Of a DNA stretch of 64,000 bases, positions 1 to 64,000 are shown piece after piece. Where the stretch lies: positions 62,001-126,000 of the forward strand of contig NZ_NIZW01000015.1 of assembly GCF_002727185.1 (NCBI RefSeq), written 5' to 3'. The notes under the pieces were generated by a model, which made no database searches, had not been told where the DNA came from, and saw only the letters and a program-made list of their open reading frames with translations. The translations under genes were made by a program, and so were the position numbers. The first letter of the stretch is position 1. Every line of letters begins with the position of its first letter. The stretch comes from Rhodopirellula bahusiensis. GTDB taxonomy: Bacteria; Planctomycetota; Planctomycetia; Pirellulales; Pirellulaceae.

Positions 1-3000
1 ATCAAACCGTATCAAGAGAACCAATTTCGCTACATCATCTTCAACGGCAAGATCAACCAAGCGATCCGTTTGGACGAGATCCAGCACGCCTGCGTAATGC
101 TGCCGGGCGACCAAGGTCTGATCTTCCCCGGCGGTTATTACTTGCAATCCGGCGAGTTCAAACGCTTTGACCACGGACTGGTCGACATGCGTTACGAGCG
201 AACGATCAACTCGCCCAACGGCGAAGACAGCTTGTATCTGTTTTCCAATGTGGAAGACGGAACCTACATCCAACTGCGTTACAACCAAATCCGCCAGTCG
301 GTCGACACACCGCTCGTGTGCCACGGTCAAACGTTCTTCGAAGCCGGCGAAATGGTCTGCTTCAAAGGCCAAGACACGCCGCAGAAGCACCATGCGATTC
401 AGTTGTGGCAAACGCCGTTCACCAGCGAAGACTACCTGCCCGAGAACCAAACCGATTCGTTGCTGTTCAAAATCGGCAACAAAGACTTGGTTCGCGGGAT
501 GGCCGAGTGCAGCGAACTGCTGCAACTGATCGAGAAGGACGACAGCTACAACGATTTGTACATCGACCTGTCCAAGAAGTCCGGCGATGTCCTCGACAGC
601 TACTTCTGGATCGACAACGAAGAAACTCATCACCTCGCCGAACCACTTCGCAAAATTCGCGAAACGGCGGGAGCGGCGATCGAAGAATACGAAAAAGTCG
701 TTCGTGTTCGCGAAGCCACCGCCAAGCAAACTCGCCAGGTCCAATCGGACACGAACACGACGCTGAAAGAGATCGAGCGTTCGCGGTTCACTTCGATTGA
801 CCAGTTCGTCGCTTCGCTGGCGCAACTGCGAGTCCAGAGAGGCCGTGCGATCGCTTTGCGTGAACTTCGGTTCGTCGACCTTTCCGTCGTGGAAGAATTG
901 GAATCGGTCACCGCCGAGCAATCGGATCGTCTCAGCCGTCGCTGCGTCGAATTCCTGCTCGGCGAAGATGCATTGCAACCTTATCGCGACCGGGTTGCCG
1001 AAGCCGATAACCGCGTTCCCGAAATCAAGGGCGTCGCTCAAGCCAAAGAACTCGAAGCAGAGATCGACCAATCCGCTGCCGATTTGGAATTGCTGACCGA
1101 AACGGTGAGCAACCTGCAGATCGACGACGCGACTCAGCGCACCACCATCATCGATGCGATCGGCGACGTCTTCGCGACCGTCAATCGCGTTCGCAGTGCG
1201 CTGAAAAATCGCAAGCAAGAACTGATCGGCGTCGAAGGCCGAGCCGAATTTGCATCGCAGTTGAAATTGCTCGAACAAACCACGACTGGCTACCTCGACG
1301 TCTGCGACACGCCCGCTCGTTGTGACGAGTACCTGACGAAAGTCATGGTGCAACTCGAAGAGCTCGAAGGTCGCTTCGCCGAATTCGACGAGTTCATCGA
1401 AACGCTCGCCTCTCGTCGCGAAGACGTTTACGGCGCTTTCGAATCGCGAAAAGTTGCGTTGGTTGAAAAACGCAATCGACGTGCCGAGGCTCTCAGTTCC
1501 GCCGCCGAACGGATCCTCAGCGGGATCCAGCATCGCGTTTCGAACATGGAATCGATCGATCAAATCGCTGCGTACTTCGCTGGCGACTTGATGGTCGGCA
1601 AGATTCGCAGCCTGATCGAAGAACTCGATGAACTCGGCGATGCCGTTCGCGTCGGTGATTTGCAAAGCCGCCTCAAAACGCTTCGCGAAGACGCGCTACG
1701 AGGCCTCAAAGATCGCCAAGATCTCTACGAAGACGGTGGCGATGTCATCCGACTGGGCGAACGAAAATTCGCGGTCAACACTCAGCCTCTGGACCTGACG
1801 ACGGTCCTACGAAGCGACGAACTCTGCCTGCACCTGACTGGCACGCAGTACTTCGATCCCATCGACGACGAGCGACTGATCGCCGCCCGCGACATTTGGA
1901 ACCAATCGCTGATCAGCGAGAACTCCGACGTCTACCGAGCCGAATTCCTGGCGATGGATCTGTTCGAATCCGGCCAAGCGGAATCGATTCAAGAGTTGGA
2001 AACGTTGAATGCGGCTTGGGTCGCCGAACGCATGGCCGGCCGTTTCGATGAAGGCTATGCCAAAGGCGTTCACGATGTCGACACCGCGATCATCTTGCGA
2101 GGTTTGATTGACCTGGATCGGTCCATTGGGCTGCTGCGTCACGCTCCATCACTTCGCACCGCATCCCAGCTTTGGTGGCAATGCTTCCTCGACACCAAAC
2201 AACGCACCAAAATGAAGAACTGGATCGCGGGCTTTGCCAAGCTCGCGATGGCGTTCCCTCAAGCTCAACCTGCCGTCGAATTCCGTCAACACCTGACTGA
2301 ACTGGCAGCCGAACATCAATCCGAGTGGATTGTACTGTTCGAAAAAGTGATCACGCCGGAACGGATCGCCGACTACCTGTTTGAACAACTGACGAGGGCA
2401 CCCGACAAGGTCGCCATCAGCGGCCAAACAAACACGTTGCACGAAGACTTCCTTCGCTCGCTTCCCGAGTCGGATCAAAAACGGTGGGTCCTCGGCGGCC
2501 TGAAACCCAACACTGCCTCTCCGGTTCACACCTTCGTGCTGGCTCGCAACTGGGCCGACGCGTTTCTGAACAAACGGGCGAACGACGACAGCAATGAAAC
2601 CGGTGACTCACCGCATTGGTACCGAGACGAATTGGCTTGGCTGATTTTCCAATCCGCGATGGATGCCAAAAAAACAACCACGACGGCTCGACCTGCCAAC
2701 GAAGTCATCGACGTCCCCGTCGCGAAACGCCTGACGGGGTTGGTTGGCAGCCATGCCCGAATCGGACGTGGCGAGATGCCGCTGCACTATCACGAATACA
2801 TCACGCGACTGCGTGGCTACCGCGAAAATGTGGTGCCGCGATTCCGCTCGCTTCACCAAGCCAAAACCGAGTGCGTCGAGTCCGCTCGCGAATCGATGCG
2901 TTTGGATGAATTCAAACCTCGCGTCCTCAGCAGTTTCGTCCGCAACCGATTGCTCGACGAAGTTTACCTGCCGCTGATCGGCGACAACCTCGCCAAACAG

Positions 3001-4500
3001 ATGGGAACGGTCGGCGAAGACAAACGCACCGACCGAATGGGATTGCTGCTGCTGATCTCGCCACCCGGCTACGGCAAAACAACGTTGATGGAATACATCG
3101 CCAGCCGACTGGGTTTGGTGTTCATGAAAATCAACGGCCCCGCGATCGGTCACGGTGTGACGTCGTTGGATCCAGCGGAAGCCCCCAATGCCGCGGCCCG
3201 CGAAGAAGTCATGCGTTTGAACTTGGCGCTCGAGATGGGCGACAACGTAATGCTGTACCTCGATGACATCCAACACACGCACCCGGAATTGCTGCAGAAG
3301 TTCATCTCCTTGTGCGATGCCACACGAAAAATCGAAGGCGTTCGAAACGGAAAGACGCGAACGTATGACCTGCGTGGCCGGCGAGTCGCGGTGGTCATGG
3401 CGGGCAACCCGTACACCGAATCGGGCGATCGCTTCCAAATCCCCGACATGCTTTCCAACCGAGCCGACGTTTACAACTTGGGCGAGATCATCGGCGAATC
3501 GGCTGACGCGTTCGAGATGAGTTACCTCGAGAACTGTTTGACCAGCAACGTGACCTTGGCACCGCTTTCCAACGCGTCGCCATCGGACGCTCGAGCGATC
3601 ATCGCTGCGGCAGGACGGGATTCTGTCGAAGGCATCGAACTGGAAGCCAATTTCAGCTTGGACCAAATACGGGACATGTTCGAAGTCACTCGCAAATTGC
3701 TGCGAGTCCGTGATGTCGTGCTGCGAGTCAACCGCGCCTACATCCGCTCGGCCGCCCAAGCCGACGAATACCGGACCGAGCCGCCGTTCAAGCTGCAGGG
3801 CAGTTATCGGAACATGAACCGGATCGCCGAACGAGTCGCTCCGGTGATGAACGATGCCGAACTGCAATCGCTGATCATCAGCAACTACGAACAAGACGCT
3901 CAAACGCTGACGACGGACAACGAAGCCAACGTCCTGAAGTTCAAAGAACTGATGGGCATTCTGACTTCGGAAGAGAAACAACGTTGGGACGCGATCAAGT
4001 ACGCGTTTGTGGAAAGCGTTCGGATGGCGGGAATGGACGGCGAAGACCAGGCCGCTCAAGTCCTCCGGCAACTCGCGTCGATGCGAGATGGTCTGGAATC
4101 GATTCGGCAAGTCATCGCCAAGGCCATCGCGATGGAAGATCACTCGGCCGAAGAACGCATGGATTCGCGAGTCGACACGCTGCGTCAAACGTTGCTGTCG
4201 ATGGGCGAATTGATGTCGGGCCGTTTGGAATCCACCGCGAGTCAGCTCGAAGCCATCTCACGGCAACAAGCCGCTTCGCCGCCCGACCAAAAGATCCTGG
4301 TTCAACACAAAGTCCCACGCGTGATCGCGGATTTGGTCAAAGGGCAATTCCACCTGATGCAGGAATGGATGCGTCCGCTGCTGGAAGAATCGATCGACAA
4401 CAGCCGCGATCTCGGCCGATTGCAGGAACAACTCGATCAAATGCTGAAAACGTACCAGGACGTGGAGAACTCATTTCGATCACCGGACGATTCGGCTTGA
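1..4500 (+). CDS. DUF3686-type AAA+ ATPase ('DNA repair ATPase'), 5' end outside window
   Basis: The reading frame is open from the first base, so the true start lies upstream; 1499 codons are visible. The N-terminal ~600 residues are rich in charged, coiled-coil-like helices. A AAA+ module follows: Walker A PPGYGKTTL begins at visible codon 1021 (Lys 1026), Walker B VMLYLDD at 1083-1089, a sensor-1-like Asn in VVMAGNP, and a possible arginine finger in SNRADV. The layout of a long helical N-terminus plus one C-terminal AAA module matches the DUF3686/AAA family that databases call 'ATPase involved in DNA repair'; I know of no firm biochemical proof of that role. The gene ends 51 bases before sua5 on the same strand. 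Family assignment is by recognition; the real function is open. Confidence 0.8.
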   Translation: MKPYQENQFRYIIFNGKINQAIRLDEIQHACVMLPGDQGLIFPGGYYLQSGEFKRFDHGLVDMRYERTINSPNGEDSLYLFSNVEDGTYIQLRYNQIRQSVDTPLVCHGQTFFEAGEMVCFKGQDTPQKHHAIQLWQTPFTSEDYLPENQTDSLLFKIGNKDLVRGMAECSELLQLIEKDDSYNDLYIDLSKKSGDVLDSYFWIDNEETHHLAEPLRKIRETAGAAIEEYEKVVRVREATAKQTRQVQSDTNTTLKEIERSRFTSIDQFVASLAQLRVQRGRAIALRELRFVDLSVVEELESVTAEQSDRLSRRCVEFLLGEDALQPYRDRVAEADNRVPEIKGVAQAKELEAEIDQSAADLELLTETVSNLQIDDATQRTTIIDAIGDVFATVNRVRSALKNRKQELIGVEGRAEFASQLKLLEQTTTGYLDVCDTPARCDEYLTKVMVQLEELEGRFAEFDEFIETLASRREDVYGAFESRKVALVEKRNRRAEALSSAAERILSGIQHRVSNMESIDQIAAYFAGDLMVGKIRSLIEELDELGDAVRVGDLQSRLKTLREDALRGLKDRQDLYEDGGDVIRLGERKFAVNTQPLDLTTVLRSDELCLHLTGTQYFDPIDDERLIAARDIWNQSLISENSDVYRAEFLAMDLFESGQAESIQELETLNAAWVAERMAGRFDEGYAKGVHDVDTAIILRGLIDLDRSIGLLRHAPSLRTASQLWWQCFLDTKQRTKMKNWIAGFAKLAMAFPQAQPAVEFRQHLTELAAEHQSEWIVLFEKVITPERIADYLFEQLTRAPDKVAISGQTNTLHEDFLRSLPESDQKRWVLGGLKPNTASPVHTFVLARNWADAFLNKRANDDSNETGDSPHWYRDELAWLIFQSAMDAKKTTTTARPANEVIDVPVAKRLTGLVGSHARIGRGEMPLHYHEYITRLRGYRENVVPRFRSLHQAKTECVESARESMRLDEFKPRVLSSFVRNRLLDEVYLPLIGDNLAKQMGTVGEDKRTDRMGLLLLISPPGYGKTTLMEYIASRLGLVFMKINGPAIGHGVTSLDPAEAPNAAAREEVMRLNLALEMGDNVMLYLDDIQHTHPELLQKFISLCDATRKIEGVRNGKTRTYDLRGRRVAVVMAGNPYTESGDRFQIPDMLSNRADVYNLGEIIGESADAFEMSYLENCLTSNVTLAPLSNASPSDARAIIAAAGRDSVEGIELEANFSLDQIRDMFEVTRKLLRVRDVVLRVNRAYIRSAAQADEYRTEPPFKLQGSYRNMNRIAERVAPVMNDAELQSLIISNYEQDAQTLTTDNEANVLKFKELMGILTSEEKQRWDAIKYAFVESVRMAGMDGEDQAAQVLRQLASMRDGLESIRQVIAKAIAMEDHSAEERMDSRVDTLRQTLLSMGELMSGRLESTASQLEAISRQQAASPPDQKILVQHKVPRVIADLVKGQFHLMQEWMRPLLEESIDNSRDLGRLQEQLDQMLKTYQDVENSFRSPDDSA

Positions 4501-4551
4501 CGGAACGCCGGTATCTTGCCATTCCGCCGGAATGGATCAAACTTCCGTGTC

Positions 4552-5640
4552 ATGAATCTCGACCCTTCCCATCTGAAAATCTTGCCCGCGACGCCGGAGT
4601 CCATCCGACTCGCCAGCGACGCGCTGCGTGATGGAAAGTTGATCGGTTTGCCCACCGAGACCGTGTACGGCTTGGCCGCACGAGGCGATCGTCCCGATTC
4701 GGTCGCGAAAATTTTCGCGGCCAAGCAACGGCCCGCGACCAACCCGCTGATTTTGCACGTGGGCGATCCCGACGCAGTTCATCCATTGGTCTCGATGGAT
4801 TCGGACATCACGCGGCGGCGTTTCGCAGCAGCGTCCTCCTTGTGGCCTGGACCACTGACATTGGTTCTGCCGCGATCCGAGTCGGTGCTGGACTGCGTCA
4901 CCGCGGGAGGCAACACCGTGGCCGTGCGTGTTCCCGCTCATCCAGTCGCATTGCAATTGCTGAGAGAGGTTTCGCTTCCGATCGCTGCCCCAAGCGCCAA
5001 CGTATCGAACTACATCAGCCCGACTCGTCCCGAGCATGTGATTGATGGATTGGTAGACTCCGTCGAATGGGTGCTCGATGGTGGCAACTGTGATGTCGGA
5101 TTGGAATCCACCGTGCTCTCGATCGCCGACCCAAAGTCTCCGCCGACGATCCTTCGCGAAGGCGTGCTGTCAGCAGCGAAACTGGAAGCCGTGTTCGGCG
5201 AACCTGTGTTGTCATCCGCCACAACCAACATGGAATTATTGAAGTCTCAATCAAACGCACCAGCCGCCTCACCGGGTTTGCATCGCAAGCACTATTCGCC
5301 TCGAACGCCACTCCGGTTGGTTGCGGCGACCGAAAATGTTGCCCCATCAAACGACGGTGGAAACAACAAGAGCCGCATCTTGAGGATCCGACTCCGCGGT
5401 CCTGCCGTATCGTTGCCTGGATACGCCGACGTTTGGAGTCTGTCGCCGGCCGGTGATCCCTTTGAAATTGCCAACCGGTTGTACGATGCCCTGCGGCGAG
5501 CGGATTCGGGCGAATTTGAATCGATCGAGATCGATCAAATCAACGTGCAGGAATGGAGCGAAGCGGGGAACCCCAACTTGCTCGCCGCAATTTCGGATCG
5601 ACTGCGTCGCGCGTCCAACCAAGACGACTCGGCCACTTGA
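4552..5640 (+). CDS. sua5: L-threonylcarbamoyladenylate synthase (Sua5/YrdC/YwlC family)
   Basis: Makes threonylcarbamoyl-AMP from threonine, bicarbonate and ATP, the first step of the t6A37 tRNA modification. The YrdC domain fills residues ~1-205, with the early LPTETVYGLAA motif and the substrate-binding KQRPATNPL segment; APSAN follows near residue 147. At 362 aa it is longer than TsaC (~190 aa) and carries a C-terminal Sua5 domain (GLHRKHYSPRTPL is the conserved linker), so the Sua5 form is preferred. I chose the ATG at 4552; an in-frame TTG at 4516 is possible. It may be cotranscribed with the upstream ATPase gene (51-base gap). Confidence 0.93.
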   Translation: MNLDPSHLKILPATPESIRLASDALRDGKLIGLPTETVYGLAARGDRPDSVAKIFAAKQRPATNPLILHVGDPDAVHPLVSMDSDITRRRFAAASSLWPGPLTLVLPRSESVLDCVTAGGNTVAVRVPAHPVALQLLREVSLPIAAPSANVSNYISPTRPEHVIDGLVDSVEWVLDGGNCDVGLESTVLSIADPKSPPTILREGVLSAAKLEAVFGEPVLSSATTNMELLKSQSNAPAASPGLHRKHYSPRTPLRLVAATENVAPSNDGGNNKSRILRIRLRGPAVSLPGYADVWSLSPAGDPFEIANRLYDALRRADSGEFESIEIDQINVQEWSEAGNPNLLAAISDRLRRASNQDDSAT

Positions 5641-5766
5641 GCAAGCGGCAGCCGAAGTTTGAATCATCGGTTTCGCGTTGGGCACGGTTCTCAGTGCGAC
5701 AGAACCGCGGCTAACGCCGAGCGGCTGATTGAAGTGGCGTCCACCGAGTCGAGTCACCTGCTTCGA

Positions 5767-6795
5767 TCACTTCAGCCAAGGGCGCGATGCATCCGGCTGA
5801 ACCGCGATGATCGGCGGCTGAGATGATTCGATGGTGCCGTTGTTGGGTGCGATCATTCCCGGCGGTGTCGCCAACCACGTCTCCACGTTCCAGCCGGCTT
5901 GGCGGGTTGCGGATGGATCCAACCGCATCGCTTGAGCCAACCAGGTTTGTGCGATCTCGGGCTGGCCAGAATCAACTGCGATCGACGCCAGTTGCAAACG
6001 TGACGTCGCATCCTCTGGGTTTTTCTGAGCCGAGGCGATGAAGTACTGGACCGACTCTTCGGTTCGCCCCAGTTCTCGCATCGCGATTCCTCGCAGCAAG
6101 TCCGCGGCTCCCGGGCGAATGGCCTCGTCGACGTCGCCTACGACCTGAGCGTCTTCACGCAAGCGATCCAAAGTTGCAAGCAGGCGATCGTAGCGTTTCT
6201 GTTGGTGATAAATCTCTGCCGTTCGCAATTGAACGTACGGGTAGTCGGGCTGCAGTGACAAAGCTCGGTGGTAAGCCGACAACGCTTCGTCTTTCTCGTT
6301 TCGAGCGACTTGGCAATCGCCCCAGAGAGCCCAGAGGGCCGCCCATTCACGATCCGAGTCCAGTGCAATTTGACACTGCCGTGCCGCCTCGTCGACTCGT
6401 CCCACTTCCAAGTACATCCGCCCCAAACGCTGCATGTGCTTAGGATCGCCGGCCGAAAGCTGAACCGCCTTTTCGAGGTGCTCGATCGCTTCTTCTCGAA
6501 GACCTTTTTGCCACAGCGATTCGGACATCCCACGATGCGCCGCGTCGTTGACGTTGGATACGTCGAGCGCCTCCGTGAACAGTGTTTCCGCGACCGTCCA
6601 ATCGCCTTGACGCATCGCTTTCGTGCCCTGCCGCGATAGACGTCGAGCGGCGATTGATTGCCGGCTTTCACCGAACCGTCCGATGCCGCGACAGCCTGCC
6701 GAGGGTGGGATGGTCGTGAAACACGTCATCAATAATCCCAGCCGCAACGCCTTCTTCGACAACGACGCGACTGACTCCACGCCAACGATGCGCAT
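5767..6795 (-). CDS. TPR-repeat lipoprotein
   Basis: A 342-aa protein of unknown exact role. Starting at the ATG at 6795 gives a basic N-terminus, a hydrophobic stretch (ALRLGLLMTCFTTIPP) and a lipobox-like PSAGC at about residue 30-35, so export and lipid anchoring are likely. From residue ~60 there are several TPR units, for example in AHRGMSESLWQKGLREEAIE and ALWGDCQVARNEKDEALSAY, which normally act as protein-binding scaffolds. The frame stays open upstream to 7116, but that extension translates the palindromic repeats at 6983-7153 and should not be treated as protein. Convergent with sua5. Confidence 0.75.
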   Translation of the reverse strand: MRIVGVESVASLSKKALRLGLLMTCFTTIPPSAGCRGIGRFGESRQSIAARRLSRQGTKAMRQGDWTVAETLFTEALDVSNVNDAAHRGMSESLWQKGLREEAIEHLEKAVQLSAGDPKHMQRLGRMYLEVGRVDEAARQCQIALDSDREWAALWALWGDCQVARNEKDEALSAYHRALSLQPDYPYVQLRTAEIYHQQKRYDRLLATLDRLREDAQVVGDVDEAIRPGAADLLRGIAMRELGRTEESVQYFIASAQKNPEDATSRLQLASIAVDSGQPEIAQTWLAQAMRLDPSATRQAGWNVETWLATPPGMIAPNNGTIESSQPPIIAVQPDASRPWLK

Positions 6796-6982
6796 CCATC
6801 GGTTGCATCGCTTTGGATGCCAATCGGTTGGAAGACGCAACGGTTTCACGCGGTTAGTTCCGGAGGAAAACAAGCGGCACCGCACGACAAACGCGGCGCC
6901 ACTCTCACGCATAGCAAAATGACGTTCCCCGATGCCAGAGAACTCGAAAAACCCCGCCAATCTCGCAAGCTGCCAAGTCTCG

Positions 6983-7153
6983 AGGTCGTACAGTTTTATT
7001 TCGCCCTCCCTTTGGGAGGGTCGGCCCGCTTCGGGCCGGGGAGGGTTACGCGCTGGATCCAATGCTGAGCCCTCCCCTCGCTTCGCTCGACCCTCCCAGC
7101 GGGAGGGTGATGACAAACGCCCGGCAATACAGCATCTAAAAACTGCACGACCT
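6983..7153. repeat. MITE-like palindromic repeat, copy A
   Basis: A 171-base unit bounded by inverted 15-base ends: AGGTCGTACAGTTTT at 6983-6997 and AAAACTGCACGACCT at 7139-7153. Inside are nested GC-rich hairpins (CCCTCCC/GGGAGGG; GGCCCG/CGGGCC). It has no coding capacity. Copy B follows after 9 bases. Confidence 0.85.
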
Positions 7154-7162
7154 CAACGCAGG

Positions 7163-7332
7163 AGGTCGCGCAGTTTTATTTCACCCTCCCTTTGGGAGGG
7201 TCGGCCCGCTTCGGGCCGGGGAGGGCTACGCGCTGGATCCAATGCTGAGCCCTCCCCTCGCTTCGCTCGACCCTCCCAGAGGGAGGGTGATGACAAACGC
7301 CCGGCAATACAGCATCTAAAACTGCACGACCT
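7163..7332. repeat. MITE-like palindromic repeat, copy B
   Basis: Near-identical to copy A, shifted by ~180 bases. Left end AGGTCGCGCAGTTTT (7163-7177), right end AAAACTGCACGACCT (7318-7332). Both copies are followed by CAACGCAG, so the duplication includes a little flank. Confidence 0.85.
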
Positions 7333-7340
7333 CAACGCAG

Positions 7341-7563
7341 TTGGGGAGGGTCGGTATCCGAGCGTTCAGCGAGAATTCCGGGGAGGGAAGTGCGCTCCGT
7401 TTCCCATGCTCGACGCTCACCCTCGCGTACGCGTGAACGGCGTCGCTCGACCTCACCCCAAACTTCGTTTCGGGAGAGGCACGCCAGCGGAATTCTCCCG
7501 AAAAGCGGTATCAGAAAACCGCACGACCTCCCAAAGGGAGGTGGCAGTAAAACGGCACGGCCT
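7341..7563. repeat. Diverged member of the same repeat family
   Basis: Begins with GGGGAGGGTCGG, contains CTC-rich and GGGAG blocks like copies A and B, and ends with AAAACCGCACGACCT (7515-7529). A second end-like motif, AAAACGGCACGGCCT, lies at 7549-7563. The interior is much changed or replaced. Confidence 0.5.
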
Positions 7564-7810
7564 CCCGCCAGCCGAGCTCGCTTTTGCCTGCCAATGAACC
7601 GGCAAGGTTTACCAGACCGGAACAGGCGATTGGATCGGAAGCGTTTGCTTGACCGGACCGACCGTCACGACCGAATCGTCAGTGCAAACCGGCTCAGAAT
7701 CAGCCGATCGATCAGCTACAGCGAAGGGCATCTCAAACGCACTGCGGCGTGGGAATCTTCGCGTGATGGATCGCACCAGGGCACGTGTCACGTGTTCATC
7801 TCCAAACGGA

Positions 7811-7990
7811 ATGCAATTGATGTTGCCACATTCGCTTGCCGAATCGGAAGAAGAAGCTCCTGGAATGCTGCTGCAAGAGTTGGAACGTCGCCAAGACGAT
7901 GTCCTGGCTCAACTGGATGATCTGGAAGCCAAGCTCAACGAAGTCCTGAGCGGATTGAAAATCGAACCGGACACCACACCGCTCGACTGA
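7811..7990 (+). CDS. Small coiled-coil protein, unknown
   Basis: A possible 59-aa protein from the ATG at 7811. After a short N-terminus it has an amphipathic Leu/Glu/Asp-rich stretch (LLQELERRQDDVLAQLDDL, residues ~21-39) that should form a coiled coil. The frame is open further upstream but that part is basic and Ser/Thr-rich with no helix pattern, so the short form is preferred. It precedes the 8114 gene on the same strand by 123 bases. Function not recognised. Confidence 0.5.
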   Translation: MQLMLPHSLAESEEEAPGMLLQELERRQDDVLAQLDDLEAKLNEVLSGLKIEPDTTPLD

Positions 7991-8113
7991 TCCTGGCACG
8001 TTGGCGAGGTTCCCTGCGGCGTGAATCCTCAGCCATTCCAGACATGCAATGCGGTTGCAAACAACGTTGCTGAATGCGAATTGATTTCTCGCAGATTTCT
8101 GAAGGCACTCCGC

Positions 8114-8467
8114 ATGAATAACGTAGGCTTCGATATGAAGTGTCACGAACTCGCTGAGAAAGTCTCGCAGCTGCGACCGGAGTTGTCGCCAACGGACGTC
8201 GCGCGTCTCTGTTTGATGATCCTCAATCAAGAAGAGAACCCATCGCGTCTGGATGATCCGGCGGCCCTGCAGTCCATCTGGCAAAACGTCAGCTTCCGCT
8301 TCGAAGCGGCGACGGACCAACACGCAGCCGTCTCACGCGAATTGGACACGCTGCTGAACGACGGCCCCATTGAGTTTTCACCGGACCAATTGTGGACACT
8401 GCTTCGCGCGGTCAAGGTCCAAGGCCAGATGCTGGACCTCTACACAAAAGACGTGTCGTTCGCGTGA
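8114..8467 (+). CDS. Conserved-looking small protein, unknown
   Basis: A 117-aa acidic, helical protein without signal peptide or membrane segment. The ATG at 8114 has an AAGG about 9 bases upstream; the frame is open to 8021 but the extra residues look random. Segments such as MKCHELAEKVSQLRPELS and EFSPDQLWTLLRAVKVQGQM look like genuine soluble-protein helices. I do not recognise a domain. It is convergent with citrate synthase, 30 bases away. Confidence 0.65.
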   Translation: MNNVGFDMKCHELAEKVSQLRPELSPTDVARLCLMILNQEENPSRLDDPAALQSIWQNVSFRFEAATDQHAAVSRELDTLLNDGPIEFSPDQLWTLLRAVKVQGQMLDLYTKDVSFA

Positions 8468-8497
8468 GCGAGCCAGTGTCGCAAAACCGCTGAGCGA

Positions 8498-9814
8498 TCA
8501 GCGTTGGTCAAGTGAGATCACGTCTCGCTCAGTCGCGCCAGTGTAGATTTGACGTGGACGATTGATTCTCGAAGCCGGGTTCGCGTGCATTTCACGCCAG
8601 TGAGCCAACCAACCGGGCAATCGACCGATCGCGAAGAGGACCGTGAACATCTGGACCGGAATCCCGAGAGCACGGTAGATCACGCCGGAATAGAAGTCGA
8701 CGTTGGGATACAACTTGCGTTCGATGAAGTACTCGTCTTTGAGCGCCACCTCTTCCAGCTTTTGAGCGACCTCGAACAACGGGTCGTCCAAGTTCAGCTT
8801 GGCCAGCAACTTGTCGCAACTGGCGCGAATGATCGTCGCTCGAGGGTCCGAGTTCTTGTAAACGCGGTGACCGAATCCCATGACGCGGAAGTCGTTGGTT
8901 TTGTCCTTCGCCATGTCGACATACTTCTGAACGTTGCCGCCATCGGCCGCGATTCGTTCCAACATGTTGACGCAAGCTTCGTTGGCACCACCGTGGAGCG
9001 GTCCCCACAGTGCACCGATGCCAGCCGAGATTGACGCAAACAAGTTCGCGTTGCTACTGCCGACCATGCGAACGGTTGACGTGCTGCAGTTTTGCTCGTG
9101 ATCAGCGTGCACGATGAACAGCAAGTTCAGTGCTTCCGCGAAATCGGGATCGACCATGTAATCCGAGGTCGGTGTCGCGAACATCATGTGCAAGAAGTTT
9201 TCGCAGTAGTCCAACTCGTTCTTGGGATACATGAACGGTTGGCCCATCGACTTCTTGTAGCTGTACGCCGCGATCGTTGGCAGTTTCGCGATCAAGCGAT
9301 AGATGGAAATCTCGACCTGACGTGGGTCATTCAGATCCATCGAATCCTGGTAGAACGTCGACAACGCTCCCACAACGCTGCTGAGAATGGCCATCGGGTG
9401 GGCATCTCGCGGGAAGCCGTTGTAGAACGACCGCATGTCCTCGTGGATCATCGTGTGTTCACGAATCCCCGAACGGAACGTTTCAATCTCGTCTTTGTTG
9501 GGCAGGTCGCCAAAGATCAGCAGATAAGCGACTTCAACGAAGTCACAGCTTTTGGCGAGTTGTTCGATGGGGTAACCGCGGTAACGCAGGATACCTTTTT
9601 CGCCATCCAAGAACGTGATCGCACTGCGAGTGCTGCCCGTGTTGACGAACCCATCGTCCAAAGTGATCACACCGGTGTCGGCACGCAGGCGACTGACGTC
9701 GATCGCTTGTTCACCTTCGGAACCTTCCACCAAAGGCAACTCAAGGTTGGTATCCCCGAATTGGACTCGGACGGTGTCGGCTCGTTGAATTTCCAAACTG
9801 GAGGAGGAGCTCAT
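8498..9814 (-). CDS. gltA: Citrate synthase (type II, hexameric-type)
   Basis: Condenses acetyl-CoA and oxaloacetate to citrate at the entry of the TCA cycle. At 438 aa it has the normal length of the Gram-negative type. Catalytic residues are all visible: His274 in GPLHGGANEA, His316 in VMGFGHRVYKNSDPRA and Asp373 in VDFYSGVIYRALG; HADHEQNCSTSTVRMVGSS (236 on) is the family signature. The gene stands alone on the minus strand, divergent from the response regulator at 10138 across 323 bases. Confidence 0.98.
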   Translation of the reverse strand: MSSSSSLEIQRADTVRVQFGDTNLELPLVEGSEGEQAIDVSRLRADTGVITLDDGFVNTGSTRSAITFLDGEKGILRYRGYPIEQLAKSCDFVEVAYLLIFGDLPNKDEIETFRSGIREHTMIHEDMRSFYNGFPRDAHPMAILSSVVGALSTFYQDSMDLNDPRQVEISIYRLIAKLPTIAAYSYKKSMGQPFMYPKNELDYCENFLHMMFATPTSDYMVDPDFAEALNLLFIVHADHEQNCSTSTVRMVGSSNANLFASISAGIGALWGPLHGGANEACVNMLERIAADGGNVQKYVDMAKDKTNDFRVMGFGHRVYKNSDPRATIIRASCDKLLAKLNLDDPLFEVAQKLEEVALKDEYFIERKLYPNVDFYSGVIYRALGIPVQMFTVLFAIGRLPGWLAHWREMHANPASRINRPRQIYTGATERDVISLDQR

Positions 9815-10137
9815 GGGCGATCTATTGGATGCAATTGACGAGTTGGCGGGACATCGTTGGGGTGACAGACGTAGTGTAGCCCTGCGTCATGCAAGCGACA
9901 ATCAGACCTCGATCAGAGCCGGCTCGAATGACCGAGATTCGGCGGGCGTCTTGGTTGGAAGGTTTTTCCGTGTCACAATTTGACTTGCCGTGATTCGCGG
10001 TGCCAATTTCATTTGCCCGTGTTCATTCGCCGGTGCGGTTGCGGAACATCACTTCCGCAACGTTTGGCCGAATTGATTCCGTCGGGATCGATGTCCTGCT
10101 GCGTGAGCGAATGAATCAAACAATCCCGAGGAGTCGG
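9815..10137. other. Divergent promoter region gltA / response regulator
   Basis: 323 bases between divergent genes. It must carry both promoters, but I cannot pick convincing -35/-10 pairs. The end (GAGGAG at 10128-10133) is a good ribosome-binding site for the regulator. Confidence 0.5.
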
Positions 10138-10890
10138 ATGCGAGCTCATATTTTGGTGGTCGAAGACGAGCGACACCTTGGTGTTGGCATAAAATACAAC
10201 CTCGAGGCCGAAGACTATCGCGTCTCGCTGGTCGAAGACGGCCCGTCGGCGTTGCAGTTGATCGAGCATTCCAGCAACGCGATCGATCTGATCGTGTTGG
10301 ACCTCATGCTTCCCGGGATGAGCGGATACACCGTTTGCGAACAAATTCGCGAATCGGGCAACACGACTCCCGTGCTGATGCTCTCCGCCCGAACGTTGTC
10401 CGAAGATCGTGCACGTGGATTCGACGTTGGTGCGAACCAGTACATGAGCAAGCCGTTTGACTTGTACGAGCTGATCAGCCGCGTCAAAAACTTGTTGCAA
10501 ACTTCACCGGCCGGGACGGTCGCTCGCGTCGCTCCTCCCGCACCCGAAACCGTCAACACGATCGCCTTTGGCCGAGTCGAAGCGGACTTCCGGACCCACC
10601 AAGTCTCGGTCGACGGCCAGCCCATTAAAATGACGCCAAAGGAACTCCGTTTGCTGCGTTACTTTGTCGAGAATCCTGAACGCGTGATCAACCGATCCGA
10701 ATTATTGACCCAGGTGTGGGAGATGTCAGGCAATTTGCAGACTCGAGCGGTCGACCAATTCATCGCTCGGCTTCGCAAAGCGATCGAACCGTCTCCCGCG
10801 GAACCCGTTCACTTGTTGACCGTTCGCGACGCCGGATACCGATTCGTTCTGGAACCCGAAACTTTGGAACCGGAAGCGTCGGCGAGCTGA
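10138..10890 (+). CDS. OmpR/PhoB-family response regulator, no adjacent kinase
   Basis: A 250-aa DNA-binding response regulator. The receiver domain covers residues ~3-118 with the acidic pocket ED at 9-11, phospho-acceptor Asp55 in [12 protein letters not shown], and the conserved Lys105 in [11 protein letters not shown] winged-helix effector domain follows at ~135-235, with the family motifs [20 protein letters not shown] and [20 protein letters not shown] sits 5-10 bases upstream of the ATG, which decides the start even though the frame opens at 10000. No histidine kinase lies nearby, so its partner and targets are unknown. Superoxide dismutase follows 85 bases downstream on the same strand. 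Confidence 0.92.
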
Positions 10891-10975
10891 CCCGCTCGCC
10901 CGTCCCTGGACGGCTTGGTACGCTATCGCATGCGACGATTTTTCTATCCGCCAACCACAAACCCCCACGAGCACC

Positions 10976-11599
10976 ATGGCTTTCACGCTGCCCGAATTGC
11001 CGTATGCCTACGACGCCCTCGAGCCGCACATTGACGCGCGGACGATGGAAATCCACCACTCCAAGCACCACAACGCTTACGTCACCAAGACCAACGACGC
11101 GTTGGCTGGTACCGATCTGGCTTCCAAGTCGATCGAAGAAGTCATCTCCGACTTGTCGGCTGTGCCCGACGACAAACGCGGCGCCGTCCGCAACAACGGT
11201 GGCGGCCACGCCAACCACTCACTGTTCTGGACCGTATTGGGTCCTGGCAAAGGTGGCTCGCCATCAGGCGATTTGGCCGCTGCGATCGATGCCGCTTGCG
11301 GTTCGTTCGACGCCTTCAAAGAACAATTCGCCAACGCGGCTGCGACTCGTTTCGGTAGCGGCTGGGCATGGCTCTACGTTTCCGGTGGCAAGCTGCACGT
11401 CGGCAGCACCGCCAACCAAGACAACCCGTTGATGGGCGAAGCAATCGCTGGCATCAGCGGCACACCGATCTTGGGATTGGACGTTTGGGAACACGCTTAC
11501 TACCTGAACTACCAAAACCGTCGCCCCGATTACATCTCCGCATTCTGGAGCGTGGTCGACTGGGACGCCGTTGCCACCCGCTTTGCGGCTGCCAAGTAA
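10976..11599 (+). CDS. sodA: Superoxide dismutase, Fe/Mn family, Mn-type signature
   Basis: Converts superoxide to oxygen and hydrogen peroxide. 207 aa, no signal peptide, so cytoplasmic. The four metal ligands are present: His27, His81, Asp169 and His173 ([19 protein letters not shown]). The pattern [10 protein letters not shown] with Gln148 in STANQDN matches the manganese-using type rather than the iron type, where the active-site Gln sits at the other position. Followed at 11633 by a Rho-independent terminator, so it is probably the end of a transcript. Confidence 0.97.
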
Positions 11600-11632
11600 C
11601 CCCTGAGTTTTCAACTCAATTGACTTGCGAGA

Positions 11633-11665
11633 CCGCTTGCCCCTCCTCGGGTGAGCGGTTTTTTC
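11633..11665 (+). terminator. Rho-independent terminator after sodA
   Basis: CCGCTTGCCC / GGGTGAGCGG form an imperfect stem around a short CT-rich loop, followed by six T. Lies 33 bases past the sodA stop and before fba. Confidence 0.75.
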
Positions 11666-11747
11666 ATGCCCTTGCGAAATGGAGATTCACCGAGATAATT
11701 GCGATCTTTCCCACTAAAAAAACACGACTTCTTAGGAACTGAACGCC

Positions 11748-12770
11748 ATGCCACTCGTCCCACTTCGCGTTGTCTTGGATCACGCCGCCGAAAACGATTA
11801 CGGCGTTGCGGCGTTCAACGTCAACAACATGGAGCAGATCCAGGCGATCATGGAAGCTGCCGATGAAACCGATTCACCGGTCATCATCCAAGCCTCGCGT
11901 GGCGCTCGTGCTTACACCCAAGACACCTACCTTCGTCACCTGATGGTCGCCGCGGCGGAACTGTACCCACAGATTCCAATCGTCATGCACCAAGACCACG
12001 GCAACAGCCCCGAGACCTGCTTGTCGGCCATCGAAAATGGCTTCACCAGCGTCATGATGGACGGCTCGCTCGAAGCTGACGGTCAAACCCCAGCCGACTA
12101 CGAATACAACGTCAAAGTCACCGCTGAAGTCGTGAAGATGGCACACGCTCGCGGCGTCAGCGTCGAAGGCGAACTGGGTTGCCTCGGATCGCTCGAAGAC
12201 GGTGGCGGCGAACAAGAAGACGGCCACGGTGCAGTCGGAACGCTGACCCACGACCAACTGTTGACCGACCCCGATGAAGCTCAACGTTTCGTCGAAGAAA
12301 CCGGCTGCGATGCACTGGCCGTTGCGATCGGCACCAGCCACGGTGCCTACAAATTCACCAAGAAACCAACCGGTGAAGTTCTGGCCATGGATCGCATCGA
12401 AGCCATCCACGCCAAGCTCCCCAACACTCACTTGGTCATGCACGGCAGCAGCAGCGTGCCACAAGAATTGCAGGACATCATCAACCAGTTCGGTGGTGAG
12501 ATGAAGCAAACTTACGGCGTGCCTGTGGAAGAAATCCAACGTGGTATCAAGAGCGGTGTTCGCAAGATCAACGTCGACACCGATTGCCGCATGGCGATCA
12601 CCGGTGCGATCCGCAAAGTCTTGACCGAAGACAAAGCCGCCTTCGATCCACGCGCTTACTTGAAACCAGCCCGCACCGCGATGAAGGACGTTTGCGTCGC
12701 TCGCATGACCGCCTTCGGCCAAGCCGGCAACGGTGCCAAGTTGCGTGCGACTCTCGGCGCCGCAGTCTGA
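11748..12770 (+). CDS. fba: Fructose-bisphosphate aldolase, class II (zinc)
   Basis: Cleaves or forms fructose 1,6-bisphosphate in glycolysis and gluconeogenesis. 340 aa. Class II signatures are clear: [12 protein letters not shown] with catalytic Asp83 and zinc ligand His84, GELGCLG at 141, zinc ligands His198 (IGTSHGAYK) and His232 (LVMHGSSS), and the phosphate-binding [11 protein letters not shown] near 273-283. The long insert with [15 protein letters not shown] resembles the class IIB/CbbA type. It stands between the sodA terminator and its own terminator, so it is probably monocistronic. Confidence 0.98.
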
Positions 12771-12820
12771 TCCAACTCGCGTTTCACCAATTTAAACGCG
12801 AACGAACAACACACAATTCA

Positions 12821-12857
12821 AAAGCCTGGAACGGAACCCTCCGCTCCAGGCTTTTTT
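12821..12857 (+). terminator. Rho-independent terminator after fba
   Basis: AAAGCCTGGA and TCCAGGCTTT form a near-perfect stem with a ~16-base loop region and six T. Lies 51 bases after the fba stop. Confidence 0.9.
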
Positions 12858-13493
12858 CATGCCCAAACCCCGTGATGGACGAGGCGACAAGGCCTTCACG
12901 CCAACGGCACGCCAGAAACCAAACAGGTCGGCAGAAACTATCGAGCACAACCATATGACTCATTAGGGCGTTGCGACTTGCTGTACAACCAGCGAGGCCT
13001 TCAATGGCAAGGCCTGCCACCGACATCGCCAAAACGTGCGGTTGCAACGCGCCGATGCCAGATTGCTCGCCTGCCTTCCACTAGCGTGAACGATGAGAAA
13101 CCATTCAGTCACAACAGGCAGCAGACATGGTACCTTAGTCCTTCCAAAAAACCGCTGACTCGCCCGAACTTTCGTCGTTCTCGACCAAACGAGCTGACCT
13201 GGAATCGCAACTTGCACGTAGATTCACCCAGAATGCACCGAAGGTTTTTAAGAACAACCGCAAGCCGACTCACCAAATCGCTGTCTCGTGATCAACAAGT
13301 GAAGGCAGAGCTTCTGGGAAACGATACAAAGCAGATGAGAAACGGTTGTGAATGACGGGCATTAGCCCGATTGCAATAATAGTCAGGTAAATATTAATTA
13401 ATCTCAGGCGAAGTGCTCTCCTACTCGCCTAGGCGTGGCAATGGGTCGCCTAGCACCATAGACGCGACTTACAACTTACGGTGTGAAGACAGT
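12858..13493. other. Intergenic region upstream of the nuclease-TPR-PIN gene
   Basis: About 640 bases in which I see no supported gene. The last ~120 bases are AT-rich (TAAATATTAATTAATCT around 13387-13403), unlike most of the window, and probably hold the promoter of the large gene. The AAGGCCT-containing text near 12891 and 13000-13010 suggests a minor repeat. Confidence 0.5.
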
Positions 13494-16400
13494 ATGCGGT
13501 TCAGGTATCCACACCCCGGAAACGAAGATGAATTTGAAGAGTTTTGCGTAAGGTTCTATCGTCATCTTCTACGTCGCGAAGGGCTAGTTCGATATGGCAA
13601 GCGAGGAGAAAAGCAAGATGGAATCGATATCATCGATCAGCTTGGAATGAAACCACTCCACGTCATCCAGTGCAAAAACCACGAGCCGACGAAGACGATT
13701 CCACCAAAAGAAATCAACGATGAGGTTTTCGCTGCAGAGGCTTCAGCGCATAGCATTGACCGTTTCATTATCTCCACAACAGCTAGGAAGAGCAAAAACG
13801 CTCAGGATACTGTCTTGCAGCTAAACCAAAGAAATGCAGGTTGCCCTCCGTTTAAGGTCGAAATTCATTTTTGGGAGGATGTTTGCGGTTACTTGGACGG
13901 GTTTGGAAGGGCGGTCGCCGAGTTCATCGTGTACTCCGAATCGATAGAGGCTCTTCCGTTGGCCCGAGTAAGCCGAGCCTCGTACCAACCAACTGTCGAC
14001 TTGGACCAGGACAACGCTGACGAACTCTTCCAGGACATTCATAAGCTATTCGAGGTTAGAAAGCTTGAAGCGGCTCAGCATGAGATTGATAAGCTGCCAG
14101 ATCCTCAACAGAACGAGGCTCTGGAGACGAATCAGCGTTACGCGATTCTGCGACTCAGGGCGAAGATGGCTTTGGAAACTCTACAGGCCGACGAAGCGAT
14201 ACGCCTGTTCCACCTTGCGTATGAAACATGCCCAAACCTGCAACAAGCAAGGCGGAATCGAGTACTCGCTCTGGAGTTCGCTGGGGACCGTAAGCAAGCA
14301 CTAATCGAGGCAAAGAATCTGATAAACGATGGCGATCAGTCGTCATATCTGATGGCGTTTATTATCCGAAACTCGGAAACAGCCTCCGATCTCAAGCCGT
14401 ACCAAGAGAGCATCAACACGCACTCCTCCACCGATATCGATGTCAACATTGAGCTGGCCCAAAGATACCTGAAGTGGGGAAGAGCTGAGGACGCCAGGGA
14501 AGCCGCAAGTAAGGCAGTTGAACTATCCCCAGACTCCGCACACGCCCAATTTGCACTGGGCATGGTCTCCCACCACCTAGCTCTGCACGGCGATTGGCAG
14601 ACACGTACACAGCGACTCACCAAAGCGATTGAGCATTATTCGGACGCTATAAAGGCGGCAATTCGCGACAATTATCGCGGCCTGATCCCTGAAATACTTA
14701 TTCACCGTGCGAGAGTTAATTCGTTCTTGCGGCAACTCGACAAAGCCGACGCGGACTTTCGTGCCGCTGTTGATGCCGCTAGTGTTCCAAGTCTCTACGC
14801 AGAAGCAGCAGTATCATTCTTTTTGAGCGAGGACGATTACGAGTCAGCAGAGGAGATGCTTCCAGTGCTTGACTCATCGTCGGATGAAGCCGCCTTCCTG
14901 ATTGGAGTTACAAAGTACCACTGCGCTTCTCCGCGTGACAAAATGGAGGTACTGTCTGATTTCATCAAGTTGACCGAACGTAATTTTGATAGGTCGAACG
15001 AAATTCGATACTTCTGTGTTCAATGGGCAATCGAGCTTTCAAATCTATCGCTTGCCCGAGAATGTGTGCCCGACAGTTTCGTTGACCAATTTTCATTCCA
15101 AGGAAATTCTTTACTGGCTTGGATTGAGCTCGAATCGGGGAAGCGAAACCGTGCAGGTGAGTTCGCTTTCGATGCGCTCAATTCAAGCTCGAAATCTGCC
15201 CATCGAATGGAGATTGCGATATTAGCCAGAATACTGGTCCGCCTTGGCGAAGAGGAAAAGGCCCTCCCGCTTTGGGAGCAAGCGGCTGTGCCAGGGATCT
15301 TGAACGACGACTGCAAAGCGTTGTTTAGTTGCGCTCAGCGGCTCGATCGCCACGACACTCTTCTGCGCATTTGCTCTGAGCTCAGGGAAACAGGTCAACA
15401 AGATCAATTGATCCGAAAAGTTGAGATTCAACTCCTATCTCAGTATCAACCAGAGAAGGCTTTTGAACTGGCGACCAAATATCGAGAACTTGACAATGTC
15501 TACTATGGTGCGATGCGAAATTTCCTTGCGATTCGCCTCGCCAAGCTCGGAGAAGTCGATCTCCCTAAACAGTTGGCATCGCACGCCCCAAAAATTTCCC
15601 CCGAAGAAGCGTACCTAGTAGTTGTCCCGCTTATCGAAACATCGTGTTACTTGCTTGCGATTGACTTTCTCTACCACCAACTGCGCTCCCACTTTTCCAG
15701 CGCGCTCGCGCATGGGCAATTTATCTGGACGTTTTTAAGGTTTGCCGAGAAAGCCGAGATTGCAGTCCAACCCAACGTTGTAGACGTTCAAAGTGCGGTT
15801 CAGCTCAAGAACTCGTCGAAAGAAGACACTCGTTGGGTCGTCATAGAGGATACAAGTCCAGACCCTGCGAGGGATGAATTCACGGCCACTTCGCCCGTAG
15901 CCCAACCGTTGGTTGGGAAACATAGAGGCGACTCTGTCGACCTCACTCGCTTGACGGCGCAGCCTCATCAAGAACGGATCGTCGACGTCAAGTCAAAATA
16001 CGCGTATCGCTTCGAAGATTCGATAAAGAACTTCCAGATTCGATTTCCAGGCGAGGCATCAATACAGTCGATCAACATGGGAACACCGGACGACCTAGAT
16101 CCAGCTCCCCTCGTTGAGAGTCTAAAGGAACGGAAGGAATATGTAGACAAGGCGATAGCATTCTACCACGAGGAACCTTGTTCCTTGCATCTACTTGCAA
16201 CTCGCATAGGGTTAAGCGAGTACAAAACCATGGATGGTCTGACTGCGAATGACGCCTGGATGCTACGGTGCAACGAGTGTTCTCCAAGCGAGTTCGATGA
16301 ACGTGCTGTTGAAGGATTTGAAGGGCAGAAGATCGTCACGGATTTATCTGCTCTTGTAACCATCACGCGACTTGGCATTTTGGATTGCCTCGCTGACCAA

Positions 16401-17225
16401 TACGAATTCATCGTTTCTCGAAAATCCAAAGAGACAATTATTGATTGGCTCAGCGAACTTCCTGATCCCGAACAAGGGGCGGACACCTATGCGTCCCTCA
16501 CCGCAGAAGGTGAATTCACCATTCGGGAGGTGCCGTTTGAATTAGCGAAACGCGACCGCGAAGAAATAGAATCAATCGTTTCCTTCGTTGAGTCACACTG
16601 CGAGGTGAGGGATTCCCCTGGAATGGTAAATCTTGCCCCAAAGAAACGCAAACTCTACGGTGAGTTCATCGGGCTCCATAGCCTTGATTCGATTGGCATA
16701 GCTGTCGACGAACACTCTTTACTGTGGACCGATGACTTTTGCACTGCCATGATCGCAGAGACTGATTTCGGTGTGGATCGAATATGGACCCAGTTGCTTC
16801 TCAGGGCCTTCTTAGCGAATGGTAGCCCTGCAACTCCTCAGCTCTACAGCGAAATGGTGGCTAAACTAGCTGGCTGGAATTACGTGTCAACAGTTTGGAA
16901 CAACGAAGATGTCGTTGCGGCAGGCGAACTATGTAACTGGGATATCAATACCTGGCCTCTGAAACAGTGCCTGCGTCTTTTTCGCTCACTAAGGATGCCA
17001 CGATCTGCAAAGGCTCGTCATATGCTAGACTTCTTTCGACAGCTTCGCAGGTCATCGTGTGTCGAATTCAAGCAAACTACGATTGTACAGTCGACCCTCA
17101 ATGAGTTGAACTGCGCGGCAACAGTACGGCTGATGATTCGTCACGTTGACCAGTTTTTCCCGATCGATTTTCCGTCGGCGAGCTTCCTGAAAGAGGAGTT
17201 CATCTACTGGGCCAAGCTGAGATAA
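13494..17225 (+). CDS. Multidomain Mrr-like nuclease - TPR - GreA/B-C-like - PIN-like protein
   Basis: A 1243-aa cytoplasmic protein. Residues ~10-150 look like a restriction-endonuclease (Mrr/PD-(D/E)xK) fold: DGIDIID with Asp45 followed by VIQCKN with Gln59 and Lys61. Residues ~190-700 are helical repeats including clear TPRs (RAEDAREAASKAVELSP, ~330-346). At ~795-835 the text SPVAQPLVGKHRGDSVDL, then ERIVDVKSKY, resembles the C-terminal domain of GreA/GreB. From ~945 a PIN-like nuclease is suggested by Asp950 (IVTDLSALVTI), Glu980 (SRKSKETIIDW) and Asp1080/1081 (LLWTDDFCTAMI). I chose the ATG at 13494; a GTG at 13413 is in frame. Codon use is visibly less GC-rich than in neighbouring genes and there is no operon partner, so horizontal transfer is likely. 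The domain calls are by eye; the function (conflict, defence or RNA stress response) is inferred. Confidence 0.75.
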   Translation: MRFRYPHPGNEDEFEEFCVRFYRHLLRREGLVRYGKRGEKQDGIDIIDQLGMKPLHVIQCKNHEPTKTIPPKEINDEVFAAEASAHSIDRFIISTTARKSKNAQDTVLQLNQRNAGCPPFKVEIHFWEDVCGYLDGFGRAVAEFIVYSESIEALPLARVSRASYQPTVDLDQDNADELFQDIHKLFEVRKLEAAQHEIDKLPDPQQNEALETNQRYAILRLRAKMALETLQADEAIRLFHLAYETCPNLQQARRNRVLALEFAGDRKQALIEAKNLINDGDQSSYLMAFIIRNSETASDLKPYQESINTHSSTDIDVNIELAQRYLKWGRAEDAREAASKAVELSPDSAHAQFALGMVSHHLALHGDWQTRTQRLTKAIEHYSDAIKAAIRDNYRGLIPEILIHRARVNSFLRQLDKADADFRAAVDAASVPSLYAEAAVSFFLSEDDYESAEEMLPVLDSSSDEAAFLIGVTKYHCASPRDKMEVLSDFIKLTERNFDRSNEIRYFCVQWAIELSNLSLARECVPDSFVDQFSFQGNSLLAWIELESGKRNRAGEFAFDALNSSSKSAHRMEIAILARILVRLGEEEKALPLWEQAAVPGILNDDCKALFSCAQRLDRHDTLLRICSELRETGQQDQLIRKVEIQLLSQYQPEKAFELATKYRELDNVYYGAMRNFLAIRLAKLGEVDLPKQLASHAPKISPEEAYLVVVPLIETSCYLLAIDFLYHQLRSHFSSALAHGQFIWTFLRFAEKAEIAVQPNVVDVQSAVQLKNSSKEDTRWVVIEDTSPDPARDEFTATSPVAQPLVGKHRGDSVDLTRLTAQPHQERIVDVKSKYAYRFEDSIKNFQIRFPGEASIQSINMGTPDDLDPAPLVESLKERKEYVDKAIAFYHEEPCSLHLLATRIGLSEYKTMDGLTANDAWMLRCNECSPSEFDERAVEGFEGQKIVTDLSALVTITRLGILDCLADQYEFIVSRKSKETIIDWLSELPDPEQGADTYASLTAEGEFTIREVPFELAKRDREEIESIVSFVESHCEVRDSPGMVNLAPKKRKLYGEFIGLHSLDSIGIAVDEHSLLWTDDFCTAMIAETDFGVDRIWTQLLLRAFLANGSPATPQLYSEMVAKLAGWNYVSTVWNNEDVVAAGELCNWDINTWPLKQCLRLFRSLRMPRSAKARHMLDFFRQLRRSSCVEFKQTTIVQSTLNELNCAATVRLMIRHVDQFFPIDFPSASFLKEEFIYWAKLR

Positions 17226-17543
17226 GTTGGTATCAAGCTGCACCGCAACTCGTACAGTTCGAACACCACGTGATGAGTGGCTATCCTACAGGCCAATTTT
17301 TAACGGAAGCCCAAAAGGAGACGGGGGGCAATTGGAGGCGTCTCTGCTTTCAGCGCCTTCCTTGCTGTCGAAATGTGGCCCGAAGGTCACGTCGGTCAAC
17401 GAGTTGATCGTCTCAGTTGAAGAGGACCGTGGGCAAACGGCTGAGCGAGTTTTTTTGCGCTGGCTCACAGCCACTTGTGCCCCTTCGCTAAACTGAAACT
17501 TAGACACTCAAATCCCATCTCTCTGATCCACACGAAAACCGTC
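17226..17543. other. Intergenic region after the nuclease-TPR-PIN gene
   Basis: 318 bases with no supported gene. GAGTGGCTATCCTACAGG at 17275-17292 resembles the CAAGAGTGCCCATCCTACAG repeat at 18153-18172, so it may be a degraded copy. A T-run at ~17451-17457 lacks a convincing stem. Confidence 0.45.
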
Positions 17544-17906
17544 ATGTCGTACGAAATCACCGAGATTGCCGAGGGCAAGATCATCGAACTGGTTCTCTCT
17601 GGCAAACTCACCGGGGAAGCCTACGAGCAGTTTGTGCCGGTGGTGGATGCCCAAATTGAACGCTGGGGCAAAGTCCGGATGATGGTCGTGCTCACCGACT
17701 TTCATGGCTGGGACGCGGCCGCACTCTGGGCCGATACCAAGTTCGCAATGAAACACTTCAGCGATATCGAACGACTCGCACTCGTCGGCGAATCGAAGTG
17801 GGAAGCCGGCATGGCCACCTTCTGCAAACCGTTCACCAAAGCTGCCGTCAAATATTTTGATCTCGCGAACATCGAAGATGCCCGGGCTTGGATCCAAGAA
17901 ACCTGA
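17544..17906 (+). CDS. SpoIIAA/STAS-like (Sec14-type) small protein
   Basis: A 120-aa cytoplasmic protein. Pattern and length fit the 'SpoIIAA-like' STAS family (PF11964): an N-terminal beta hairpin (YEITEIAEGKIIELVLSGKL), then VVLTDFHGWDAAALWADTKF and the conserved ERLALVGESKWEAGMATF followed by a C-terminal FDLANIEDARAWI. Members are small and soluble and their biochemistry is mostly unknown; lipid or partner binding has been suggested from the fold. The ATG at 17544 is preferred over upstream in-frame codons because it begins the conserved domain. Free-standing, followed immediately by palindromic repeats. Confidence 0.85.
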   Translation: MSYEITEIAEGKIIELVLSGKLTGEAYEQFVPVVDAQIERWGKVRMMVVLTDFHGWDAAALWADTKFAMKHFSDIERLALVGESKWEAGMATFCKPFTKAAVKYFDLANIEDARAWIQET

Positions 17907-17972
17907 GTAGGTTGGCCACTCTTGGCCGACAACCGCGACTCGGACGGGCAAGAGTGCCTTTTTGTACCCTAC
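17907..17972. repeat. Imperfect palindrome, CAAGAGTG family
   Basis: GTAGGTTGGCCACTCTTG at the left pairs imperfectly with CAAGAGTGCCTTTTTGTACCCTAC at the right. It starts on the base after the STAS gene stop, so it may form the 3' end of that transcript. Related text recurs at 18153-18172. Confidence 0.6.
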
Positions 17973-18040
17973 ATCTTTTGAGAGCCGCTTGCGTTGGGAA
18001 TCCAAGCGGTTTAAGACCGAACATCCCTTGCCGAGGAATC

Positions 18041-18120
18041 ATTAGTGTTTGATTAGCGGCGATTAGTGTTCCCTTGACCGCTCTGGTGGAACACTAATCC
18101 GCTCTGATCGGACACTAATC
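18041..18120. repeat. ATTAGTGTTC inverted-repeat array
   Basis: Two forward units (ATTAGTGTTT at 18041-18050; GATTAGTGTTC at 18061-18071) face two reverse units (GAACACTAATC at 18089-18099; GGACACTAATC at 18110-18120). The inner pair is a perfect 11-base inverted repeat with a 17-base loop. Confidence 0.75.
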
Positions 18121-18320
18121 TTTGGTGTTTCGAGATGTGGGATATAAAAAGGCAAGAGTGCCCATCCTACAGGCGTTCCAACGTTGTTGACGACTCAATC
18201 AACAAGCCGAGAAAGGATCGGGTGCAATCACAGGCTGGAAGCCTATGCCACTTCTTTTCGACTCAGTCCGAACGCCAAACGGCTGATAGGAGAGCACGCG
18301 AAGATTCGCGAATCGAATAC

Positions 18321-19268
18321 CTATTCCGACAGAACGTGTCCGGGCACGATCAACAGTGGATGCGGGCTGCGACGAAGACGATCGTTCACAAAGCCTTGGA
18401 TGAATCGGTCATCGACTTCCAATGGCATCACCAGCAATTGCTGCGTCGAATCGGAAAGTGGATGTGGCGGTGCGAGCTCGCCGGCTTGCGGGATCAATGC
18501 GTAGCTCATCTTCATTTCTCGAGCGGTCGCATTCATCGCGGCGTGCAATTGCGTGTGCGATTGCGCCAGAGCATCGCTCAGCTTGTCGACATCAAACGCT
18601 TCATCCGGACGGATCGCTTCCAGAATGCTTCGCACGTTTTCGAAGTGCTCTTTCTCGACGATCAAGTTCAACGAGACCTCGGCGCCCGGCGACGCCAATC
18701 CAAACGCCCAGGCCGCCGCTCGGCTCTCGACGTCACACTCGCTTCCCGCCATCAATAGGACTCGCCCACGGCAAGTCTGGAACACCTGGTCTTCTCGGCG
18801 GGTCACCAAAATCGGAACCGGGCATCGCGATAGCAGGACATCCATCACGGTCCCAACGCTGTCCGTTCCGACTCGCTCGAACGAGCGTCCAAAGGGGCAG
18901 GGCACAAGGACCATGTTCACGTCGTGCGTTCGCAACGCTTGCAGAATGACTTCGAACGCTTCGCCTTCTCCACGAGCGATCGCGCGGGCGCCGCTCATTT
19001 GCCGAGCCGCCTGAATCGCATCTTCGGTCGCCGCATCGGTCGATTCCGCTGCGTCTCGAGCGTCCAACACCAACGTCTCGGTATTGAATTCTTCGCGAAG
19101 CGTTTTTGCCGATTCAATGGACGTCGCGTCTTGCGGCGAACCATCCAAAACCAACATCACTCGCGACGGTCGGATGGGCGTCATCGGAGTTGCCGATCCC
19201 ACCTTCGCTCGCTCGAACATGCGCATCGAATCGTCGACATCACGATCCAAATCGGGTGATTGATCCAT
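18321..19268 (-). CDS. Universal stress protein, tandem UspA domains
   Basis: A 315-aa protein with two Usp-like halves: ~35-160 (SRVMLVLDGSPQDATSIESA ... CPVPILVTRR) and ~165-310 (CRGRVLLMAGSECDVESRAA ... SPHPLLIVPG). The ATP-binding signature of the family (G-2x-G-9x-G-S/T) is only partly visible in NMVLVPCPFGRSFERVGTDS, where it reads FGRSFERVGTDSVGT, so nucleotide binding is uncertain. It begins 29 bases after the stop of the upstream transporter gene and is probably cotranscribed with it; Usp proteins are often paired with transporters and may regulate them. Confidence 0.8.
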   Translation of the reverse strand: MDQSPDLDRDVDDSMRMFERAKVGSATPMTPIRPSRVMLVLDGSPQDATSIESAKTLREEFNTETLVLDARDAAESTDAATEDAIQAARQMSGARAIARGEGEAFEVILQALRTHDVNMVLVPCPFGRSFERVGTDSVGTVMDVLLSRCPVPILVTRREDQVFQTCRGRVLLMAGSECDVESRAAAWAFGLASPGAEVSLNLIVEKEHFENVRSILEAIRPDEAFDVDKLSDALAQSHTQLHAAMNATAREMKMSYALIPQAGELAPPHPLSDSTQQLLVMPLEVDDRFIQGFVNDRLRRSPHPLLIVPGHVLSE

Positions 19269-19297
19269 TACTCAAGTCGCTCGCTAGAAAAGGAAAC

Positions 19298-20704
19298 TCA
19301 GTGGGCCGGCAAGGTCGGTATCGCCGTGATATCAGGAATGTATCCCTGATGGTGCATCCACATGATGTAGAGAATCGCGCCGATGACCTGCACCACCATG
19401 ATGCCACCGCCGAGCTTCAAAAAAGTGCCCCAGCCAACGTGAATGCCAGCCTCGCGTTTCAAAGCATAAATCGCGATCACGCATGAGATGGAACCAATCG
19501 GTGTTCCGTTGCCGCCAAGATTGCAGCAAATCACCAGCGTCCACCACAACGGTTCGGCGGGCACTCCCGTGTCACCGCCCGACACATCTTGGACAATCGG
19601 AATCAACGTCGCGGCAACCGGAATGTTGTCGACAATCGAGCTAGCCACGGCCGAGAAACCGCCCATTAAAGGCACCAGCAATTCGATCCGATTGTCGGAC
19701 ACCACAACGACTTGCTGAGCCACCCATTTCAATGCCCCGGTGTGTTTGACGCATCCGATGATGATGAACAGCCCCATGAAGAACAAAATCACGGTCCAGT
19801 TCACTTTGCCAATCGCATCCTCCACACCTTTGCCCGCAAACAGCAACGCCGCGGTGGCTCCCACCATCGCGACAAAATCCATGCCAACTCCGAGTGGTTG
19901 TGCCAAAGCAAAACCGATCACGGTGCAAAGCAGAATCAAGGAGCTTCGCAACAAGACGCCTTTGTTCTCGACCAACGCCCAAGGATCGAAACCCTCGATT
20001 TGCTGTTTCAACGCGGCTTTGTCTTCGTCGGATTGCTTCCACGGCAAATCATTTCGAAAGAACCAACGCAAACCCGCAATCGCGACCACCAAACTGACCA
20101 CGGCGTAGGGCAGCGAGACTCGCAAGAAATCGACGTAAGGAATGCCGGCCGCGGTCCCGATCATGATGTTGGGCAATCCGCTGGCGAACGTCGCGATCGC
20201 ACCACTGTTCGCACACACTGCCACCGACAGCAACAACGGCATCGGCTTGTAACCGAGCGAGCGGCAGATCACCAACACCAGCGAACTGAGGATCAGCATC
20301 GCGGGCACGATGGTCAGCACACTGACAAACAAAAATGTGACCACGCACAGGGTCATGAACAGCCGGTTGGCTTGGCCGCCCGTCAGCCGGACGATCCACA
20401 TGCTGATGAAGTGAAACAGTCCACTCTTCCCGACGACATCCACCAAAACCCCGGTGCCGATGATGACTCCGAAGATATTGAGATCTTCTTTCAGGAAGTT
20501 GTAGACGGTTGGATATTCGAACAAGTCCAACGCGACGCTCAGGATCACCAAGACCGCTGCACCGCAAAGTGCCGCCACCGTCTTGTGAAAGCGTTCGATC
20601 GCCACTCCCACGTACGTTGCCATCATCACCACGGCAAACAGCACCATCACCCAAGCGGGTGCGGACGCGGTGGGCATCTCAGTCAGCGATGCAGCCAACA
20701 TCAT
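19298..20704 (-). CDS. Ion transporter of the ArsB/NhaD/CitM superfamily
   Basis: A 468-aa inner-membrane protein with roughly 11-12 hydrophobic segments. Two repeated halves are suggested: TVAALCGAAVLVILSVAL near the N-terminus and the later MVGATAALLFAGKGVEDAIG. Motifs VCANSGAIATFASGLPNIMI and CCNLGGNGTPIGSISCVI (Asn-Gly-rich half-helices) are typical of the IT superfamily (ArsB, NhaD, SLC13). The substrate cannot be read from sequence; Na+/H+ exchange (NhaD-like) or anion transport are both possible. In an apparent operon with the downstream universal stress gene. Confidence 0.85.
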   Translation of the reverse strand: MMLAASLTEMPTASAPAWVMVLFAVVMMATYVGVAIERFHKTVAALCGAAVLVILSVALDLFEYPTVYNFLKEDLNIFGVIIGTGVLVDVVGKSGLFHFISMWIVRLTGGQANRLFMTLCVVTFLFVSVLTIVPAMLILSSLVLVICRSLGYKPMPLLLSVAVCANSGAIATFASGLPNIMIGTAAGIPYVDFLRVSLPYAVVSLVVAIAGLRWFFRNDLPWKQSDEDKAALKQQIEGFDPWALVENKGVLLRSSLILLCTVIGFALAQPLGVGMDFVAMVGATAALLFAGKGVEDAIGKVNWTVILFFMGLFIIIGCVKHTGALKWVAQQVVVVSDNRIELLVPLMGGFSAVASSIVDNIPVAATLIPIVQDVSGGDTGVPAEPLWWTLVICCNLGGNGTPIGSISCVIAIYALKREAGIHVGWGTFLKLGGGIMVVQVIGAILYIMWMHHQGYIPDITAIPTLPAH

Positions 20705-20789
20705 GAAATCACTCCGGAAAGAACTCGGACACGTTCACACGGCAGCCTAACGCACGACTGGAAAGCAACCAACCGCGGATCGGATTTGC

Positions 20790-21761
20790 TCACGCGAGCT
20801 GATTCGCAATTCGCTTGCCGAGCGATTGCATGGCCGTGACTCCGGTCTCGAACTGGCCGGCAAAGTGAATGAACCCGTGCAGCATGTCCGAGGCATTCTC
20901 TCGCGTCACGCTGACCCCAGATGATTCCATCTTGTCGGCAAGAGCCAACCCTTCGTCTCGTAAGACGTCGTAGCCGGCCACCAGAACATGCGTCGGCGGA
21001 AAGCCCGTGAAATCCGCTGCCATCAAATCCGCGAGTGGATCGGCGTCCTGATGAGCTTCGATGCCAAAGAAGCCGTCTTCCTCCAGTCCGAAGTAGTTGG
21101 CCCAAAACCACTGCATCGTCCGCTTGGTCAAACCAAACCCGCTCTCAAACTCGCGATAGGATCCAGAATCAAACCTCGGTGTCACCACTGGATAGACCAA
21201 CACCGCGTACTTCACTGAAACGTCTGGATCGTCTTTGGCAAGCAACGCCACCGCCGCGGCCAAATTGCCACCGGCACTGTCGCCCATCACCGCCATTCGA
21301 TCCGCATCGAGCTTCCACTCACCCGCCAACTTTGCGATCGCCTTCGTCGCGACAAAGCAATCCTGAACCGGCCCGGGAAACGGCGACTCGGGCGACGGGC
21401 GATAGTCAACGGAAACCACCGCCGCCCCAGATGCACCCGCCAAACGTCGACAAGTCGAATCGTGCGAGGCAACATCACCCAGCACCCATCCGCCGCCGTG
21501 AAAGAACATGATCACGGGAGCCGCATCGGGCAAACCTTCCGGACGGTAGACGCGAACCGGCACGGACAGTGACTGGCCATCGGCAGTGGTTTCTTCGACT
21601 CGGTGATCTTCCACCGACTGCATCGCCGGCCCATCCCCAAAGCTGTCGACCAAAGCCGAGAAACCACGTCGAGCCTTCACGACGCCCATCTCTTCCCACC
21701 GAGGTGGCTGCAGCTCTCGCAGCAAAGCGACAAAGGTTTGAGCTTGCGGGTGAAGTGTCAT
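20790..21761 (-). CDS. Alpha/beta hydrolase, hormone-sensitive-lipase family esterase
   Basis: A 323-aa esterase/lipase, probably acting on short acyl esters. Oxyanion-hole motif HGGGW (88-92), nucleophile Ser162 in MGDSAGGNLAAA, acid Asp265 in VAGYDVLRDEG and His295 in DMLHGFIHF complete the catalytic set and match family IV (HSL/Aes). No signal peptide. The ATG at 21761 starts the conserved cap-like N-terminal helices; the frame extends to 21911 but with Arg-rich text that looks untranslated. Divergent from deoC. Confidence 0.93.
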   Translation of the reverse strand: MTLHPQAQTFVALLRELQPPRWEEMGVVKARRGFSALVDSFGDGPAMQSVEDHRVEETTADGQSLSVPVRVYRPEGLPDAAPVIMFFHGGGWVLGDVASHDSTCRRLAGASGAAVVSVDYRPSPESPFPGPVQDCFVATKAIAKLAGEWKLDADRMAVMGDSAGGNLAAAVALLAKDDPDVSVKYAVLVYPVVTPRFDSGSYREFESGFGLTKRTMQWFWANYFGLEEDGFFGIEAHQDADPLADLMAADFTGFPPTHVLVAGYDVLRDEGLALADKMESSGVSVTRENASDMLHGFIHFAGQFETGVTAMQSLGKRIANQLA

Positions 21762-22039
21762 GGTTCGATTCCGGTGGGACGGTGAATGCCGGCGTATGGT
21801 AACAATCCGCTTTGTCGATGCACCCCCGGGCCGCTCGCCAATTGCCCGCCCGCGCCTCGCACCATTGCGATGACTCCTCTCAATGCGTCCCGATCCTGAG
21901 CGATGCCGCAAAGATCGGATTGAGCGGTTTGATTGTGGCTACGTCACTCTGGCGGTAAGCTCTTGACGTTTCGATTCCCCCGTTTTCGCGACTCAAAACG
22001 TTTCGCTTCCTCGCAACTGCTCCACGGACACCCCATACC

Positions 22040-22765
22040 ATGGCTGACTACCAATATCACGACGTCTCCAAGATGGTGGACCACTCGTTGCTGCCACCAA
22101 CGCTGACCGAAGCCGACTTGGATTCCGGAATCGATTTGGCGATCGCCTACGAAGTCGCCAGCGTTTGCATCCTGCCCTACTACTTGAAAAAATGCGCCCA
22201 GCGGCTGGCCGGGACTGGAGTGAAAGCGTCCACCACGATTGGCTTCCCACACGGCGGCCACACCACCGCGATCAAGAAAGCCGAAGCTGAGCAAGCAATC
22301 CAAGACGGCTGCGAAGAACTCGACTTCGTTGTCAACATTTCGCAAGTGCTCAGTGGCGGATGGGACTACGTTCAAAACGAAATCGGTGCCGTCACCGAAC
22401 TGACGCATGCGGCAGGACAAAAGATCAAGGTGATCTTCGAAAACTGCTACCTGCAGGACGAACACAAAATTCGCTTGTGTGAGATTTGCACCGAAGTGAA
22501 AGTCGACTGGGTCAAAACTTCCACCGGCTACGGCACCGGCGGCGCAACCATGGACGACCTTCGGCTAATGCGGCAACACTCGGGCGAGGATGTTCAAGTC
22601 AAAGCGGCCGGCGGCGTCCGAGATCTGAAAACGCTGCTGGAAGTACGAGCTCTCGGCGTCACCCGATGCGGTGCCAGCCGAACTGCCGAGATGCTTGGTG
22701 CAGCCCGAAAAGAACTCGGCTTGCCGGAAATCGAAGTCACCGCGACCGGCAGCTCCGGGTACTGA
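22040..22765 (+). CDS. deoC: Deoxyribose-phosphate aldolase
   Basis: Splits 2-deoxyribose 5-phosphate into acetaldehyde and glyceraldehyde 3-phosphate in deoxynucleoside catabolism. 241 aa. The Schiff-base lysine is Lys159 in WVKTSTGYGTGG, the proton-relay pair is Asp95 (ELDFVVNIS) and Lys188 (VQVKAAGGVRDL). No other deo genes are adjacent, so it appears to be a single-gene unit. Convergent with the SGNH hydrolase gene 27 bases downstream. Confidence 0.97.
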   Translation: MADYQYHDVSKMVDHSLLPPTLTEADLDSGIDLAIAYEVASVCILPYYLKKCAQRLAGTGVKASTTIGFPHGGHTTAIKKAEAEQAIQDGCEELDFVVNISQVLSGGWDYVQNEIGAVTELTHAAGQKIKVIFENCYLQDEHKIRLCEICTEVKVDWVKTSTGYGTGGATMDDLRLMRQHSGEDVQVKAAGGVRDLKTLLEVRALGVTRCGASRTAEMLGAARKELGLPEIEVTATGSSGY

Positions 22766-22792
22766 CTGTGATCGCACAAGCCATTTGATGGT

Positions 22793-24346
22793 TCAGGGTT
22801 GTTGCTGGTCTTCTTGCAGGTTGGATGGATCGTCCGCCATCTCTGTTGCGAGCTGCCCGGCGCGTCCCATCGTCCACAACCGCAACCCTTCCAAACGCTG
22901 TTTGCCACGAACGTAGTAATCCTGGTCAAGCTTGCTCAGGTGTTCTTTGACGGCGTTCTCGTATCGCACCGCACTTTGCTCAGTCAGCTCCACCCAACCG
23001 AGCTTCTCAAACTGCTGTGCCAGCGCGGCACCGATCTTTTGGTGCCCGACGATGCTGGGGTGCACGTGATCGACGAACCGACTCGGATCGGGAATTTGAT
23101 CGGCGATCAAAGCACCACGGAAATCTCGTTCGTCCAGCAACGTTGGCGCATCAATCAACGGAACCCGGTATCGCTCGGCGATCGCCTTGGTCGATTGAAC
23201 GATCGCACTCGTTGCTCGCAGTGGGCAAACATCATGATCACGAGCCGCGATCAAATACTGCCGTGCCGGTTCGCTGTCACCCCGGTCATAGAGAAGCCGC
23301 CCCAAGACATAGTTTGCTCCCGCGTGGGCTGGATCCATTTCCAAGCATTCGCGAAGAGCATCGATGCGGCGAGATGGGCTCCGATCCGAATCGCTGGCGA
23401 TTGACCAAGCCGAACGAAAACGATTCTCTTCGTCTTCGGTCCAATCCGATCGCGTTTGTATCTTGAAGGGTGGCGTATTGACCAAATCAGATACGGGAAC
23501 GCACATGATCAAAGGCAAATCATTCTCCCGCGTTCGCCCGGCAATCTTTTCCAACGAGGTGGCAAAATGCCCTTCCACGCCGCGTTGCCAAATTGGGTCA
23601 CGCTGATAGCTTTCCAATCCACCGGGGCGGTCCAAGATTGTGTCCACATTCGCGGCCAACTCCGTTGGTTTATTGGAGGCAACAAAAAATGACTGCACCC
23701 AACGAACCGTGTGCAGTCTTGATCCGATCGAAGTTGCCCAACGACTCACCGTGCCCATTTCGCGAACGTGTGCGTAGGTGCGGTCCTCTAAGAATTCATT
23801 GTGACCGGTGTACAGCACAATCGCATCAGGTTCATGCTCCAAAACCTCTTCGAGAATCTTTGCCACCCGGTAACTGGCGTAAGACGCCCCGCCACAATTG
23901 ATGACCTCGTATTCGAAATCACTGTCGGCTGATTCGAGCCACAAACGCAACCAAGTTGAGAAGGCAGTCTCCGTCGCGTAGGGTCTGCCTTGAACCGTCG
24001 ACCCGCCCAAAACGAAGACACGTCGAGTCCCAGGTGCCTTCTTCGCCGGGAACGATTCGGGCCGAAAGAAGTTGTATCGTTCCGGTGGAATCTCCCACCG
24101 ATCTGAATCTTTATTCAGAACAAACAAGGGCCGCAGTTGATTGAGTCCCACATAGGGATCGTAGTCGATTGCCTGGTCGGCGGAATCTTCCATTCCGCGC
24201 AGCCCCAACTCCAACAGCACGACCGGCAAGCAAGCAACCAGCATCGCCATCAACCGCATCACCCAACGCCTGCGTCGAAGTCGCCCTCCCGGGGCACGCA
24301 CCTCCTCTTTCGCACAGCCGCCGTCAGTGAAACGCTCGTACTTCAA
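22793..24346 (-). CDS. Membrane-anchored SGNH/GDSL hydrolase with TPR-like insert
   Basis: A 517-aa protein (430s core). An Arg-rich N-terminus and one hydrophobic helix (MRLMAMLVACLPVVLLEL, ~30-47) anchor it to the membrane. SGNH catalytic blocks are visible: block I Ser116 in VFVLGGSTVQG, Gly153 in NCGGASY, block III Asn183 in YTGHNEFLED, and block V Asp/His in RFVDHVHPSIVGH near residue 425-437. Between blocks III and V is an insert with a TPR-like unit (ECLEMDPAHAGANYVLGRLL). Substrate unknown; esterase or acyl transfer on surface glycans is plausible. The frame begins with TTG at 24346; an ATG at 24259 (residue 30) is the main alternative. Confidence 0.85.
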   Translation of the reverse strand: MKYERFTDGGCAKEEVRAPGGRLRRRRWVMRLMAMLVACLPVVLLELGLRGMEDSADQAIDYDPYVGLNQLRPLFVLNKDSDRWEIPPERYNFFRPESFPAKKAPGTRRVFVLGGSTVQGRPYATETAFSTWLRLWLESADSDFEYEVINCGGASYASYRVAKILEEVLEHEPDAIVLYTGHNEFLEDRTYAHVREMGTVSRWATSIGSRLHTVRWVQSFFVASNKPTELAANVDTILDRPGGLESYQRDPIWQRGVEGHFATSLEKIAGRTRENDLPLIMCVPVSDLVNTPPFKIQTRSDWTEDEENRFRSAWSIASDSDRSPSRRIDALRECLEMDPAHAGANYVLGRLLYDRGDSEPARQYLIAARDHDVCPLRATSAIVQSTKAIAERYRVPLIDAPTLLDERDFRGALIADQIPDPSRFVDHVHPSIVGHQKIGAALAQQFEKLGWVELTEQSAVRYENAVKEHLSKLDQDYYVRGKQRLEGLRLWTMGRAGQLATEMADDPSNLQEDQQQP

Positions 24347-24686
24347 CGGTACACCTTGCTGTCGTTGACGATTGACTCCACCGAAACGATCGCCGGTTGT
24401 ATTTCTCTTCGGATTGCTTTCCAGAATTGCAACCGCGACGCCGGCGACTCTTCCCGCGTACTTTCACGCTCCATCACGTCCATGCTCACCATCGCACTCA
24501 ACATAGCAGCCAAATTTGAAACAGCCCCCCTGTATTGGCTCAAGGCAACCCCAGAACCTCTACCAGTAAAACCAAGGCGAAATCGATTTGGTTGTCTGAA
24601 GACAATGCATCGAAAGAATCTCAGCAATCCTAAAATGGTTCCCCCATCCATTCGGCCTGACATTGAAGCCATTCGCCCGTGTCCGT
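24347..24686. other. Intergenic, nothing recognised
   Basis: About 340 bases between two minus-strand genes. A 109-codon minus-strand frame crosses it (24343-24672) but overlaps the start of the SGNH gene and has no domain or convincing ribosome-binding site. Confidence 0.4.
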
Positions 24687-27500
24687 TCAGATAAAGTTTT
24701 CCGAGTCGCTCATTGCTTCATTCGTTCGTCCTTCCTCCGACTCGGATGATTGCCCTTCGACATCGTCTGTCTGGCTTGCTTCGAACGGACCTTGCGTCAG
24801 TTTCTGAACCTTAAAGTCATAGAGGTTGTAGATGCATTCCTTCCCGGCATCGATGTCGTAGGCTCGATTGCTGGACCGGCCAACCTGAAAAATCCCACCC
24901 GTTCGCAGTGATTGCCTTGAGCTGTGGAGAAGCTCATCGTCAGCGTACACATGATAACCGCGACGCCCTACATCTAGTCGCATCCGCATCGTGTGATCGC
25001 TTTCTTTCAATCCCGACCACTCGCGGTAATTGGTCTTAAAGCGTGAATCGTCTGGGGTATCATTGACGTAGAAATAGCGACTTCCAGGAGCGAACCGAAA
25101 GACCATCCCATTCAGCTTGCTTCTGAGCCCAAAATTCCAATCCGGCCCGCAGAGAATCCCCATCCCATAAGGTGAATACTCATCTTTCGATGCAGTGACC
25201 GTAACCTCGTACCGAGCTGGCAAGGGATATCTTGTATTGTTGTGCAGGTAGAAGAACCGATTCATTCGATCCACTCTGACCTGAATTCCGCCGATAGCGT
25301 CACCGTCCCATTCAGGTTCTTCAATCGCAGCAGCTTCGTTGGATTCGTCAAAGGGACCGGAACCGCTGTCAAAATGTTCCGTCAACCTCAACGCATCGTC
25401 CTCGCATTGTGGGATTGTTCGCCAGTCAGCACGCTCAAACGGGCCTGACGTCCGCATCGTGGCGTCCAACTCATTGAACGTGAAGTGGATCTGCTCTCCA
25501 CGGTGAAACCTTTCCAGCAACTGTAGTTGCTCGCGCCGATTCTTCAGTAACCTCTCGACCGACGCTCTGGCATTCGCGAAATCCTCTTCAGTTCCGTCCG
25601 GGCAGCACGCTTCGATAGCATTCGGCGTCCCGAGCCAGGATTCTTCGATCGTGTCCAGGTTCTTGCGCAACTTTGGAAGCTGCTCGGCATCTAATGTTTC
25701 GCTGTTGAATACAACTTGACGGTGCAGTGTCATCCAAAGATTACGCGATTCTCCTTTCGCCAGCTCAGAGACAAACCGTACTTCATTGGAATCCATGTTG
25801 TGACCAACCCAGTCCACCTCATTCACACGCTCTCCCAGTGTATCCATCATTAGGATCACATTTTCAAAATCTCCGGCTTCCCAGAGTATCTGCAGTGCCC
25901 AAGATGGCACTGCAGTTCGGAGCTGGTAAGTTCGATCGACGGAATGGTATTTCTTCCAGGCTGATATCAACTTGCGAGCCCAAGCCAAATTGAAAGGCGT
26001 TTCGATTGCCGACTCGTCTTTCGACTTTCTCTCGAGATAGGGACGGACGAACTTGGTATTGCACATTTCGACGGCACCATCGGGGCTGTCCGCTTCAAGG
26101 CACTTCATCGTCATTTTCTTCTGCAGGGATTCGCTGCCACCCCAGCGAGGCATGAGCGATATGGAATATGCACCGAAAGCTGGATCGTAGTCCAAGTGTC
26201 CACTCAGCGCTAGGCGAAACCAGTGATGCGTCGACAACGGAGTCTTCGACAACTGCTTCTGCATGGACAATGCTTCGGTAGCCAATTTGGCCAATTCTGG
26301 ACGTTGCACATAAGCTTCGACCGCGTGGGTATTCGCGATGGCTGCCAGCTCAAGGTACACATCGAAATCCGATTCATTCGTCTTTGAGACAAATTGGTTT
26401 CCACGGTAGTCCCAAGCTACCTTGCTGATGATTTCATGGGCGACCGCGTGCAGCACAAAATCAGGAACACCATCAACCTTGCTAGAAGTCAACTCATCGA
26501 AGAAGTCCATCGTCGCCGATGCATTCAGTCGCTCCAGTTCTCCCAACATTCGAAGCAAGCAGGCGTGGTCTCGCCCCACGCTGTCAGCACGTTGCGAGAA
26601 CTGACACCAAGCAATTGGCCAAGCCGACATGTACCGCCGGATGGAGGTATCGAATTGATCAGCATCGTAGTGCTGAGCCTGAATCCCGAGCGACATCGTG
26701 CTGACCCACGCCGTGAGTAGCGGATCGAACCTCTCTTCCGCCTCCGCAATTTGGTTTGACGCATCGCGTACTCGATTGAGTTGGGTCTTTGCGCCCCCAT
26801 CGGGATCGCAAAGCGTGAGTGCCAGTCCAATCAATGGGTCCCCCAACTCTTCTTGCCCAATCAACGCATTCAGCGACTCGACCGGCGGATGCTTGTTCAT
26901 CAAGTTGTGCCAAAAACAGTCGCGCACCTTTTCTGCAAGACTGTCGATGCCGCTGACTTGCTCATGACGCTTTTTAAAACGATCAATCAGGACGTCGACA
27001 TCAATCATGAACTCTTCGTAGAGATCATCCCGATAGATAGGCTTTTCGGATCCAGCCAGAGGCTCGTCAAAGACGTTGAGCAACGCATCCTCGAGATGAG
27101 GATCGGTCTTCGTCCGAGCCTTGACTACGTCGCGAAGGCGAATTTTCTGAGAGGTCACATCGACCGAAATCCTATCCAAGCAAGATTGGAACCTGTCGCT
27201 GCGAATATCTTCGGCCGACAACGGATTACGCTCGCGATAGCGTAGCTTTTCCGCTTCTACTCTCGCTTGTTCAACCATCGCTGCTGAAGAAATTCTCGCC
27301 TGCTCCAACGTTGCATTCGATGACCGGTAGACCTTCCACCCCCATGCCACTGACCATGCCGCCAACAACAGGACGATGACCGTGGCCATTTTGAGAATCC
27401 GCCAATAACTGCTCCCCCTTGTCTTGGAGCCGTTGGTGCCGTCTTCGTGCACCATTGTCTCGCGCATCGAATCTTCAGTCATCGAGTTTTGATCTTCCAT
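24687..27500 (-). CDS. Large single-pass membrane protein, unknown family (paralogue 1)
   Basis: 937 aa from the ATG at 27500 (an ATG at 27482 has a better-spaced GGAAGA; a TTG lies at 27527). An acidic cytoplasmic N-terminus is followed by one membrane helix (~38-56) and then a short coiled-coil-like segment (ISSAAMVEQARVEAEKLRYR). The long remainder is probably outside the cytoplasm. It shares many blocks with the 29285-32107 protein: LRDVVKARTKTDPHLEDALL, THHWFRLALSGHLDYDP, LMPRWGGSE, ALQILWEAGDFE, ERFHRGEQIHFTFNELDA. The last ~200 residues look like a jelly-roll (LamG/DUF1080-like) domain: YPLPARYEVTVTA, then YHVYADDELLHSS and GGIFQVGRSSNRAYDIDAG. I do not recognise a family or catalytic site. 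Confidence 0.8.
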   Translation of the reverse strand: MEDQNSMTEDSMRETMVHEDGTNGSKTRGSSYWRILKMATVIVLLLAAWSVAWGWKVYRSSNATLEQARISSAAMVEQARVEAEKLRYRERNPLSAEDIRSDRFQSCLDRISVDVTSQKIRLRDVVKARTKTDPHLEDALLNVFDEPLAGSEKPIYRDDLYEEFMIDVDVLIDRFKKRHEQVSGIDSLAEKVRDCFWHNLMNKHPPVESLNALIGQEELGDPLIGLALTLCDPDGGAKTQLNRVRDASNQIAEAEERFDPLLTAWVSTMSLGIQAQHYDADQFDTSIRRYMSAWPIAWCQFSQRADSVGRDHACLLRMLGELERLNASATMDFFDELTSSKVDGVPDFVLHAVAHEIISKVAWDYRGNQFVSKTNESDFDVYLELAAIANTHAVEAYVQRPELAKLATEALSMQKQLSKTPLSTHHWFRLALSGHLDYDPAFGAYSISLMPRWGGSESLQKKMTMKCLEADSPDGAVEMCNTKFVRPYLERKSKDESAIETPFNLAWARKLISAWKKYHSVDRTYQLRTAVPSWALQILWEAGDFENVILMMDTLGERVNEVDWVGHNMDSNEVRFVSELAKGESRNLWMTLHRQVVFNSETLDAEQLPKLRKNLDTIEESWLGTPNAIEACCPDGTEEDFANARASVERLLKNRREQLQLLERFHRGEQIHFTFNELDATMRTSGPFERADWRTIPQCEDDALRLTEHFDSGSGPFDESNEAAAIEEPEWDGDAIGGIQVRVDRMNRFFYLHNNTRYPLPARYEVTVTASKDEYSPYGMGILCGPDWNFGLRSKLNGMVFRFAPGSRYFYVNDTPDDSRFKTNYREWSGLKESDHTMRMRLDVGRRGYHVYADDELLHSSRQSLRTGGIFQVGRSSNRAYDIDAGKECIYNLYDFKVQKLTQGPFEASQTDDVEGQSSESEEGRTNEAMSDSENFI

Positions 27501-28167
27501 CTTCCCAGTCCACCATTTTCTTCGCAACGTTTTGAATGGGCGATCACTCGATCACAACATCCGTTGACACCTGATGCGTTTGCCCCCAGGACCGAACTTC
27601 GATCAGATGGTCCCGAACGCCGGGTAATTGCTGCCAAATCGCTCAATCACAAATTCATCGTACACCAGAAGCCCCTAGCTGGGGCTTGCCGGCACCCCGC
27701 ACGAGATCCGCATGACGAATTTGGATGGCACCAGCACGGAAACGCTCTCCCAATTGCCACCAACCACCTGCCAAAGAATACTGAACAAGGTTCTCAAGAA
27801 AGGATGAACGATCCACCCAATCGTTTGCGACTTGGTAGCCTCCGATGGAATCGTCGACTCCGTCCAGATTTCACTCCTCTCCCGACTCTCCATCGTGATT
27901 TACCTCGTAAACTAAGAGGCACTGCAGAAGCTTTCCCGAATTCTTGAAGGCAAACGAAGCCAGTCCGGAGCGAAATTGCCGTAGTGAATCAACAACGGCA
28001 TTTCGACTGAATGCTTCCGTAGAATCGGTTGATTAAATTACCGCTAACAAATCCAGCCATCGGCTTGATTGAGCTGACAAACCCTTCCGATTTTCAGATC
28101 ATTGCAAACGGTCCTTTTTGCGACGCTTCGCTTGTTACTCGTCCCGTACTCGTCATAACGAAACACC
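27501..28167. other. Intergenic between divergent genes
   Basis: About 670 bases with no supported gene. A perfect hairpin AAGCCCC-TAGCT-GGGGCTT is at 27669-27687. The rest shows nothing I can name; it must carry promoters in both directions. Confidence 0.45.
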
Positions 28168-29160
28168 ATGAGAATCAATCACCTGTTGTCCCTCGCCGCG
28201 TTTGTGGTGATTTTGCCAACCTCGCCCGTTACCGCGGTGGCCAACGACCCGCTTCCCTCGTGGAATGACACCGCGGCGAAACAATCCATCGTGGTCTTTG
28301 TTGAGCGTGTCACCGAAGAGGGTTCGTCAGACTTCGTCCCGGTGGAAGAACGCATCGCCACCTTTGACAATGATGGAACCTTATGGAGTGAGCAGCCCTA
28401 CTATTTCCAGCTCGCGTTTGCACTGGACCGCGTCAAAGCGATGGCACCGGATCACCCTGAATGGAAAACCAAACAACCGTTCAAGGGTGTCCTGGAAGGC
28501 GATCTCGATGCTGTCATGGCCGGCGGAAAAAAGTCGCTGATTGAGATCGTTGCTGCAACGCACGCGGGCATGACAGCCGACGAGTTTGAACAGATCGTCA
28601 CGGATTGGATCTCGACCGCGAAGCATCCCAAGACCGGACGTCTGTACAAGGAAATGATCTATCAGCCGATGCTGGAACTGCTGACTTATCTTCGGGCCAA
28701 CGGTTTCAAGACCTTCATCGTCTCGGGCGGCGGAATCGCTTTCATGCGGCCATGGACGGAAGCCACCTATGGCATTCCACCAGAACAGGTCGTCGGCAGC
28801 AGCATCAAAACACGCTACGAGGTTCGCGATGGCAAGCCCGTGATTGTGCGACTGCCTGAGGTTGATTTCGTTGACGACAAAGAAGGCAAACCGGTGGGCA
28901 TTCATTCGCACATTGGCAGACGTCCCATTCTTGCGGCGGGCAACTCCGACGGTGACTGGCAAATGCTTCAGTACACCACGATTGGCCATTCACCGAGTTT
29001 CGCCTTGATCGTGCACCACACCGATGGCGAACGCGAATGGGCGTACGACCGCCAATCGCACATTGGCCAACTCGATAAAGCTCTCGATGATGCCAAGCAG
29101 AAAGGCTGGACCGTCGTCGACATGAAGCAGGACTGGAAAACAATTTATCCAGGTGAGTGA
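28168..29160 (+). CDS. Exported HAD-superfamily phosphatase
   Basis: A 330-aa protein with a signal peptide (MRINHLLSLAAFVVILPTSP, cleavage near ALA-like VANDP at ~25). HAD motifs are complete: motif I Asp67 and Asp69 in ATFDNDGTLWSEQ, motif II FIVSGGGIAFMRP (Ser in TFIVSGGG), motif III Lys in GIHSHIGRRPI region, and motif IV GNSDGDWQML with two Asp. This pattern is close to phosphoserine-phosphatase-like acid phosphatases of the periplasm. It is the only plus-strand gene between two paralogous minus-strand membrane-protein genes; whether it works with them is unknown. Confidence 0.88.
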   Translation: MRINHLLSLAAFVVILPTSPVTAVANDPLPSWNDTAAKQSIVVFVERVTEEGSSDFVPVEERIATFDNDGTLWSEQPYYFQLAFALDRVKAMAPDHPEWKTKQPFKGVLEGDLDAVMAGGKKSLIEIVAATHAGMTADEFEQIVTDWISTAKHPKTGRLYKEMIYQPMLELLTYLRANGFKTFIVSGGGIAFMRPWTEATYGIPPEQVVGSSIKTRYEVRDGKPVIVRLPEVDFVDDKEGKPVGIHSHIGRRPILAAGNSDGDWQMLQYTTIGHSPSFALIVHHTDGEREWAYDRQSHIGQLDKALDDAKQKGWTVVDMKQDWKTIYPGE

Positions 29161-29284
29161 ATCGACGACCAACGCTCACAAGACAGTCGCCAGATGATTC
29201 AACGAGGTTCGCTATCGAGCCATTACCGCGTGGCGTATTCTCGTTTTGACTCAAGTGGCGTTCCAACCATGGGCTCGCTCGCGA

Positions 29285-32107
29285 TCAAAGAAAGCCATCC
29301 GAATCGGCTTCCCAATCCAAGAATTCAGAATCGTAACTCGGTGCATCTGGAAAGGGAGGTTCCTCTAATTTCTGCACACGAAAATCATAGACATTAAAAA
29401 CGTGTGGAATGCCAGGCGTTTGATCAAAGCGACGTGAACTGGCACAGCCGACTTGGAACAGACCGTTCGTTTGGAGCGAGGTTTCCCTCTCGTGAAGTTG
29501 CTCCCCATCGACGAAGATTCGGTAGCCACCCTCGCCAATATCCAGTCGCAATCGCCGCGTTCGTTTTTTGGTGCCCTTCAACATCCATTGGCGAAAGATG
29601 GGTGTTTTCCCCCAACGCTCGGGGAGCTCATCGGTCAGAAGGAACTCACCCCCGGGCGAGAAACGAATTTGCGTTCCTCGTAACTCGTTCATCAGCCCGC
29701 CCAATCCATCGGGACCACAAAGCAGACTCACCCCGTGTGGCGACTTCGGTGCTTCGATGAACGTGACCGTGACTTCATAGGTGGCTGGCAGCGGATACCG
29801 AATCTGATTCCGAAGCAGGAACGTGTAATCCAGCCAATCGGTCGCCACCCGAAAACCGCCTGCGACGTCAGTAATCTCATCGAGCGTTTCGTTTCGCGGC
29901 ACCTCAGATCCGCCGTCCGCTTCGGCTTCGTCCAAGTCATTCGCATCCAAGTCTTCGAACTCACGTGCCATTTGCATCGCGTCCTGATGGCACTTCGCAC
30001 TGGAACGCAATTCCACACTTTCGGGCGTGCCGATTGGGGTGAAACTGGCAGCCAATTCGTTGGTGGTGAAGTGAATCATCTCGCCGCGATGGTACCGTTC
30101 CAAGAGATTCAGCTGGGTTCGCCGGTTGTCCAAGATTTGTTTGGCGTAGGCACGCTTCGACTGGATCTCTTCGTCCGATAGCCCGGGAAAACGTGACACA
30201 ACGAAATCTTGATCATCAAGCCAAACGGTCTCCAACGCATCCAAACTCAAGTGCAGAGCCGAGGTATTCGTTTCATCCAACCTTTCACTATTGAACACCA
30301 GTCGCTGTTGAATCGGCATCCACCACAGGTAAGCGGGGCCGTCGGCCATCTTGCAAATGAAACGCACTTCCTCCTCGTTCATGTTGCGTGTTCCCCAGTT
30401 GATCTGTTCGGTGCGGGGTCCAAGAACTTCCAATAACTCAGAGACATCCTCAAACTGCCCTGCTTCCCAAAGAATTTGCAGGGCAAGCTCGGCACCGCGT
30501 ATCCCGAACCCATATGTTCGGTTGCTCTGATTGAATTTGCCCCAGGCAGCAATGGAACGTTTCGCCCACGATAGATTCGCCGGATCGTCAACCATCGTAA
30601 CGTCGGGCGTGCGACGCATCAGATAGTCATCCATGAATACGTTGGAACGGAGCTCAACCACCCCGTCTTCTGTCTCCGTATCAAGACATTTATTTGCGAT
30701 GTTCTTTTGCCAATCTTCGCTTCCGCCCCATCGAGGCATCAATGCCAAGCTGTAGTCCGAGTAGGCGGATTGATGATCAATGTGCCCGCTCAGTGCCAGC
30801 CTGAACCAATGATGCACGGACAGGGGAGTGCTGCCATTGGCCATTTGCAGCTTCAATGGTTGCCGAGCCAACCAAGCCAACTCCGGTCGCAGCAAATAAG
30901 CTTCGACCGCGTGCGATGAGGCGATCGTTGCAAGTTTGTCGAACATCTCCATCGCAGAGGCATCCGTATCCGATACGAACTTTGTACCGCGATGATCCCA
31001 CGCAACTTCGCGAAATAGCTGCCCAACGATGTGATGAACGACGTACGTGGGAACTTTCGGTTGCTCGACGGAGACCAATGCCTCGACCAGATCCATCTGA
31101 GCAATGGAGTTCAAAAGCCCAAGCGATAAGAACAATGAACTCAGACAAATATGATCGCGTCCAACACTTGGTTTTCTCCTGGCCGCTTCCTGCCATGCGG
31201 CAGGCCAAGCGGAAAGATACCGTCGTATGGCCGCATCGTACTCATCTGAGGTTTTATCGTCGGCATGGAAACGCAACGCGTCCACATGCACCATCGCGAC
31301 GAACATCGGATCAAACATTTCTGGCGATTCAGCCATGCGATCCGAAGCAGTTGTCACTCGTTTCCATTTTATTTCGTTGGAAACGCCGGTATCCGATTTG
31401 AATAATGCAAACAGAACAATTGGATCCCCGAGTGACTCCGCCGACTTCACAGTCTCCAGGATTTTCTCTGACGGATGCTCGAAACGGAATCCGTCCAACA
31501 GGCATTGGCGAAGGGCAGCTTTGACACGCTCGACATCTTCGCTTTGCTGATTGCGCGTGACAAAACGTTCCAGCATCAAATCAATGTCACCCGCGAAATC
31601 ATTCACCAGGTCCGCGTATCGAACGGGAGGTTCGTTGCCGACAAGCGGCGCATCGAATACATCCAGCAACGCCGTTTTCAGATGTGGATCGACTTTTGTA
31701 CGCGCCTTCACCGCATCGCGAAGCCGCAACTTTTGAGTTTCCTCATCGATCGGAATCTGGTCGAGACATGCCACGAATTCCTCCGACTCCAGATCCTTCA
31801 GAGTCACCTTGGATTCGTCCCGATACCTCATCAGCTCGGCCTGCAATTTCATCCGCTCAGCCATAGCGGCAGACGAAGCCGCCGAAGCTGCCAACCGGTT
31901 TTGCTCCGCTCGGTAGAGATACAAGCCGATGCCACCAACCACGATGGCAATCAGTACCAGCGTTAACAGCAGGACCTTCAACAAAAGTCGACTCTTGGTC
32001 TTTCCGCTCGATTCCAACTCCGATTTTGACATGCCCAACAATTCCGCCTGCGTTCGATTTCGCCTGCGCAGGGGTGTTGCCACGTCATCGACACCAGCAT
32101 CCGCCAC
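29285..32107 (-). CDS. Large single-pass membrane protein, unknown family (paralogue 2)
   Basis: 940 aa from the GTG at 32107; an ATG at 32032 (residue 26) would also keep the membrane helix (LLLKVLLLTLVLIAIVVG, ~41-58). Paralogous to the 24687-27500 protein along its length: LRDAVKARTKVDPHLKTALL (~130-147), VHHWFRLALSGHID (~431-444), LMPRWGGSE (~456-464), ALQILWEAGQFEDV, NLLERYHRGEMIHFTTNEL and a C-terminal jelly-roll-like domain (IRYPLPATYEVTVTFIE, YRIFVDGEQLHERE, NGLFQVGCASSRRFDQTPG). No catalytic motif is evident. PRWGGS reminds me of DUF4034-type helical proteins, which I cannot confirm. Function not recognised. Confidence 0.8.
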   Translation of the reverse strand: MADAGVDDVATPLRRRNRTQAELLGMSKSELESSGKTKSRLLLKVLLLTLVLIAIVVGGIGLYLYRAEQNRLAASAASSAAMAERMKLQAELMRYRDESKVTLKDLESEEFVACLDQIPIDEETQKLRLRDAVKARTKVDPHLKTALLDVFDAPLVGNEPPVRYADLVNDFAGDIDLMLERFVTRNQQSEDVERVKAALRQCLLDGFRFEHPSEKILETVKSAESLGDPIVLFALFKSDTGVSNEIKWKRVTTASDRMAESPEMFDPMFVAMVHVDALRFHADDKTSDEYDAAIRRYLSAWPAAWQEAARRKPSVGRDHICLSSLFLSLGLLNSIAQMDLVEALVSVEQPKVPTYVVHHIVGQLFREVAWDHRGTKFVSDTDASAMEMFDKLATIASSHAVEAYLLRPELAWLARQPLKLQMANGSTPLSVHHWFRLALSGHIDHQSAYSDYSLALMPRWGGSEDWQKNIANKCLDTETEDGVVELRSNVFMDDYLMRRTPDVTMVDDPANLSWAKRSIAAWGKFNQSNRTYGFGIRGAELALQILWEAGQFEDVSELLEVLGPRTEQINWGTRNMNEEEVRFICKMADGPAYLWWMPIQQRLVFNSERLDETNTSALHLSLDALETVWLDDQDFVVSRFPGLSDEEIQSKRAYAKQILDNRRTQLNLLERYHRGEMIHFTTNELAASFTPIGTPESVELRSSAKCHQDAMQMAREFEDLDANDLDEAEADGGSEVPRNETLDEITDVAGGFRVATDWLDYTFLLRNQIRYPLPATYEVTVTFIEAPKSPHGVSLLCGPDGLGGLMNELRGTQIRFSPGGEFLLTDELPERWGKTPIFRQWMLKGTKKRTRRLRLDIGEGGYRIFVDGEQLHERETSLQTNGLFQVGCASSRRFDQTPGIPHVFNVYDFRVQKLEEPPFPDAPSYDSEFLDWEADSDGFL

Positions 32108-32217
32108 TCCCTGCGTTCGTCCGAATATCCTAACTCAACAGGCACCGCAGGGTGACACGCCACCCCCACCAAAAAGATTCGATGCGGAGCTGGGGTCAAT
32201 CGAGCCAACCGAACGGC

Positions 32218-33315
32218 TCAACAGCAACTGTCGCCGGAACAGCAGTCGGTTGCGGTTGGCAGGGAGAAGCTTTTGGGCTTTGCGTTTGAGTCGCTGGTGT
32301 AGACCGCGAATTGATCGGCGATGGTTTCCCGCGACGCCGCTTCGGCGAGTTCATCGGTGCATACCTCACCTCGCGTGTACATGCGACCGGCGTCGTCACA
32401 CACGTACTTGAACGGCCCGCGATAGACCCGTTGCAATCCGCTCGTCGCCGCAATTCCGGATTCGATTGCCTCTTCATCGGGGCGAGTTGCGATCACGGTC
32501 ATCGATCGGAACGCGATGCCTTCGACGACTCGCCAAGGCTCGGTTTGCAATTCCGCGATTTGAAGGTCTTCAAAACCAGCGTTCTCAAACGCTTCCAAGA
32601 ACGCCGCTTGCTTGTAGGCACCGGAGATACAACCGCTCCACAATTCAGGGTCCGCTTGCATCGCCTCAGGCACCTCTTCGTCGCAAACGATGTCACTGAT
32701 CACCGCTCGTCCGCCGGGTCGCAAGACACGGAAGATCTCGTCGAACAACAACTCCTTTTCATCCGCATCAACCAGGTTCAACACACAGTTGCTGACAACC
32801 ACGTCGATCGTTTCGTCATCGATCATGGGTGATTCCCGACGCCGCTCGGCCAAGTATGCCTCGAGCGCACGAAGCCCCGCATCGTCGGTCACTGGGTGCT
32901 GCTTCAAGTAAGCCTGGACCTCGTCACGGTTGATCGCCAAGTCCTGGATTTTGCCTTTGCAGAATGTAACGTTGTCGTAGCCGATCGCTTCGGCGACCTT
33001 CGGCTGCGATTCACGAGCCAGCGTAAGCATGTCATCGTTCATGTCGACACCGATCACGTGACCTTGTTCACCAACCACTTGTGAGGCAATGAAGCAAATC
33101 TTTCCGCCGCCGCTGCCCAGATCCAAAACGGTCTCGCCCGGACGAACATACTTCGACGGATCACCACAACCGTAGTCGCGATCGATGACCTCTTGAGGGA
33201 TGACTTTCAAATACTTCGCGTCGTAGTCGACGGGGCAGCAAAGTTCGGCCTCACGTTCTTGGGCGGCTTGGGCGTAGCGTTCACGAACAGCAGCTTCCAC
33301 ATTCAAAGACGACAT
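32218..33315 (-). CDS. arsM: Arsenite S-adenosylmethionine methyltransferase, arsenosugar type
   Basis: Class I methyltransferase, 365 aa. The SAM site is VLDLGSGGGK (64-72) with IGVDMND after it. Cysteines at the places needed for As(III) binding are seen: Cys50 (DYGCGDP), Cys177 (VSNCVLNLV) and Cys229 (LWSGCISGA), as in known ArsM enzymes; an extra CC is at 26-27. The C-terminus ends in DCCSGDSCC, a thiol-rich tail. The arsS gene lies 68 bases upstream on the same strand, so arsenic methylation feeding arsenosugar synthesis is the likely role. I use the ATG at 33315; a TTG four codons earlier is possible. Confidence 0.88.
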   Translation of the reverse strand: MSSLNVEAAVRERYAQAAQEREAELCCPVDYDAKYLKVIPQEVIDRDYGCGDPSKYVRPGETVLDLGSGGGKICFIASQVVGEQGHVIGVDMNDDMLTLARESQPKVAEAIGYDNVTFCKGKIQDLAINRDEVQAYLKQHPVTDDAGLRALEAYLAERRRESPMIDDETIDVVVSNCVLNLVDADEKELLFDEIFRVLRPGGRAVISDIVCDEEVPEAMQADPELWSGCISGAYKQAAFLEAFENAGFEDLQIAELQTEPWRVVEGIAFRSMTVIATRPDEEAIESGIAATSGLQRVYRGPFKYVCDDAGRMYTRGEVCTDELAEAASRETIADQFAVYTSDSNAKPKSFSLPTATDCCSGDSCC

Positions 33316-33383
33316 AACGATGCACAAAGAGAAAAAAGGACAATGAAATTTGGAGACGGCGATCGCTCAACGATTCGGATTGC

Positions 33384-34427
33384 TCAGTTGAGCAGTGCGC
33401 CGCCGCAACCGCTGCCGGCCCCTGCGGTGCAACCGTAGCAATGGTCCGCCAATGCGATGGGCTGATCCACCAACTCATCCAACGATTCGATGGACCAAAC
33501 CGTGCGAGTCTTTTGAGACAGATCGATCATTTGGTTGAAGTCACAATCGTAGATTTGACCGTCCCAGCTGACCGACACCAATGACCGGCACATCACTTCC
33601 TCTGCGGCTTTCGCATTGAAGCTCTCCGACAACAATCGCAGGTAATCATCCAGCAAGCCGCGTTTTTGCAAAAACTGGGCATATCGGCGGATGGGAATGT
33701 TGGTGATGGTCAGCAAACGGCCAAACTCGATCCCATATCGAGCAGCCAATTCGCGGCGGTAATCGGCTTCCAATTTGGATTGGTCCGGCGGAAGCGAAGG
33801 CCCGGTGGGGTTGTAGACCAAATCAAGTCGATGCGTTTCGCTTTCGCGTCGATATCCGAGTTCGTTTAGCCTCAGCAGTCCGTCAATGCTGCGGCCAAAA
33901 ACGCCCCCGCCGCGTTGACCATCGACGTTGTCTTCCAGGTAACACGGAAGCGATGCCACCACGTCGATTTCGTGCTCCGCCAAAAACTCCGCCACCCACT
34001 CGTAACCGGGTTCGCTCAGGATGGTCAGGTTGCAACGGTCGATGACTCGCAATCCGGCGTCTCGAAAAGTCTTGGCCAAGCGTCGGAAATTCGGGTTCAT
34101 CTCCGGTGCGCCGCCGGTCAAATCGACAGTGGTGATGGCGGGGCAAGACGCGACCAATTCCAGCAAACGATCCGCCGTGCGGTCGTCCATGTTTTCGCGT
34201 TTCTTGGTCGGCCCAGCATCCACGTGGCAGTGAGTGCAGGTTTGATTGCAAAGTTTGCCGAGATTGATTTGCAACTGATTCAATTGGTTGCGCCAGAGAA
34301 TGCCGTTTTCCAATCGCGACGCGAATGTTGGCACCACACCGGTGGGCAGGCCTTCATTCACAATCGGTAACAAACTCGACACAGGTGCATTCTCCAAGGA
34401 TTCATCGGGGCGGCAGGATCGATTCAA
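33384..34427 (-). CDS. arsS: Arsenosugar biosynthesis radical SAM protein ArsS
   Basis: Radical SAM protein, 347 aa. The [4Fe-4S] motif CNQTCTHCHVDAGP has Cys60, Cys64 and Cys67; LTGGAPEMNP is the GGE-like SAM motif. The C-terminal DUF3641-type domain contains MCRSLVSVSWDGQIYDCDFN and the Cys-rich end HCYGCTAGAGSGCGG. ArsS is thought to add a 5'-deoxyadenosyl group to methylated arsenic. The frame starts with TTG at 34427; a GTG at 34380-34382 has GGAG nine bases upstream and may be the real start. Same strand as and probably cotranscribed with arsM. Confidence 0.93.
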   Translation of the reverse strand: MNRSCRPDESLENAPVSSLLPIVNEGLPTGVVPTFASRLENGILWRNQLNQLQINLGKLCNQTCTHCHVDAGPTKKRENMDDRTADRLLELVASCPAITTVDLTGGAPEMNPNFRRLAKTFRDAGLRVIDRCNLTILSEPGYEWVAEFLAEHEIDVVASLPCYLEDNVDGQRGGGVFGRSIDGLLRLNELGYRRESETHRLDLVYNPTGPSLPPDQSKLEADYRRELAARYGIEFGRLLTITNIPIRRYAQFLQKRGLLDDYLRLLSESFNAKAAEEVMCRSLVSVSWDGQIYDCDFNQMIDLSQKTRTVWSIESLDELVDQPIALADHCYGCTAGAGSGCGGALLN

Positions 34428-34790
34428 ATCGCACGATCCGACGTCGGCAACAGCACAGTTCGAGCAGATACGCCGCCAAAGTCGGAAAGGAAACCATCAA
34501 AGCAGTCCCAACGTACAAGATGACCAACGAAGTCCTATCCCCGTTACTGGGACAAAACGGTAGGATGAAGTGATCACGGTATGGGGAACCGGCCGGTTGT
34601 GCGTCGAAGTTCGTTTTCGCAAAAAGCACGCGTGAAACGATTTTCCCTGCAATTGATTGGTTTTTGAGACGACGGAGCCTGACTTCCCTCGTCTTGTGGG
34701 TGACTTGTGGCGTACAGTTTGCGTAGGGAAACAAATCGGGTCGAAAGATTCGCCAGTTTGACAGTCGGTCTGGTCTAAGGGACGGAGAAT
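34428..34790. other. Divergent promoter region arsS / clpC
   Basis: 363 bases. GGAG at ~34783-34786 serves clpC. TTGACA at 34755 is too near the start to be a clear -35 box. No known stress operator (CtsR- or HrcA-type) is recognisable. Confidence 0.45.
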
Positions 34791-37370
34791 ATGTACGAAC
34801 GGTTTACTGACCGAGCCAGGAAAGTCATGCAATTGGCTAACCAAGAGGCTCAACGATTCAATCACGAATACATCGGCACCGAACACATTTTGTTGGGGTT
34901 GGTGAAAGAAGGCAGCGGCGTGGCTGCCAACGTGTTGAAAAATCTCGAAGTTGATCTGCGAAAGATCCGGCTCGAGGTCGAAAAATTGGTGCAAAGCGGG
35001 CCAGAAATGGTGACCGTCGGCAAATTGCCGCAAACACCTCGTGCGAAGAAAGTCATCGAATACTCGATGGAAGAAGCACGCAATCTCAATCACAGCTACG
35101 TCGGCACCGAGCACATCCTATTGGGATTGCTTCGCGAACAAGAAGGCGTCGCCGCTCAGGTTCTGATGAACTTGGGTCTGAAGCTGGAAGACGTCCGCGA
35201 AGAAGTTCTTAATCTGCTTGGACACGGGCTCGAAGGCGCTGAGGTTGGCGAACGCGGTGGCCGTGGTGGCGATGGCGAAGGAAGCAGTGGCGGCAGCGGA
35301 AGCAGCAAAAGCGGCAAGAGCAAGACTCCTGCCCTGGACAGCTTTGGCCGCGACCTGACCGAATTGGCCAAGAAAGGTGAATTGGATCCCGTCATCGGTC
35401 GCGAACGAGAAATCGAACGCGCCATCCAAATTCTTTGTCGTCGTACCAAGAACAACCCCGTCCTGTTGGGCGAAGCCGGTGTCGGTAAAACCGCCATCAT
35501 CGAAGGTTTCGCACAACGAGTCATCGGCGGCGAAGTGCCTGAGATCTTGGCCGAGAAACGCATCGTCGTTCTCGACTTGGCGATGATGGTCGCTGGTACC
35601 AAGTATCGCGGTCAGTTCGAAGAACGCATCAAAGCGGTCATGACCGAAGTGCGTCGTGTGAAAAACACGATTCTCTTCATCGACGAACTTCACACGCTGG
35701 TCGGTGCCGGTGGAGCAGAAGGCGCCATCGACGCTGCCAACGTTCTGAAGCCAGCTTTGGCTCGGGGCGAGATCCAGTGCATCGGTGCGACCACTTTGGA
35801 CGAGTACCGCAAGTACATCGAAAAAGACAACGCTCTCGCACGTCGTTTTCAAGAGATCATGGTCGAACCGACCGGCAAGGCGGAAACGATCGAGATCCTC
35901 AAGGGATTGCGCGAACGGTACGAAGAACATCACCGTGTTCAGTTCACCGACGACGCCGTTGTGGCGGCCGTCGAAATGAGCGAACGCTACATCACTGCTC
36001 GCTGCTTGCCCGATAAAGCCATTGACGTGATCGATGAAGCAGGTGCTCGCGTGCGTCTTCGCACCATGACTCGTCCACCAGACTTGAAAGAGATCGACGA
36101 GCAAGTCGAAACGCTGAACAAGGACAAAGAAGACGCGGTCGCAAACCAAGACTTCGAAAAAGCCGCCAACCTTCGTGATCAAGCTGAAAAACTTCGCAAG
36201 AAGAAAGAGCAGATCACCCAAGAGTGGCGTGAAAAGAGTCAGCAAACCGACGGCGTCGTCGACGAAGAAATCATCGCGGAAGTCGTCAGCAAGATGACGG
36301 GCATTCCATTGACTCGACTGTCAACGGAAGACTCCCTGCGTCTGCTGAAGATGGAAGAAGAACTGCACAAACGCGTCGTCAGCCAAAGCCAGGCTGTCAC
36401 GGCGGTTGCCAAGGCAGTGCGCCGAAGCCGCTCGGGTTTGAAAGATCCCAAGCGTCCAACCGGTTCGTTCATCTTCGCTGGTCCAACCGGCGTCGGTAAA
36501 ACGTTGCTCGCCAAGGCTCTCGCTGAATACATGTTCGGTGATGCCGACGCGTTGGTGCACATCGACATGTCCGAGTACATGGAGAAACACAACGTCAGCC
36601 GTCTGATCGGTGCCCCTCCCGGATTCGTGGGTTACGAAGAAGGTGGCCAGCTGACCGAGAAGATTCGCCGGCGTCCGTACGCGGTCGTGCTGTTCGACGA
36701 AATCGAAAAGGCTCACCCCGATGTCTTCAACATGTTGTTGCAAGTCATGGAAGAGGGCCGTTTGACGGACTCGTTCGGTCGCAACGTCGACTTCCGTAAC
36801 ACGATCTTGATCATGACCACCAACGCGGGTGCGGAAGCGATCAAGAACGAATCGGCATTCGGTTTCCAGAAACCCGATGGCGATGCGAGCTACGACTCGA
36901 TGAAGTCTCGCGTGATGGACCAAATCGAACGCGTCTTCCGACCTGAGTTTTTGAACCGCTTGGACGACACGATCATCTTCCGTCACTTGACCACGACTGA
37001 CTTGAAGGGCGTGATCGACTTCGAACTGTCGAAGGTTCGCGAACGCTTGCTCGACCGTGGCTTGGCCATCGACTTGAGCGACGAAGCGAAGGAGTTCTTG
37101 ATCAAGAAAGGCAGCAACCTCGATTACGGGGCTCGTCCACTTCGTCGTGCGATCGAGCAACGCATCGAAGATCCACTTGGCGAAGAATTGCTGCGTGGTG
37201 CTTTCGAAGGCAAGGACACGATCATCATCGATGTTCACAAAGACGACAGTGGCAAGATCACGCGTCTGAACTTCGAAGGCGAAAGCCGTGGCTGGGCTGA
37301 CAGCGATTCCGAAGAGGAAACGGTTCCAGCATCCAGCAGTGAAGATCAATCGAAGTCCGACGCTTCGTAG
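34791..37370 (+). CDS. clpC: ATP-dependent Clp protease ATP-binding subunit ClpC
   Basis: Hsp100 unfoldase that feeds proteins to ClpP. 859 aa, the normal ClpC length. Order: two N-terminal Clp repeats (1-145, [18 protein letters not shown]), a Gly/Ser-rich linker (~155-180), D1 AAA module (Walker A GEAGVGKT; Walker [15 protein letters not shown]), a UVR-motif middle region ([20 protein letters not shown]), then D2 (Walker A GPTGVGKT; Walker [15 protein letters not shown]) and a C-terminal D2-small domain. The UVR segment separates ClpC from ClpA and ClpB. The start has GGAG five bases upstream. Followed by a strong terminator. Confidence 0.98.
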
Positions 37371-37395
37371 TTTGCTTCGCAGATGAATATCAACG

Positions 37396-37434
37396 TGCCT
37401 CGGCGAGTCCATCACTCGCCGAGGCATTTTTTTT
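37396..37434 (+). terminator. Strong Rho-independent terminator after clpC
   Basis: GCCTCGGCGAGT and ACTCGCCGAGGC are perfect inverted repeats with a short loop (CCATC), followed by a run of T. Located 26 bases after the clpC stop. Confidence 0.95.
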
Positions 37435-37485
37435 GCCCCGGCGGCATGCCAATCACGCTTACGTCTACCAGTCAAACTGCCTGCG

Positions 37486-38946
37486 ATGCCTGAGACCGCC
37501 AGCAACCACAGCTCGACGAATGACAAGCCTGAGACCTCACTGTGGACACATCCGCTCGGACAGGTTGCAGACTTAGACGTTCTATTCAAGCAACTCGCTG
37601 GGTTAGAACATCGGCTTTGGCTGGATTCGGTTTCTGACCATGAGCACGATCGGGGACGTTACTCGTTTTTGACGGCTGATCCGGTCGGCTGGCTACATGC
37701 GACGCTTCTGGATCCCGATCCTTGGCCGCAGTTCCATGAATGGTGTTCGCGACTGCCTCTGTTCAGTAACGACGCTGAGTTGCCACCATTTTGTGGCGGC
37801 CTGGCTGGATTGGTCCCCTACGAAGCGGCTTGGTGGCTAGAACCAAGCGTCCGAATGCCCGAGACTTCCTTTGGCGATCATCCTCCCCTCGGAATGGCGA
37901 TTGGCATCTACGATTGGACCATCGCCCTGGACCACTCCACCGGCAAAGCCACGCTGATTTGCAATGGTCTGAATGATTCGCTCGACGCCGACCCTGAACG
38001 GGCCCGCGTGCGTGGCGAATCAATACTCCAGCGTTTGCGATCATCCACACCTCCTCCCATTTCCGGCTCAGCGTCAAAGACTCCGACATCAGAACCAACC
38101 GGTTTTGAAACCGGGGAAGCTGGAGTCCGAAGCAACTTTGACTCGGTACGCTACGTCGCCGCGGTCGCTGAAATCATCGATCGCATCGGCGCCGGAGACT
38201 CGTTCCAGGTCAATCTTGCTCAGACGCTCACGCACGAAGCGAACGACAGTGCAGAAGGCCTCTACCGAAGACTGCGACAATCCAATCCGGCACCTTACGC
38301 GGCATTCTTTGATCTCGGCAGTGAGCAGATCCTGAGTTCTTCTCCCGAAGGCTTCCTGCAAATTCGTGATCGCCACGTCGTCACCCGTCCGATCAAAGGA
38401 ACCGTGCCGCGAACTGGTGACGAGATCGAGGACGAGCGATTGGCTCAAGTCCTTGGCGGCAGCGTGAAGGACCGCGCCGAGAACATCATGATCGTGGACC
38501 TGATGCGAAACGATCTTTCCATCGCCTGCACCGACGACAGCGTTCGAGTCACCGGGCTTTGTGAGATCGAACGTTACCAGAGCGTTCAACATCTCGTGTC
38601 GACCGTCGAAGGGGAACTGCGAGACAACGCCACCATCAGCGAACTGCTCGCAGCATGTTTCCCCGGCGGTAGCATCACCGGGGCGCCAAAGATCGAGGCG
38701 ATGAAAACGATCGCTCGCCTCGAGGGCCAACCTCGGGAAGCCTACTGCGGATCCATGGGCTACGTGAGCGTTTCGGGCAACGCGGACTTCAACATTTTGA
38801 TCCGGACTGTGACCCAGCGAGACGGCCAATGGCACTTTGCCGTCGGCGGTGGAATCACCGCTCGCAGCGAACCGCAAAGCGAACTGGAAGAGACCTGGAC
38901 CAAAGCGGCCGGGTTGCTGCGAGCCATCCGCCCCGAATCAACCTAG
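37486..38946 (+). CDS. pabB: Aminodeoxychorismate synthase component I (PabB)
   Basis: Turns chorismate and ammonia into 4-amino-4-deoxychorismate, the step before 4-aminobenzoate. 486 aa. The chorismate-binding domain (~155-485) is complete: VTRPIKGTVPRTGDE with the PabB-specific Lys of PIKGT (TrpE has Ala in that place), FPGGSITGAPKIEAMKTI and GSMGYVSVSGNADFNILIRT. The N-terminal ~150 residues are the anthranilate-synthase-like domain (RYSFLTADP, GGLAGLVPYEA). The glutamine amidotransferase PabA is not next to it. 4-Aminobenzoate goes to folate and also to methanopterin-type cofactors, which is of interest because mch lies nearby. Confidence 0.93.
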   Translation: MPETASNHSSTNDKPETSLWTHPLGQVADLDVLFKQLAGLEHRLWLDSVSDHEHDRGRYSFLTADPVGWLHATLLDPDPWPQFHEWCSRLPLFSNDAELPPFCGGLAGLVPYEAAWWLEPSVRMPETSFGDHPPLGMAIGIYDWTIALDHSTGKATLICNGLNDSLDADPERARVRGESILQRLRSSTPPPISGSASKTPTSEPTGFETGEAGVRSNFDSVRYVAAVAEIIDRIGAGDSFQVNLAQTLTHEANDSAEGLYRRLRQSNPAPYAAFFDLGSEQILSSSPEGFLQIRDRHVVTRPIKGTVPRTGDEIEDERLAQVLGGSVKDRAENIMIVDLMRNDLSIACTDDSVRVTGLCEIERYQSVQHLVSTVEGELRDNATISELLAACFPGGSITGAPKIEAMKTIARLEGQPREAYCGSMGYVSVSGNADFNILIRTVTQRDGQWHFAVGGGITARSEPQSELEETWTKAAGLLRAIRPEST

Positions 38947-38962
38947 CTCGACCAACTGTCGC

Positions 38963-38982
38963 CGATTGGCTCCGCCCAATCG
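38963..38982. terminator. Possible bidirectional hairpin between pabB and the mch operon
   Basis: CGATTGG (38963-38969) pairs with CCAATCG (38976-38982) between convergent transcripts. There is no clear T-run, so this is a weak call. Confidence 0.35.
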
Positions 38983-39107
38983 AAGAACCCGAACAACCAA
39001 CCGCCATACACCCGACCGCTGCTTGCGGATTCGTCTTCTTGCCGCCCCAGCCTCCGCCCACGTGGCCCAACGAACATCCTCAAAGACTCGTCGAATCCAC
39101 CCACCAT

Positions 39108-40853
39108 TCAGACAACAAAGTCATTCAATTCCGCCGCCAATTTCTCGCGGAAGATCTTGCTGTTGTGCCGAATGTCGACCGGCAGCGGTTGATCTCGAAT
39201 GACAAAACGATCGATCCGCTGTGTCAGCGGGTTGCGAGACGCACGGTCGCGAAGCCTTGCCTCCAGCTCTTTCGCTCGAGTGGGATCCGTCCCGACCGAT
39301 AAATCAACCGGCTGGACGACCAACACGGGAGTCTGCTCCCCCGGCTTCCCCACACCGACCAACGCGCACTTGTCGACTTGTTCATCGACATTGAAAACCG
39401 ACTCACATGGAATCGTGAAGAACGTTCGCCGAGAGGAGACGATCCGATGAGCTTTCCGCCCACAAAACCAGAAACGATCTTGCTCGTCGAGATAACCAAC
39501 GTCACCCATACGATGCCAAAACCGCTCGCCTGTCTCACCCGACTCGTCATGGACTTTGTGCAGAGCGTTCTGGTCCGCGCGAGTCACGTACCGCTTGGTC
39601 ACCATCGGACCGCTGACAATCAACTCTCCGATTTTGCCTCGCGGCAACTCGTTGACCCCGTCGATGCTCGCGATCGGATCATCGTCAATTTCGATCACCT
39701 TCCATCGCACTCCATCAAATCGAGCCCCGACGCAAACACCCTTGCCCTTCGCAGCCGCCGGGCCAGTCTCAGTAATCACAGCACGCGATTCGATGGATGC
39801 GATCGGCAACGCTTCCGTCGCACCATAGGGCGTTTCAATCTTGGCATCTTCATGAACGAATCGACGAAGCGACTGCAGCGTTGCGGCGGGGACGGGAGCT
39901 CCAGCTGACAGAACGCGTTTCAAAGTTGGAAATGGTCTTCCCACCGCATTCGCTTCGCACCAACGCGTCACCGTTTTCCAAAGAGCCGGAGAACCGAACG
40001 ATTGATCGACCTCCCATTGGCGAGCCGCTTGAATCAACTTTTGAGGATCCACATCCGCGGGTCGAGTCGGGTCCATGTCGGGAATGATCGTCGTCACTCC
40101 CATCACCGCATCAAACAAACCGAATAGCGGGAAGCACGCCAAATCACGAGAACCCTGCCGGATTTCGTAGCGACTGCGAATTCGATCGATCTGGGCGTGG
40201 AACGTTTGATGCGTGTAGGCGACGCCCTTTGGCGGTCCTGTGCTTCCCGTCGTGAAGATCACCGCTGCATCATCGAGTGTCTGAACATCGGGCAGTGTTA
40301 AAGAAGGATTCTGATCGCCCAATTCCATGACTTGCTTCAGCGTTTTGCCACCCCAAAACCAACGACGGCCGACGGTGATGTTGCGCTTCGCGTTTGGAAA
40401 CTTGCTTCGCAAAACCGTGCGAATTGCTTGTGCCTTTGGAATCCCCAAGAAGCCATCCGGGTTCACCTCCTGAAGGCATCCAATCAGGTGCTTTCGATCC
40501 ATCCCCGGATCGATCAGAACCACCACCACGCCGGCTTTCATCATCGCGAAAACGAGCTCGATGAACTGGGCACCAAAGGGAACCAGGCTGACCAATCGCA
40601 TCCCAGGTTCGATCCCCGAAGCCAACAACCCGCGAGCGGTCTGGGTGCTGCGTTCGTCCAAGGTCTTGAAAGTCGTCAGCGCGTAATCGCGATCCGATCC
40701 ATCTCGTTTGGCTGGTCCCGATGGCTCCGCGATCGCGATCGCGCCAGGCAGAATTTTCGCGATCGCGGTCAGTCGTGACGCGACGTTGCCGGAGGAGCCC
40801 GCGGTTTCAGTCAGAACCTGTGACGATTCTCGATTGCATGGACCGTCGCTCAT
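39108..40853 (-). CDS. OleC-like AMP-forming acyl ligase (ANL superfamily)
   Basis: 581 aa from the ATG at 40853, which overlaps the stop of the upstream gene (ATGA). ANL core motifs are FTTGSTGPPKGVAYTH (ATP loop), TPYGATEALPI (A5) and GDVGYLDEQDRFWFCGRKAH (hinge); the C-terminal catalytic Lys lies in RHNSKIFREKL. The stretch CFPLFGLFDAVMG with IIPDMDPTRPADVDPQKL is, in my memory, characteristic of OleC, which makes beta-lactones from 2-alkyl-3-hydroxy acids; plain fatty-acid CoA ligase is the fallback. No oleA, oleB or oleD is beside it, so its place after a methanopterin gene is odd. Confidence 0.82.
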   Translation of the reverse strand: MSDGPCNRESSQVLTETAGSSGNVASRLTAIAKILPGAIAIAEPSGPAKRDGSDRDYALTTFKTLDERSTQTARGLLASGIEPGMRLVSLVPFGAQFIELVFAMMKAGVVVVLIDPGMDRKHLIGCLQEVNPDGFLGIPKAQAIRTVLRSKFPNAKRNITVGRRWFWGGKTLKQVMELGDQNPSLTLPDVQTLDDAAVIFTTGSTGPPKGVAYTHQTFHAQIDRIRSRYEIRQGSRDLACFPLFGLFDAVMGVTTIIPDMDPTRPADVDPQKLIQAARQWEVDQSFGSPALWKTVTRWCEANAVGRPFPTLKRVLSAGAPVPAATLQSLRRFVHEDAKIETPYGATEALPIASIESRAVITETGPAAAKGKGVCVGARFDGVRWKVIEIDDDPIASIDGVNELPRGKIGELIVSGPMVTKRYVTRADQNALHKVHDESGETGERFWHRMGDVGYLDEQDRFWFCGRKAHRIVSSRRTFFTIPCESVFNVDEQVDKCALVGVGKPGEQTPVLVVQPVDLSVGTDPTRAKELEARLRDRASRNPLTQRIDRFVIRDQPLPVDIRHNSKIFREKLAAELNDFVV

Positions 40854-41830
40854 CGTTCGTTCACCAACACTTCGAGAATTTGATCTGCGATCGATTCTTG
40901 CACGACCCGCTGAGCTCCCTTCCAACCGGGGATCCCGTTGACTTCCATCAATTGCATTTCGCCCGATTCCGTTTCCAGCCAATCAACCGAGGCGAATTTC
41001 AATCCGAAGTCCTCGCAGACTCGCCGAGCTGATTGCTCCCACGTCGATTGCATCGGCACCAATTCGCTTCGCCCGCCGCCGCGAACGTTGGTGCGAAAGT
41101 CGGACTCGCTGCTTCGCCGAATCGCATGAGCGTGCTCACCAATGACGAGAACTCGCAAATCGACTCCGCCGGGCGGCACGAATTGTTGAACATAGCAAAC
41201 CGCGTTCATTTGAGTGAGAGTCGAGAAGGTTGTCCAAGCGAGTTCCGCATCTCGAACCCGCATCACACCTCGACCTTCACCACCAAAGATTGGCTTGACC
41301 ACAACATCGCCACCCAACTCGTCAAACGCCTCCATCGCCGCCGCTCGTGACTGCACCACTTGTGTGGCTGGCGCAGGAACACCGAGCGTCCTCGCGCGAG
41401 CCAAGGTTGCGAATTTGTCGATGGCGATCTCGAGCGCCGATGGTGGATTGACCAATGTCGACCGGCACGCTTTGCCTTGTCGCCCGACCAGGTCATGCAA
41501 CACCGCCAATCGAAACGTGATCTGCTCCAACGAACCGGCTGGCATGGTCCGAGTCAAAACGGCATCGAAGTCATCGAGAGACCGCTCGCTGCCCCCCGTC
41601 CCATCGTGCATTTGGCACCAAGCGGTCGAGCCCGAATCGTCGCTGCGTCCGACTTGGCTTCGCAGAGATTCATAGTCGGCGAAGTGAAGCTGAACCGACC
41701 GGCGTGCCGCTGCGGCTTGCAACTCCGACAAGTGCCAACCCAACGTGGCGACGCGGCCAAGCGATCGGGATCCAGACGCCCCAACGTTCGCATCGCGTCC
41801 GCCGAGCACCAACACACTGGCTCGACTCAT
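40850..41830 (-). CDS. RimK-like ATP-grasp ligase
   Basis: 326 aa. Start at the ATG at 41830, overlapping the mch stop by ATGA. ATP-grasp features: VNPPSALEIAIDKFATLARA, DVVVKPIFGGEGRGVMRV (nucleotide-binding Lys and Gly-rich loop), and metal-binding residues in FASVDWLETESGEMQLMEVN followed by GWKGAQ. This type (RimK/LysX/MptN) adds an amino acid, often glutamate, to a carboxylate. Being locked between mch and a ligase by overlapping starts, a role in making or tailoring the methanopterin-type cofactor is the obvious inference; substrate not known. Confidence 0.88.
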   Translation of the reverse strand: MSRASVLVLGGRDANVGASGSRSLGRVATLGWHLSELQAAAARRSVQLHFADYESLRSQVGRSDDSGSTAWCQMHDGTGGSERSLDDFDAVLTRTMPAGSLEQITFRLAVLHDLVGRQGKACRSTLVNPPSALEIAIDKFATLARARTLGVPAPATQVVQSRAAAMEAFDELGGDVVVKPIFGGEGRGVMRVRDAELAWTTFSTLTQMNAVCYVQQFVPPGGVDLRVLVIGEHAHAIRRSSESDFRTNVRGGGRSELVPMQSTWEQSARRVCEDFGLKFASVDWLETESGEMQLMEVNGIPGWKGAQRVVQESIADQILEVLVNER

Positions 41831-42828
41831 AGCCCAAACGATTCTCGCAGGACATCTTGATTCAACTGACCATGACGCCAAGTCTTTCCGGACCGCAACG
41901 AGTGGATCGTCACCATCGCGGGACTGAACAGCATCGGGTCGACCTTGTAAAAGTCGTAGTCATATTGCTTGAAAATTTTCGCAAATGGCTGGCCATGATC
42001 CTCCGAAGAGTCACTGGGCACCTTCGACGCGACGCTCTCGATTAGGTCGTCTTCTGCGTCGACCCAAAGCGTCACGCGAGCTCCATACAACATCGAGTCG
42101 TTCGTTCGCCCGATGCCGCCGATCGTGTCACCCAGTTTCGCGGGAGGAGGCAACGGCGCGTCGCCGTGAGCGGACATCACGCGAGTCACATCGAAATCCA
42201 AAGCATGCAGTTTGTGCAGCGCCGTTTCGACACTTCGCGAAACGACTTGGGCGCTACCGGCGATGCTGGTGCTCGGCGCGATTGCCAAACACAGCCGCCC
42301 AGGATCGACGCCACACTCTTCCGCCATCGATTCAATGACGTCTTCGCCAGGCAGCTTGTCGGATTCCAAGACTCCGACCGCCAAGTCTTCCTTGGTTGCC
42401 TGACGCGAAAGTTTCAGTTCTTCCAACATGGCTTCTTTGCCACGAAGACCACGCATTGGCCCGCTGGCCATTGCGAAGTAGTCACCGACCGACACCGGCC
42501 AGCCTGCATACTGGCCGCCCAAGCACGCCAGCACGGGATAATCGGTTTGAATCGTCACGACCAAACCAACCAAATCTTGCGGTGATGTCGGCGCGTACCG
42601 GACAGTCGCTAAATCACCCAAACAAAGCCTGCCCAACGCGAGCCCAGCCGCCAACGACCCGCTGCAATTCACGCCAGCGTCCAGCACACGGGCGCCAGCA
42701 ATGTTTAACGCGCGACACTTCAGCGTTGGAGCGTCGCGCCACAAGGTTTCAAAGCATTGTGACGCTGATCGGCAAAGATCAGGACCAAATTCGGTAGTGG
42801 AAAGATCGTTGGGTGTCGCGGATTTCAT
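41827..42828 (-). CDS. mch: Methenyltetrahydromethanopterin cyclohydrolase
   Basis: Interconverts methenyl- and formyl-tetrahydromethanopterin in the archaeal-type C1 pathway, which is known in planctomycetes and methylotrophs for formaldehyde oxidation. 333 aa, close to the family norm. Recognisable blocks: DAGVNCSGSLAAGLALGRLC near the N-terminus, CLGGQYAGWPVSVGDYFAMA with the SGP segment, LAIAPSTSIAGSAQVVSRS, and PLPPPAKLGDTIGGIGRTND. No signal peptide. First gene of a tight three-gene operon (mch, ATP-grasp ligase, OleC-like ligase), both junctions being ATGA overlaps. Divergent from the gene at 42969. Confidence 0.95.
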   Translation of the reverse strand: MKSATPNDLSTTEFGPDLCRSASQCFETLWRDAPTLKCRALNIAGARVLDAGVNCSGSLAAGLALGRLCLGDLATVRYAPTSPQDLVGLVVTIQTDYPVLACLGGQYAGWPVSVGDYFAMASGPMRGLRGKEAMLEELKLSRQATKEDLAVGVLESDKLPGEDVIESMAEECGVDPGRLCLAIAPSTSIAGSAQVVSRSVETALHKLHALDFDVTRVMSAHGDAPLPPPAKLGDTIGGIGRTNDSMLYGARVTLWVDAEDDLIESVASKVPSDSSEDHGQPFAKIFKQYDYDFYKVDPMLFSPAMVTIHSLRSGKTWRHGQLNQDVLRESFGL

Positions 42829-42968
42829 GCATTCAACTTAGCGGCCCCTCTCAGGATTGACGATTGCCCCTCAAGCAATCGACTGCGGCGGACCGAAGCT
42901 CAAAATGAGCATGCTATCGGGGTATGCCAAAAGTGCGTTGATTTACTTGCCCCAACTGAGACGACACG

Positions 42969-43562
42969 ATGATTTCTAAAACCACTTTGCCAGCACTAGC
43001 ATTGGCTGCTGTAACCAGCAGTTTCATGTGCAGTGGATCCGCGATCGCGGCTGACACGTCCTTCCCAGCAATTCAATCGGAACCAGAAGTCGGACGCTTG
43101 GCCAAGGACTTCGAGCTCGAGGTGGCCGCAGGTCAGCGGACAGGAGCGGTCCGATTGAGCGACGTCACCGGCGAAGGCCCGGTCATCATCGCGATTTTGA
43201 GAGGGTTCCCTGATCGCCAATGCCCCGCCTGCGCCGGACAGGTCGCTGATTTGGTTCGGCACGCTCGATATTTCCAAGAACGCAACGCAAATGTTTTGCT
43301 GGTCTATCCCGGTCCCGCATCAGAGCTGAGGGCCAAAGCCAAAGACTTTCTGAAAGACACCAAATTGCCATCGCCGTTCACGATGCTATTGGACCCTGAC
43401 TACGCGTTCACCAATGCTTATGGCCTGCGTTGGAACGCGCCACAAGAAACCGCCTACCCAACGACCATTGTGATCGGCAAAGATGGCAAAATTGATTTTG
43501 TAAACATCAGCCGAACTCACCGAGGTCGCACGACAGCGGCCACCGTTCTGGATCAACTTTGA
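42969..43562 (+). CDS. Exported thioredoxin-fold (AhpC/TSA-like) protein
   Basis: 197 aa with a signal peptide (MISKTTLPALALAAVTSSFM, cleavage likely after SAIAA at ~27). The AhpC/TSA-redoxin fold is seen in FELEVAAGQRTGAVRLSDVT, VIIAILRGFPDRQCPACAGQ and YPTTIVIGKDGKIDFVNISR. The active site is CPAC, a CxxC as in thioredoxins, where true peroxiredoxins have a single peroxidatic Cys in a PxxxTxxC motif. So it is more likely an envelope thiol-disulfide oxidoreductase. The following kinase gene starts at TTGA overlapping its stop, so they are translationally coupled. Confidence 0.85.
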   Translation: MISKTTLPALALAAVTSSFMCSGSAIAADTSFPAIQSEPEVGRLAKDFELEVAAGQRTGAVRLSDVTGEGPVIIAILRGFPDRQCPACAGQVADLVRHARYFQERNANVLLVYPGPASELRAKAKDFLKDTKLPSPFTMLLDPDYAFTNAYGLRWNAPQETAYPTTIVIGKDGKIDFVNISRTHRGRTTAATVLDQL

Positions 43563-44665
43563 CACTGACACCCGAATCGGCCACTTGGCTGCAAAACGTC
43601 TCAGGAGCATCTTCGATCGAAGATGTTCAGCAGGTCCAAACGCTCTGGAGTGGCTACGGACAAATCCTGCGAGTCAAACTGAAACAACCAAGCTGGCCGG
43701 ATCTGGCCTCGAACACAACGGCGTGCCAAGCAACCAACGTCATCGTCAAACAAATCTCACCGCCCGGTTTGAACGAACCGAGCGGCGGACACCCTCGCGG
43801 CTGGAACACGTCACAATCTCACCGCCGCAAACTTCAATCCTACGAAGTTGAGTCGGCCTTCTACGCTCAGCACTCCAGCCGATGCAACGAGTTCTGCCGC
43901 GTCGCGAAATGCTTCGCACAGGCTGACCTTCCATCGGGCCAAATCATGGTCTTGGAAGATTTAGACGACGCAGGATTCCCTGTGCGGCACCACAGTCTCG
44001 ACGCCACCGGAGTCAACCAAGGCCTTCAATGGCTCGCGAATTTCCATGCCACGTTCTTGCACTCAGCGAAACAGGCCGACCGAAATTGGGCCGATCGAGA
44101 CCAGGCTGATCAGTGGAGTGAACTCTGGCCCGTTGGAACTTACTGGCACCTCGCGACTCGCCCAGATGAACTCGATGCGATGCCCAGCGGAACGCTCAAA
44201 GATGCCGCGTCCGCACTGGACGATCGGCTCAATCAAAGTGAGTTTCAAACGCTGGTGCACGGCGACGCGAAAGTCGCCAACATGTGTTTCGCGGACGATC
44301 CAAACCGGTTTCCCGCGATGGTCGACTTTCAATACGTGGGCCGCAGTTGCGGGATGAAGGACGTCGCCTATTTCCTGAGCAGTTGCATGAGCGAATCAGA
44401 TTGCGAACGAAACGAATCACGCTACCTCGCCACCTACTTCGAAGCCTTGCATGACGCCATGTCCACTCGCGGCATCGATCAAGTCGACTTCGCAACGCTG
44501 GAATCCTCGTGGCGACATCTGTACCCGATCGCATGGGCGGATTTTGTTCGCTTCCTGGAAGGCTGGTGCCCCGGACACGCGAAACTGACGGGATATTCGC
44601 GACGCATGGTTGAGATTGCGATGGACCATTTGAACGATAAGCACGACCGCTCGGCAAGCGACTAA
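43559..44665 (+). CDS. APH/choline-kinase-like phosphotransferase
   Basis: 368 aa, cytoplasmic. Kinase-like motifs: nucleotide-binding N-lobe (VIVKQISPP), catalytic loop TLVHGDAKVANMCF with His-Gly-Asp and Asn, and metal-binding Asp in MVDFQYVG followed by DVAYFLSS. This is the aminoglycoside phosphotransferase/choline-ecdysteroid kinase fold; the physiological substrate is unknown. It starts with TTG at 43559, inside the stop of the upstream thioredoxin-fold gene (TTGA). A shorter start further in would remove the N-lobe and is disfavoured. Confidence 0.85.
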   Translation: MTLTPESATWLQNVSGASSIEDVQQVQTLWSGYGQILRVKLKQPSWPDLASNTTACQATNVIVKQISPPGLNEPSGGHPRGWNTSQSHRRKLQSYEVESAFYAQHSSRCNEFCRVAKCFAQADLPSGQIMVLEDLDDAGFPVRHHSLDATGVNQGLQWLANFHATFLHSAKQADRNWADRDQADQWSELWPVGTYWHLATRPDELDAMPSGTLKDAASALDDRLNQSEFQTLVHGDAKVANMCFADDPNRFPAMVDFQYVGRSCGMKDVAYFLSSCMSESDCERNESRYLATYFEALHDAMSTRGIDQVDFATLESSWRHLYPIAWADFVRFLEGWCPGHAKLTGYSRRMVEIAMDHLNDKHDRSASD

Positions 44666-44712
44666 ACTTTGAGATGCTTCCTACCCATGAGCCCCAACCG
44701 GAACTCCGTGAC

Positions 44713-46203
44713 ATGCTGATCCGCTCATTCCTTTCGATGGCTTTGCTACCGCTTTTGGCCATCGCAACATCCTCACTCGCGACGGGCGATGAAAACTCGC
44801 CGCCCAACGTCGTGTTCTTCCTGGTCGATGACCTGGGATACATGGACATCGGTGCCAACAACCCGGATACGTTTTACGAAACGCCAAACATCGATCAGCT
44901 GTCGAAATCGGGAACACGATTCACGGACGGCTACGCGGCCAATCCGGTTTGCAGCCCAACCCGGTACAGCATTCTGACGGGCAAGTATCCGACGCGAGTC
45001 GACGCGACCAATTTCTTCACCGGTACACGCCCGGGCAAATTCCGGCCCGCGCCGCTGAACAACCGAATGCCACTGGAGGAAGTCACGCTCGCGGAGTCGT
45101 TGAAAGCCTCCGGCTATGCGACCTTTTTCGCTGGCAAATGGCACCTCGGACCATCCGAAGAATACTGGCCCGAGCATCAAGGTTTTGACGTCAACCAAGG
45201 CGGTCACAACGCCGGCGGTCCATACAGCGGCAAACGATACTTTTCTCCGTTCGAAAATCCGCGTCTGGAAGACAACACCACCGGCGAACACCTTCCAGAT
45301 CGCCTTGCCAAAGAAGCCTCCAAGTTCATCGAGCAACACAAAGACGAACCGTTCCTCACGTACCTGTCGTTCTACAGCGTCCACACTCCGTTGATGGCTC
45401 CGCCTGAACTGGTGCAGAAATACAAAGACAAAGCCAAGCGTCTCGGCCTGACCGACAAAGAAGCTTTTGGTGAAGAAGAAAAAGTCTGGGGAAAGGCTGA
45501 TTGGAAAGGACGCCCCGTGCGTCAGCTTCAAAGCCACGCGACCTACGCGGCCATGGTCGAAGCAATGGACCGAGCCGTCGGCCGCGTTCTCAAGCAAATT
45601 GATGACCTTGGTTTGACCGAAGAAACCATCGTGATCTTGACCTCGGACAACGGCGGCCTGAGCACTTCGGAAGGCTGGCCAACATCCAACCTGCCGCTGC
45701 GAGGAGGCAAGGGCTGGATCTACGAGGGCGGTATCCGAGAGGCGTTCATGATTCGAGCCCCCGGGATCACAAAGCCGGGCACGACGTGCAGCGAACCGGT
45801 CTGCAGCATCGATTTCTATCCCACCATCTTGGACCTTTGTGGGCAGGCCGCACCGAAAGAAAAGACGCTCGACGGCGTGTCCCTTCAACCGTTGCTACGC
45901 GGTGAAGAATCGCTGGACCGCGAATCGCTTTACTGGCACTACCCTCACTACAGCAACCAAGGTGGCTTCCCCGGTGGCGCCATTCGCGAAGGCGACTGGA
46001 AACTGGTTGAGCGATACGAGGACGGCCAAGTGCACCTGTACAACCTGCAAGAAGACATCGGCGAACTCAATGATGTCGCGAGCCAAAACGCCCATCGAGT
46101 GGCCGCGATGCGCGACCGACTTCACCGTTGGTACAAAGACGTGGATGCGAAATTCCTTCAGCCCAAAGATGGCCAACAACCCTGGCATCCGTTCGAGGAC
46201 TGA
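44713..46203 (+). CDS. Exported sulfatase (Cys-type), family S1
   Basis: 496 aa with a signal peptide (MLIRSFLSMALLPLLAIATS). The formylglycine site is Cys80 in VCSPTRYSILTGKYPTR, the C-x-P-x-R motif that needs an anaerobic or FGE-type activating enzyme (none in this window). Metal-binding ends: VDDLGYMDIG near the start and ILTSDNGGLS with DN later. A large family in Rhodopirellula, used to remove sulfate from algal polysaccharides; the substrate is not readable from the sequence. The ATG at 44674 gives a 13-residue longer, less signal-like N-terminus and is the alternative. Confidence 0.95.
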   Translation: MLIRSFLSMALLPLLAIATSSLATGDENSPPNVVFFLVDDLGYMDIGANNPDTFYETPNIDQLSKSGTRFTDGYAANPVCSPTRYSILTGKYPTRVDATNFFTGTRPGKFRPAPLNNRMPLEEVTLAESLKASGYATFFAGKWHLGPSEEYWPEHQGFDVNQGGHNAGGPYSGKRYFSPFENPRLEDNTTGEHLPDRLAKEASKFIEQHKDEPFLTYLSFYSVHTPLMAPPELVQKYKDKAKRLGLTDKEAFGEEEKVWGKADWKGRPVRQLQSHATYAAMVEAMDRAVGRVLKQIDDLGLTEETIVILTSDNGGLSTSEGWPTSNLPLRGGKGWIYEGGIREAFMIRAPGITKPGTTCSEPVCSIDFYPTILDLCGQAAPKEKTLDGVSLQPLLRGEESLDRESLYWHYPHYSNQGGFPGGAIREGDWKLVERYEDGQVHLYNLQEDIGELNDVASQNAHRVAAMRDRLHRWYKDVDAKFLQPKDGQQPWHPFED

Positions 46204-46273
46204 TCGTCCCGCAGAAGAGGGCTCGCGGATATTCAGCCCCGCATCGCCGGGCATTTCACCATTACCCTCCCTA

Positions 46274-46420
46274 AGGTCGTGCAGTTTTTAAGTGCTGCGT
46301 TGCCAAGCGTTTATCATCACCCTCCCCTTGGGAGGGTCGAGCGAAGCGAGGGGAGGGTCGAGCATCGGAACCAGCGCGTAACCCTCCCCGGCCCGAAGCG
46401 ACCCGACCTCTGAAGAGCGA
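46274..46420. repeat. MITE-like repeat, inverted and truncated copy C
   Basis: Matches the reverse complement of copies A/B (6983-7332): AGGTCGTGCAGTTTTT end at 46274, TCATCACCCTCCC and AGCGAAGCGAGGGGAGGG blocks, then AACCCTCCCCGGCCCGAAGCG. The other end is lost near 46415, next to the helicase stop at 46430. Confidence 0.8.
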
Positions 46421-46429
46421 AGGTCACGA

Positions 46430-48445
46430 CTAGGACCGTGTCGCGCCCTGCTTCCGCTTTCGATACTTGTTCGGATTATCGGCTTGGCCGGTGATCTCGT
46501 ACAGGAACATGCTTGGCTTGGTCGGACGAGGCTTGCCCCATTTCCGACGCGTCAGCGCCAGCGACATTGTCAGTTGGTCTTGAGCTCGAGTGATCCCGAC
46601 GTAACACAATCGCCGTTCTTCGGCGATGTCTTCGTCCATCCCACCCTTGAGCGTTCGGCTGTGCGGCAGAATGCCATCTTCCATGCCGACCATGTAAACA
46701 ACCGGGAACTCCAAACCTTTCGCCGCATGCATGGTCAGCAACCACACGGCGTTCTTCATCGCCAGCTTGTCCTTCTCGCTGCCCATCTCTCGACCGGCAA
46801 GCGCGATGTCGGACAAGAACCCTGATAGATCCGGTTCTTCGTTCTTGTCCTCGTAGGCGGCGACGGCGTTGGCGACTTCGCCGATCGACGCCATGCGTGA
46901 CTCACGTTCATCGGGCTGGTCATACAGACGTGCGATCTCGTCCGCGTAGGCGGTCCGCTGCAACAAGGTCTCGAGACCTTCTCGCATCGTTTCATTGGAC
47001 AGCCGCTGTTGCACGTCACCGAGCAACTGCTTCAGCTGATCGATTCCTCGCAGCGCCGCGGGCGTCAGGTCAGCGACCGACTCGGGGTCGTTCATCACCT
47101 GCCAAACCGGGATACCTTTCGCGACAGCTCGATCAATTAACATCCGCACGGACTTGTTGCTCAGTCCACGAGCGGGAGTGTTGATCACACGCAACAACGA
47201 GATCTCATCGTCGGGCTGATTGATCCATTTCAGATAAGCCACGATGTCCCGGACTTCCCGTCGATCAAAGAACGACTGGCTACCCAGCATCACATAAGGC
47301 ACATCGTGCTTTCGCAACTCCGTTTCGAACAACCGCGGTTGCTCGTTGGTGCGAAACAGAATTGAGATGTCCTTGGGCTGGATGTGTTCGTTGTCGATCA
47401 AGTGCTTGATCTCACGAACAACGGTTTCTGCCTCGGCCTGCTCGTCCTTGTGCTGCACGATCCGAGGACGCTTGCCCGACGGACGATACGGCTTGAGCAC
47501 CTTGTCGTGACGAACGGTGTTGAAGTCGATCAGCGTGTTCGCCATCTCCAGGATGGCACCGGTGCTGCGATAGTTGTCCTCCAACCAAACCACCTTCGCG
47601 TCCGGCCAATCCTTGCTGAAGCTGAGAATGTGCGATACGTCCGCACCTCGCCACGCGTAGATCGACTGATCATCGTCGCCGACAACGCACAGGTTGCGGT
47701 GTGCTTCCGTCAAGTGCTTTGTGATTCGGTACTGACTGCCGTTCGTGTCTTGATATTCGTCAACGAGCACGTGGTCATACTTGTTTGCTTCACGATCACG
47801 GATTTCGGTGTGCTCGCTAAACAGAGTCTCGGTGTGCAGCAGCAAGTCATCGAAGTCCATGGCCCCGCGTGCTCGCAGACCATTCTGGTAGCGACGATAT
47901 CCCGACGCGGCGAAGTGCTCTTTGTCGGTGCTCGCGATGCTCATCGCTTGCTCAGGAAACACCGACGCACTTTTCCAACCGCTGATGATCGAAAGCATGT
48001 CGCCGGGTTTCAACGCCGCGTTGGGCAGCCGTAGTTCCCGCAGAATTGCACGTGCGAGCGACTCTTGGTCACTGCGGTCATAGATCGCGAACGTCGCGGG
48101 GAAACCAATCGCAGGTGCGTGCTCGCGAAGGATTCTCACGCACTGAGCATGGAACGTGCTGATCGTGGGCTTGGGCGGGCCTTTTTGGCCGCGTTTTCGC
48201 TTTTGGTTTTTGTAGCCCAGCAGTTCGCCCACGCGATCCTGCATTTCACCAGCCGCTTTGTTGGTGAACGTGACCGCGAGAATGCGATCTGGCTTCGTGC
48301 CATGCTTGATCAAGTTCGCAATGCGAAATGTCACCACACGGGTTTTTCCCGTGCCAGCACCGGCGAGCACCAGAAGCGGGCCAGACAAAGTCTGCACCGC
48401 CTTGGCTTGTGGCGGGTTTAGACCCGCAACATCAAACGTGCTCAA
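46430..48445 (-). CDS. UvrD/Rep/PcrA-type superfamily 1 DNA helicase
   Basis: 3'-5' helicase for replication restart or repair, 671 aa. SF1 motifs in order: Q motif LNPPQAKAV, I GAGTGKTRVVTFRI, Ia TNKAAGEM, II VLVDEYQDTNGSQY, III GDDDQSIYAWRGADV, IV VVWLEDNYRS, V TMHAAKGLEFPVVYM, VI RRLCYVGITRA. The size and EYQDTN pattern fit the Rep branch. The C-terminus is basic (RKRKQGATRS). The start is a TTG 25 bases after the rpmA stop, so it is probably cotranscribed with rpmA. The last bases abut repeat copy C. Confidence 0.95.
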   Translation of the reverse strand: MSTFDVAGLNPPQAKAVQTLSGPLLVLAGAGTGKTRVVTFRIANLIKHGTKPDRILAVTFTNKAAGEMQDRVGELLGYKNQKRKRGQKGPPKPTISTFHAQCVRILREHAPAIGFPATFAIYDRSDQESLARAILRELRLPNAALKPGDMLSIISGWKSASVFPEQAMSIASTDKEHFAASGYRRYQNGLRARGAMDFDDLLLHTETLFSEHTEIRDREANKYDHVLVDEYQDTNGSQYRITKHLTEAHRNLCVVGDDDQSIYAWRGADVSHILSFSKDWPDAKVVWLEDNYRSTGAILEMANTLIDFNTVRHDKVLKPYRPSGKRPRIVQHKDEQAEAETVVREIKHLIDNEHIQPKDISILFRTNEQPRLFETELRKHDVPYVMLGSQSFFDRREVRDIVAYLKWINQPDDEISLLRVINTPARGLSNKSVRMLIDRAVAKGIPVWQVMNDPESVADLTPAALRGIDQLKQLLGDVQQRLSNETMREGLETLLQRTAYADEIARLYDQPDERESRMASIGEVANAVAAYEDKNEEPDLSGFLSDIALAGREMGSEKDKLAMKNAVWLLTMHAAKGLEFPVVYMVGMEDGILPHSRTLKGGMDEDIAEERRLCYVGITRAQDQLTMSLALTRRKWGKPRPTKPSMFLYEITGQADNPNKYRKRKQGATRS

Positions 48446-48470
48446 GGAAGAAGATTCAGCCGGATGCTAT

Positions 48471-48716
48471 TCAGGCAACGTCAATGTTGACGCGACGACC
48501 TTCGCGGTCAAAACGGACTTTGCCGTCGACCAACGCGAACAAGGTGTAGTCGTTGCCCATTCCGACGCCGGCACCTGGGTGGAACTTTGTTCCGACCTGA
48601 CGGACCAAAATGTTGCCGGCGATAACGGCTTCACCGCCGAATTTCTTGACACCGCGGCGTTGCGCGTTGCTGTCACGACCGTTGCGGCTGCTGCCCTGAC
48701 CCTTTTTGTGTGCCAT
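48471..48716 (-). CDS. rpmA: Large ribosomal subunit protein bL27
   Basis: 81 aa. The N-terminal [20 protein letters not shown] and [19 protein letters not shown] are the L27 signature; this protein reaches toward the peptidyl-transferase centre. The usual partner rplU (L21) is not next to it here; instead an unknown exported protein precedes it and a Rep-type helicase follows 25 bases later on the same strand. Confidence 0.97.
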
Positions 48717-48774
48717 CGAAGTTCTGCGTTTTGATCAGTGAGAAATGGGTGTAGATTTTTGAGAGGGCGAGAGA

Positions 48775-49842
48775 TTAGCGGAACGTCCACGTGTAATCAA
48801 GTCGTTGTTCCAGCCCATATTGATCCAACATGTATTTTTGTTCTTCTGGATCCGAATAAGCGGGCACGCCGAACCGCACGCGATCTTCCGTTTGGTCCAT
48901 CCCATCGCCGGGACGGTAGAAGTTCAGCGTCAATGCTTTGCGGCGGTAAGGAGCGTCGTCGCCTTCGCCGTCCTGTTCGAATGCATTCGTCAATCCGAAG
49001 ACGTCGATTGAGAAGAAATCCAATCCGGGTTCCACATCCACCCAAGTCGCCACCCCCCAAACTCCGGGAGCCAGATCGTCGGATGTGCGAGGGATTTTGA
49101 CGGTGCTGATATCAACCGAATTGTGAAGTGGAGCCGTGATTTGCTCGCGAATCGCGATTCGATCGCGGGCGACAGGCAAAATTTGATCAACGTAGTTGCG
49201 ATCGCTCTCGTGATCCTTCAGCACCAACATCGGAAAGAACCGGCGAGAGCTGTAACTGACCGATTCGATCCGCTGGTAGATCGGATTCTTCGGGTCGTCG
49301 ACAGCGGGACGCAAATCACCGCCGCGGTAGCGGACGCGATACACCATGTAGTGCACCAATTTCCGCTGCATTCGGCCGTCCGGACGCGGAACGTCCAAGT
49401 ACATCTGACGCAGCGGTTTGAACGAGAACTCGAAGCAGAAAATTTCGCGACGCAAAATCACTTGCTTCGCCATTTCTTCGAGCGTTCGCGAACGCGGGTC
49501 GAAATGAGGCTCGCCATCGGGGTGTTTGTCGCTTTGCCAAGCGATTTCCGGATGGCTCTCAATGATCGATTTCAACGTCAGCGGTCCGTCGAACGTTTCC
49601 TTCGGATCCGGAGCGGCTGGAATCGCGGTCACAACACCCGGTGCAAATTCGGTCTGAACTCGAACCGAGGGATCAGCGTCCTGCGCCTGTGCGGTGCCAA
49701 ATGTGCTCGCAGCAACGCAAATCGCGGCCGCAACCAACGGTTTTCGACTCCACTGCGCCAGCACGCCGGTCCAGCCTCGCCTTGGCGGCGAGCCGGCCAA
49801 ACAAGCGTTCAAAGATCGAGTTCGTGGGGCGAAAGTTGACAT
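48775..49842 (-). CDS. Exported protein, unknown (planctomycete-type)
   Basis: 355 aa. The N-terminus is long and basic, with a hydrophobic segment PLVAAAICVAASTFGTAQA (~35-53) that ends in an AQA cleavage site, so it is likely exported. Later blocks such as EIFCFEFSFKPLRQMYLDVP and ASSRRFFPMLVL-like text, and WGVATWVDVEPGLDFFSIDV, look structured but carry no motif I know. It starts 12 bases after the Tat-protein gene stop and precedes rpmA by 58 bases, so all may share a transcript. Confidence 0.75.
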   Translation of the reverse strand: MSTFAPRTRSLNACLAGSPPRRGWTGVLAQWSRKPLVAAAICVAASTFGTAQAQDADPSVRVQTEFAPGVVTAIPAAPDPKETFDGPLTLKSIIESHPEIAWQSDKHPDGEPHFDPRSRTLEEMAKQVILRREIFCFEFSFKPLRQMYLDVPRPDGRMQRKLVHYMVYRVRYRGGDLRPAVDDPKNPIYQRIESVSYSSRRFFPMLVLKDHESDRNYVDQILPVARDRIAIREQITAPLHNSVDISTVKIPRTSDDLAPGVWGVATWVDVEPGLDFFSIDVFGLTNAFEQDGEGDDAPYRRKALTLNFYRPGDGMDQTEDRVRFGVPAYSDPEEQKYMLDQYGLEQRLDYTWTFR

Positions 49843-49854
49843 GAAAAGCCGTCG

Positions 49855-51468
49855 TTAACGCTTGGTCGTGGGAAGGTCACTGGCTGAGATTACGTGTTCC
49901 GGGCCCATTTTGCTCGGATCAACCAAGTCAGCCGGGTCCAATCTTAATTGCTGGCCGGCGGAGGAAGCTGTTTCCGTGCCTTCCAAGCCGGATTTTTCTG
50001 CCGACTCGACGTCCATTTCTTCACCAGCGGTGACGCCTGGACCGGACCACTGCAACGATGCGGCCAACTGGACGTCCGATCCATCCAAATCATTCACGCT
50101 GTCGCCGTCCATCGTCAGGGTGGCTTGAACGCGGCGTCCCGAATCGTCGCTGAAGTGCATCATGATCCACTGGATTGGAATTCCTTCCACTTCGCCGGTG
50201 GCGGTGACGTGCAAAACTCGCAGTCCCGAATCGGCCAATTGCTCTTCGGATCGCACCAGCTGATCGAGCTGTTTGCCCAACGTTCGCTGGACATCCGCTT
50301 CGAATGCCTCCAACGTCAGCTGGTTGCCCTCCGGCAGATGCGGCAACGATCGCAAGTTGCACTGGGCGATGCTTTGTTCGTTCTCGATCATCCGCAGAAT
50401 GGCTTGCCCAGCACCGTCCTGCATGATTCTCCAACGACGATCCAGCAACGCTGAGACGCCGATTTTCTCGCAATCAACCGCCATCAACATCCGTTGCGAT
50501 GGGGGCGGCGAATGAAAATCGACCGCGACTGCCGAGCTGGTCAATGCTTGGGGTTTTGCCAGCGGTTTGCGAATCATCCGAATCGTCGCGGTGACATCAA
50601 AGCCAGGCTCAGCCATTCCAATTTCGCGAGTCTCATGAATGGCGACCGCCGCCCAAGTGACCGTCCGGGTGGAATGCTGGAACGTCAGTTTCCCCAGCAC
50701 TCGCAACTGGGTCGGCACGCCGCTGACCGAACCATCCAGTTTTCCCTGGAACTGCAGCTTCGCATTGCTCGCGTCGTTGGAAACCAAGCTGATCTCGACG
50801 TCGCTGCCCACCACGCCGCTCAGGTTGAACACCGACGCCAATTCGTTCGAATCCAGCGCGACCTTTTCACCAACTGACAACGTTTGAGTCGGCAGAAGTC
50901 GGTCGAGCGCAACGCTGGCGATCGGCGTGCGAAGCAGATCGAGTTCATCGTGGTTCAGATAGTCGTCCGCTGCGTAGATCGCTTCCGGCAGTGTGTCACG
51001 GCGAGCCACAACGACGCCCAAGTTGTCACGCAATTCGGTGGTCTGATCCATCCGGCTCAACCGGCTGACGCCTTGTGCCGAGTGATAGTGCCGCTCCGCC
51101 GCGATGATGGGCGATTCCATGTCGGCGTTTCGAGGCCGCAGGTAACGCTCTTCGTAATCCAACGCCACTTTTGCCGTGATCGGCAACTGCTGTTTCGAGC
51201 TCGGTTTGGCCGTTTGAGCAAGCAGTGGATCCTTCGTCAGATTGACGTTGCCTTTGACGTCCATTTCCATCCGGACGCGGTACAGGCCGAGGTCCAAACG
51301 CGGGCGAAGGATCACGTCGTTGGTCGCCGCAGATCCCGCGGCATTCGCCATCGAACTTGTCCCCATCGTCCCGGCAAGTCCGCCGATTGTTGCCAGGTGA
51401 GCGAGGAACGCACGACGGGATGCGGGCGAAGAATTCGGAGTGATACGTTTGGAATTCGAATTCGTCAT
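49855..51468 (-). CDS. Tat-exported protein, unknown
   Basis: 537 aa from the ATG at 51468. The N-terminus has a twin-arginine motif (SRRAFLAHL) followed by a Gly/Ala-rich hydrophobic core (ATIGGLAGTMGTSSMANA), so folding before export is likely. The mature part is beta-rich (LGLYRVRMEMDVKGNVNL; KLTFQHSTRTVTWAAVAIHE; VDVTATIRMIRKP-like) with no catalytic motif that I recognise. It is 12 bases upstream of the unknown exported gene and heads the rpmA cluster. The frame opens at 51516; the extra residues precede the Tat signal and look untranslated. Confidence 0.75.
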   Translation of the reverse strand: MTNSNSKRITPNSSPASRRAFLAHLATIGGLAGTMGTSSMANAAGSAATNDVILRPRLDLGLYRVRMEMDVKGNVNLTKDPLLAQTAKPSSKQQLPITAKVALDYEERYLRPRNADMESPIIAAERHYHSAQGVSRLSRMDQTTELRDNLGVVVARRDTLPEAIYAADDYLNHDELDLLRTPIASVALDRLLPTQTLSVGEKVALDSNELASVFNLSGVVGSDVEISLVSNDASNAKLQFQGKLDGSVSGVPTQLRVLGKLTFQHSTRTVTWAAVAIHETREIGMAEPGFDVTATIRMIRKPLAKPQALTSSAVAVDFHSPPPSQRMLMAVDCEKIGVSALLDRRWRIMQDGAGQAILRMIENEQSIAQCNLRSLPHLPEGNQLTLEAFEADVQRTLGKQLDQLVRSEEQLADSGLRVLHVTATGEVEGIPIQWIMMHFSDDSGRRVQATLTMDGDSVNDLDGSDVQLAASLQWSGPGVTAGEEMDVESAEKSGLEGTETASSAGQQLRLDPADLVDPSKMGPEHVISASDLPTTKR

Positions 51469-52231
51469 GATCAATTCAGCGGATTGGCGGCAGAGTCGAA
51501 AATCGCGCGACCGCATCGCATTAGCGGTCTCAACCTATTCAATCGGCTCAACCGGTTCTCGCGGTTGATCTGATCTCGTTCTTCTTGCCGGCTTTCTCAT
51601 TGTGAGACCGCCAAAGTTTCAATCTGATTGTAAACTTTGCACTTTTTTGGCAGTGACAAGGACACTTGTCGCAACCTCAAAAAATTTGTGTCAGCAAAAA
51701 CCAAGCGTTTTGCCGGACACTTGCAAAGTCAAATGCGATTTTGAACTTTGCCAGCTCTGTTTGGCCTGAAACTTTCACTAGTACCCCATCGTCCTGATTT
51801 GGGCAGGGTAGCCGCGCACTTCAGCAAGTTCGCTTCCGTTTTGACTTTGGGTCGACGGGGGAAACTTGGCGAGGTGACGGAGACGAAAAAACTCGTCTTT
51901 TTCGCTATCAAAGGTGGTCTCAGCGAACTCTCGGTGAGATCACACGCTCTAATCAGAACAGCCCACGAAGTCTGCCGAAAATCAGTGCTCTGATGCTCGG
52001 TCTTCTTCAACTGGCGTGGCACGGAGTCGCGCCGGACGAGACGGTGGTGAGAAATTGGATGGTTTTTGAGCACTCCTATGTGGTGGTCTCGAAAACAAAG
52101 TCTCCCCGCCCGATCAAACCGATCGTCTTACGGACAAGGCGACCCCCGGGCAAATTGGATTGACGTGCTGACGACCCGCCGGGGTCGCAAGGACAACGGC
52201 ACGGACAATCTGGCATTGGGAAACCAAGATC
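51469..52231. other. Long upstream region of the sigma-factor gene
   Basis: About 760 bases. AT-richer than the flanking genes at 51560-51760, with AAACTTTGC-type text recurring (51632, ~51746, ~51772). It holds the palindrome at 51655-51670. Frames of 81 and 114 codons exist on the two strands but show no domain, so a long leader or several promoters is more likely. Confidence 0.5.
51655..51670. promoter_or_regulatory. Perfect palindrome, possible operator
   Basis: GACAAG-GACA-CTTGTC, a perfect 6+6 inverted repeat with a 4-base spacer, in the common upstream region of the Tat-protein and sigma-factor genes. A role as protein-binding site is inference only. Confidence 0.3.
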
Positions 52232-53905
52232 ATGCATACGTCTTACCGAAACATTGCTGTCAAAGAACTTCGCGATCAATTGTCTCGATTTAGCCCTCGA
52301 GCCAAGAAGATCGAGCAGTCCCTTTTGGCCGAAAAATTGCTGTCGGAAGTTCAACCCGATCGCGATTATTCGATGGATTACGTCACGTTCCGCATCACCA
52401 ACTACCGCCCCGAATCGGCACTTAGGCAAACGATCGCCTCGGCCGATTTGGTGCACGACCTGCGTCTGCTGATCGAAGACCTTTCGGATTCGGCCGACAT
52501 CGGTGCCAACGAAGCTGGCGAGCACGTGCACACCGTGGCCGACCTCAGCCGCAACTTCCATGTTTCCACCAAGACGATCAGTCGCTGGCGTGATGCCGGA
52601 TTGGTCAGCCGGAAGTTCCTATTTGGCAAACGCAAACGTGTTGGTTTCCTCAACAGCAGCGTCGATCGATTCATCGCAAACAATCGCGACAAGGTCCGTC
52701 GCGGCGAACGCTTCAGCCAACTGTCGGACAACGAAAAGACCGAGATGGTCGAACGCGCTCGTCAGTTGGTCGAAGGCGGAGCCACCTTCGCCGAAGTGAT
52801 CCAACAAATTGCGACGATCATGCATCGTTCGCCCGAAACGGTTCGCTACACGCTGAAGAACTTCGACGCGAAGAATCGCCAACTTGCGATCTTCCCGCAT
52901 CACCGTGAAACGCTCAGCGAAGAAGACAAGCGAGTCATCCACCAACTGCAGTTGCACGGTGCAACGATCCCGCAATTGTGCAAACGGTTCAAACGAACCC
53001 GCACGAGCATTCAACGCATTCTGAACGAAGTTCGAATGCAGCACTTGCTCGAAATGCCTCTGGAGTACATCTACAACGAAGACTTCGAAGACACGACCCG
53101 AGAGAGCGAATACCTGGCTGAAATGCCCGTTGCCGAAACCGCTCGCAAAGTGCGTGCTCCTTCGGAATTGCCGAGTTACTTGGCGGCTCTTTACGACGTG
53201 CCTTTGTTGACGCGGGAACAAGAGGGCCACCTCTTCCGCAAGATGAACTACCTGAAGCACCGTGCGAACAAACTGCGTCAGTCTTTGACGGACGCGGACC
53301 GCATGGATACCGCGGTGATGGATCAAATCCAATCGCTGTACGAAGAAGCTGTCAAAGTGAAGAACAAGATCGTGCAAGCGAACTTGCGATTGGTTGTCTC
53401 GATCGCGAAACGCCACGTCGCCTCCGCGGAAGACTTCTTCTCGCTGATCAGTGACGGCAACATGTCCCTGATCCGAGCGGTTGAAAAATTCGATTACTCG
53501 CGAGGCAACAAGTTCAGCACCTACGCTTCTTGGGCGATCATGAAGAACTTCGCTCGGACAATTCCGAACGAGTTCAAACATCGCGATCGCTTCCGAGCGA
53601 CCCCGGACGAAATGTTCGTTGCACATCAAGACGAGCGTTTGGACCCGTACTTGGAAGAAACCGTTCAATTGCAACGTCAACGCGAGTTGGCTCGCATCCT
53701 GGACCGTTTGGATGAACGAGAACAGAAAATCATCACCGCTCGATTCGGTTTGCAACGCGGCGTGGAACCGTTGACCTTGAAGGAGGTTGGCGAGGAAATG
53801 GGCGTGACGAAAGAACGAGTGCGTCAACTGGAAGCTCGTGCACTCAGCAAACTGCGTGACGCGGCGCGAGACGCCAAAATCGATGTCGAACTGGGCGCCA
53901 GCTGA
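52232..53905 (+). CDS. Sigma-70-like factor with three N-terminal HTH modules
   Basis: 557 aa. The C-terminal half is sigma-like: region 2 at ~375-445 (NLRLVVSIAKRH, LISDGNMSLIRAVEKFDYSR, KFSTYASWAIMKNFARTIPN) and region 4 at ~485-545 (REQKIITARFGL, TLKEVGEEMGVTKERVRQLE). Only ~35 residues separate regions 2 and 4, so region 3 seems missing or very short. The N-terminal 270 residues are not region 1: they hold a MerR-like wing-helix at ~100-148 (TVADLSRNFHVSTKTISRWR) and two further HTH-like segments at ~165-210 and ~228-268. In place of the usual Trp-rich melting motif (W-W-I-R-Q) it has ASWAIMKNF. Start ATG at 52232. Target promoters unknown. Confidence 0.9.
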   Translation: MHTSYRNIAVKELRDQLSRFSPRAKKIEQSLLAEKLLSEVQPDRDYSMDYVTFRITNYRPESALRQTIASADLVHDLRLLIEDLSDSADIGANEAGEHVHTVADLSRNFHVSTKTISRWRDAGLVSRKFLFGKRKRVGFLNSSVDRFIANNRDKVRRGERFSQLSDNEKTEMVERARQLVEGGATFAEVIQQIATIMHRSPETVRYTLKNFDAKNRQLAIFPHHRETLSEEDKRVIHQLQLHGATIPQLCKRFKRTRTSIQRILNEVRMQHLLEMPLEYIYNEDFEDTTRESEYLAEMPVAETARKVRAPSELPSYLAALYDVPLLTREQEGHLFRKMNYLKHRANKLRQSLTDADRMDTAVMDQIQSLYEEAVKVKNKIVQANLRLVVSIAKRHVASAEDFFSLISDGNMSLIRAVEKFDYSRGNKFSTYASWAIMKNFARTIPNEFKHRDRFRATPDEMFVAHQDERLDPYLEETVQLQRQRELARILDRLDEREQKIITARFGLQRGVEPLTLKEVGEEMGVTKERVRQLEARALSKLRDAARDAKIDVELGAS

Positions 53906-53988
53906 ACTCGATAGAGTGCACCCGAGTCAAAATCATTGAGCTAGACTGGGAGGCTTCCCCACTCCCTTCCCACCTAGCTTTTTTGCTC

Positions 53989-55422
53989 ATGCCTCGCTCA
54001 ATGATCGCGGCGTGCCTTGCTCTGGGCACGCTGTTTCTGAACCTCACCGCGAACCAATCTTTCGCGGATGAACGCCCCAACATCATCTTCATTTTCGCGG
54101 ATGACCTCTGCTTCGATTCCATCGCGGAACTTGGCAACGAAGAGGTCGAGACGCCCAACCTCGACCGCCTGGCCCGCGAAGGAACCTCGTTCAACCACAC
54201 CTACAACATGGGTTCGTGGAGCGGAGCGGTTTGCTTGGCCAGCCGCACGATGCTGAACTCAGGACGCTTCGTTTGGCAGGCGCAAGAGATCTACAATCAA
54301 TCCGAAAAGGAGCGTGTTGAAGGGCGTTGGTGGGGCGAGATGATGAAGGCCGCCGGATACCGCACCTACATGACCGGGAAATGGCATTGTCGGGCCAATG
54401 CCGAGAAGTCCTTCGACGTCGTTCGGGACACCCGTCCGGGAATGCCCAAAGATTTCCCCGAGGGATACAACCGCCCGATCGAAGGCCAACCCGATCCGTG
54501 GTCGCCGTCCGACCCAAAGTGGGGTGGCTTTTGGGAAGGTGGCACGCACTGGAGCGAAGTCATCGCGAACCACTCCGACGATTTCTTCGCCGACGCGGCC
54601 CAACATGACGAGCCCGCGTTCATGTACTTGGCGTTCAACGCCACGCACGATCCTCGCCAAGCTCCACAGGAATACCTCGATAAGTATCCAGCAGAAAACA
54701 TCGTGGTCCCGGCCAACTATCAACCGCTGCATCCTTATGCGGAAGAAATTGGATGTGGACGCAAACTTCGTGACGAGCGTCTGGCTCCGTTTCCACGAAC
54801 TGAATACGCCGTTCGAGTTCACCGCCGCGAGTACTACGCGTTGCTGACGCACATGGACGCGATGATCGGGCGTATTCTCGATGCGGTCGAAGCTTCCGAC
54901 AAAGCTGACAACACATGGATTTTCTTCACCGCCGATCACGGTCTCGCTGTCGGCCAACATGGTCTTCTTGGAAAGCAAAACCCGTACGACCACAGCGTCC
55001 GCGTGCCGTTCCTCGTCAAAGGTCCTGGCGTCAAACCCGGTGCACGCATTGACGAGCCGATCTACTTGCAAGACGTGATGCCAACGACGCTGGAACTGGC
55101 AAAGTTCGAAAAGCCCGAACATGTCGACTTCCACAGCGTTCTACCGTTGATGGATGGAGCGGTGACACCCTACCCAGCCATCTACGGAAGTTACCTGGAT
55201 CTTCAACGCAGCATTCGCACGCCTGAACACAAGCTCATCGTGTTCCCCAAGGCCAAAACAGTGCAACTGTTTGACATGCAAAATGATCCCGGCGAGCAAA
55301 CCGACCTAGCCACCAATCCCGCCATGCAACCCATCGTCAAACACCTCTTCGAGCAACTCCAAAGCCTGCAAAAAGAACTCGGCGACGACCTCGAACTTTC
55401 CGGCGAACTGATCGGCTCCTAA
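53989..55422 (+). CDS. Exported sulfatase (C-x-A-x-R type), family S1
   Basis: 477 aa with a signal peptide (MPRSMIAACLALGTLFLNLT, cleavage near SFADE). The formylglycine site is Cys82 in AVCLASRTMLNSGR, where Ala replaces Pro of the usual C-x-P-x-R; this is the rarer but accepted form. Metal sites: FIFADDLCFDS and FTADHGLAVGQHGLLGKQNP (Asp-His). Substrate not determined. Start ATG at 53989; a TTG at 53983 is two codons earlier. Lies 83 bases after the sigma-factor gene on the same strand. Confidence 0.93.
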   Translation: MPRSMIAACLALGTLFLNLTANQSFADERPNIIFIFADDLCFDSIAELGNEEVETPNLDRLAREGTSFNHTYNMGSWSGAVCLASRTMLNSGRFVWQAQEIYNQSEKERVEGRWWGEMMKAAGYRTYMTGKWHCRANAEKSFDVVRDTRPGMPKDFPEGYNRPIEGQPDPWSPSDPKWGGFWEGGTHWSEVIANHSDDFFADAAQHDEPAFMYLAFNATHDPRQAPQEYLDKYPAENIVVPANYQPLHPYAEEIGCGRKLRDERLAPFPRTEYAVRVHRREYYALLTHMDAMIGRILDAVEASDKADNTWIFFTADHGLAVGQHGLLGKQNPYDHSVRVPFLVKGPGVKPGARIDEPIYLQDVMPTTLELAKFEKPEHVDFHSVLPLMDGAVTPYPAIYGSYLDLQRSIRTPEHKLIVFPKAKTVQLFDMQNDPGEQTDLATNPAMQPIVKHLFEQLQSLQKELGDDLELSGELIGS

Positions 55423-55769
55423 AGAGATGGATCACCAAAAGCTGCTTGGCGTCTTACGGCAAAGCAGACAACCTACCGCCTCTGAATCGAAAACGTTTCA
55501 GGGGCGGTTCCACCTAAGAAAGAACCGCCTCAATCGCATCCTGCAGCGACACCACCAACGAAGCAACTCTCCCATCCCGCCAATCGAAAACTACCACCGC
55601 TCAGAACTCTTCGGCAACATCGACACGGGCGAAAAGCTCGCTGACAAATACGACCTGTGGGCCAAACTCCCCTCAAGACGAAGGCCCAAGTGATCCAACC
55701 AACCTCATTTGACCCCCGTCCCCTTTTTCTAGCCGTTCATGAATGACTCAAGGCTTGGTGGGTGAAACA
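55423..55769. other. Gene-free region after sulfatase 2
   Basis: About 350 bases. An 88-codon frame (55427-55693) is Arg/Gln/Ser-rich with no signal or fold, so I do not call it a gene. TTTGACCCCCGTCCCC at about 55706-55721 is a short motif that I have seen near repeat families in other genomes; unconfirmed here. Confidence 0.4.
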
Positions 55770-56579
55770 TCAGGCCGGAACCAAGAGTTTTCGTCCGAAG
55801 CCACCAGGGTGCTTGCTTGCCTGTTCACAAAGCAAGCGAATTGTTCCGTGCTGCGTTGCATTCGCCTGAAGTGACCAGAGGGCGGCTCCCTTGCTCGCCA
55901 AGTGCAGTTTCAGTGATTCGTCCATGGCATGCAAAATCCGCGAACAGGTCGCATTTTGGTCTTTGATCGCCAACCATAGAAACAGATCGCAATCACCTGG
56001 TGTCATGACCTCCCAACGAGCATCTTCAGACAACTTCCCGATTCCGATTCCGAATTGTTGAAGCTCAGTACGCTCCGCATCGGACAATAGCAAATCGGGC
56101 GTTTCGCTGGAGAGCGTTTGATTGAGGAATTCACGGGTCCGGTCGTCACGGTCCAACACGGCGACAATCTTCGTAATGACTTCCGTTTTCCCGGTCACTA
56201 GAAATTCCGCCCAACACAGATCCATCTCACCGGGCGACTGAATCGAATCGGGCAGGTACTTCGCTTCACGAAGCTCGTTGGGGGGATCGACAATCAAGTC
56301 AATCGCTTGACGCAACGGACCGGATTCCTGGGACCGGATCTCCTGCAATCGTGCATGAGCCTCCGGATAGATCTCCGCAATTCGAACGAACATCAACATG
56401 ATCGTCGGGTTCTCTTCGAACAATTGTTGCCCGATCGCATAACGCAATGCCATCCAAACTGATTCCGCATCGAAGCGGCGATAGACCCCCGATGTCACCT
56501 CAGCAAACTTCGTCGAATCGAGATTGGGTTCGGCTGAACGCTCACTTGAACTCGGGGCAGCGGCTGATTCGTGTGACAT
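55770..56579 (-). CDS. Cytoplasmic protein, unknown
   Basis: 269 aa from the ATG at 56579 (the frame reaches 56684 but adds repeat-like residues). Almost wholly helical, acidic, no signal peptide or membrane helix. Long helical stretches such as SVWMALRYAIGQQLFEENPT, ETPDLLLSDAERTELQQFGI and RILHAMDESLKLHLASKGAA suggest a helical scaffold. No family recognised. Its upstream side is filled with hairpin repeats. Confidence 0.6.
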   Translation of the reverse strand: MSHESAAAPSSSERSAEPNLDSTKFAEVTSGVYRRFDAESVWMALRYAIGQQLFEENPTIMLMFVRIAEIYPEAHARLQEIRSQESGPLRQAIDLIVDPPNELREAKYLPDSIQSPGEMDLCWAEFLVTGKTEVITKIVAVLDRDDRTREFLNQTLSSETPDLLLSDAERTELQQFGIGIGKLSEDARWEVMTPGDCDLFLWLAIKDQNATCSRILHAMDESLKLHLASKGAALWSLQANATQHGTIRLLCEQASKHPGGFGRKLLVPA

Positions 56580-57220
56580 GCAGGTATCGGCAGAGAAGGT
56601 GCGTTCGGTTCGTTGACCGCCAGGATCGTGATCCCGAGGACTGGGCACCAAGCTTACACAACCCAAAGGGCTGGGGAAGATCACTCTCGCTCGCCGGTGC
56701 TTTCATCGGGTCCTAAAGGTCTCGGGGCTTCCGCCCCGAGCTAAGAAAGACGGCCCCGTCCGGGGCGAGGATGGCCGCCTGATGCTCCTCCGTTCCGTGC
56801 CCCGTCATCGCCTCCACGGCCCCGATTTTGAAATTTCCAATTTACAATTTCACTTTTTCAATCCATCCCCCGTCGCTTCCCGCCACCTGCCGCCGCTCCG
56901 CGGCTTGCCGAGCGAGGTCACGACACCCAAGACCTCGGGTTGAAAACCCGAGGCTGGCAACTGTCACCGCTCCGCGGTTGTTCGATCACCCCGGAAACAC
57001 AACCAGTCGCGGAGCGACGGAAGCCGAAAGCCTTGGGTTTTCAACCCAAGGTCACACGCCAACGACACGCATCTCTTGAGTCGCGGAGCGACGACAGTTG
57101 GTTGCCGCCTCAATATCGAACGCTCGGCGCATCCTCGCACGATGAGCTCCCAAGCCCATCAAAATGGAAACCCGAGGCTTGTTCGTCAGCTTTTCATCGT
57201 CTTGGGTTGCGTCGTTGTTC
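56580..57220. repeat. Cluster of hairpin repeats, no gene
   Basis: A 640-base region with at least four hairpins: CTCGGGGC-TTCC-GCCCCGAG (56721-56740), GCCCCG-TC-CGGGGC (56753-56766), CCTCGGGTT/AACCCGAGG (56933-56953) and CCTTGGGTT/AACCCAAGG (57031-57051). AGTCGCGGAGCGACG occurs twice (from 57005 and from 57079). Open frames across it are products of the repeats. Confidence 0.75.
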
Positions 57221-58435
57221 CTATGCGAACAGCGATTGAAAGGTCAGCCATCGTGCGGTCAAAAGCGTGAGTACAAGGCAGCACCACCAGGTTGCTTTTC
57301 GGGCCAACGGTTTCTGACGCAGGTAGAACAGCAGGGCAAGAGACATGCTGGTGATCAAGATTTTGAACACTGCCAGGGTATAAGGGTTTTCGATCAGGCG
57401 ACTGCCAACCGGATTCAGCTCTCGCATGGTTCCCGATTGGTGAGCGATCAAGGTCCACGCGAGATCAATGCCGGACATCAGCCCAATGATGACCAGTGAG
57501 ATCACGAGTTTCTTGCGAACATTGGGTGTGTCCGTTGGTTCTTCGGTCGAGGAGAAAATCTGCGACGCTTCCGCCATCAGATGCCCAACCGCGAAGACGA
57601 CGAGGACCAGCGCCAACATGGTCATGGGGTAGTTGAGCCGCGCGATCAAAAGATTGGCAGCCTGGACGGAAGCGTTCTGGGCTTCCGCTTCGTTGACCAA
57701 AGCGACGGCTTGCTCGGCTCGATCTCGAAAGCTGGGGCTGGGTTCAAAGTTGACGATCGTGGATGCCCATCGCTCGTCATAACCAGAACTGGCTGCCTGC
57801 TTGGGAACGTCCGTGCTGTAAGCTTCGCCTTTCGATTTGGCGATCAGTGCTTCCAATAGTTCATGGCCGCTCTGATCGTGCCAAAGCTGCCAGGGCGGTT
57901 GTCCTTGGTCGAGAACGTGAATGGCTCCCCAATCCAGCATTTGTAGGCTTTGAAGTAGACGGCGAACCGCCAGCGCGTCTTTCTCAAGCGGATCGCTTTC
58001 CGTCACGTTTCCATTCACTCTTGGACCGCCACGGAACCGTTCGTTTTGCGTTTCGAATCCGTCGTCCCAACCGCGAGGACCACCACCGCCACGGCGTCCT
58101 CCTCCTGGTCCTCGCCCCATTCCTCGACCGCGTTCTTCGCGGCCGCGCTGCTGGGCTAACTGCGAAAGATCGAAATAGTCGGCGCCATAGGAGACGCCAT
58201 TGATCACGATGGATCGTTCATCGGCGGAGACATCGATCGAGTACGGAGTCTCCACATAGACACCATCGATCAGCAAGGAACCTTGATCGGTCTCAAGTGG
58301 TTTCAGGCCGCCGGAGCCTCGGTTTCCCGGTTGTGCCAATGCATTCGTTGAGAAACAGACGGCGAAAACGATTGCGTAGAGAAGGGGATGAGAAGTCATA
58401 TTCAATGGGGCAATCGAGAAGCGTGCGAAGTTCAT
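57221..58435 (-). CDS. Membrane protein with RG-rich linker, DUF5658-like C-terminus
   Basis: 404 aa. The ATG at 58435 has GGACGAG just upstream; an ATG at 58399 gives a clean signal sequence (SHPLLYAIVFAVCFSTNALA). After it comes a low-complexity Arg/Gly stretch (REERGRGMGRGPGGGRRGGG, ~97-116), then a soluble helical part to ~255, and about four membrane helices in the last 150 residues (MTMLALVLVVFAVGHLMAEA; LVISLVIIGLMSGIDLAWTL). MRELNPVGSRLIENP followed by a Lys and more hydrophobic helices resembles DUF5658. No enzyme motif seen. Confidence 0.7.
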   Translation of the reverse strand: MNFARFSIAPLNMTSHPLLYAIVFAVCFSTNALAQPGNRGSGGLKPLETDQGSLLIDGVYVETPYSIDVSADERSIVINGVSYGADYFDLSQLAQQRGREERGRGMGRGPGGGRRGGGGPRGWDDGFETQNERFRGGPRVNGNVTESDPLEKDALAVRRLLQSLQMLDWGAIHVLDQGQPPWQLWHDQSGHELLEALIAKSKGEAYSTDVPKQAASSGYDERWASTIVNFEPSPSFRDRAEQAVALVNEAEAQNASVQAANLLIARLNYPMTMLALVLVVFAVGHLMAEASQIFSSTEEPTDTPNVRKKLVISLVIIGLMSGIDLAWTLIAHQSGTMRELNPVGSRLIENPYTLAVFKILITSMSLALLFYLRQKPLARKATWWCCLVLTLLTARWLTFQSLFA

Positions 58436-58783
58436 CTCGTCCGCGATGTCATTCGACAGGCGCGCGATTCACTCACGCTCGCCAACAACGATGCGAGAAA
58501 AGAGGAGGGGATATGCTGGCTATGTCTGTGAACACCGAAAGTGGACCGAAGTTGCGTTTTGCCTAGCAAAAACGTTTTCAACGTGAGAACGATCCAATGC
58601 CCACTTGAAAACACGCCGGTTTTCAACAGGCAGCACGGGAGCCGTCCCGGATTTTTCTCGCCGTTTTGTCTGTGACCAACTTTTCAGACGTTCGACCGAG
58701 TGAGAAACACAGGCATGAAATCGCGGAGGTTGTCGAGGCTCTGCGCCGGAGTCCTGCGACCGGTCTGGTTGATCGTGATCGAG
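58436..58783. other. Intergenic, nothing recognised
   Basis: 348 bases between the membrane protein and ygiD. A short basic-residue frame is open (58700 on) but I see no supported gene or repeat. Confidence 0.4.
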
Positions 58784-59647
58784 CTAGCCAATGCGAACAG
58801 AGGTCATCGTGATGGACCCCAAAACGGCTTTGTCGTTGAAAATTTTGACGTCTTCTTGGGGTCCCTGCAAAGCCAGCGTGTAGAGCAGCGGGTAGTAGTG
58901 GTCCGGCGTTGGGATCGCTCGTGCGGCTGACTTGCCCAACGATTGATAGTCACACAACTTCGCATGATCGCGATTGAGAATCAGTCGGTTGGTGAGCTCG
59001 TTTGTCTCCAACGCCCAGTCGAAGCCTTGATCGAGCCTTTGACCGTCCATCCACCGCAAGTTGTGAACAATGTTGCCGCTGCCAAGGATCAGCACCCCGC
59101 GACGGCGAAGATTGCTCAATTCTTTGGCCAATTCATAGTGCCACGCGCCGGGTTTGGACAGGTCGATGCTGACTTGCACGACCGGGAGATCTGCCTTGGG
59201 GAAGACGGGCTTCAACACGGACCAAGTGCCGTGATCCAATCCCCAGTCTTGATCCAAACCAATGGGCGTTCCTTGGACTGTTTCACTGACCCGTCGCGCC
59301 AACTCGGGAAGACCTGGAGCCGTGTACTGAGCCTCAGAAAGTTCCCGTGGGAAGCCACCGAAGTCATGAATCGTCTTGGGGTGATCCATCGCAGTGACCC
59401 AAGTGCCACGGGTGAGCCAGTGAGCGGAGACGCAGAGAATCGCAGCGGGTTTGCGCACGTTGGCCATTTCGGCTTTCCAACCACGTGTGAACTCGTTGTC
59501 TTCCAGTGCATTCATCGGGCTTCCGTGTCCGATGAAGAAAGCGGGCATCACGTGGCCGTCTTCGGGCAAGGTGTCTGTCATGGCTCGCAGTGACGTTCCG
59601 ATCGTCACCGCTCCACTTGTCATTGCCATCGTTTTCATCCACTCCAT
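58784..59647 (-). CDS. ygiD: 4,5-DOPA extradiol dioxygenase-like protein (YgiD/DodA family)
   Basis: 287 aa from the ATG at 59647. Belongs to the LigB-like ring-opening dioxygenases of the YgiD branch: AFFIGHGSPMNALEDNEF with a metal-binding His, LCVSAHWLTRGTWVTAM, IHDFGGFPRELSEAQY, LDHGTWSVLKPVFP and SGNIVHNLRWM. These enzymes use Zn or Fe and open catechol rings; the native bacterial substrate is not settled. The leader of ~35 residues before the core has several Met codons, so the start is uncertain (59638 and a TTG at 59659 are alternatives). Confidence 0.9.
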   Translation of the reverse strand: MEWMKTMAMTSGAVTIGTSLRAMTDTLPEDGHVMPAFFIGHGSPMNALEDNEFTRGWKAEMANVRKPAAILCVSAHWLTRGTWVTAMDHPKTIHDFGGFPRELSEAQYTAPGLPELARRVSETVQGTPIGLDQDWGLDHGTWSVLKPVFPKADLPVVQVSIDLSKPGAWHYELAKELSNLRRRGVLILGSGNIVHNLRWMDGQRLDQGFDWALETNELTNRLILNRDHAKLCDYQSLGKSAARAIPTPDHYYPLLYTLALQGPQEDVKIFNDKAVLGSITMTSVRIG

Positions 59648-60012
59648 GTGGGCAGCCAAAAGGCGTTGGGTTCAAAAGAGGTGGGTTGGTGGTACTCGGA
59701 TTGGGGCATCTTCGTTCGACCTCGCTCCGCTCGACCCTTTCGAAGAGTGAATGAGGGGTGAGCAGGACGAAAGTTTTTATGTTGCAATTTTGCGTTGGCT
59801 CTTGGCTCTTGGTAACCCGAAGTGTCAGCGAGGAACGATGCAAATGGATTCTTGCCTCGCTGACGCGTTTTGAAGCCGCGTTTTTTCATTGAATGGCCAA
59901 CGGCCTTTTCAACATAGCCAGCGGGCAACGCCCCTGGACCAGATTAACACGCTCCCATCTTGGCCAAAGGCTAAGTTCAAACCCAAACGTGTGGGGTAAT
60001 GGGTGTGTTGTT
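59648..60012. other. Intergenic with an inverted repeat
   Basis: 365 bases between ygiD and the EamA-type permease. It contains the inverted repeat at 59824-59864, TCGACCTCGCTCCGCTCGACCC-like text near 59719 that recalls the interior of the MITE-like repeats, and GCAACGCCCCTGG near 59926. No gene seen. Confidence 0.5.
59824..59864. repeat. 10-base perfect inverted repeat
   Basis: GTCAGCGAGG (59824-59833) faces CCTCGCTGAC (59855-59864) with a 21-base loop. Confidence 0.75.
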
Positions 60013-61074
60013 TCAAGAAACGGTCCGCGACTTTTTGGTTGGCCAGAGCGCCAGCAAGTTCGCGAGAATCAGGATTGTTCCGCCCAGAACCAATTCGAAG
60101 GTCAACGTTTCGTTTGCATACTGGACGGAACACCAAACGCTGAGCAGTCCAGGAATGAACATGGCCCAGGTGGATGCCATCAGTGGTTCCAGGGTGTAGA
60201 GCACCGATGCTTGCGTTGGTGAAACGCTAGGTTGAAATCGATTCATCAGCGAGAACGCGACCAACGATGGGAAGATCGCTAGCAAGACAATCAGCCCGTA
60301 GAAGCGAGGCTGGATGGTCAACGCGTACCACCCAGGGTTGGTGGAATCGCTCGCCGAAATCTCTGGGATGCTGGGTTGAATCAGCGCGAAGAACAGCAAC
60401 GCCAACACGGCGGTGGTTCCGAACATCGACGGTGTGAACGCGAGCGAATCCAATCGCTTCCCAAACCAATCGACCGCCACGATCTGGCCACTGAAAAACA
60501 GCACCGCCAACAGAGTCAGCGTGTCACCGGTTTTCCATTGCCCCAGCCCATCGGGCGCGAAATGCAGGCCGCCGTTGGACCACTGCAGCAATCCAGTCAG
60601 GATCGCGACACCGAACAGGGAAACTCCGGCGGCGAGCAGAACGGTCGACCGGGGACGCTGACGTTCAAACAGTGTTGCTAGGACGGGCGTCCAAACGACG
60701 GCAAGACTGGTCAGAAAACCGCTCCGAGACGCGGGAATGGTCGACAGACCGGAAACCTGCAAAACCATGCCGACGACGAACAGGCACCCAATCGCGATTC
60801 CGGCGAGGAAGTGTGGCCACCGGACACGTCGGAGCACTCCGCTGCAACAGACCGCGAACAACACGCCAGCCAACGCGAAACGCAAGCCGGTCATCCACGC
60901 CGACGCCGCCGCGCGGAAGGCTCCCGAGGCGGTGTGCTCATCCACACCAAAGTGCTCATCCGCGAGCAGGTTCAACGCCTTGATAAATGGGAACGAAGAT
61001 CCCCACAGCACGTTGACAACAACCAACGCCAGAACAGCACGACGATGCGAGACCAATTGGGCTGATTCTGACAA
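60013..61074 (-). CDS. DMT/EamA-family transporter
   Basis: 353 aa with ten predicted membrane helices in two EamA repeats: AVLALVVVNVLWGSSFPFIK (first) and LTLLAVLFFSGQIVAVDWFG (second), each with the family's Trp-Gly-Ser-like start. Members export small metabolites or amino acids; substrate unknown. The start appears to be TTG at 61074, no ATG being available before helix 1. It begins 12 bases after the DUF1501 gene on the same strand, so these could be cotranscribed. Confidence 0.88.
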   Translation of the reverse strand: MSESAQLVSHRRAVLALVVVNVLWGSSFPFIKALNLLADEHFGVDEHTASGAFRAAASAWMTGLRFALAGVLFAVCCSGVLRRVRWPHFLAGIAIGCLFVVGMVLQVSGLSTIPASRSGFLTSLAVVWTPVLATLFERQRPRSTVLLAAGVSLFGVAILTGLLQWSNGGLHFAPDGLGQWKTGDTLTLLAVLFFSGQIVAVDWFGKRLDSLAFTPSMFGTTAVLALLFFALIQPSIPEISASDSTNPGWYALTIQPRFYGLIVLLAIFPSLVAFSLMNRFQPSVSPTQASVLYTLEPLMASTWAMFIPGLLSVWCSVQYANETLTFELVLGGTILILANLLALWPTKKSRTVS

Positions 61075-61086
61075 TGGGAGCTAACA

Positions 61087-62394
61087 TCAGGCAAGAAGTT
61101 CGGGGATGGGATCGTCGTCGCCCCCGATCTTAAAGGGACGCCCGTTGGGCGCGAAGAACTCCTCGTCCAACGGCAATCCAGCCGCCGCAGCGATGGTCTT
61201 GTTGAACGATGAAACGCTCACCGGATACTCATCGACATAGCTGCCGTGTTTGTCCGATGCCCCCAGGACTTGCCCACCTTGGATCCCGGCCCCCGCCAGC
61301 AAACTGCAGAACACGCCCGGGTGGTGATCACGGCCCGCGTTCGCATTCAGCTTCGGCTTGCGGCCAAATTCGGTCGTCAAAACCACCAGCGTCTCGTCGA
61401 GCAACCCCTTCGAGTGCAAATCGCGAAGCAAGAACCCCATCCCGTCGTCGACCTGGGTCGCCTTCTCGTTCAGACGCGAATAGAGGTCTTGGTGCATGTC
61501 CCATCCACCGAAATTCACCTCGACGAACCGAGCTCCCGACTCCACCAAACGGCGGGCAAGCAAGCAACCTTGGCCGAACGAGTTGCGACCATAGGCGTCA
61601 CGAATCTTGGAATCCTCTTCGTTCAAGTCGAACACTTTCAAGTGCTCGCTTCCCATGAGCTTGCGAGTTTCCAAGTAGAGTTGGTTGTAAGCTTCGACAT
61701 CGTTGTTCTTCCGCTGCGATTGAAACGATTTGTCGAATCGGTTGGCGAGAGCCAATCGGCGATAGAACAGTTTTTCATCCAGATACTTTGGCAGCTTGAT
61801 GTTTTGCAAACCTGCGTTCGGGTTTGCGATCGGGACTGGCGACAACGCTGGCGGCAAGAAGCCCGCACCGGGATGCCGATTGCCGCTGCCGATCAGAAAG
61901 TTACCCGGCAACTCTCGGTTCTCTCGCCCCTTACGGTCCACCATCCACGCCCCCATGCCAGGATGTTGGATCGAGTTGATCTGCTTGTAGGCGGTCCGCA
62001 TCAGGTAACGCCCTTGCTCGTGTGCCCCCGTTTCGGTGGACAGCGAACGAACCGTCGCGATGGCTCCGGCAAGGTAAGAAAGCTTTGGAAAGCGATCTCC
62101 GAACTGGATGCCGGGAACTCGAGTCGCAATGGGTTTTGTCTCGCCTGCCTCTTCCACACCGACTTTGGGATCGAACGTGTCCAAATGCGACATCGCACCA
62201 TCCATGAACAGATAGATGATGTGCTTGGCTTTTTTGGCAGACGCGGACGCAGCATGAGCGCGACTGCTGGGCGACAACTCATCCCACCACGGCCCGCCCA
62301 AGGCGCCACCGGCGAAGGACACGCCGAGTGTTTGTTTTGCCAAACGGCTGATGAATCGTCGTCGATCTTCCAGGGTGAAATCAATTCCGGCCAT
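61087..62394 (-). CDS. DUF1501 (sulfatase-like) protein
   Basis: 435 aa from the ATG at 62394. Planctomycete DUF1501 protein, which has an alkaline-phosphatase-like fold but lacks the sulfatase Cys motif. RRRFISRLAKQTLGVSFAGG at the start resembles a Tat-type leader; IIYLFMDGAMSHLDTFDPK is the metal-like start of the domain, and LVVLTTEFGRKPKLN with DHHPGVFCSLLAGAGIQGG the end. These proteins are regularly encoded after a DUF1549/DUF1553 gene, as here (93 bases), and are thought to belong to polysaccharide breakdown; the activity is not known. Confidence 0.95.
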   Translation of the reverse strand: MAGIDFTLEDRRRFISRLAKQTLGVSFAGGALGGPWWDELSPSSRAHAASASAKKAKHIIYLFMDGAMSHLDTFDPKVGVEEAGETKPIATRVPGIQFGDRFPKLSYLAGAIATVRSLSTETGAHEQGRYLMRTAYKQINSIQHPGMGAWMVDRKGRENRELPGNFLIGSGNRHPGAGFLPPALSPVPIANPNAGLQNIKLPKYLDEKLFYRRLALANRFDKSFQSQRKNNDVEAYNQLYLETRKLMGSEHLKVFDLNEEDSKIRDAYGRNSFGQGCLLARRLVESGARFVEVNFGGWDMHQDLYSRLNEKATQVDDGMGFLLRDLHSKGLLDETLVVLTTEFGRKPKLNANAGRDHHPGVFCSLLAGAGIQGGQVLGASDKHGSYVDEYPVSVSSFNKTIAAAAGLPLDEEFFAPNGRPFKIGGDDDPIPELLA

Positions 62395-62487
62395 GATTCG
62401 GTCTCGTGGGGGTGAACCGCAACGCGGGCGATGAGGAAAAAGGATAGGAAAGAGTGGGGATGCAATGCCAACCAACGCCCCAGTGGG

Positions 62488-64000
62488 TCACTGGACGAAC
62501 AAGAATTCTCGCGTGTTGAGCAACGCCCAAATGATGTTGCCGTAGCCGACACCGGTTTGGTTTTGGCTGGACAATTCGCGCGAGGCGAGAACGCGATCAT
62601 CCGTCGATGGTTTGCGAGTCAACACGCTCAGGAAGATCGCATCGATTCGTTTCTTGACGTTGTTCACTTGCAAAACGTTGTCCACCAAAGCTGAGCCTGG
62701 TTCCAACATCACGTGCGTGATCGGGCCGTTGAACATTGCCAAGATCTGCGGCACAGTGGCCTCATCCTGCGATCCATTGATGACCTCGCGATCACCTTGC
62801 CCAAACTGGCGTAAAAAGTGATCGGCGGGCAAAGGCGCAGGCAGCTCGCTGGCGCGACACAGCACATTGCGTTGATAGGCATGCTGATTCAGATTCCGTT
62901 TGTAGACCGGAGCGAAGTAGGATTCTTTGAACTTCGCGGAACGCCGCTTGACCTCCGCAAAATCCACCTTGGAGAAATCCAGGTCCAGAACGGGCTTCAT
63001 CTCTTCCGCCGTTGGACGTTGGAATGGCCACGGGTTGCTCACGGCCAATGTCAGAATGGAATCCCAGACTTGTTCGGCTGTCATCCGCCGAACGGTGGGC
63101 CCAGGGAAGTAGTACATGTCTCCATCGGTGATGTCATAGTCAACGGCTTGCCGTTGGTATGTTTGGCTGTACAGAACGACGCGGGTCAGTTCCTTCAGAT
63201 CGAATCCGCGTCGAATCAGTTCCTCGCACAGGTGATCCATCGCGGCTTCATTGACACAAGGGTTTTCGTCTCGGAAGTCATCCACGGGTTCCACAAAACC
63301 GACTCCCATCAAACGCTTCCAAAGCCGGTTCACGATCGTTTGACTGAACCGAGGATTCTCGGGACTGGTCACCCAAGCGGCGAACTGCTCACGAGGCGTC
63401 GCATTGGCGGCGGAAGTTGGGATTTCGCCCCACAGTACCTTGGGCTCAACAACGTCCTTCGGCTTGGCGTCGCGATAGGCATAGTCATGCGGCAATCGCA
63501 GACGTCGCGGTCGCTCACTGACAACGTAGGTGTTCGCGCGGGCGATGCGTTGAAACTCGCCGGGAACGCGTCCTTTGTCGAAGTGTTTTTTCCCCTCGTT
63601 GATCAGCGCGTTGGCGGGATTGGTTTTCTCGAATCCTGGATCGCCCTTTCGCATCCGAGTGCTGGTTCCCGCGGTGAATGCAGCCAGTTGATAAAACTGG
63701 TACTGCGACCACTCATCAAACGGATGGTCGTGACATTGAGCGCATCCGATTTGAGTCCCCAAGAAAACTCGTACCGTGTTGTCGATGTAAGGCAGCGGCA
63801 TCCCATCATCGCGGAGCTGAAATCCGACGGCCGGGTTGTCCCAGACTTTGCCGTCCGCTGTCAGCATCTCGTAAACCCACTGGTCGTAGGGTTTGTTCTC
63901 GGCGATCGATTGCTTGACGTACCCGTTGTAAGGATCGGCGACCAAGTTTGGCTGGGGACGATCCACCAATCGCAACGTGTCCGCCCACCAGTTGTACGAA
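62488..64000 (-). CDS. DUF1549/DUF1553 (PSD1) protein, 5' end outside window
   Basis: 504 visible codons; the frame stays open to the right edge (SYNWWADTLRLVDRP precedes the first in-frame start codon at 63975), so the start lies beyond. The visible part covers the end of DUF1549 (GTQIGCAQCHDHPFDEWSQY) and the whole of DUF1553 (NPRFSQTIVNRLWKRLMGVG, FVEPVDDFRDENP, AMFNGPITHV). The upstream part of such proteins normally has a signal peptide and a cytochrome-c-like CxxCH domain; CAQCHDH is the one seen here. Paired with the DUF1501 gene on the same strand. Confidence 0.95.
   Translation of the reverse strand, partial: SYNWWADTLRLVDRPQPNLVADPYNGYVKQSIAENKPYDQWVYEMLTADGKVWDNPAVGFQLRDDGMPLPYIDNTVRVFLGTQIGCAQCHDHPFDEWSQYQFYQLAAFTAGTSTRMRKGDPGFEKTNPANALINEGKKHFDKGRVPGEFQRIARANTYVVSERPRRLRLPHDYAYRDAKPKDVVEPKVLWGEIPTSAANATPREQFAAWVTSPENPRFSQTIVNRLWKRLMGVGFVEPVDDFRDENPCVNEAAMDHLCEELIRRGFDLKELTRVVLYSQTYQRQAVDYDITDGDMYYFPGPTVRRMTAEQVWDSILTLAVSNPWPFQRPTAEEMKPVLDLDFSKVDFAEVKRRSAKFKESYFAPVYKRNLNQHAYQRNVLCRASELPAPLPADHFLRQFGQGDREVINGSQDEATVPQILAMFNGPITHVMLEPGSALVDNVLQVNNVKKRIDAIFLSVLTRKPSTDDRVLASRELSSQNQTGVGYGNIIWALLNTREFLFVQ

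Follow-up and report, generated by a model that had tools for sequence, protein, structure and literature searches.

The window, the 64,000-nucleotide stretch analysed here, carries an open frame at 13413-17225 on the forward strand, in which an ATG at 13494, matching the start of close relatives, opens a protein of 1243 aa. The gene lies in a variable interval between two conserved neighbours, with the following features:

13494..17225, forward strand: REase-TPR-GreA/B-C-PIN gene, 1243 aa (open reading frame and Pfam)
13524..13934, forward strand: Mrr-type PD-(D/E)xK nuclease domain, residues ~11-147, with D45, Q59 and K61 (Pfam, conservation, AlphaFold model with Foldseek)
14061..15698, forward strand: TPR/alpha-solenoid region, residues ~190-735 (Pfam matches only at ~318-429, the rest inferred from the alignment)
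15771..15992, forward strand: GreA/GreB C-terminal domain, residues 760-833, with the motif SPVAQPLVGKHRGD from residue 800 (Pfam, PDB profile search, Foldseek)
16335..16748, forward strand: PIN domain (PF20698), residues 948-1085, with acidic D950, E980, D1065 and D1080 (Pfam, alignment, model)
16764..17222, forward strand: C-terminal helical region, residues ~1091-1243, without family assignment (structure model)
12863..17430, no strand: variable cargo interval, from fba to the SpoIIAA-like gene (genome comparison)
12820..12862, forward strand: fba 3' hairpin and T-run, the conserved left edge of the cargo interval (inverted repeat, flank comparison)
11748..12770, forward strand: class II fructose-bisphosphate aldolase (fba), conserved left neighbour (Pfam, synteny)
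17544..17906, forward strand: SpoIIAA-like protein gene, conserved right neighbour (open reading frame, Pfam, synteny)

Promoter and terminator scans returned sites no more numerous than in shuffled sequence, the fba hairpin did not appear in the output of the consensus terminator scan, and Rfam and tRNA scans of the whole window gave 0 hits. A 125-aa frame lies upstream of the gene, and immediately upstream of some relatives lies an annotated gene or one of HTH-like type; in type II toxin-antitoxin systems with VapBC-like PIN toxins, a small antitoxin gene adjoins the toxin.

Domain architecture of the protein

An earlier note, made from the sequence alone, had read an Mrr-type nuclease, TPRs, a GreA/B-C domain and a PIN domain in this protein, and profile matches together with confident AlphaFold models compared by Foldseek bear out all four. 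Residues 1-170 on their own matched Mrr_cat_2 (E 8.3e-9) and Mrr_cat (2.1e-6), both above the Pfam cut-off, and the residues picked out by eye, Asp45 and QCK (59-61), fit this assignment, with D45, Q59 and K61 invariant in 11/11 aligned sequences. The nuclease model (mean pLDDT 84.9, falling below 50 at residues 151-170) matched MspJI and EcoT38I at a Foldseek probability of 1.00 and Avs4 at 0.99. The TPRs expected in the middle correspond to several Pfam TPR models at residues 318-429, each under its cut-off and some only slightly, including TPR_2 and TPR_8 (E ~1e-5, each slightly below).

The GreA/GreB C-terminal fold proposed near residue ~800, where SPVAQPLVGK begins at residue 800, was recovered by PF01272 at residues 760-833 (E 1.2e-5; 25.6 bits, just below the cut-off of 26.9), and the domain scores 31.5 bits in the genome search. 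Searched against the PDB, a profile of 11 relatives found GreA (1grj, E 5.6e-5), followed by trigger factor (0.014), which has an FKBP-type fold, and Foldseek on a model of residues 690-1243 (mean pLDDT 86.0) placed Gre-type proteins at ranks 1-13, each with probability 1.00. The protein shares with GreA, GreB and Gfh1 this C-terminal domain and its SPxAxxLxGK-type motif (TSPFGQGLVGKKVGE in the separate, ordinary GreA that the source genome also encodes), but here the domain is embedded in a 1243-aa protein. The N-terminus of GreA and GreB is a coiled coil with catalytic acids; the NCBIfam models for the two factors align solely from position ~67-95 of ~160 onward and detected no N-terminal half of Gre factors in the 1243-aa protein, which by this feature falls outside the GreA/GreB elongation factors.

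The PIN domain was matched by PF20698 at residues 948-1085 (E 1.8e-13; 51.4 bits against a cut-off of 27.8), as it was in 11/11 aligned relatives. Below the Gre ranks, Foldseek on the same model listed 3ix7 (1.00; presumably a PIN protein, though its title reads function unknown), VapC 5ecw (0.99) and the EST1A PIN domain 2dok (0.93), with all PIN-type matches at E >0.05. Fold matches were thus found for both the GreA/B-like and the PIN-like segments. The suggested Asp950, Glu980 and Asp1080 also fit: position 950 is D in 8/10 alignment rows, with E and S in the other two, position 980 is acidic in 8/10, and D1080 is present in 10/10. The PIN profile, run against PDB sequences, found nothing, and a small, poor alignment compared with four PIN-like proteins chosen by eye gave an hhalign probability of 0.3. 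Conservation was highest in the nuclease in 7/7 compared pairs, which share sequences, and lowest or tied-lowest in the PIN domain.

Distribution, transfer and genomic context

The gene is patchily distributed, being present in 4/13 same-genus genomes, the window's own included. A family search (E 0.001, scoring the best two candidates per genome) matched 25/241 genomes, 10 of which were counted as core carriers (G000, G003, G004, G012, G018, G461, G476, G575, G615 and G630), the other 15 matching only at the N-terminus or only in the TPRs or short stretches. The copy in G630 ends at a contig end with its PIN domain not visible, and that in G615 is split, the one disrupted copy being interrupted by a transposase ORF. 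Across the order, 37/396 genomes passed E 1e-5 and only 11 exceeded 60 bits, the others, at ~24-31 bits, being put down to ordinary Gre-like proteins or to other weak similarity; PF20698 scored above its cut-off in 3/392 genomes of the phylum. The scan of genome contigs yielded a single relative. The same four-domain order, sought in homologues, occurs on four alphaproteobacterial plasmids, where the nuclease was assigned by motif, and other relatives carry SMEK, SIR2 or PNP-type domains at the N-terminus and retain the PIN domain. The nuclease module is also found without the TPR-GreA/B-C-PIN core, once in a DISARM locus. No match at E 1e-5 was found in 50,697 phage records, and a pattern-based scan of viral contigs recovered no copies, so that carriage by phages was rejected.

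The gene has moved across genera. In a tree of 20 sequences, each of the four same-genus copies groups with a copy from another genus, and a same-genus clade was rejected (p-AU 4.75e-5); the p value for an REase-type clade is only a loose one, that test having been framed after the tree was known. For the same genome pair, dS was 0.16-0.19 in the gene vs 0.91 in fba, and GC3 was 0.53 in the gene vs 0.59-0.74 in 12 other window genes. Universal vertical conservation, which the earlier note had set against its own proposal, is not what the patchy distribution and the tree's conflict with genus describe.

The order SOD-fba-[x]-SpoIIAA was kept in 5/14 fetched fba regions, all from the same genus, with 0.4, 2.0, 3.4, 5.9 and 7.4 kb between fba and SpoIIAA; the gene is absent from each of these fetched stretches, which have either almost nothing or different genes at the site. 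Two of the five sites hold recognised defence genes, one a CBASS cyclase (E 4.6e-112) accompanied by an HNH-SAVED protein, the other an AbiU/AIPR gene (2.3e-76). The left edge of the interval falls directly after the fba hairpin and the right edge at ~17306-17534, depending on the compared genome. A Pfam scan of seven neighbouring window proteins found no defence gene among them.

Defence genes were found beside some homologues. Four of the ten family copies lie in BREX loci (G003 and G476 by PADLOC; G575 and G461 by homology and Pfam), one adjoins a type I HsdR and one is near an HEC-06/Orf5-like gene; the BREX and HsdR copies overlap the preceding gene or start a few bases after it. For G012, G615 and G018, few of whose neighbours were profile-scanned, no defence neighbour was recognised. 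Copies lie ≤15 kb from a PglZ match in 4/10 cases (binomial 5e-11, assuming 7-Mb genomes and uniform placement), and PglZ occurs in 5/10 carriers vs 35/241 genomes (Fisher p 0.007). The window gene itself is not encoded with BREX genes, and a BREX component proper was rejected on the missing PglZ match (at E 1e-10) in the window genome. PADLOC is without a model for TPR-GreA/B-C-PIN and reported the window protein as a weak type IIG match via its nuclease. Taken together, the genomic placement of the gene and its relatives points to anti-phage defence.

Relation to described systems and mode of action

The protein shares with Avs4 an N-terminal nuclease fold (Foldseek probability 0.99, sequence profile only E 0.42). 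Avs4 also has helical repeats and a STAND ATPase; Pfam reported no STAND ATPase in the window protein, which has GreA/B-C and PIN domains instead. Some relatives occupy operon slots similar to those of PrrC and PARIS (type I RM or BREX), but we know of no domain that either shares with the window protein, for which there is no sign of activation by anti-restriction proteins.

A brand-new system is ruled out, as the gene is a member of the TPR-GreA/B-C-PIN kind described in 2021 (eLife, PMC8195603), for which genomic context here suggests an anti-invader role. That paper describes a constant core with swappable N-terminal effectors, REase among them, in mostly standalone genes; the window protein has the PIN domain, the GreA/B-C domain between TPRs and PIN, the TPRs and an N-terminal effector, and is alike in core, REase effector, single-gene form and rapid evolution, with no architectural difference. 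The earlier note was right to read a conflict system and to recall GreAB-C/PIN combinations from surveys of such systems, but its claim to newness falls to this publication; its idea that the protein could sense stalled transcription is a conjecture. We add the genomic context of these genes, including BREX embedding; the word BREX is absent from the main text of PMC8195603, though its source data may list embedded cases, and the portions of PMC7159879 and PMC10907252 drawn on here hold nothing on the system. Our literature searches turned up no experimental test of the family. The window gene is a marine planctomycete copy of this described kind of predicted bacterial immune protein.

On balance, we think the gene probably moves horizontally and by itself encodes an anti-phage protein of the TPR-GreA/B-C-PIN kind, in which the Mrr-type nuclease is the N-terminal effector. 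Judging from known families, the GreA/B-C domain would dock at the secondary channel of RNA polymerase, the PIN domain would cut RNA at the polymerase and the Mrr-type domain would cut DNA. More tentatively, the fast-evolving TPR-to-PIN part may recognise infection, either through a polymerase that the phage has altered or through a protein of the phage, and this recognition might release the slower-evolving nuclease onto DNA, killing phage or cell. The Gre motif is changed in type 1 BREX copies (SP to SD, SE or SG), and docking at RNA polymerase may therefore not be universal. A bolder version, which we consider improbable as a whole, is a polymerase-riding two-nuclease sentinel triggered by invader transcription or a phage-modified polymerase, in which the PIN domain would cleave nascent RNA and the Mrr-type domain the template, and which would recur as effector cargo of BREX in planctomycetes, supplying it with a DNA nuclease. 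By the title of a 2025 preprint, PglZ itself is a nuclease (PMC11974810). As summarised in a 2025 review, no DNA cleavage has been seen in BREX (PMC12707154).

Several other readings compete with the anti-phage protein outlined above. That the Mrr-type nuclease is the sole working effector, with GreA/B-C and PIN as non-catalytic recognition modules, is possible though doubtful: the ranking of conservation by region, the imperfectly conserved PIN residues and the nuclease modules found without the core are consistent with it, whereas the invariance of D1080, the retention of PIN by members whose N-termini are of the SIR2, SMEK or PNP type, and the requirement for PIN catalytic residues described for DS-3, a different one-protein PIN defence system (PMC13092281), argue against it. 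We regard as unlikely a guard of restriction or BREX systems that, like PrrC, would stay silent while the host system works and become active once a phage inhibitor blocks it. The BREX and HsdR copies, tightly spaced to the preceding gene, would suit such a guard, and there are published precedents in PrrC, an RNase encoded within a type I locus, and in PARIS, which sits inside BREX; yet the window copy lies outside any such operon in a genome lacking a PglZ match, none appears in the gene table, itself incomplete, for the surroundings of five plasmid copies, genes between pglX and pglZ are common anyway (~7000/~9000 genomes in the surveyed set of PMC11341690), and the PARIS genes tested in the BREX precedent study were reportedly inactive against every phage tried. 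A vertically inherited planctomycete transcription-stress factor is very improbable. It would account for the GreA/B-C fold, and a second Gre-type factor could be regulatory because the genome has its own ordinary GreA, but the gene's presence in so few same-genus genomes, a tree in conflict with genus, sites nearly empty or differently filled and the copy split by a transposase ORF all oppose it; patchiness, transfer and that disrupted copy largely rule out a housekeeping or stress role.

The BREX-embedded members, together with one at a site where other genomes have CBASS- or AbiU-type genes, turn a prediction based on domains into a testable defence hypothesis. In the 2024 survey, ~5000 of ~7000 pglX-pglZ regions are without a known system (PMC11341690), and TPR-GreA/B-C-PIN genes are a candidate for some of the genes they contain. 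If docking at the polymerase proves true, these proteins would be immune sensors that read transcription itself.

A member of a predicted immune kind

The gene lies in an open frame at 13413-17225 on the forward strand, with its likely start at the ATG at 13494, in agreement with the start position in aligned close relatives. Its 1243-aa product is arranged as follows, from N to C:

Residues ~11-147: Mrr-type PD-(D/E)xK nuclease, N-terminal
After the nuclease and before GreA/B-C: TPR region
Residues 760-833: GreA/GreB C-terminal domain (GreA/B-C)
Between GreA/B-C and PIN: linker
Residues 948-1085: PIN domain, PF20698
After PIN: helical C-terminus

The four parts proposed in the earlier note (Mrr-type nuclease, TPR, GreA/B-C and PIN) were all recovered by profiles and models, and its chosen residues (D45, QCK at 59-61, D950, E980, D1080) proved accurate. 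Nuclease D45, Q59 and K61 are invariant in 11/11 sequences. In PIN, D1080 is kept in 10/10 rows of the core (TPR, GreA/B-C and PIN), position 950 is Asp and position 980 acidic in 8/10 each, and position 1065 is Asp in eight of 11 printed rows and Glu in three.

The structure prediction that the note had called for returned fold matches for the nuclease, Gre-like and PIN-like segments. AlphaFold models built from 11-sequence alignments were confident for residues 690-1243 (mean pLDDT 86.0) and 1-170 (84.9), and were compared with the PDB using Foldseek. For 690-1243, ranks 1-13 were Gre-type proteins (GreA, GreB, Gfh1 and a Gre-like polymerase-interacting protein; probability 1.00 each), with PIN-type matches lower in the list (3ix7, which we take to be a PIN protein, 1.00; VapC 0.99; EST1A 0.93; protein-only RNase P 0.54-0.93). 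E fell below 0.001 at rank 1 only, so the PIN assignment draws jointly on the PF20698 match, the acidic positions and fold similarity; a PDB sequence search with the PIN profile found nothing, and comparison of that profile with four PIN-like proteins gave no match. The nuclease model matched MspJI and EcoT38I (1.00), Avs4 (0.99) and a chain of an McrBC assembly (0.95).

A constant TPR, GreA/B-C and PIN core, carrying an N-terminal EAD10 or one of 13 effectors (including REase, HNH, PNPase, TIR, SIR2 and peptidases), is described in PMC8195603, where the predicted target is polymerases hijacked for viral transcription and the genes are mostly standalone, with few conserved neighbours. TPR-GreA/B-PIN is also named among anti-phage systems in PMC9503650. 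Because PMC8195603 already describes this kind, the window gene is a member of it, and not the new system for which the earlier note had made it a candidate. No later or experimental test of the family was found in a literature search covering few subscription journals, and PADLOC (2023) had no model naming TPR-GreA/B-C-PIN, the window protein matching its type IIG model only, and weakly. The window protein is real and belongs to an immune kind that had already been predicted; what is new is its genomic context.

A variable cargo site and a mobile gene

The gene sits between a class II fructose-bisphosphate aldolase gene (fba) and a SpoIIAA-like gene. The fba protein, searched in 17 genomes, gave 14 matches at 86-99%, whose regions were fetched, and three at 29-31% that were left out. 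The order SOD-fba-...-SpoIIAA was kept in 5/14 regions, all of the same genus, and absent in nine; none of the 14 stretches encoded the window protein (E 1e-8). The fba-SpoIIAA interval spans 4773 nt in the window and 399, 2018, 3415, 5863 and 7392 nt in relatives G011, G009, G004, G002 and G006, respectively. Similarity to the window ends just past the fba hairpin in G011, G004, G002 and G006, and G009 has the hairpin block displaced by ~200 nt. The site holds a CBASS-like cluster in G006 (L058 1167-8560: CBASS-type cyclase, HNH-SAVED, class 3 lipase, M78 peptidase and HTH-like ORF), an AbiU/AIPR protein and genes resembling an IS66 element (by eye) in G002, a nucleotidyltransferase and pentapeptide protein in G004, and a 214-aa ORF with no family match in G009. 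Given these differing contents and lengths, the interval qualifies as a cargo hotspot; defence genes were recognised there in G006 and G002, two of the five other genomes.

A tree was built from 20 core sequences; its deeper forks are unsure owing to long branches, and its G630 row is only 37% filled. Each of the four same-genus copies has its partner there in a different one of four other genera (the window's genome, G000, with G018; G012 with G615; G003 with G575; G004 with G630), each pair supported at 97/98 or better; grouping the four same-genus copies is rejected (p-AU 4.75e-5). Nucleotide identity between G012 and G615 is 94% in the gene versus 84% in fba, dS is 0.16-0.19 versus 0.91, and homology stops soon beyond the gene, one 81-nt match excepted. 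GC content of the window gene is 50.1% versus 55.7% for the window, and its GC3 is 0.53 versus 0.59-0.74 in 12 other genes. The G615 copy (L044 6524-12793), 94% DNA-identical to the intact G012 copy in a different genus, is interrupted by an ORF whose product has a Mu-type transposase domain, and it shows an apparent 5-base target duplication.

Neighbours, plasmid copies and a separable nuclease

Distribution is patchy, a pattern that the earlier note had listed as support, with the core carried by 10/241 Pirellulaceae genomes (counted from the family search), and its suggestion of looking for defence genes near homologues turned up BREX or HsdR beside several family copies. G003 reads brxA-brxB-brxC-(two genes)-pglX-[gene]-pglZ-brxL, where PADLOC confirms each of the six BREX genes; in G575 the order pglX-[gene]-pglZ-brxL was assigned from homology with the G003 genes (66, 90 and 87% identity), with brxA, brxB and brxC assigned by eye and further genes preceding pglX. 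In G461 the gene is directly behind pglX (Pfam and homology), followed by two large ORFs, pglZ (PF08665) and a BrxL-like ORF assigned by eye, and the G476 copy, a SMEK-type member, comes after pglW, pglX, pglY, pglZ, brxD and brxHI, a type 2 BREX. The G004 member is preceded by HsdR and then a small HTH-like ORF, HsdS and HsdM being assigned by eye; that of G630 has an HEC-06/Orf5/SspE-like gene ~400 nt upstream, and that of G018 adjoins a Mutator-type transposase. No defence neighbour was recognised for G018, G012 or G615, few of whose neighbours were profile-scanned. PglZ is present in 35/241 family genomes (40 places) and in 5/10 core carriers (Fisher p 0.007), and four of the ten core copies are no more than 15 kb away from it. 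Embedded copies could conceivably serve as guards, by analogy with the published precedents of PrrC in a type I locus or PARIS in BREX, although the window copy has neither a BREX nor a type I partner and the Salmonella PARIS genes were reportedly inactive against the phages tried.

Among 72,556 plasmid records searched at the protein level, ten matched, five with the core and five with the nuclease only. Four of the five core records are alphaproteobacterial and start with the nuclease motif, as read from sequence; the Nostoc copy has a PNP-type N-terminus. One alphaproteobacterial copy, checked against Pfam, contained TPRs, GreA/B-C (E 0.0022) and PIN and no Mrr family at E 0.01, so its nuclease rests on motif and alignment. 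The Sinorhizobium meliloti pC copy (L112 1-15144) lies amid annotated Shedu nuclease, UvrD-type helicase, ATP-dependent endonuclease, ThiF and Mov34 genes; the annotated surroundings on the other three alphaproteobacterial plasmids showed no clear defence island, and toxin-antitoxin, transposase, recombinase or methylase genes were close by. An HTH gene closely upstream on three alphaproteobacterial plasmids (L110, L112, L113; order HTH, small ORF, gene) and an HTH-like ORF immediately upstream in G004 (L041) are possible regulators. On Leclercia adecarboxylata plasmid pE1_003, which also bears phage capsid and tail genes, the nuclease module is a 311-aa stand-alone gene (L150 5968-6903).

The nuclease module is also found by itself or combined with different partners. 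In Rhodopirellula sp. SM50 (L011 7719-8711 / L045) it occupies a 330-aa ORF (58% identity over 152 residues; ~236 aa if begun at 8001, the matching start), followed by a 400-aa ORF and flanked by a DrmMI gene and DrmA and DrmB genes, a DISARM locus. In the nuclease tree the SM50 module falls inside a nine-row clade of planctomycete members (100/100), with weaker exact placement (89/90). Short stretches in G035 (L047 9569-9691) and G511 (L048 10000-9866) match nuclease residues 1-41 or 1-45 only, with 54-58% identity; they lie within frames of 53-57 aa and are perhaps decayed nuclease genes. A distinct two-gene arrangement is common to two distant genomes of the phylum, G430 (L053 7723-13027) and G348 (L054 6610-11962), in which a TPR protein that matches PF20698 weakly, and in G430 additionally has an HTH_upst_double_PIN domain, precedes a 669/682-aa protein.

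Proposed working and meaning

The activities of Gre C-terminal domains, PIN domains and Mrr-type nucleases are established in their known families. The window protein has the four parts and the conserved residues, and its gene behaves genomically like a defence gene. In the probable mode of action, GreA/B-C would dock on polymerase, PIN would cut RNA there, the N-terminal Mrr-type domain would cut DNA, and infection would be the trigger. In 7/7 compared pairs, which share sequences, conservation is highest in the nuclease and lowest, or tied for lowest, in PIN. This slower evolution of the nuclease than of the PIN side suggests recognition by the TPR-to-PIN part and an output role for the nuclease. 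This shifts the emphasis relative to the 2021 proposal for the system, which placed PIN first and the N-terminal effector second. DS-3, a single-protein PIN defence of different architecture, required its PIN catalytic residues, according to PMC13092281. With these results, the hypothesis of a defence role has moved from architecture alone to architecture and location.
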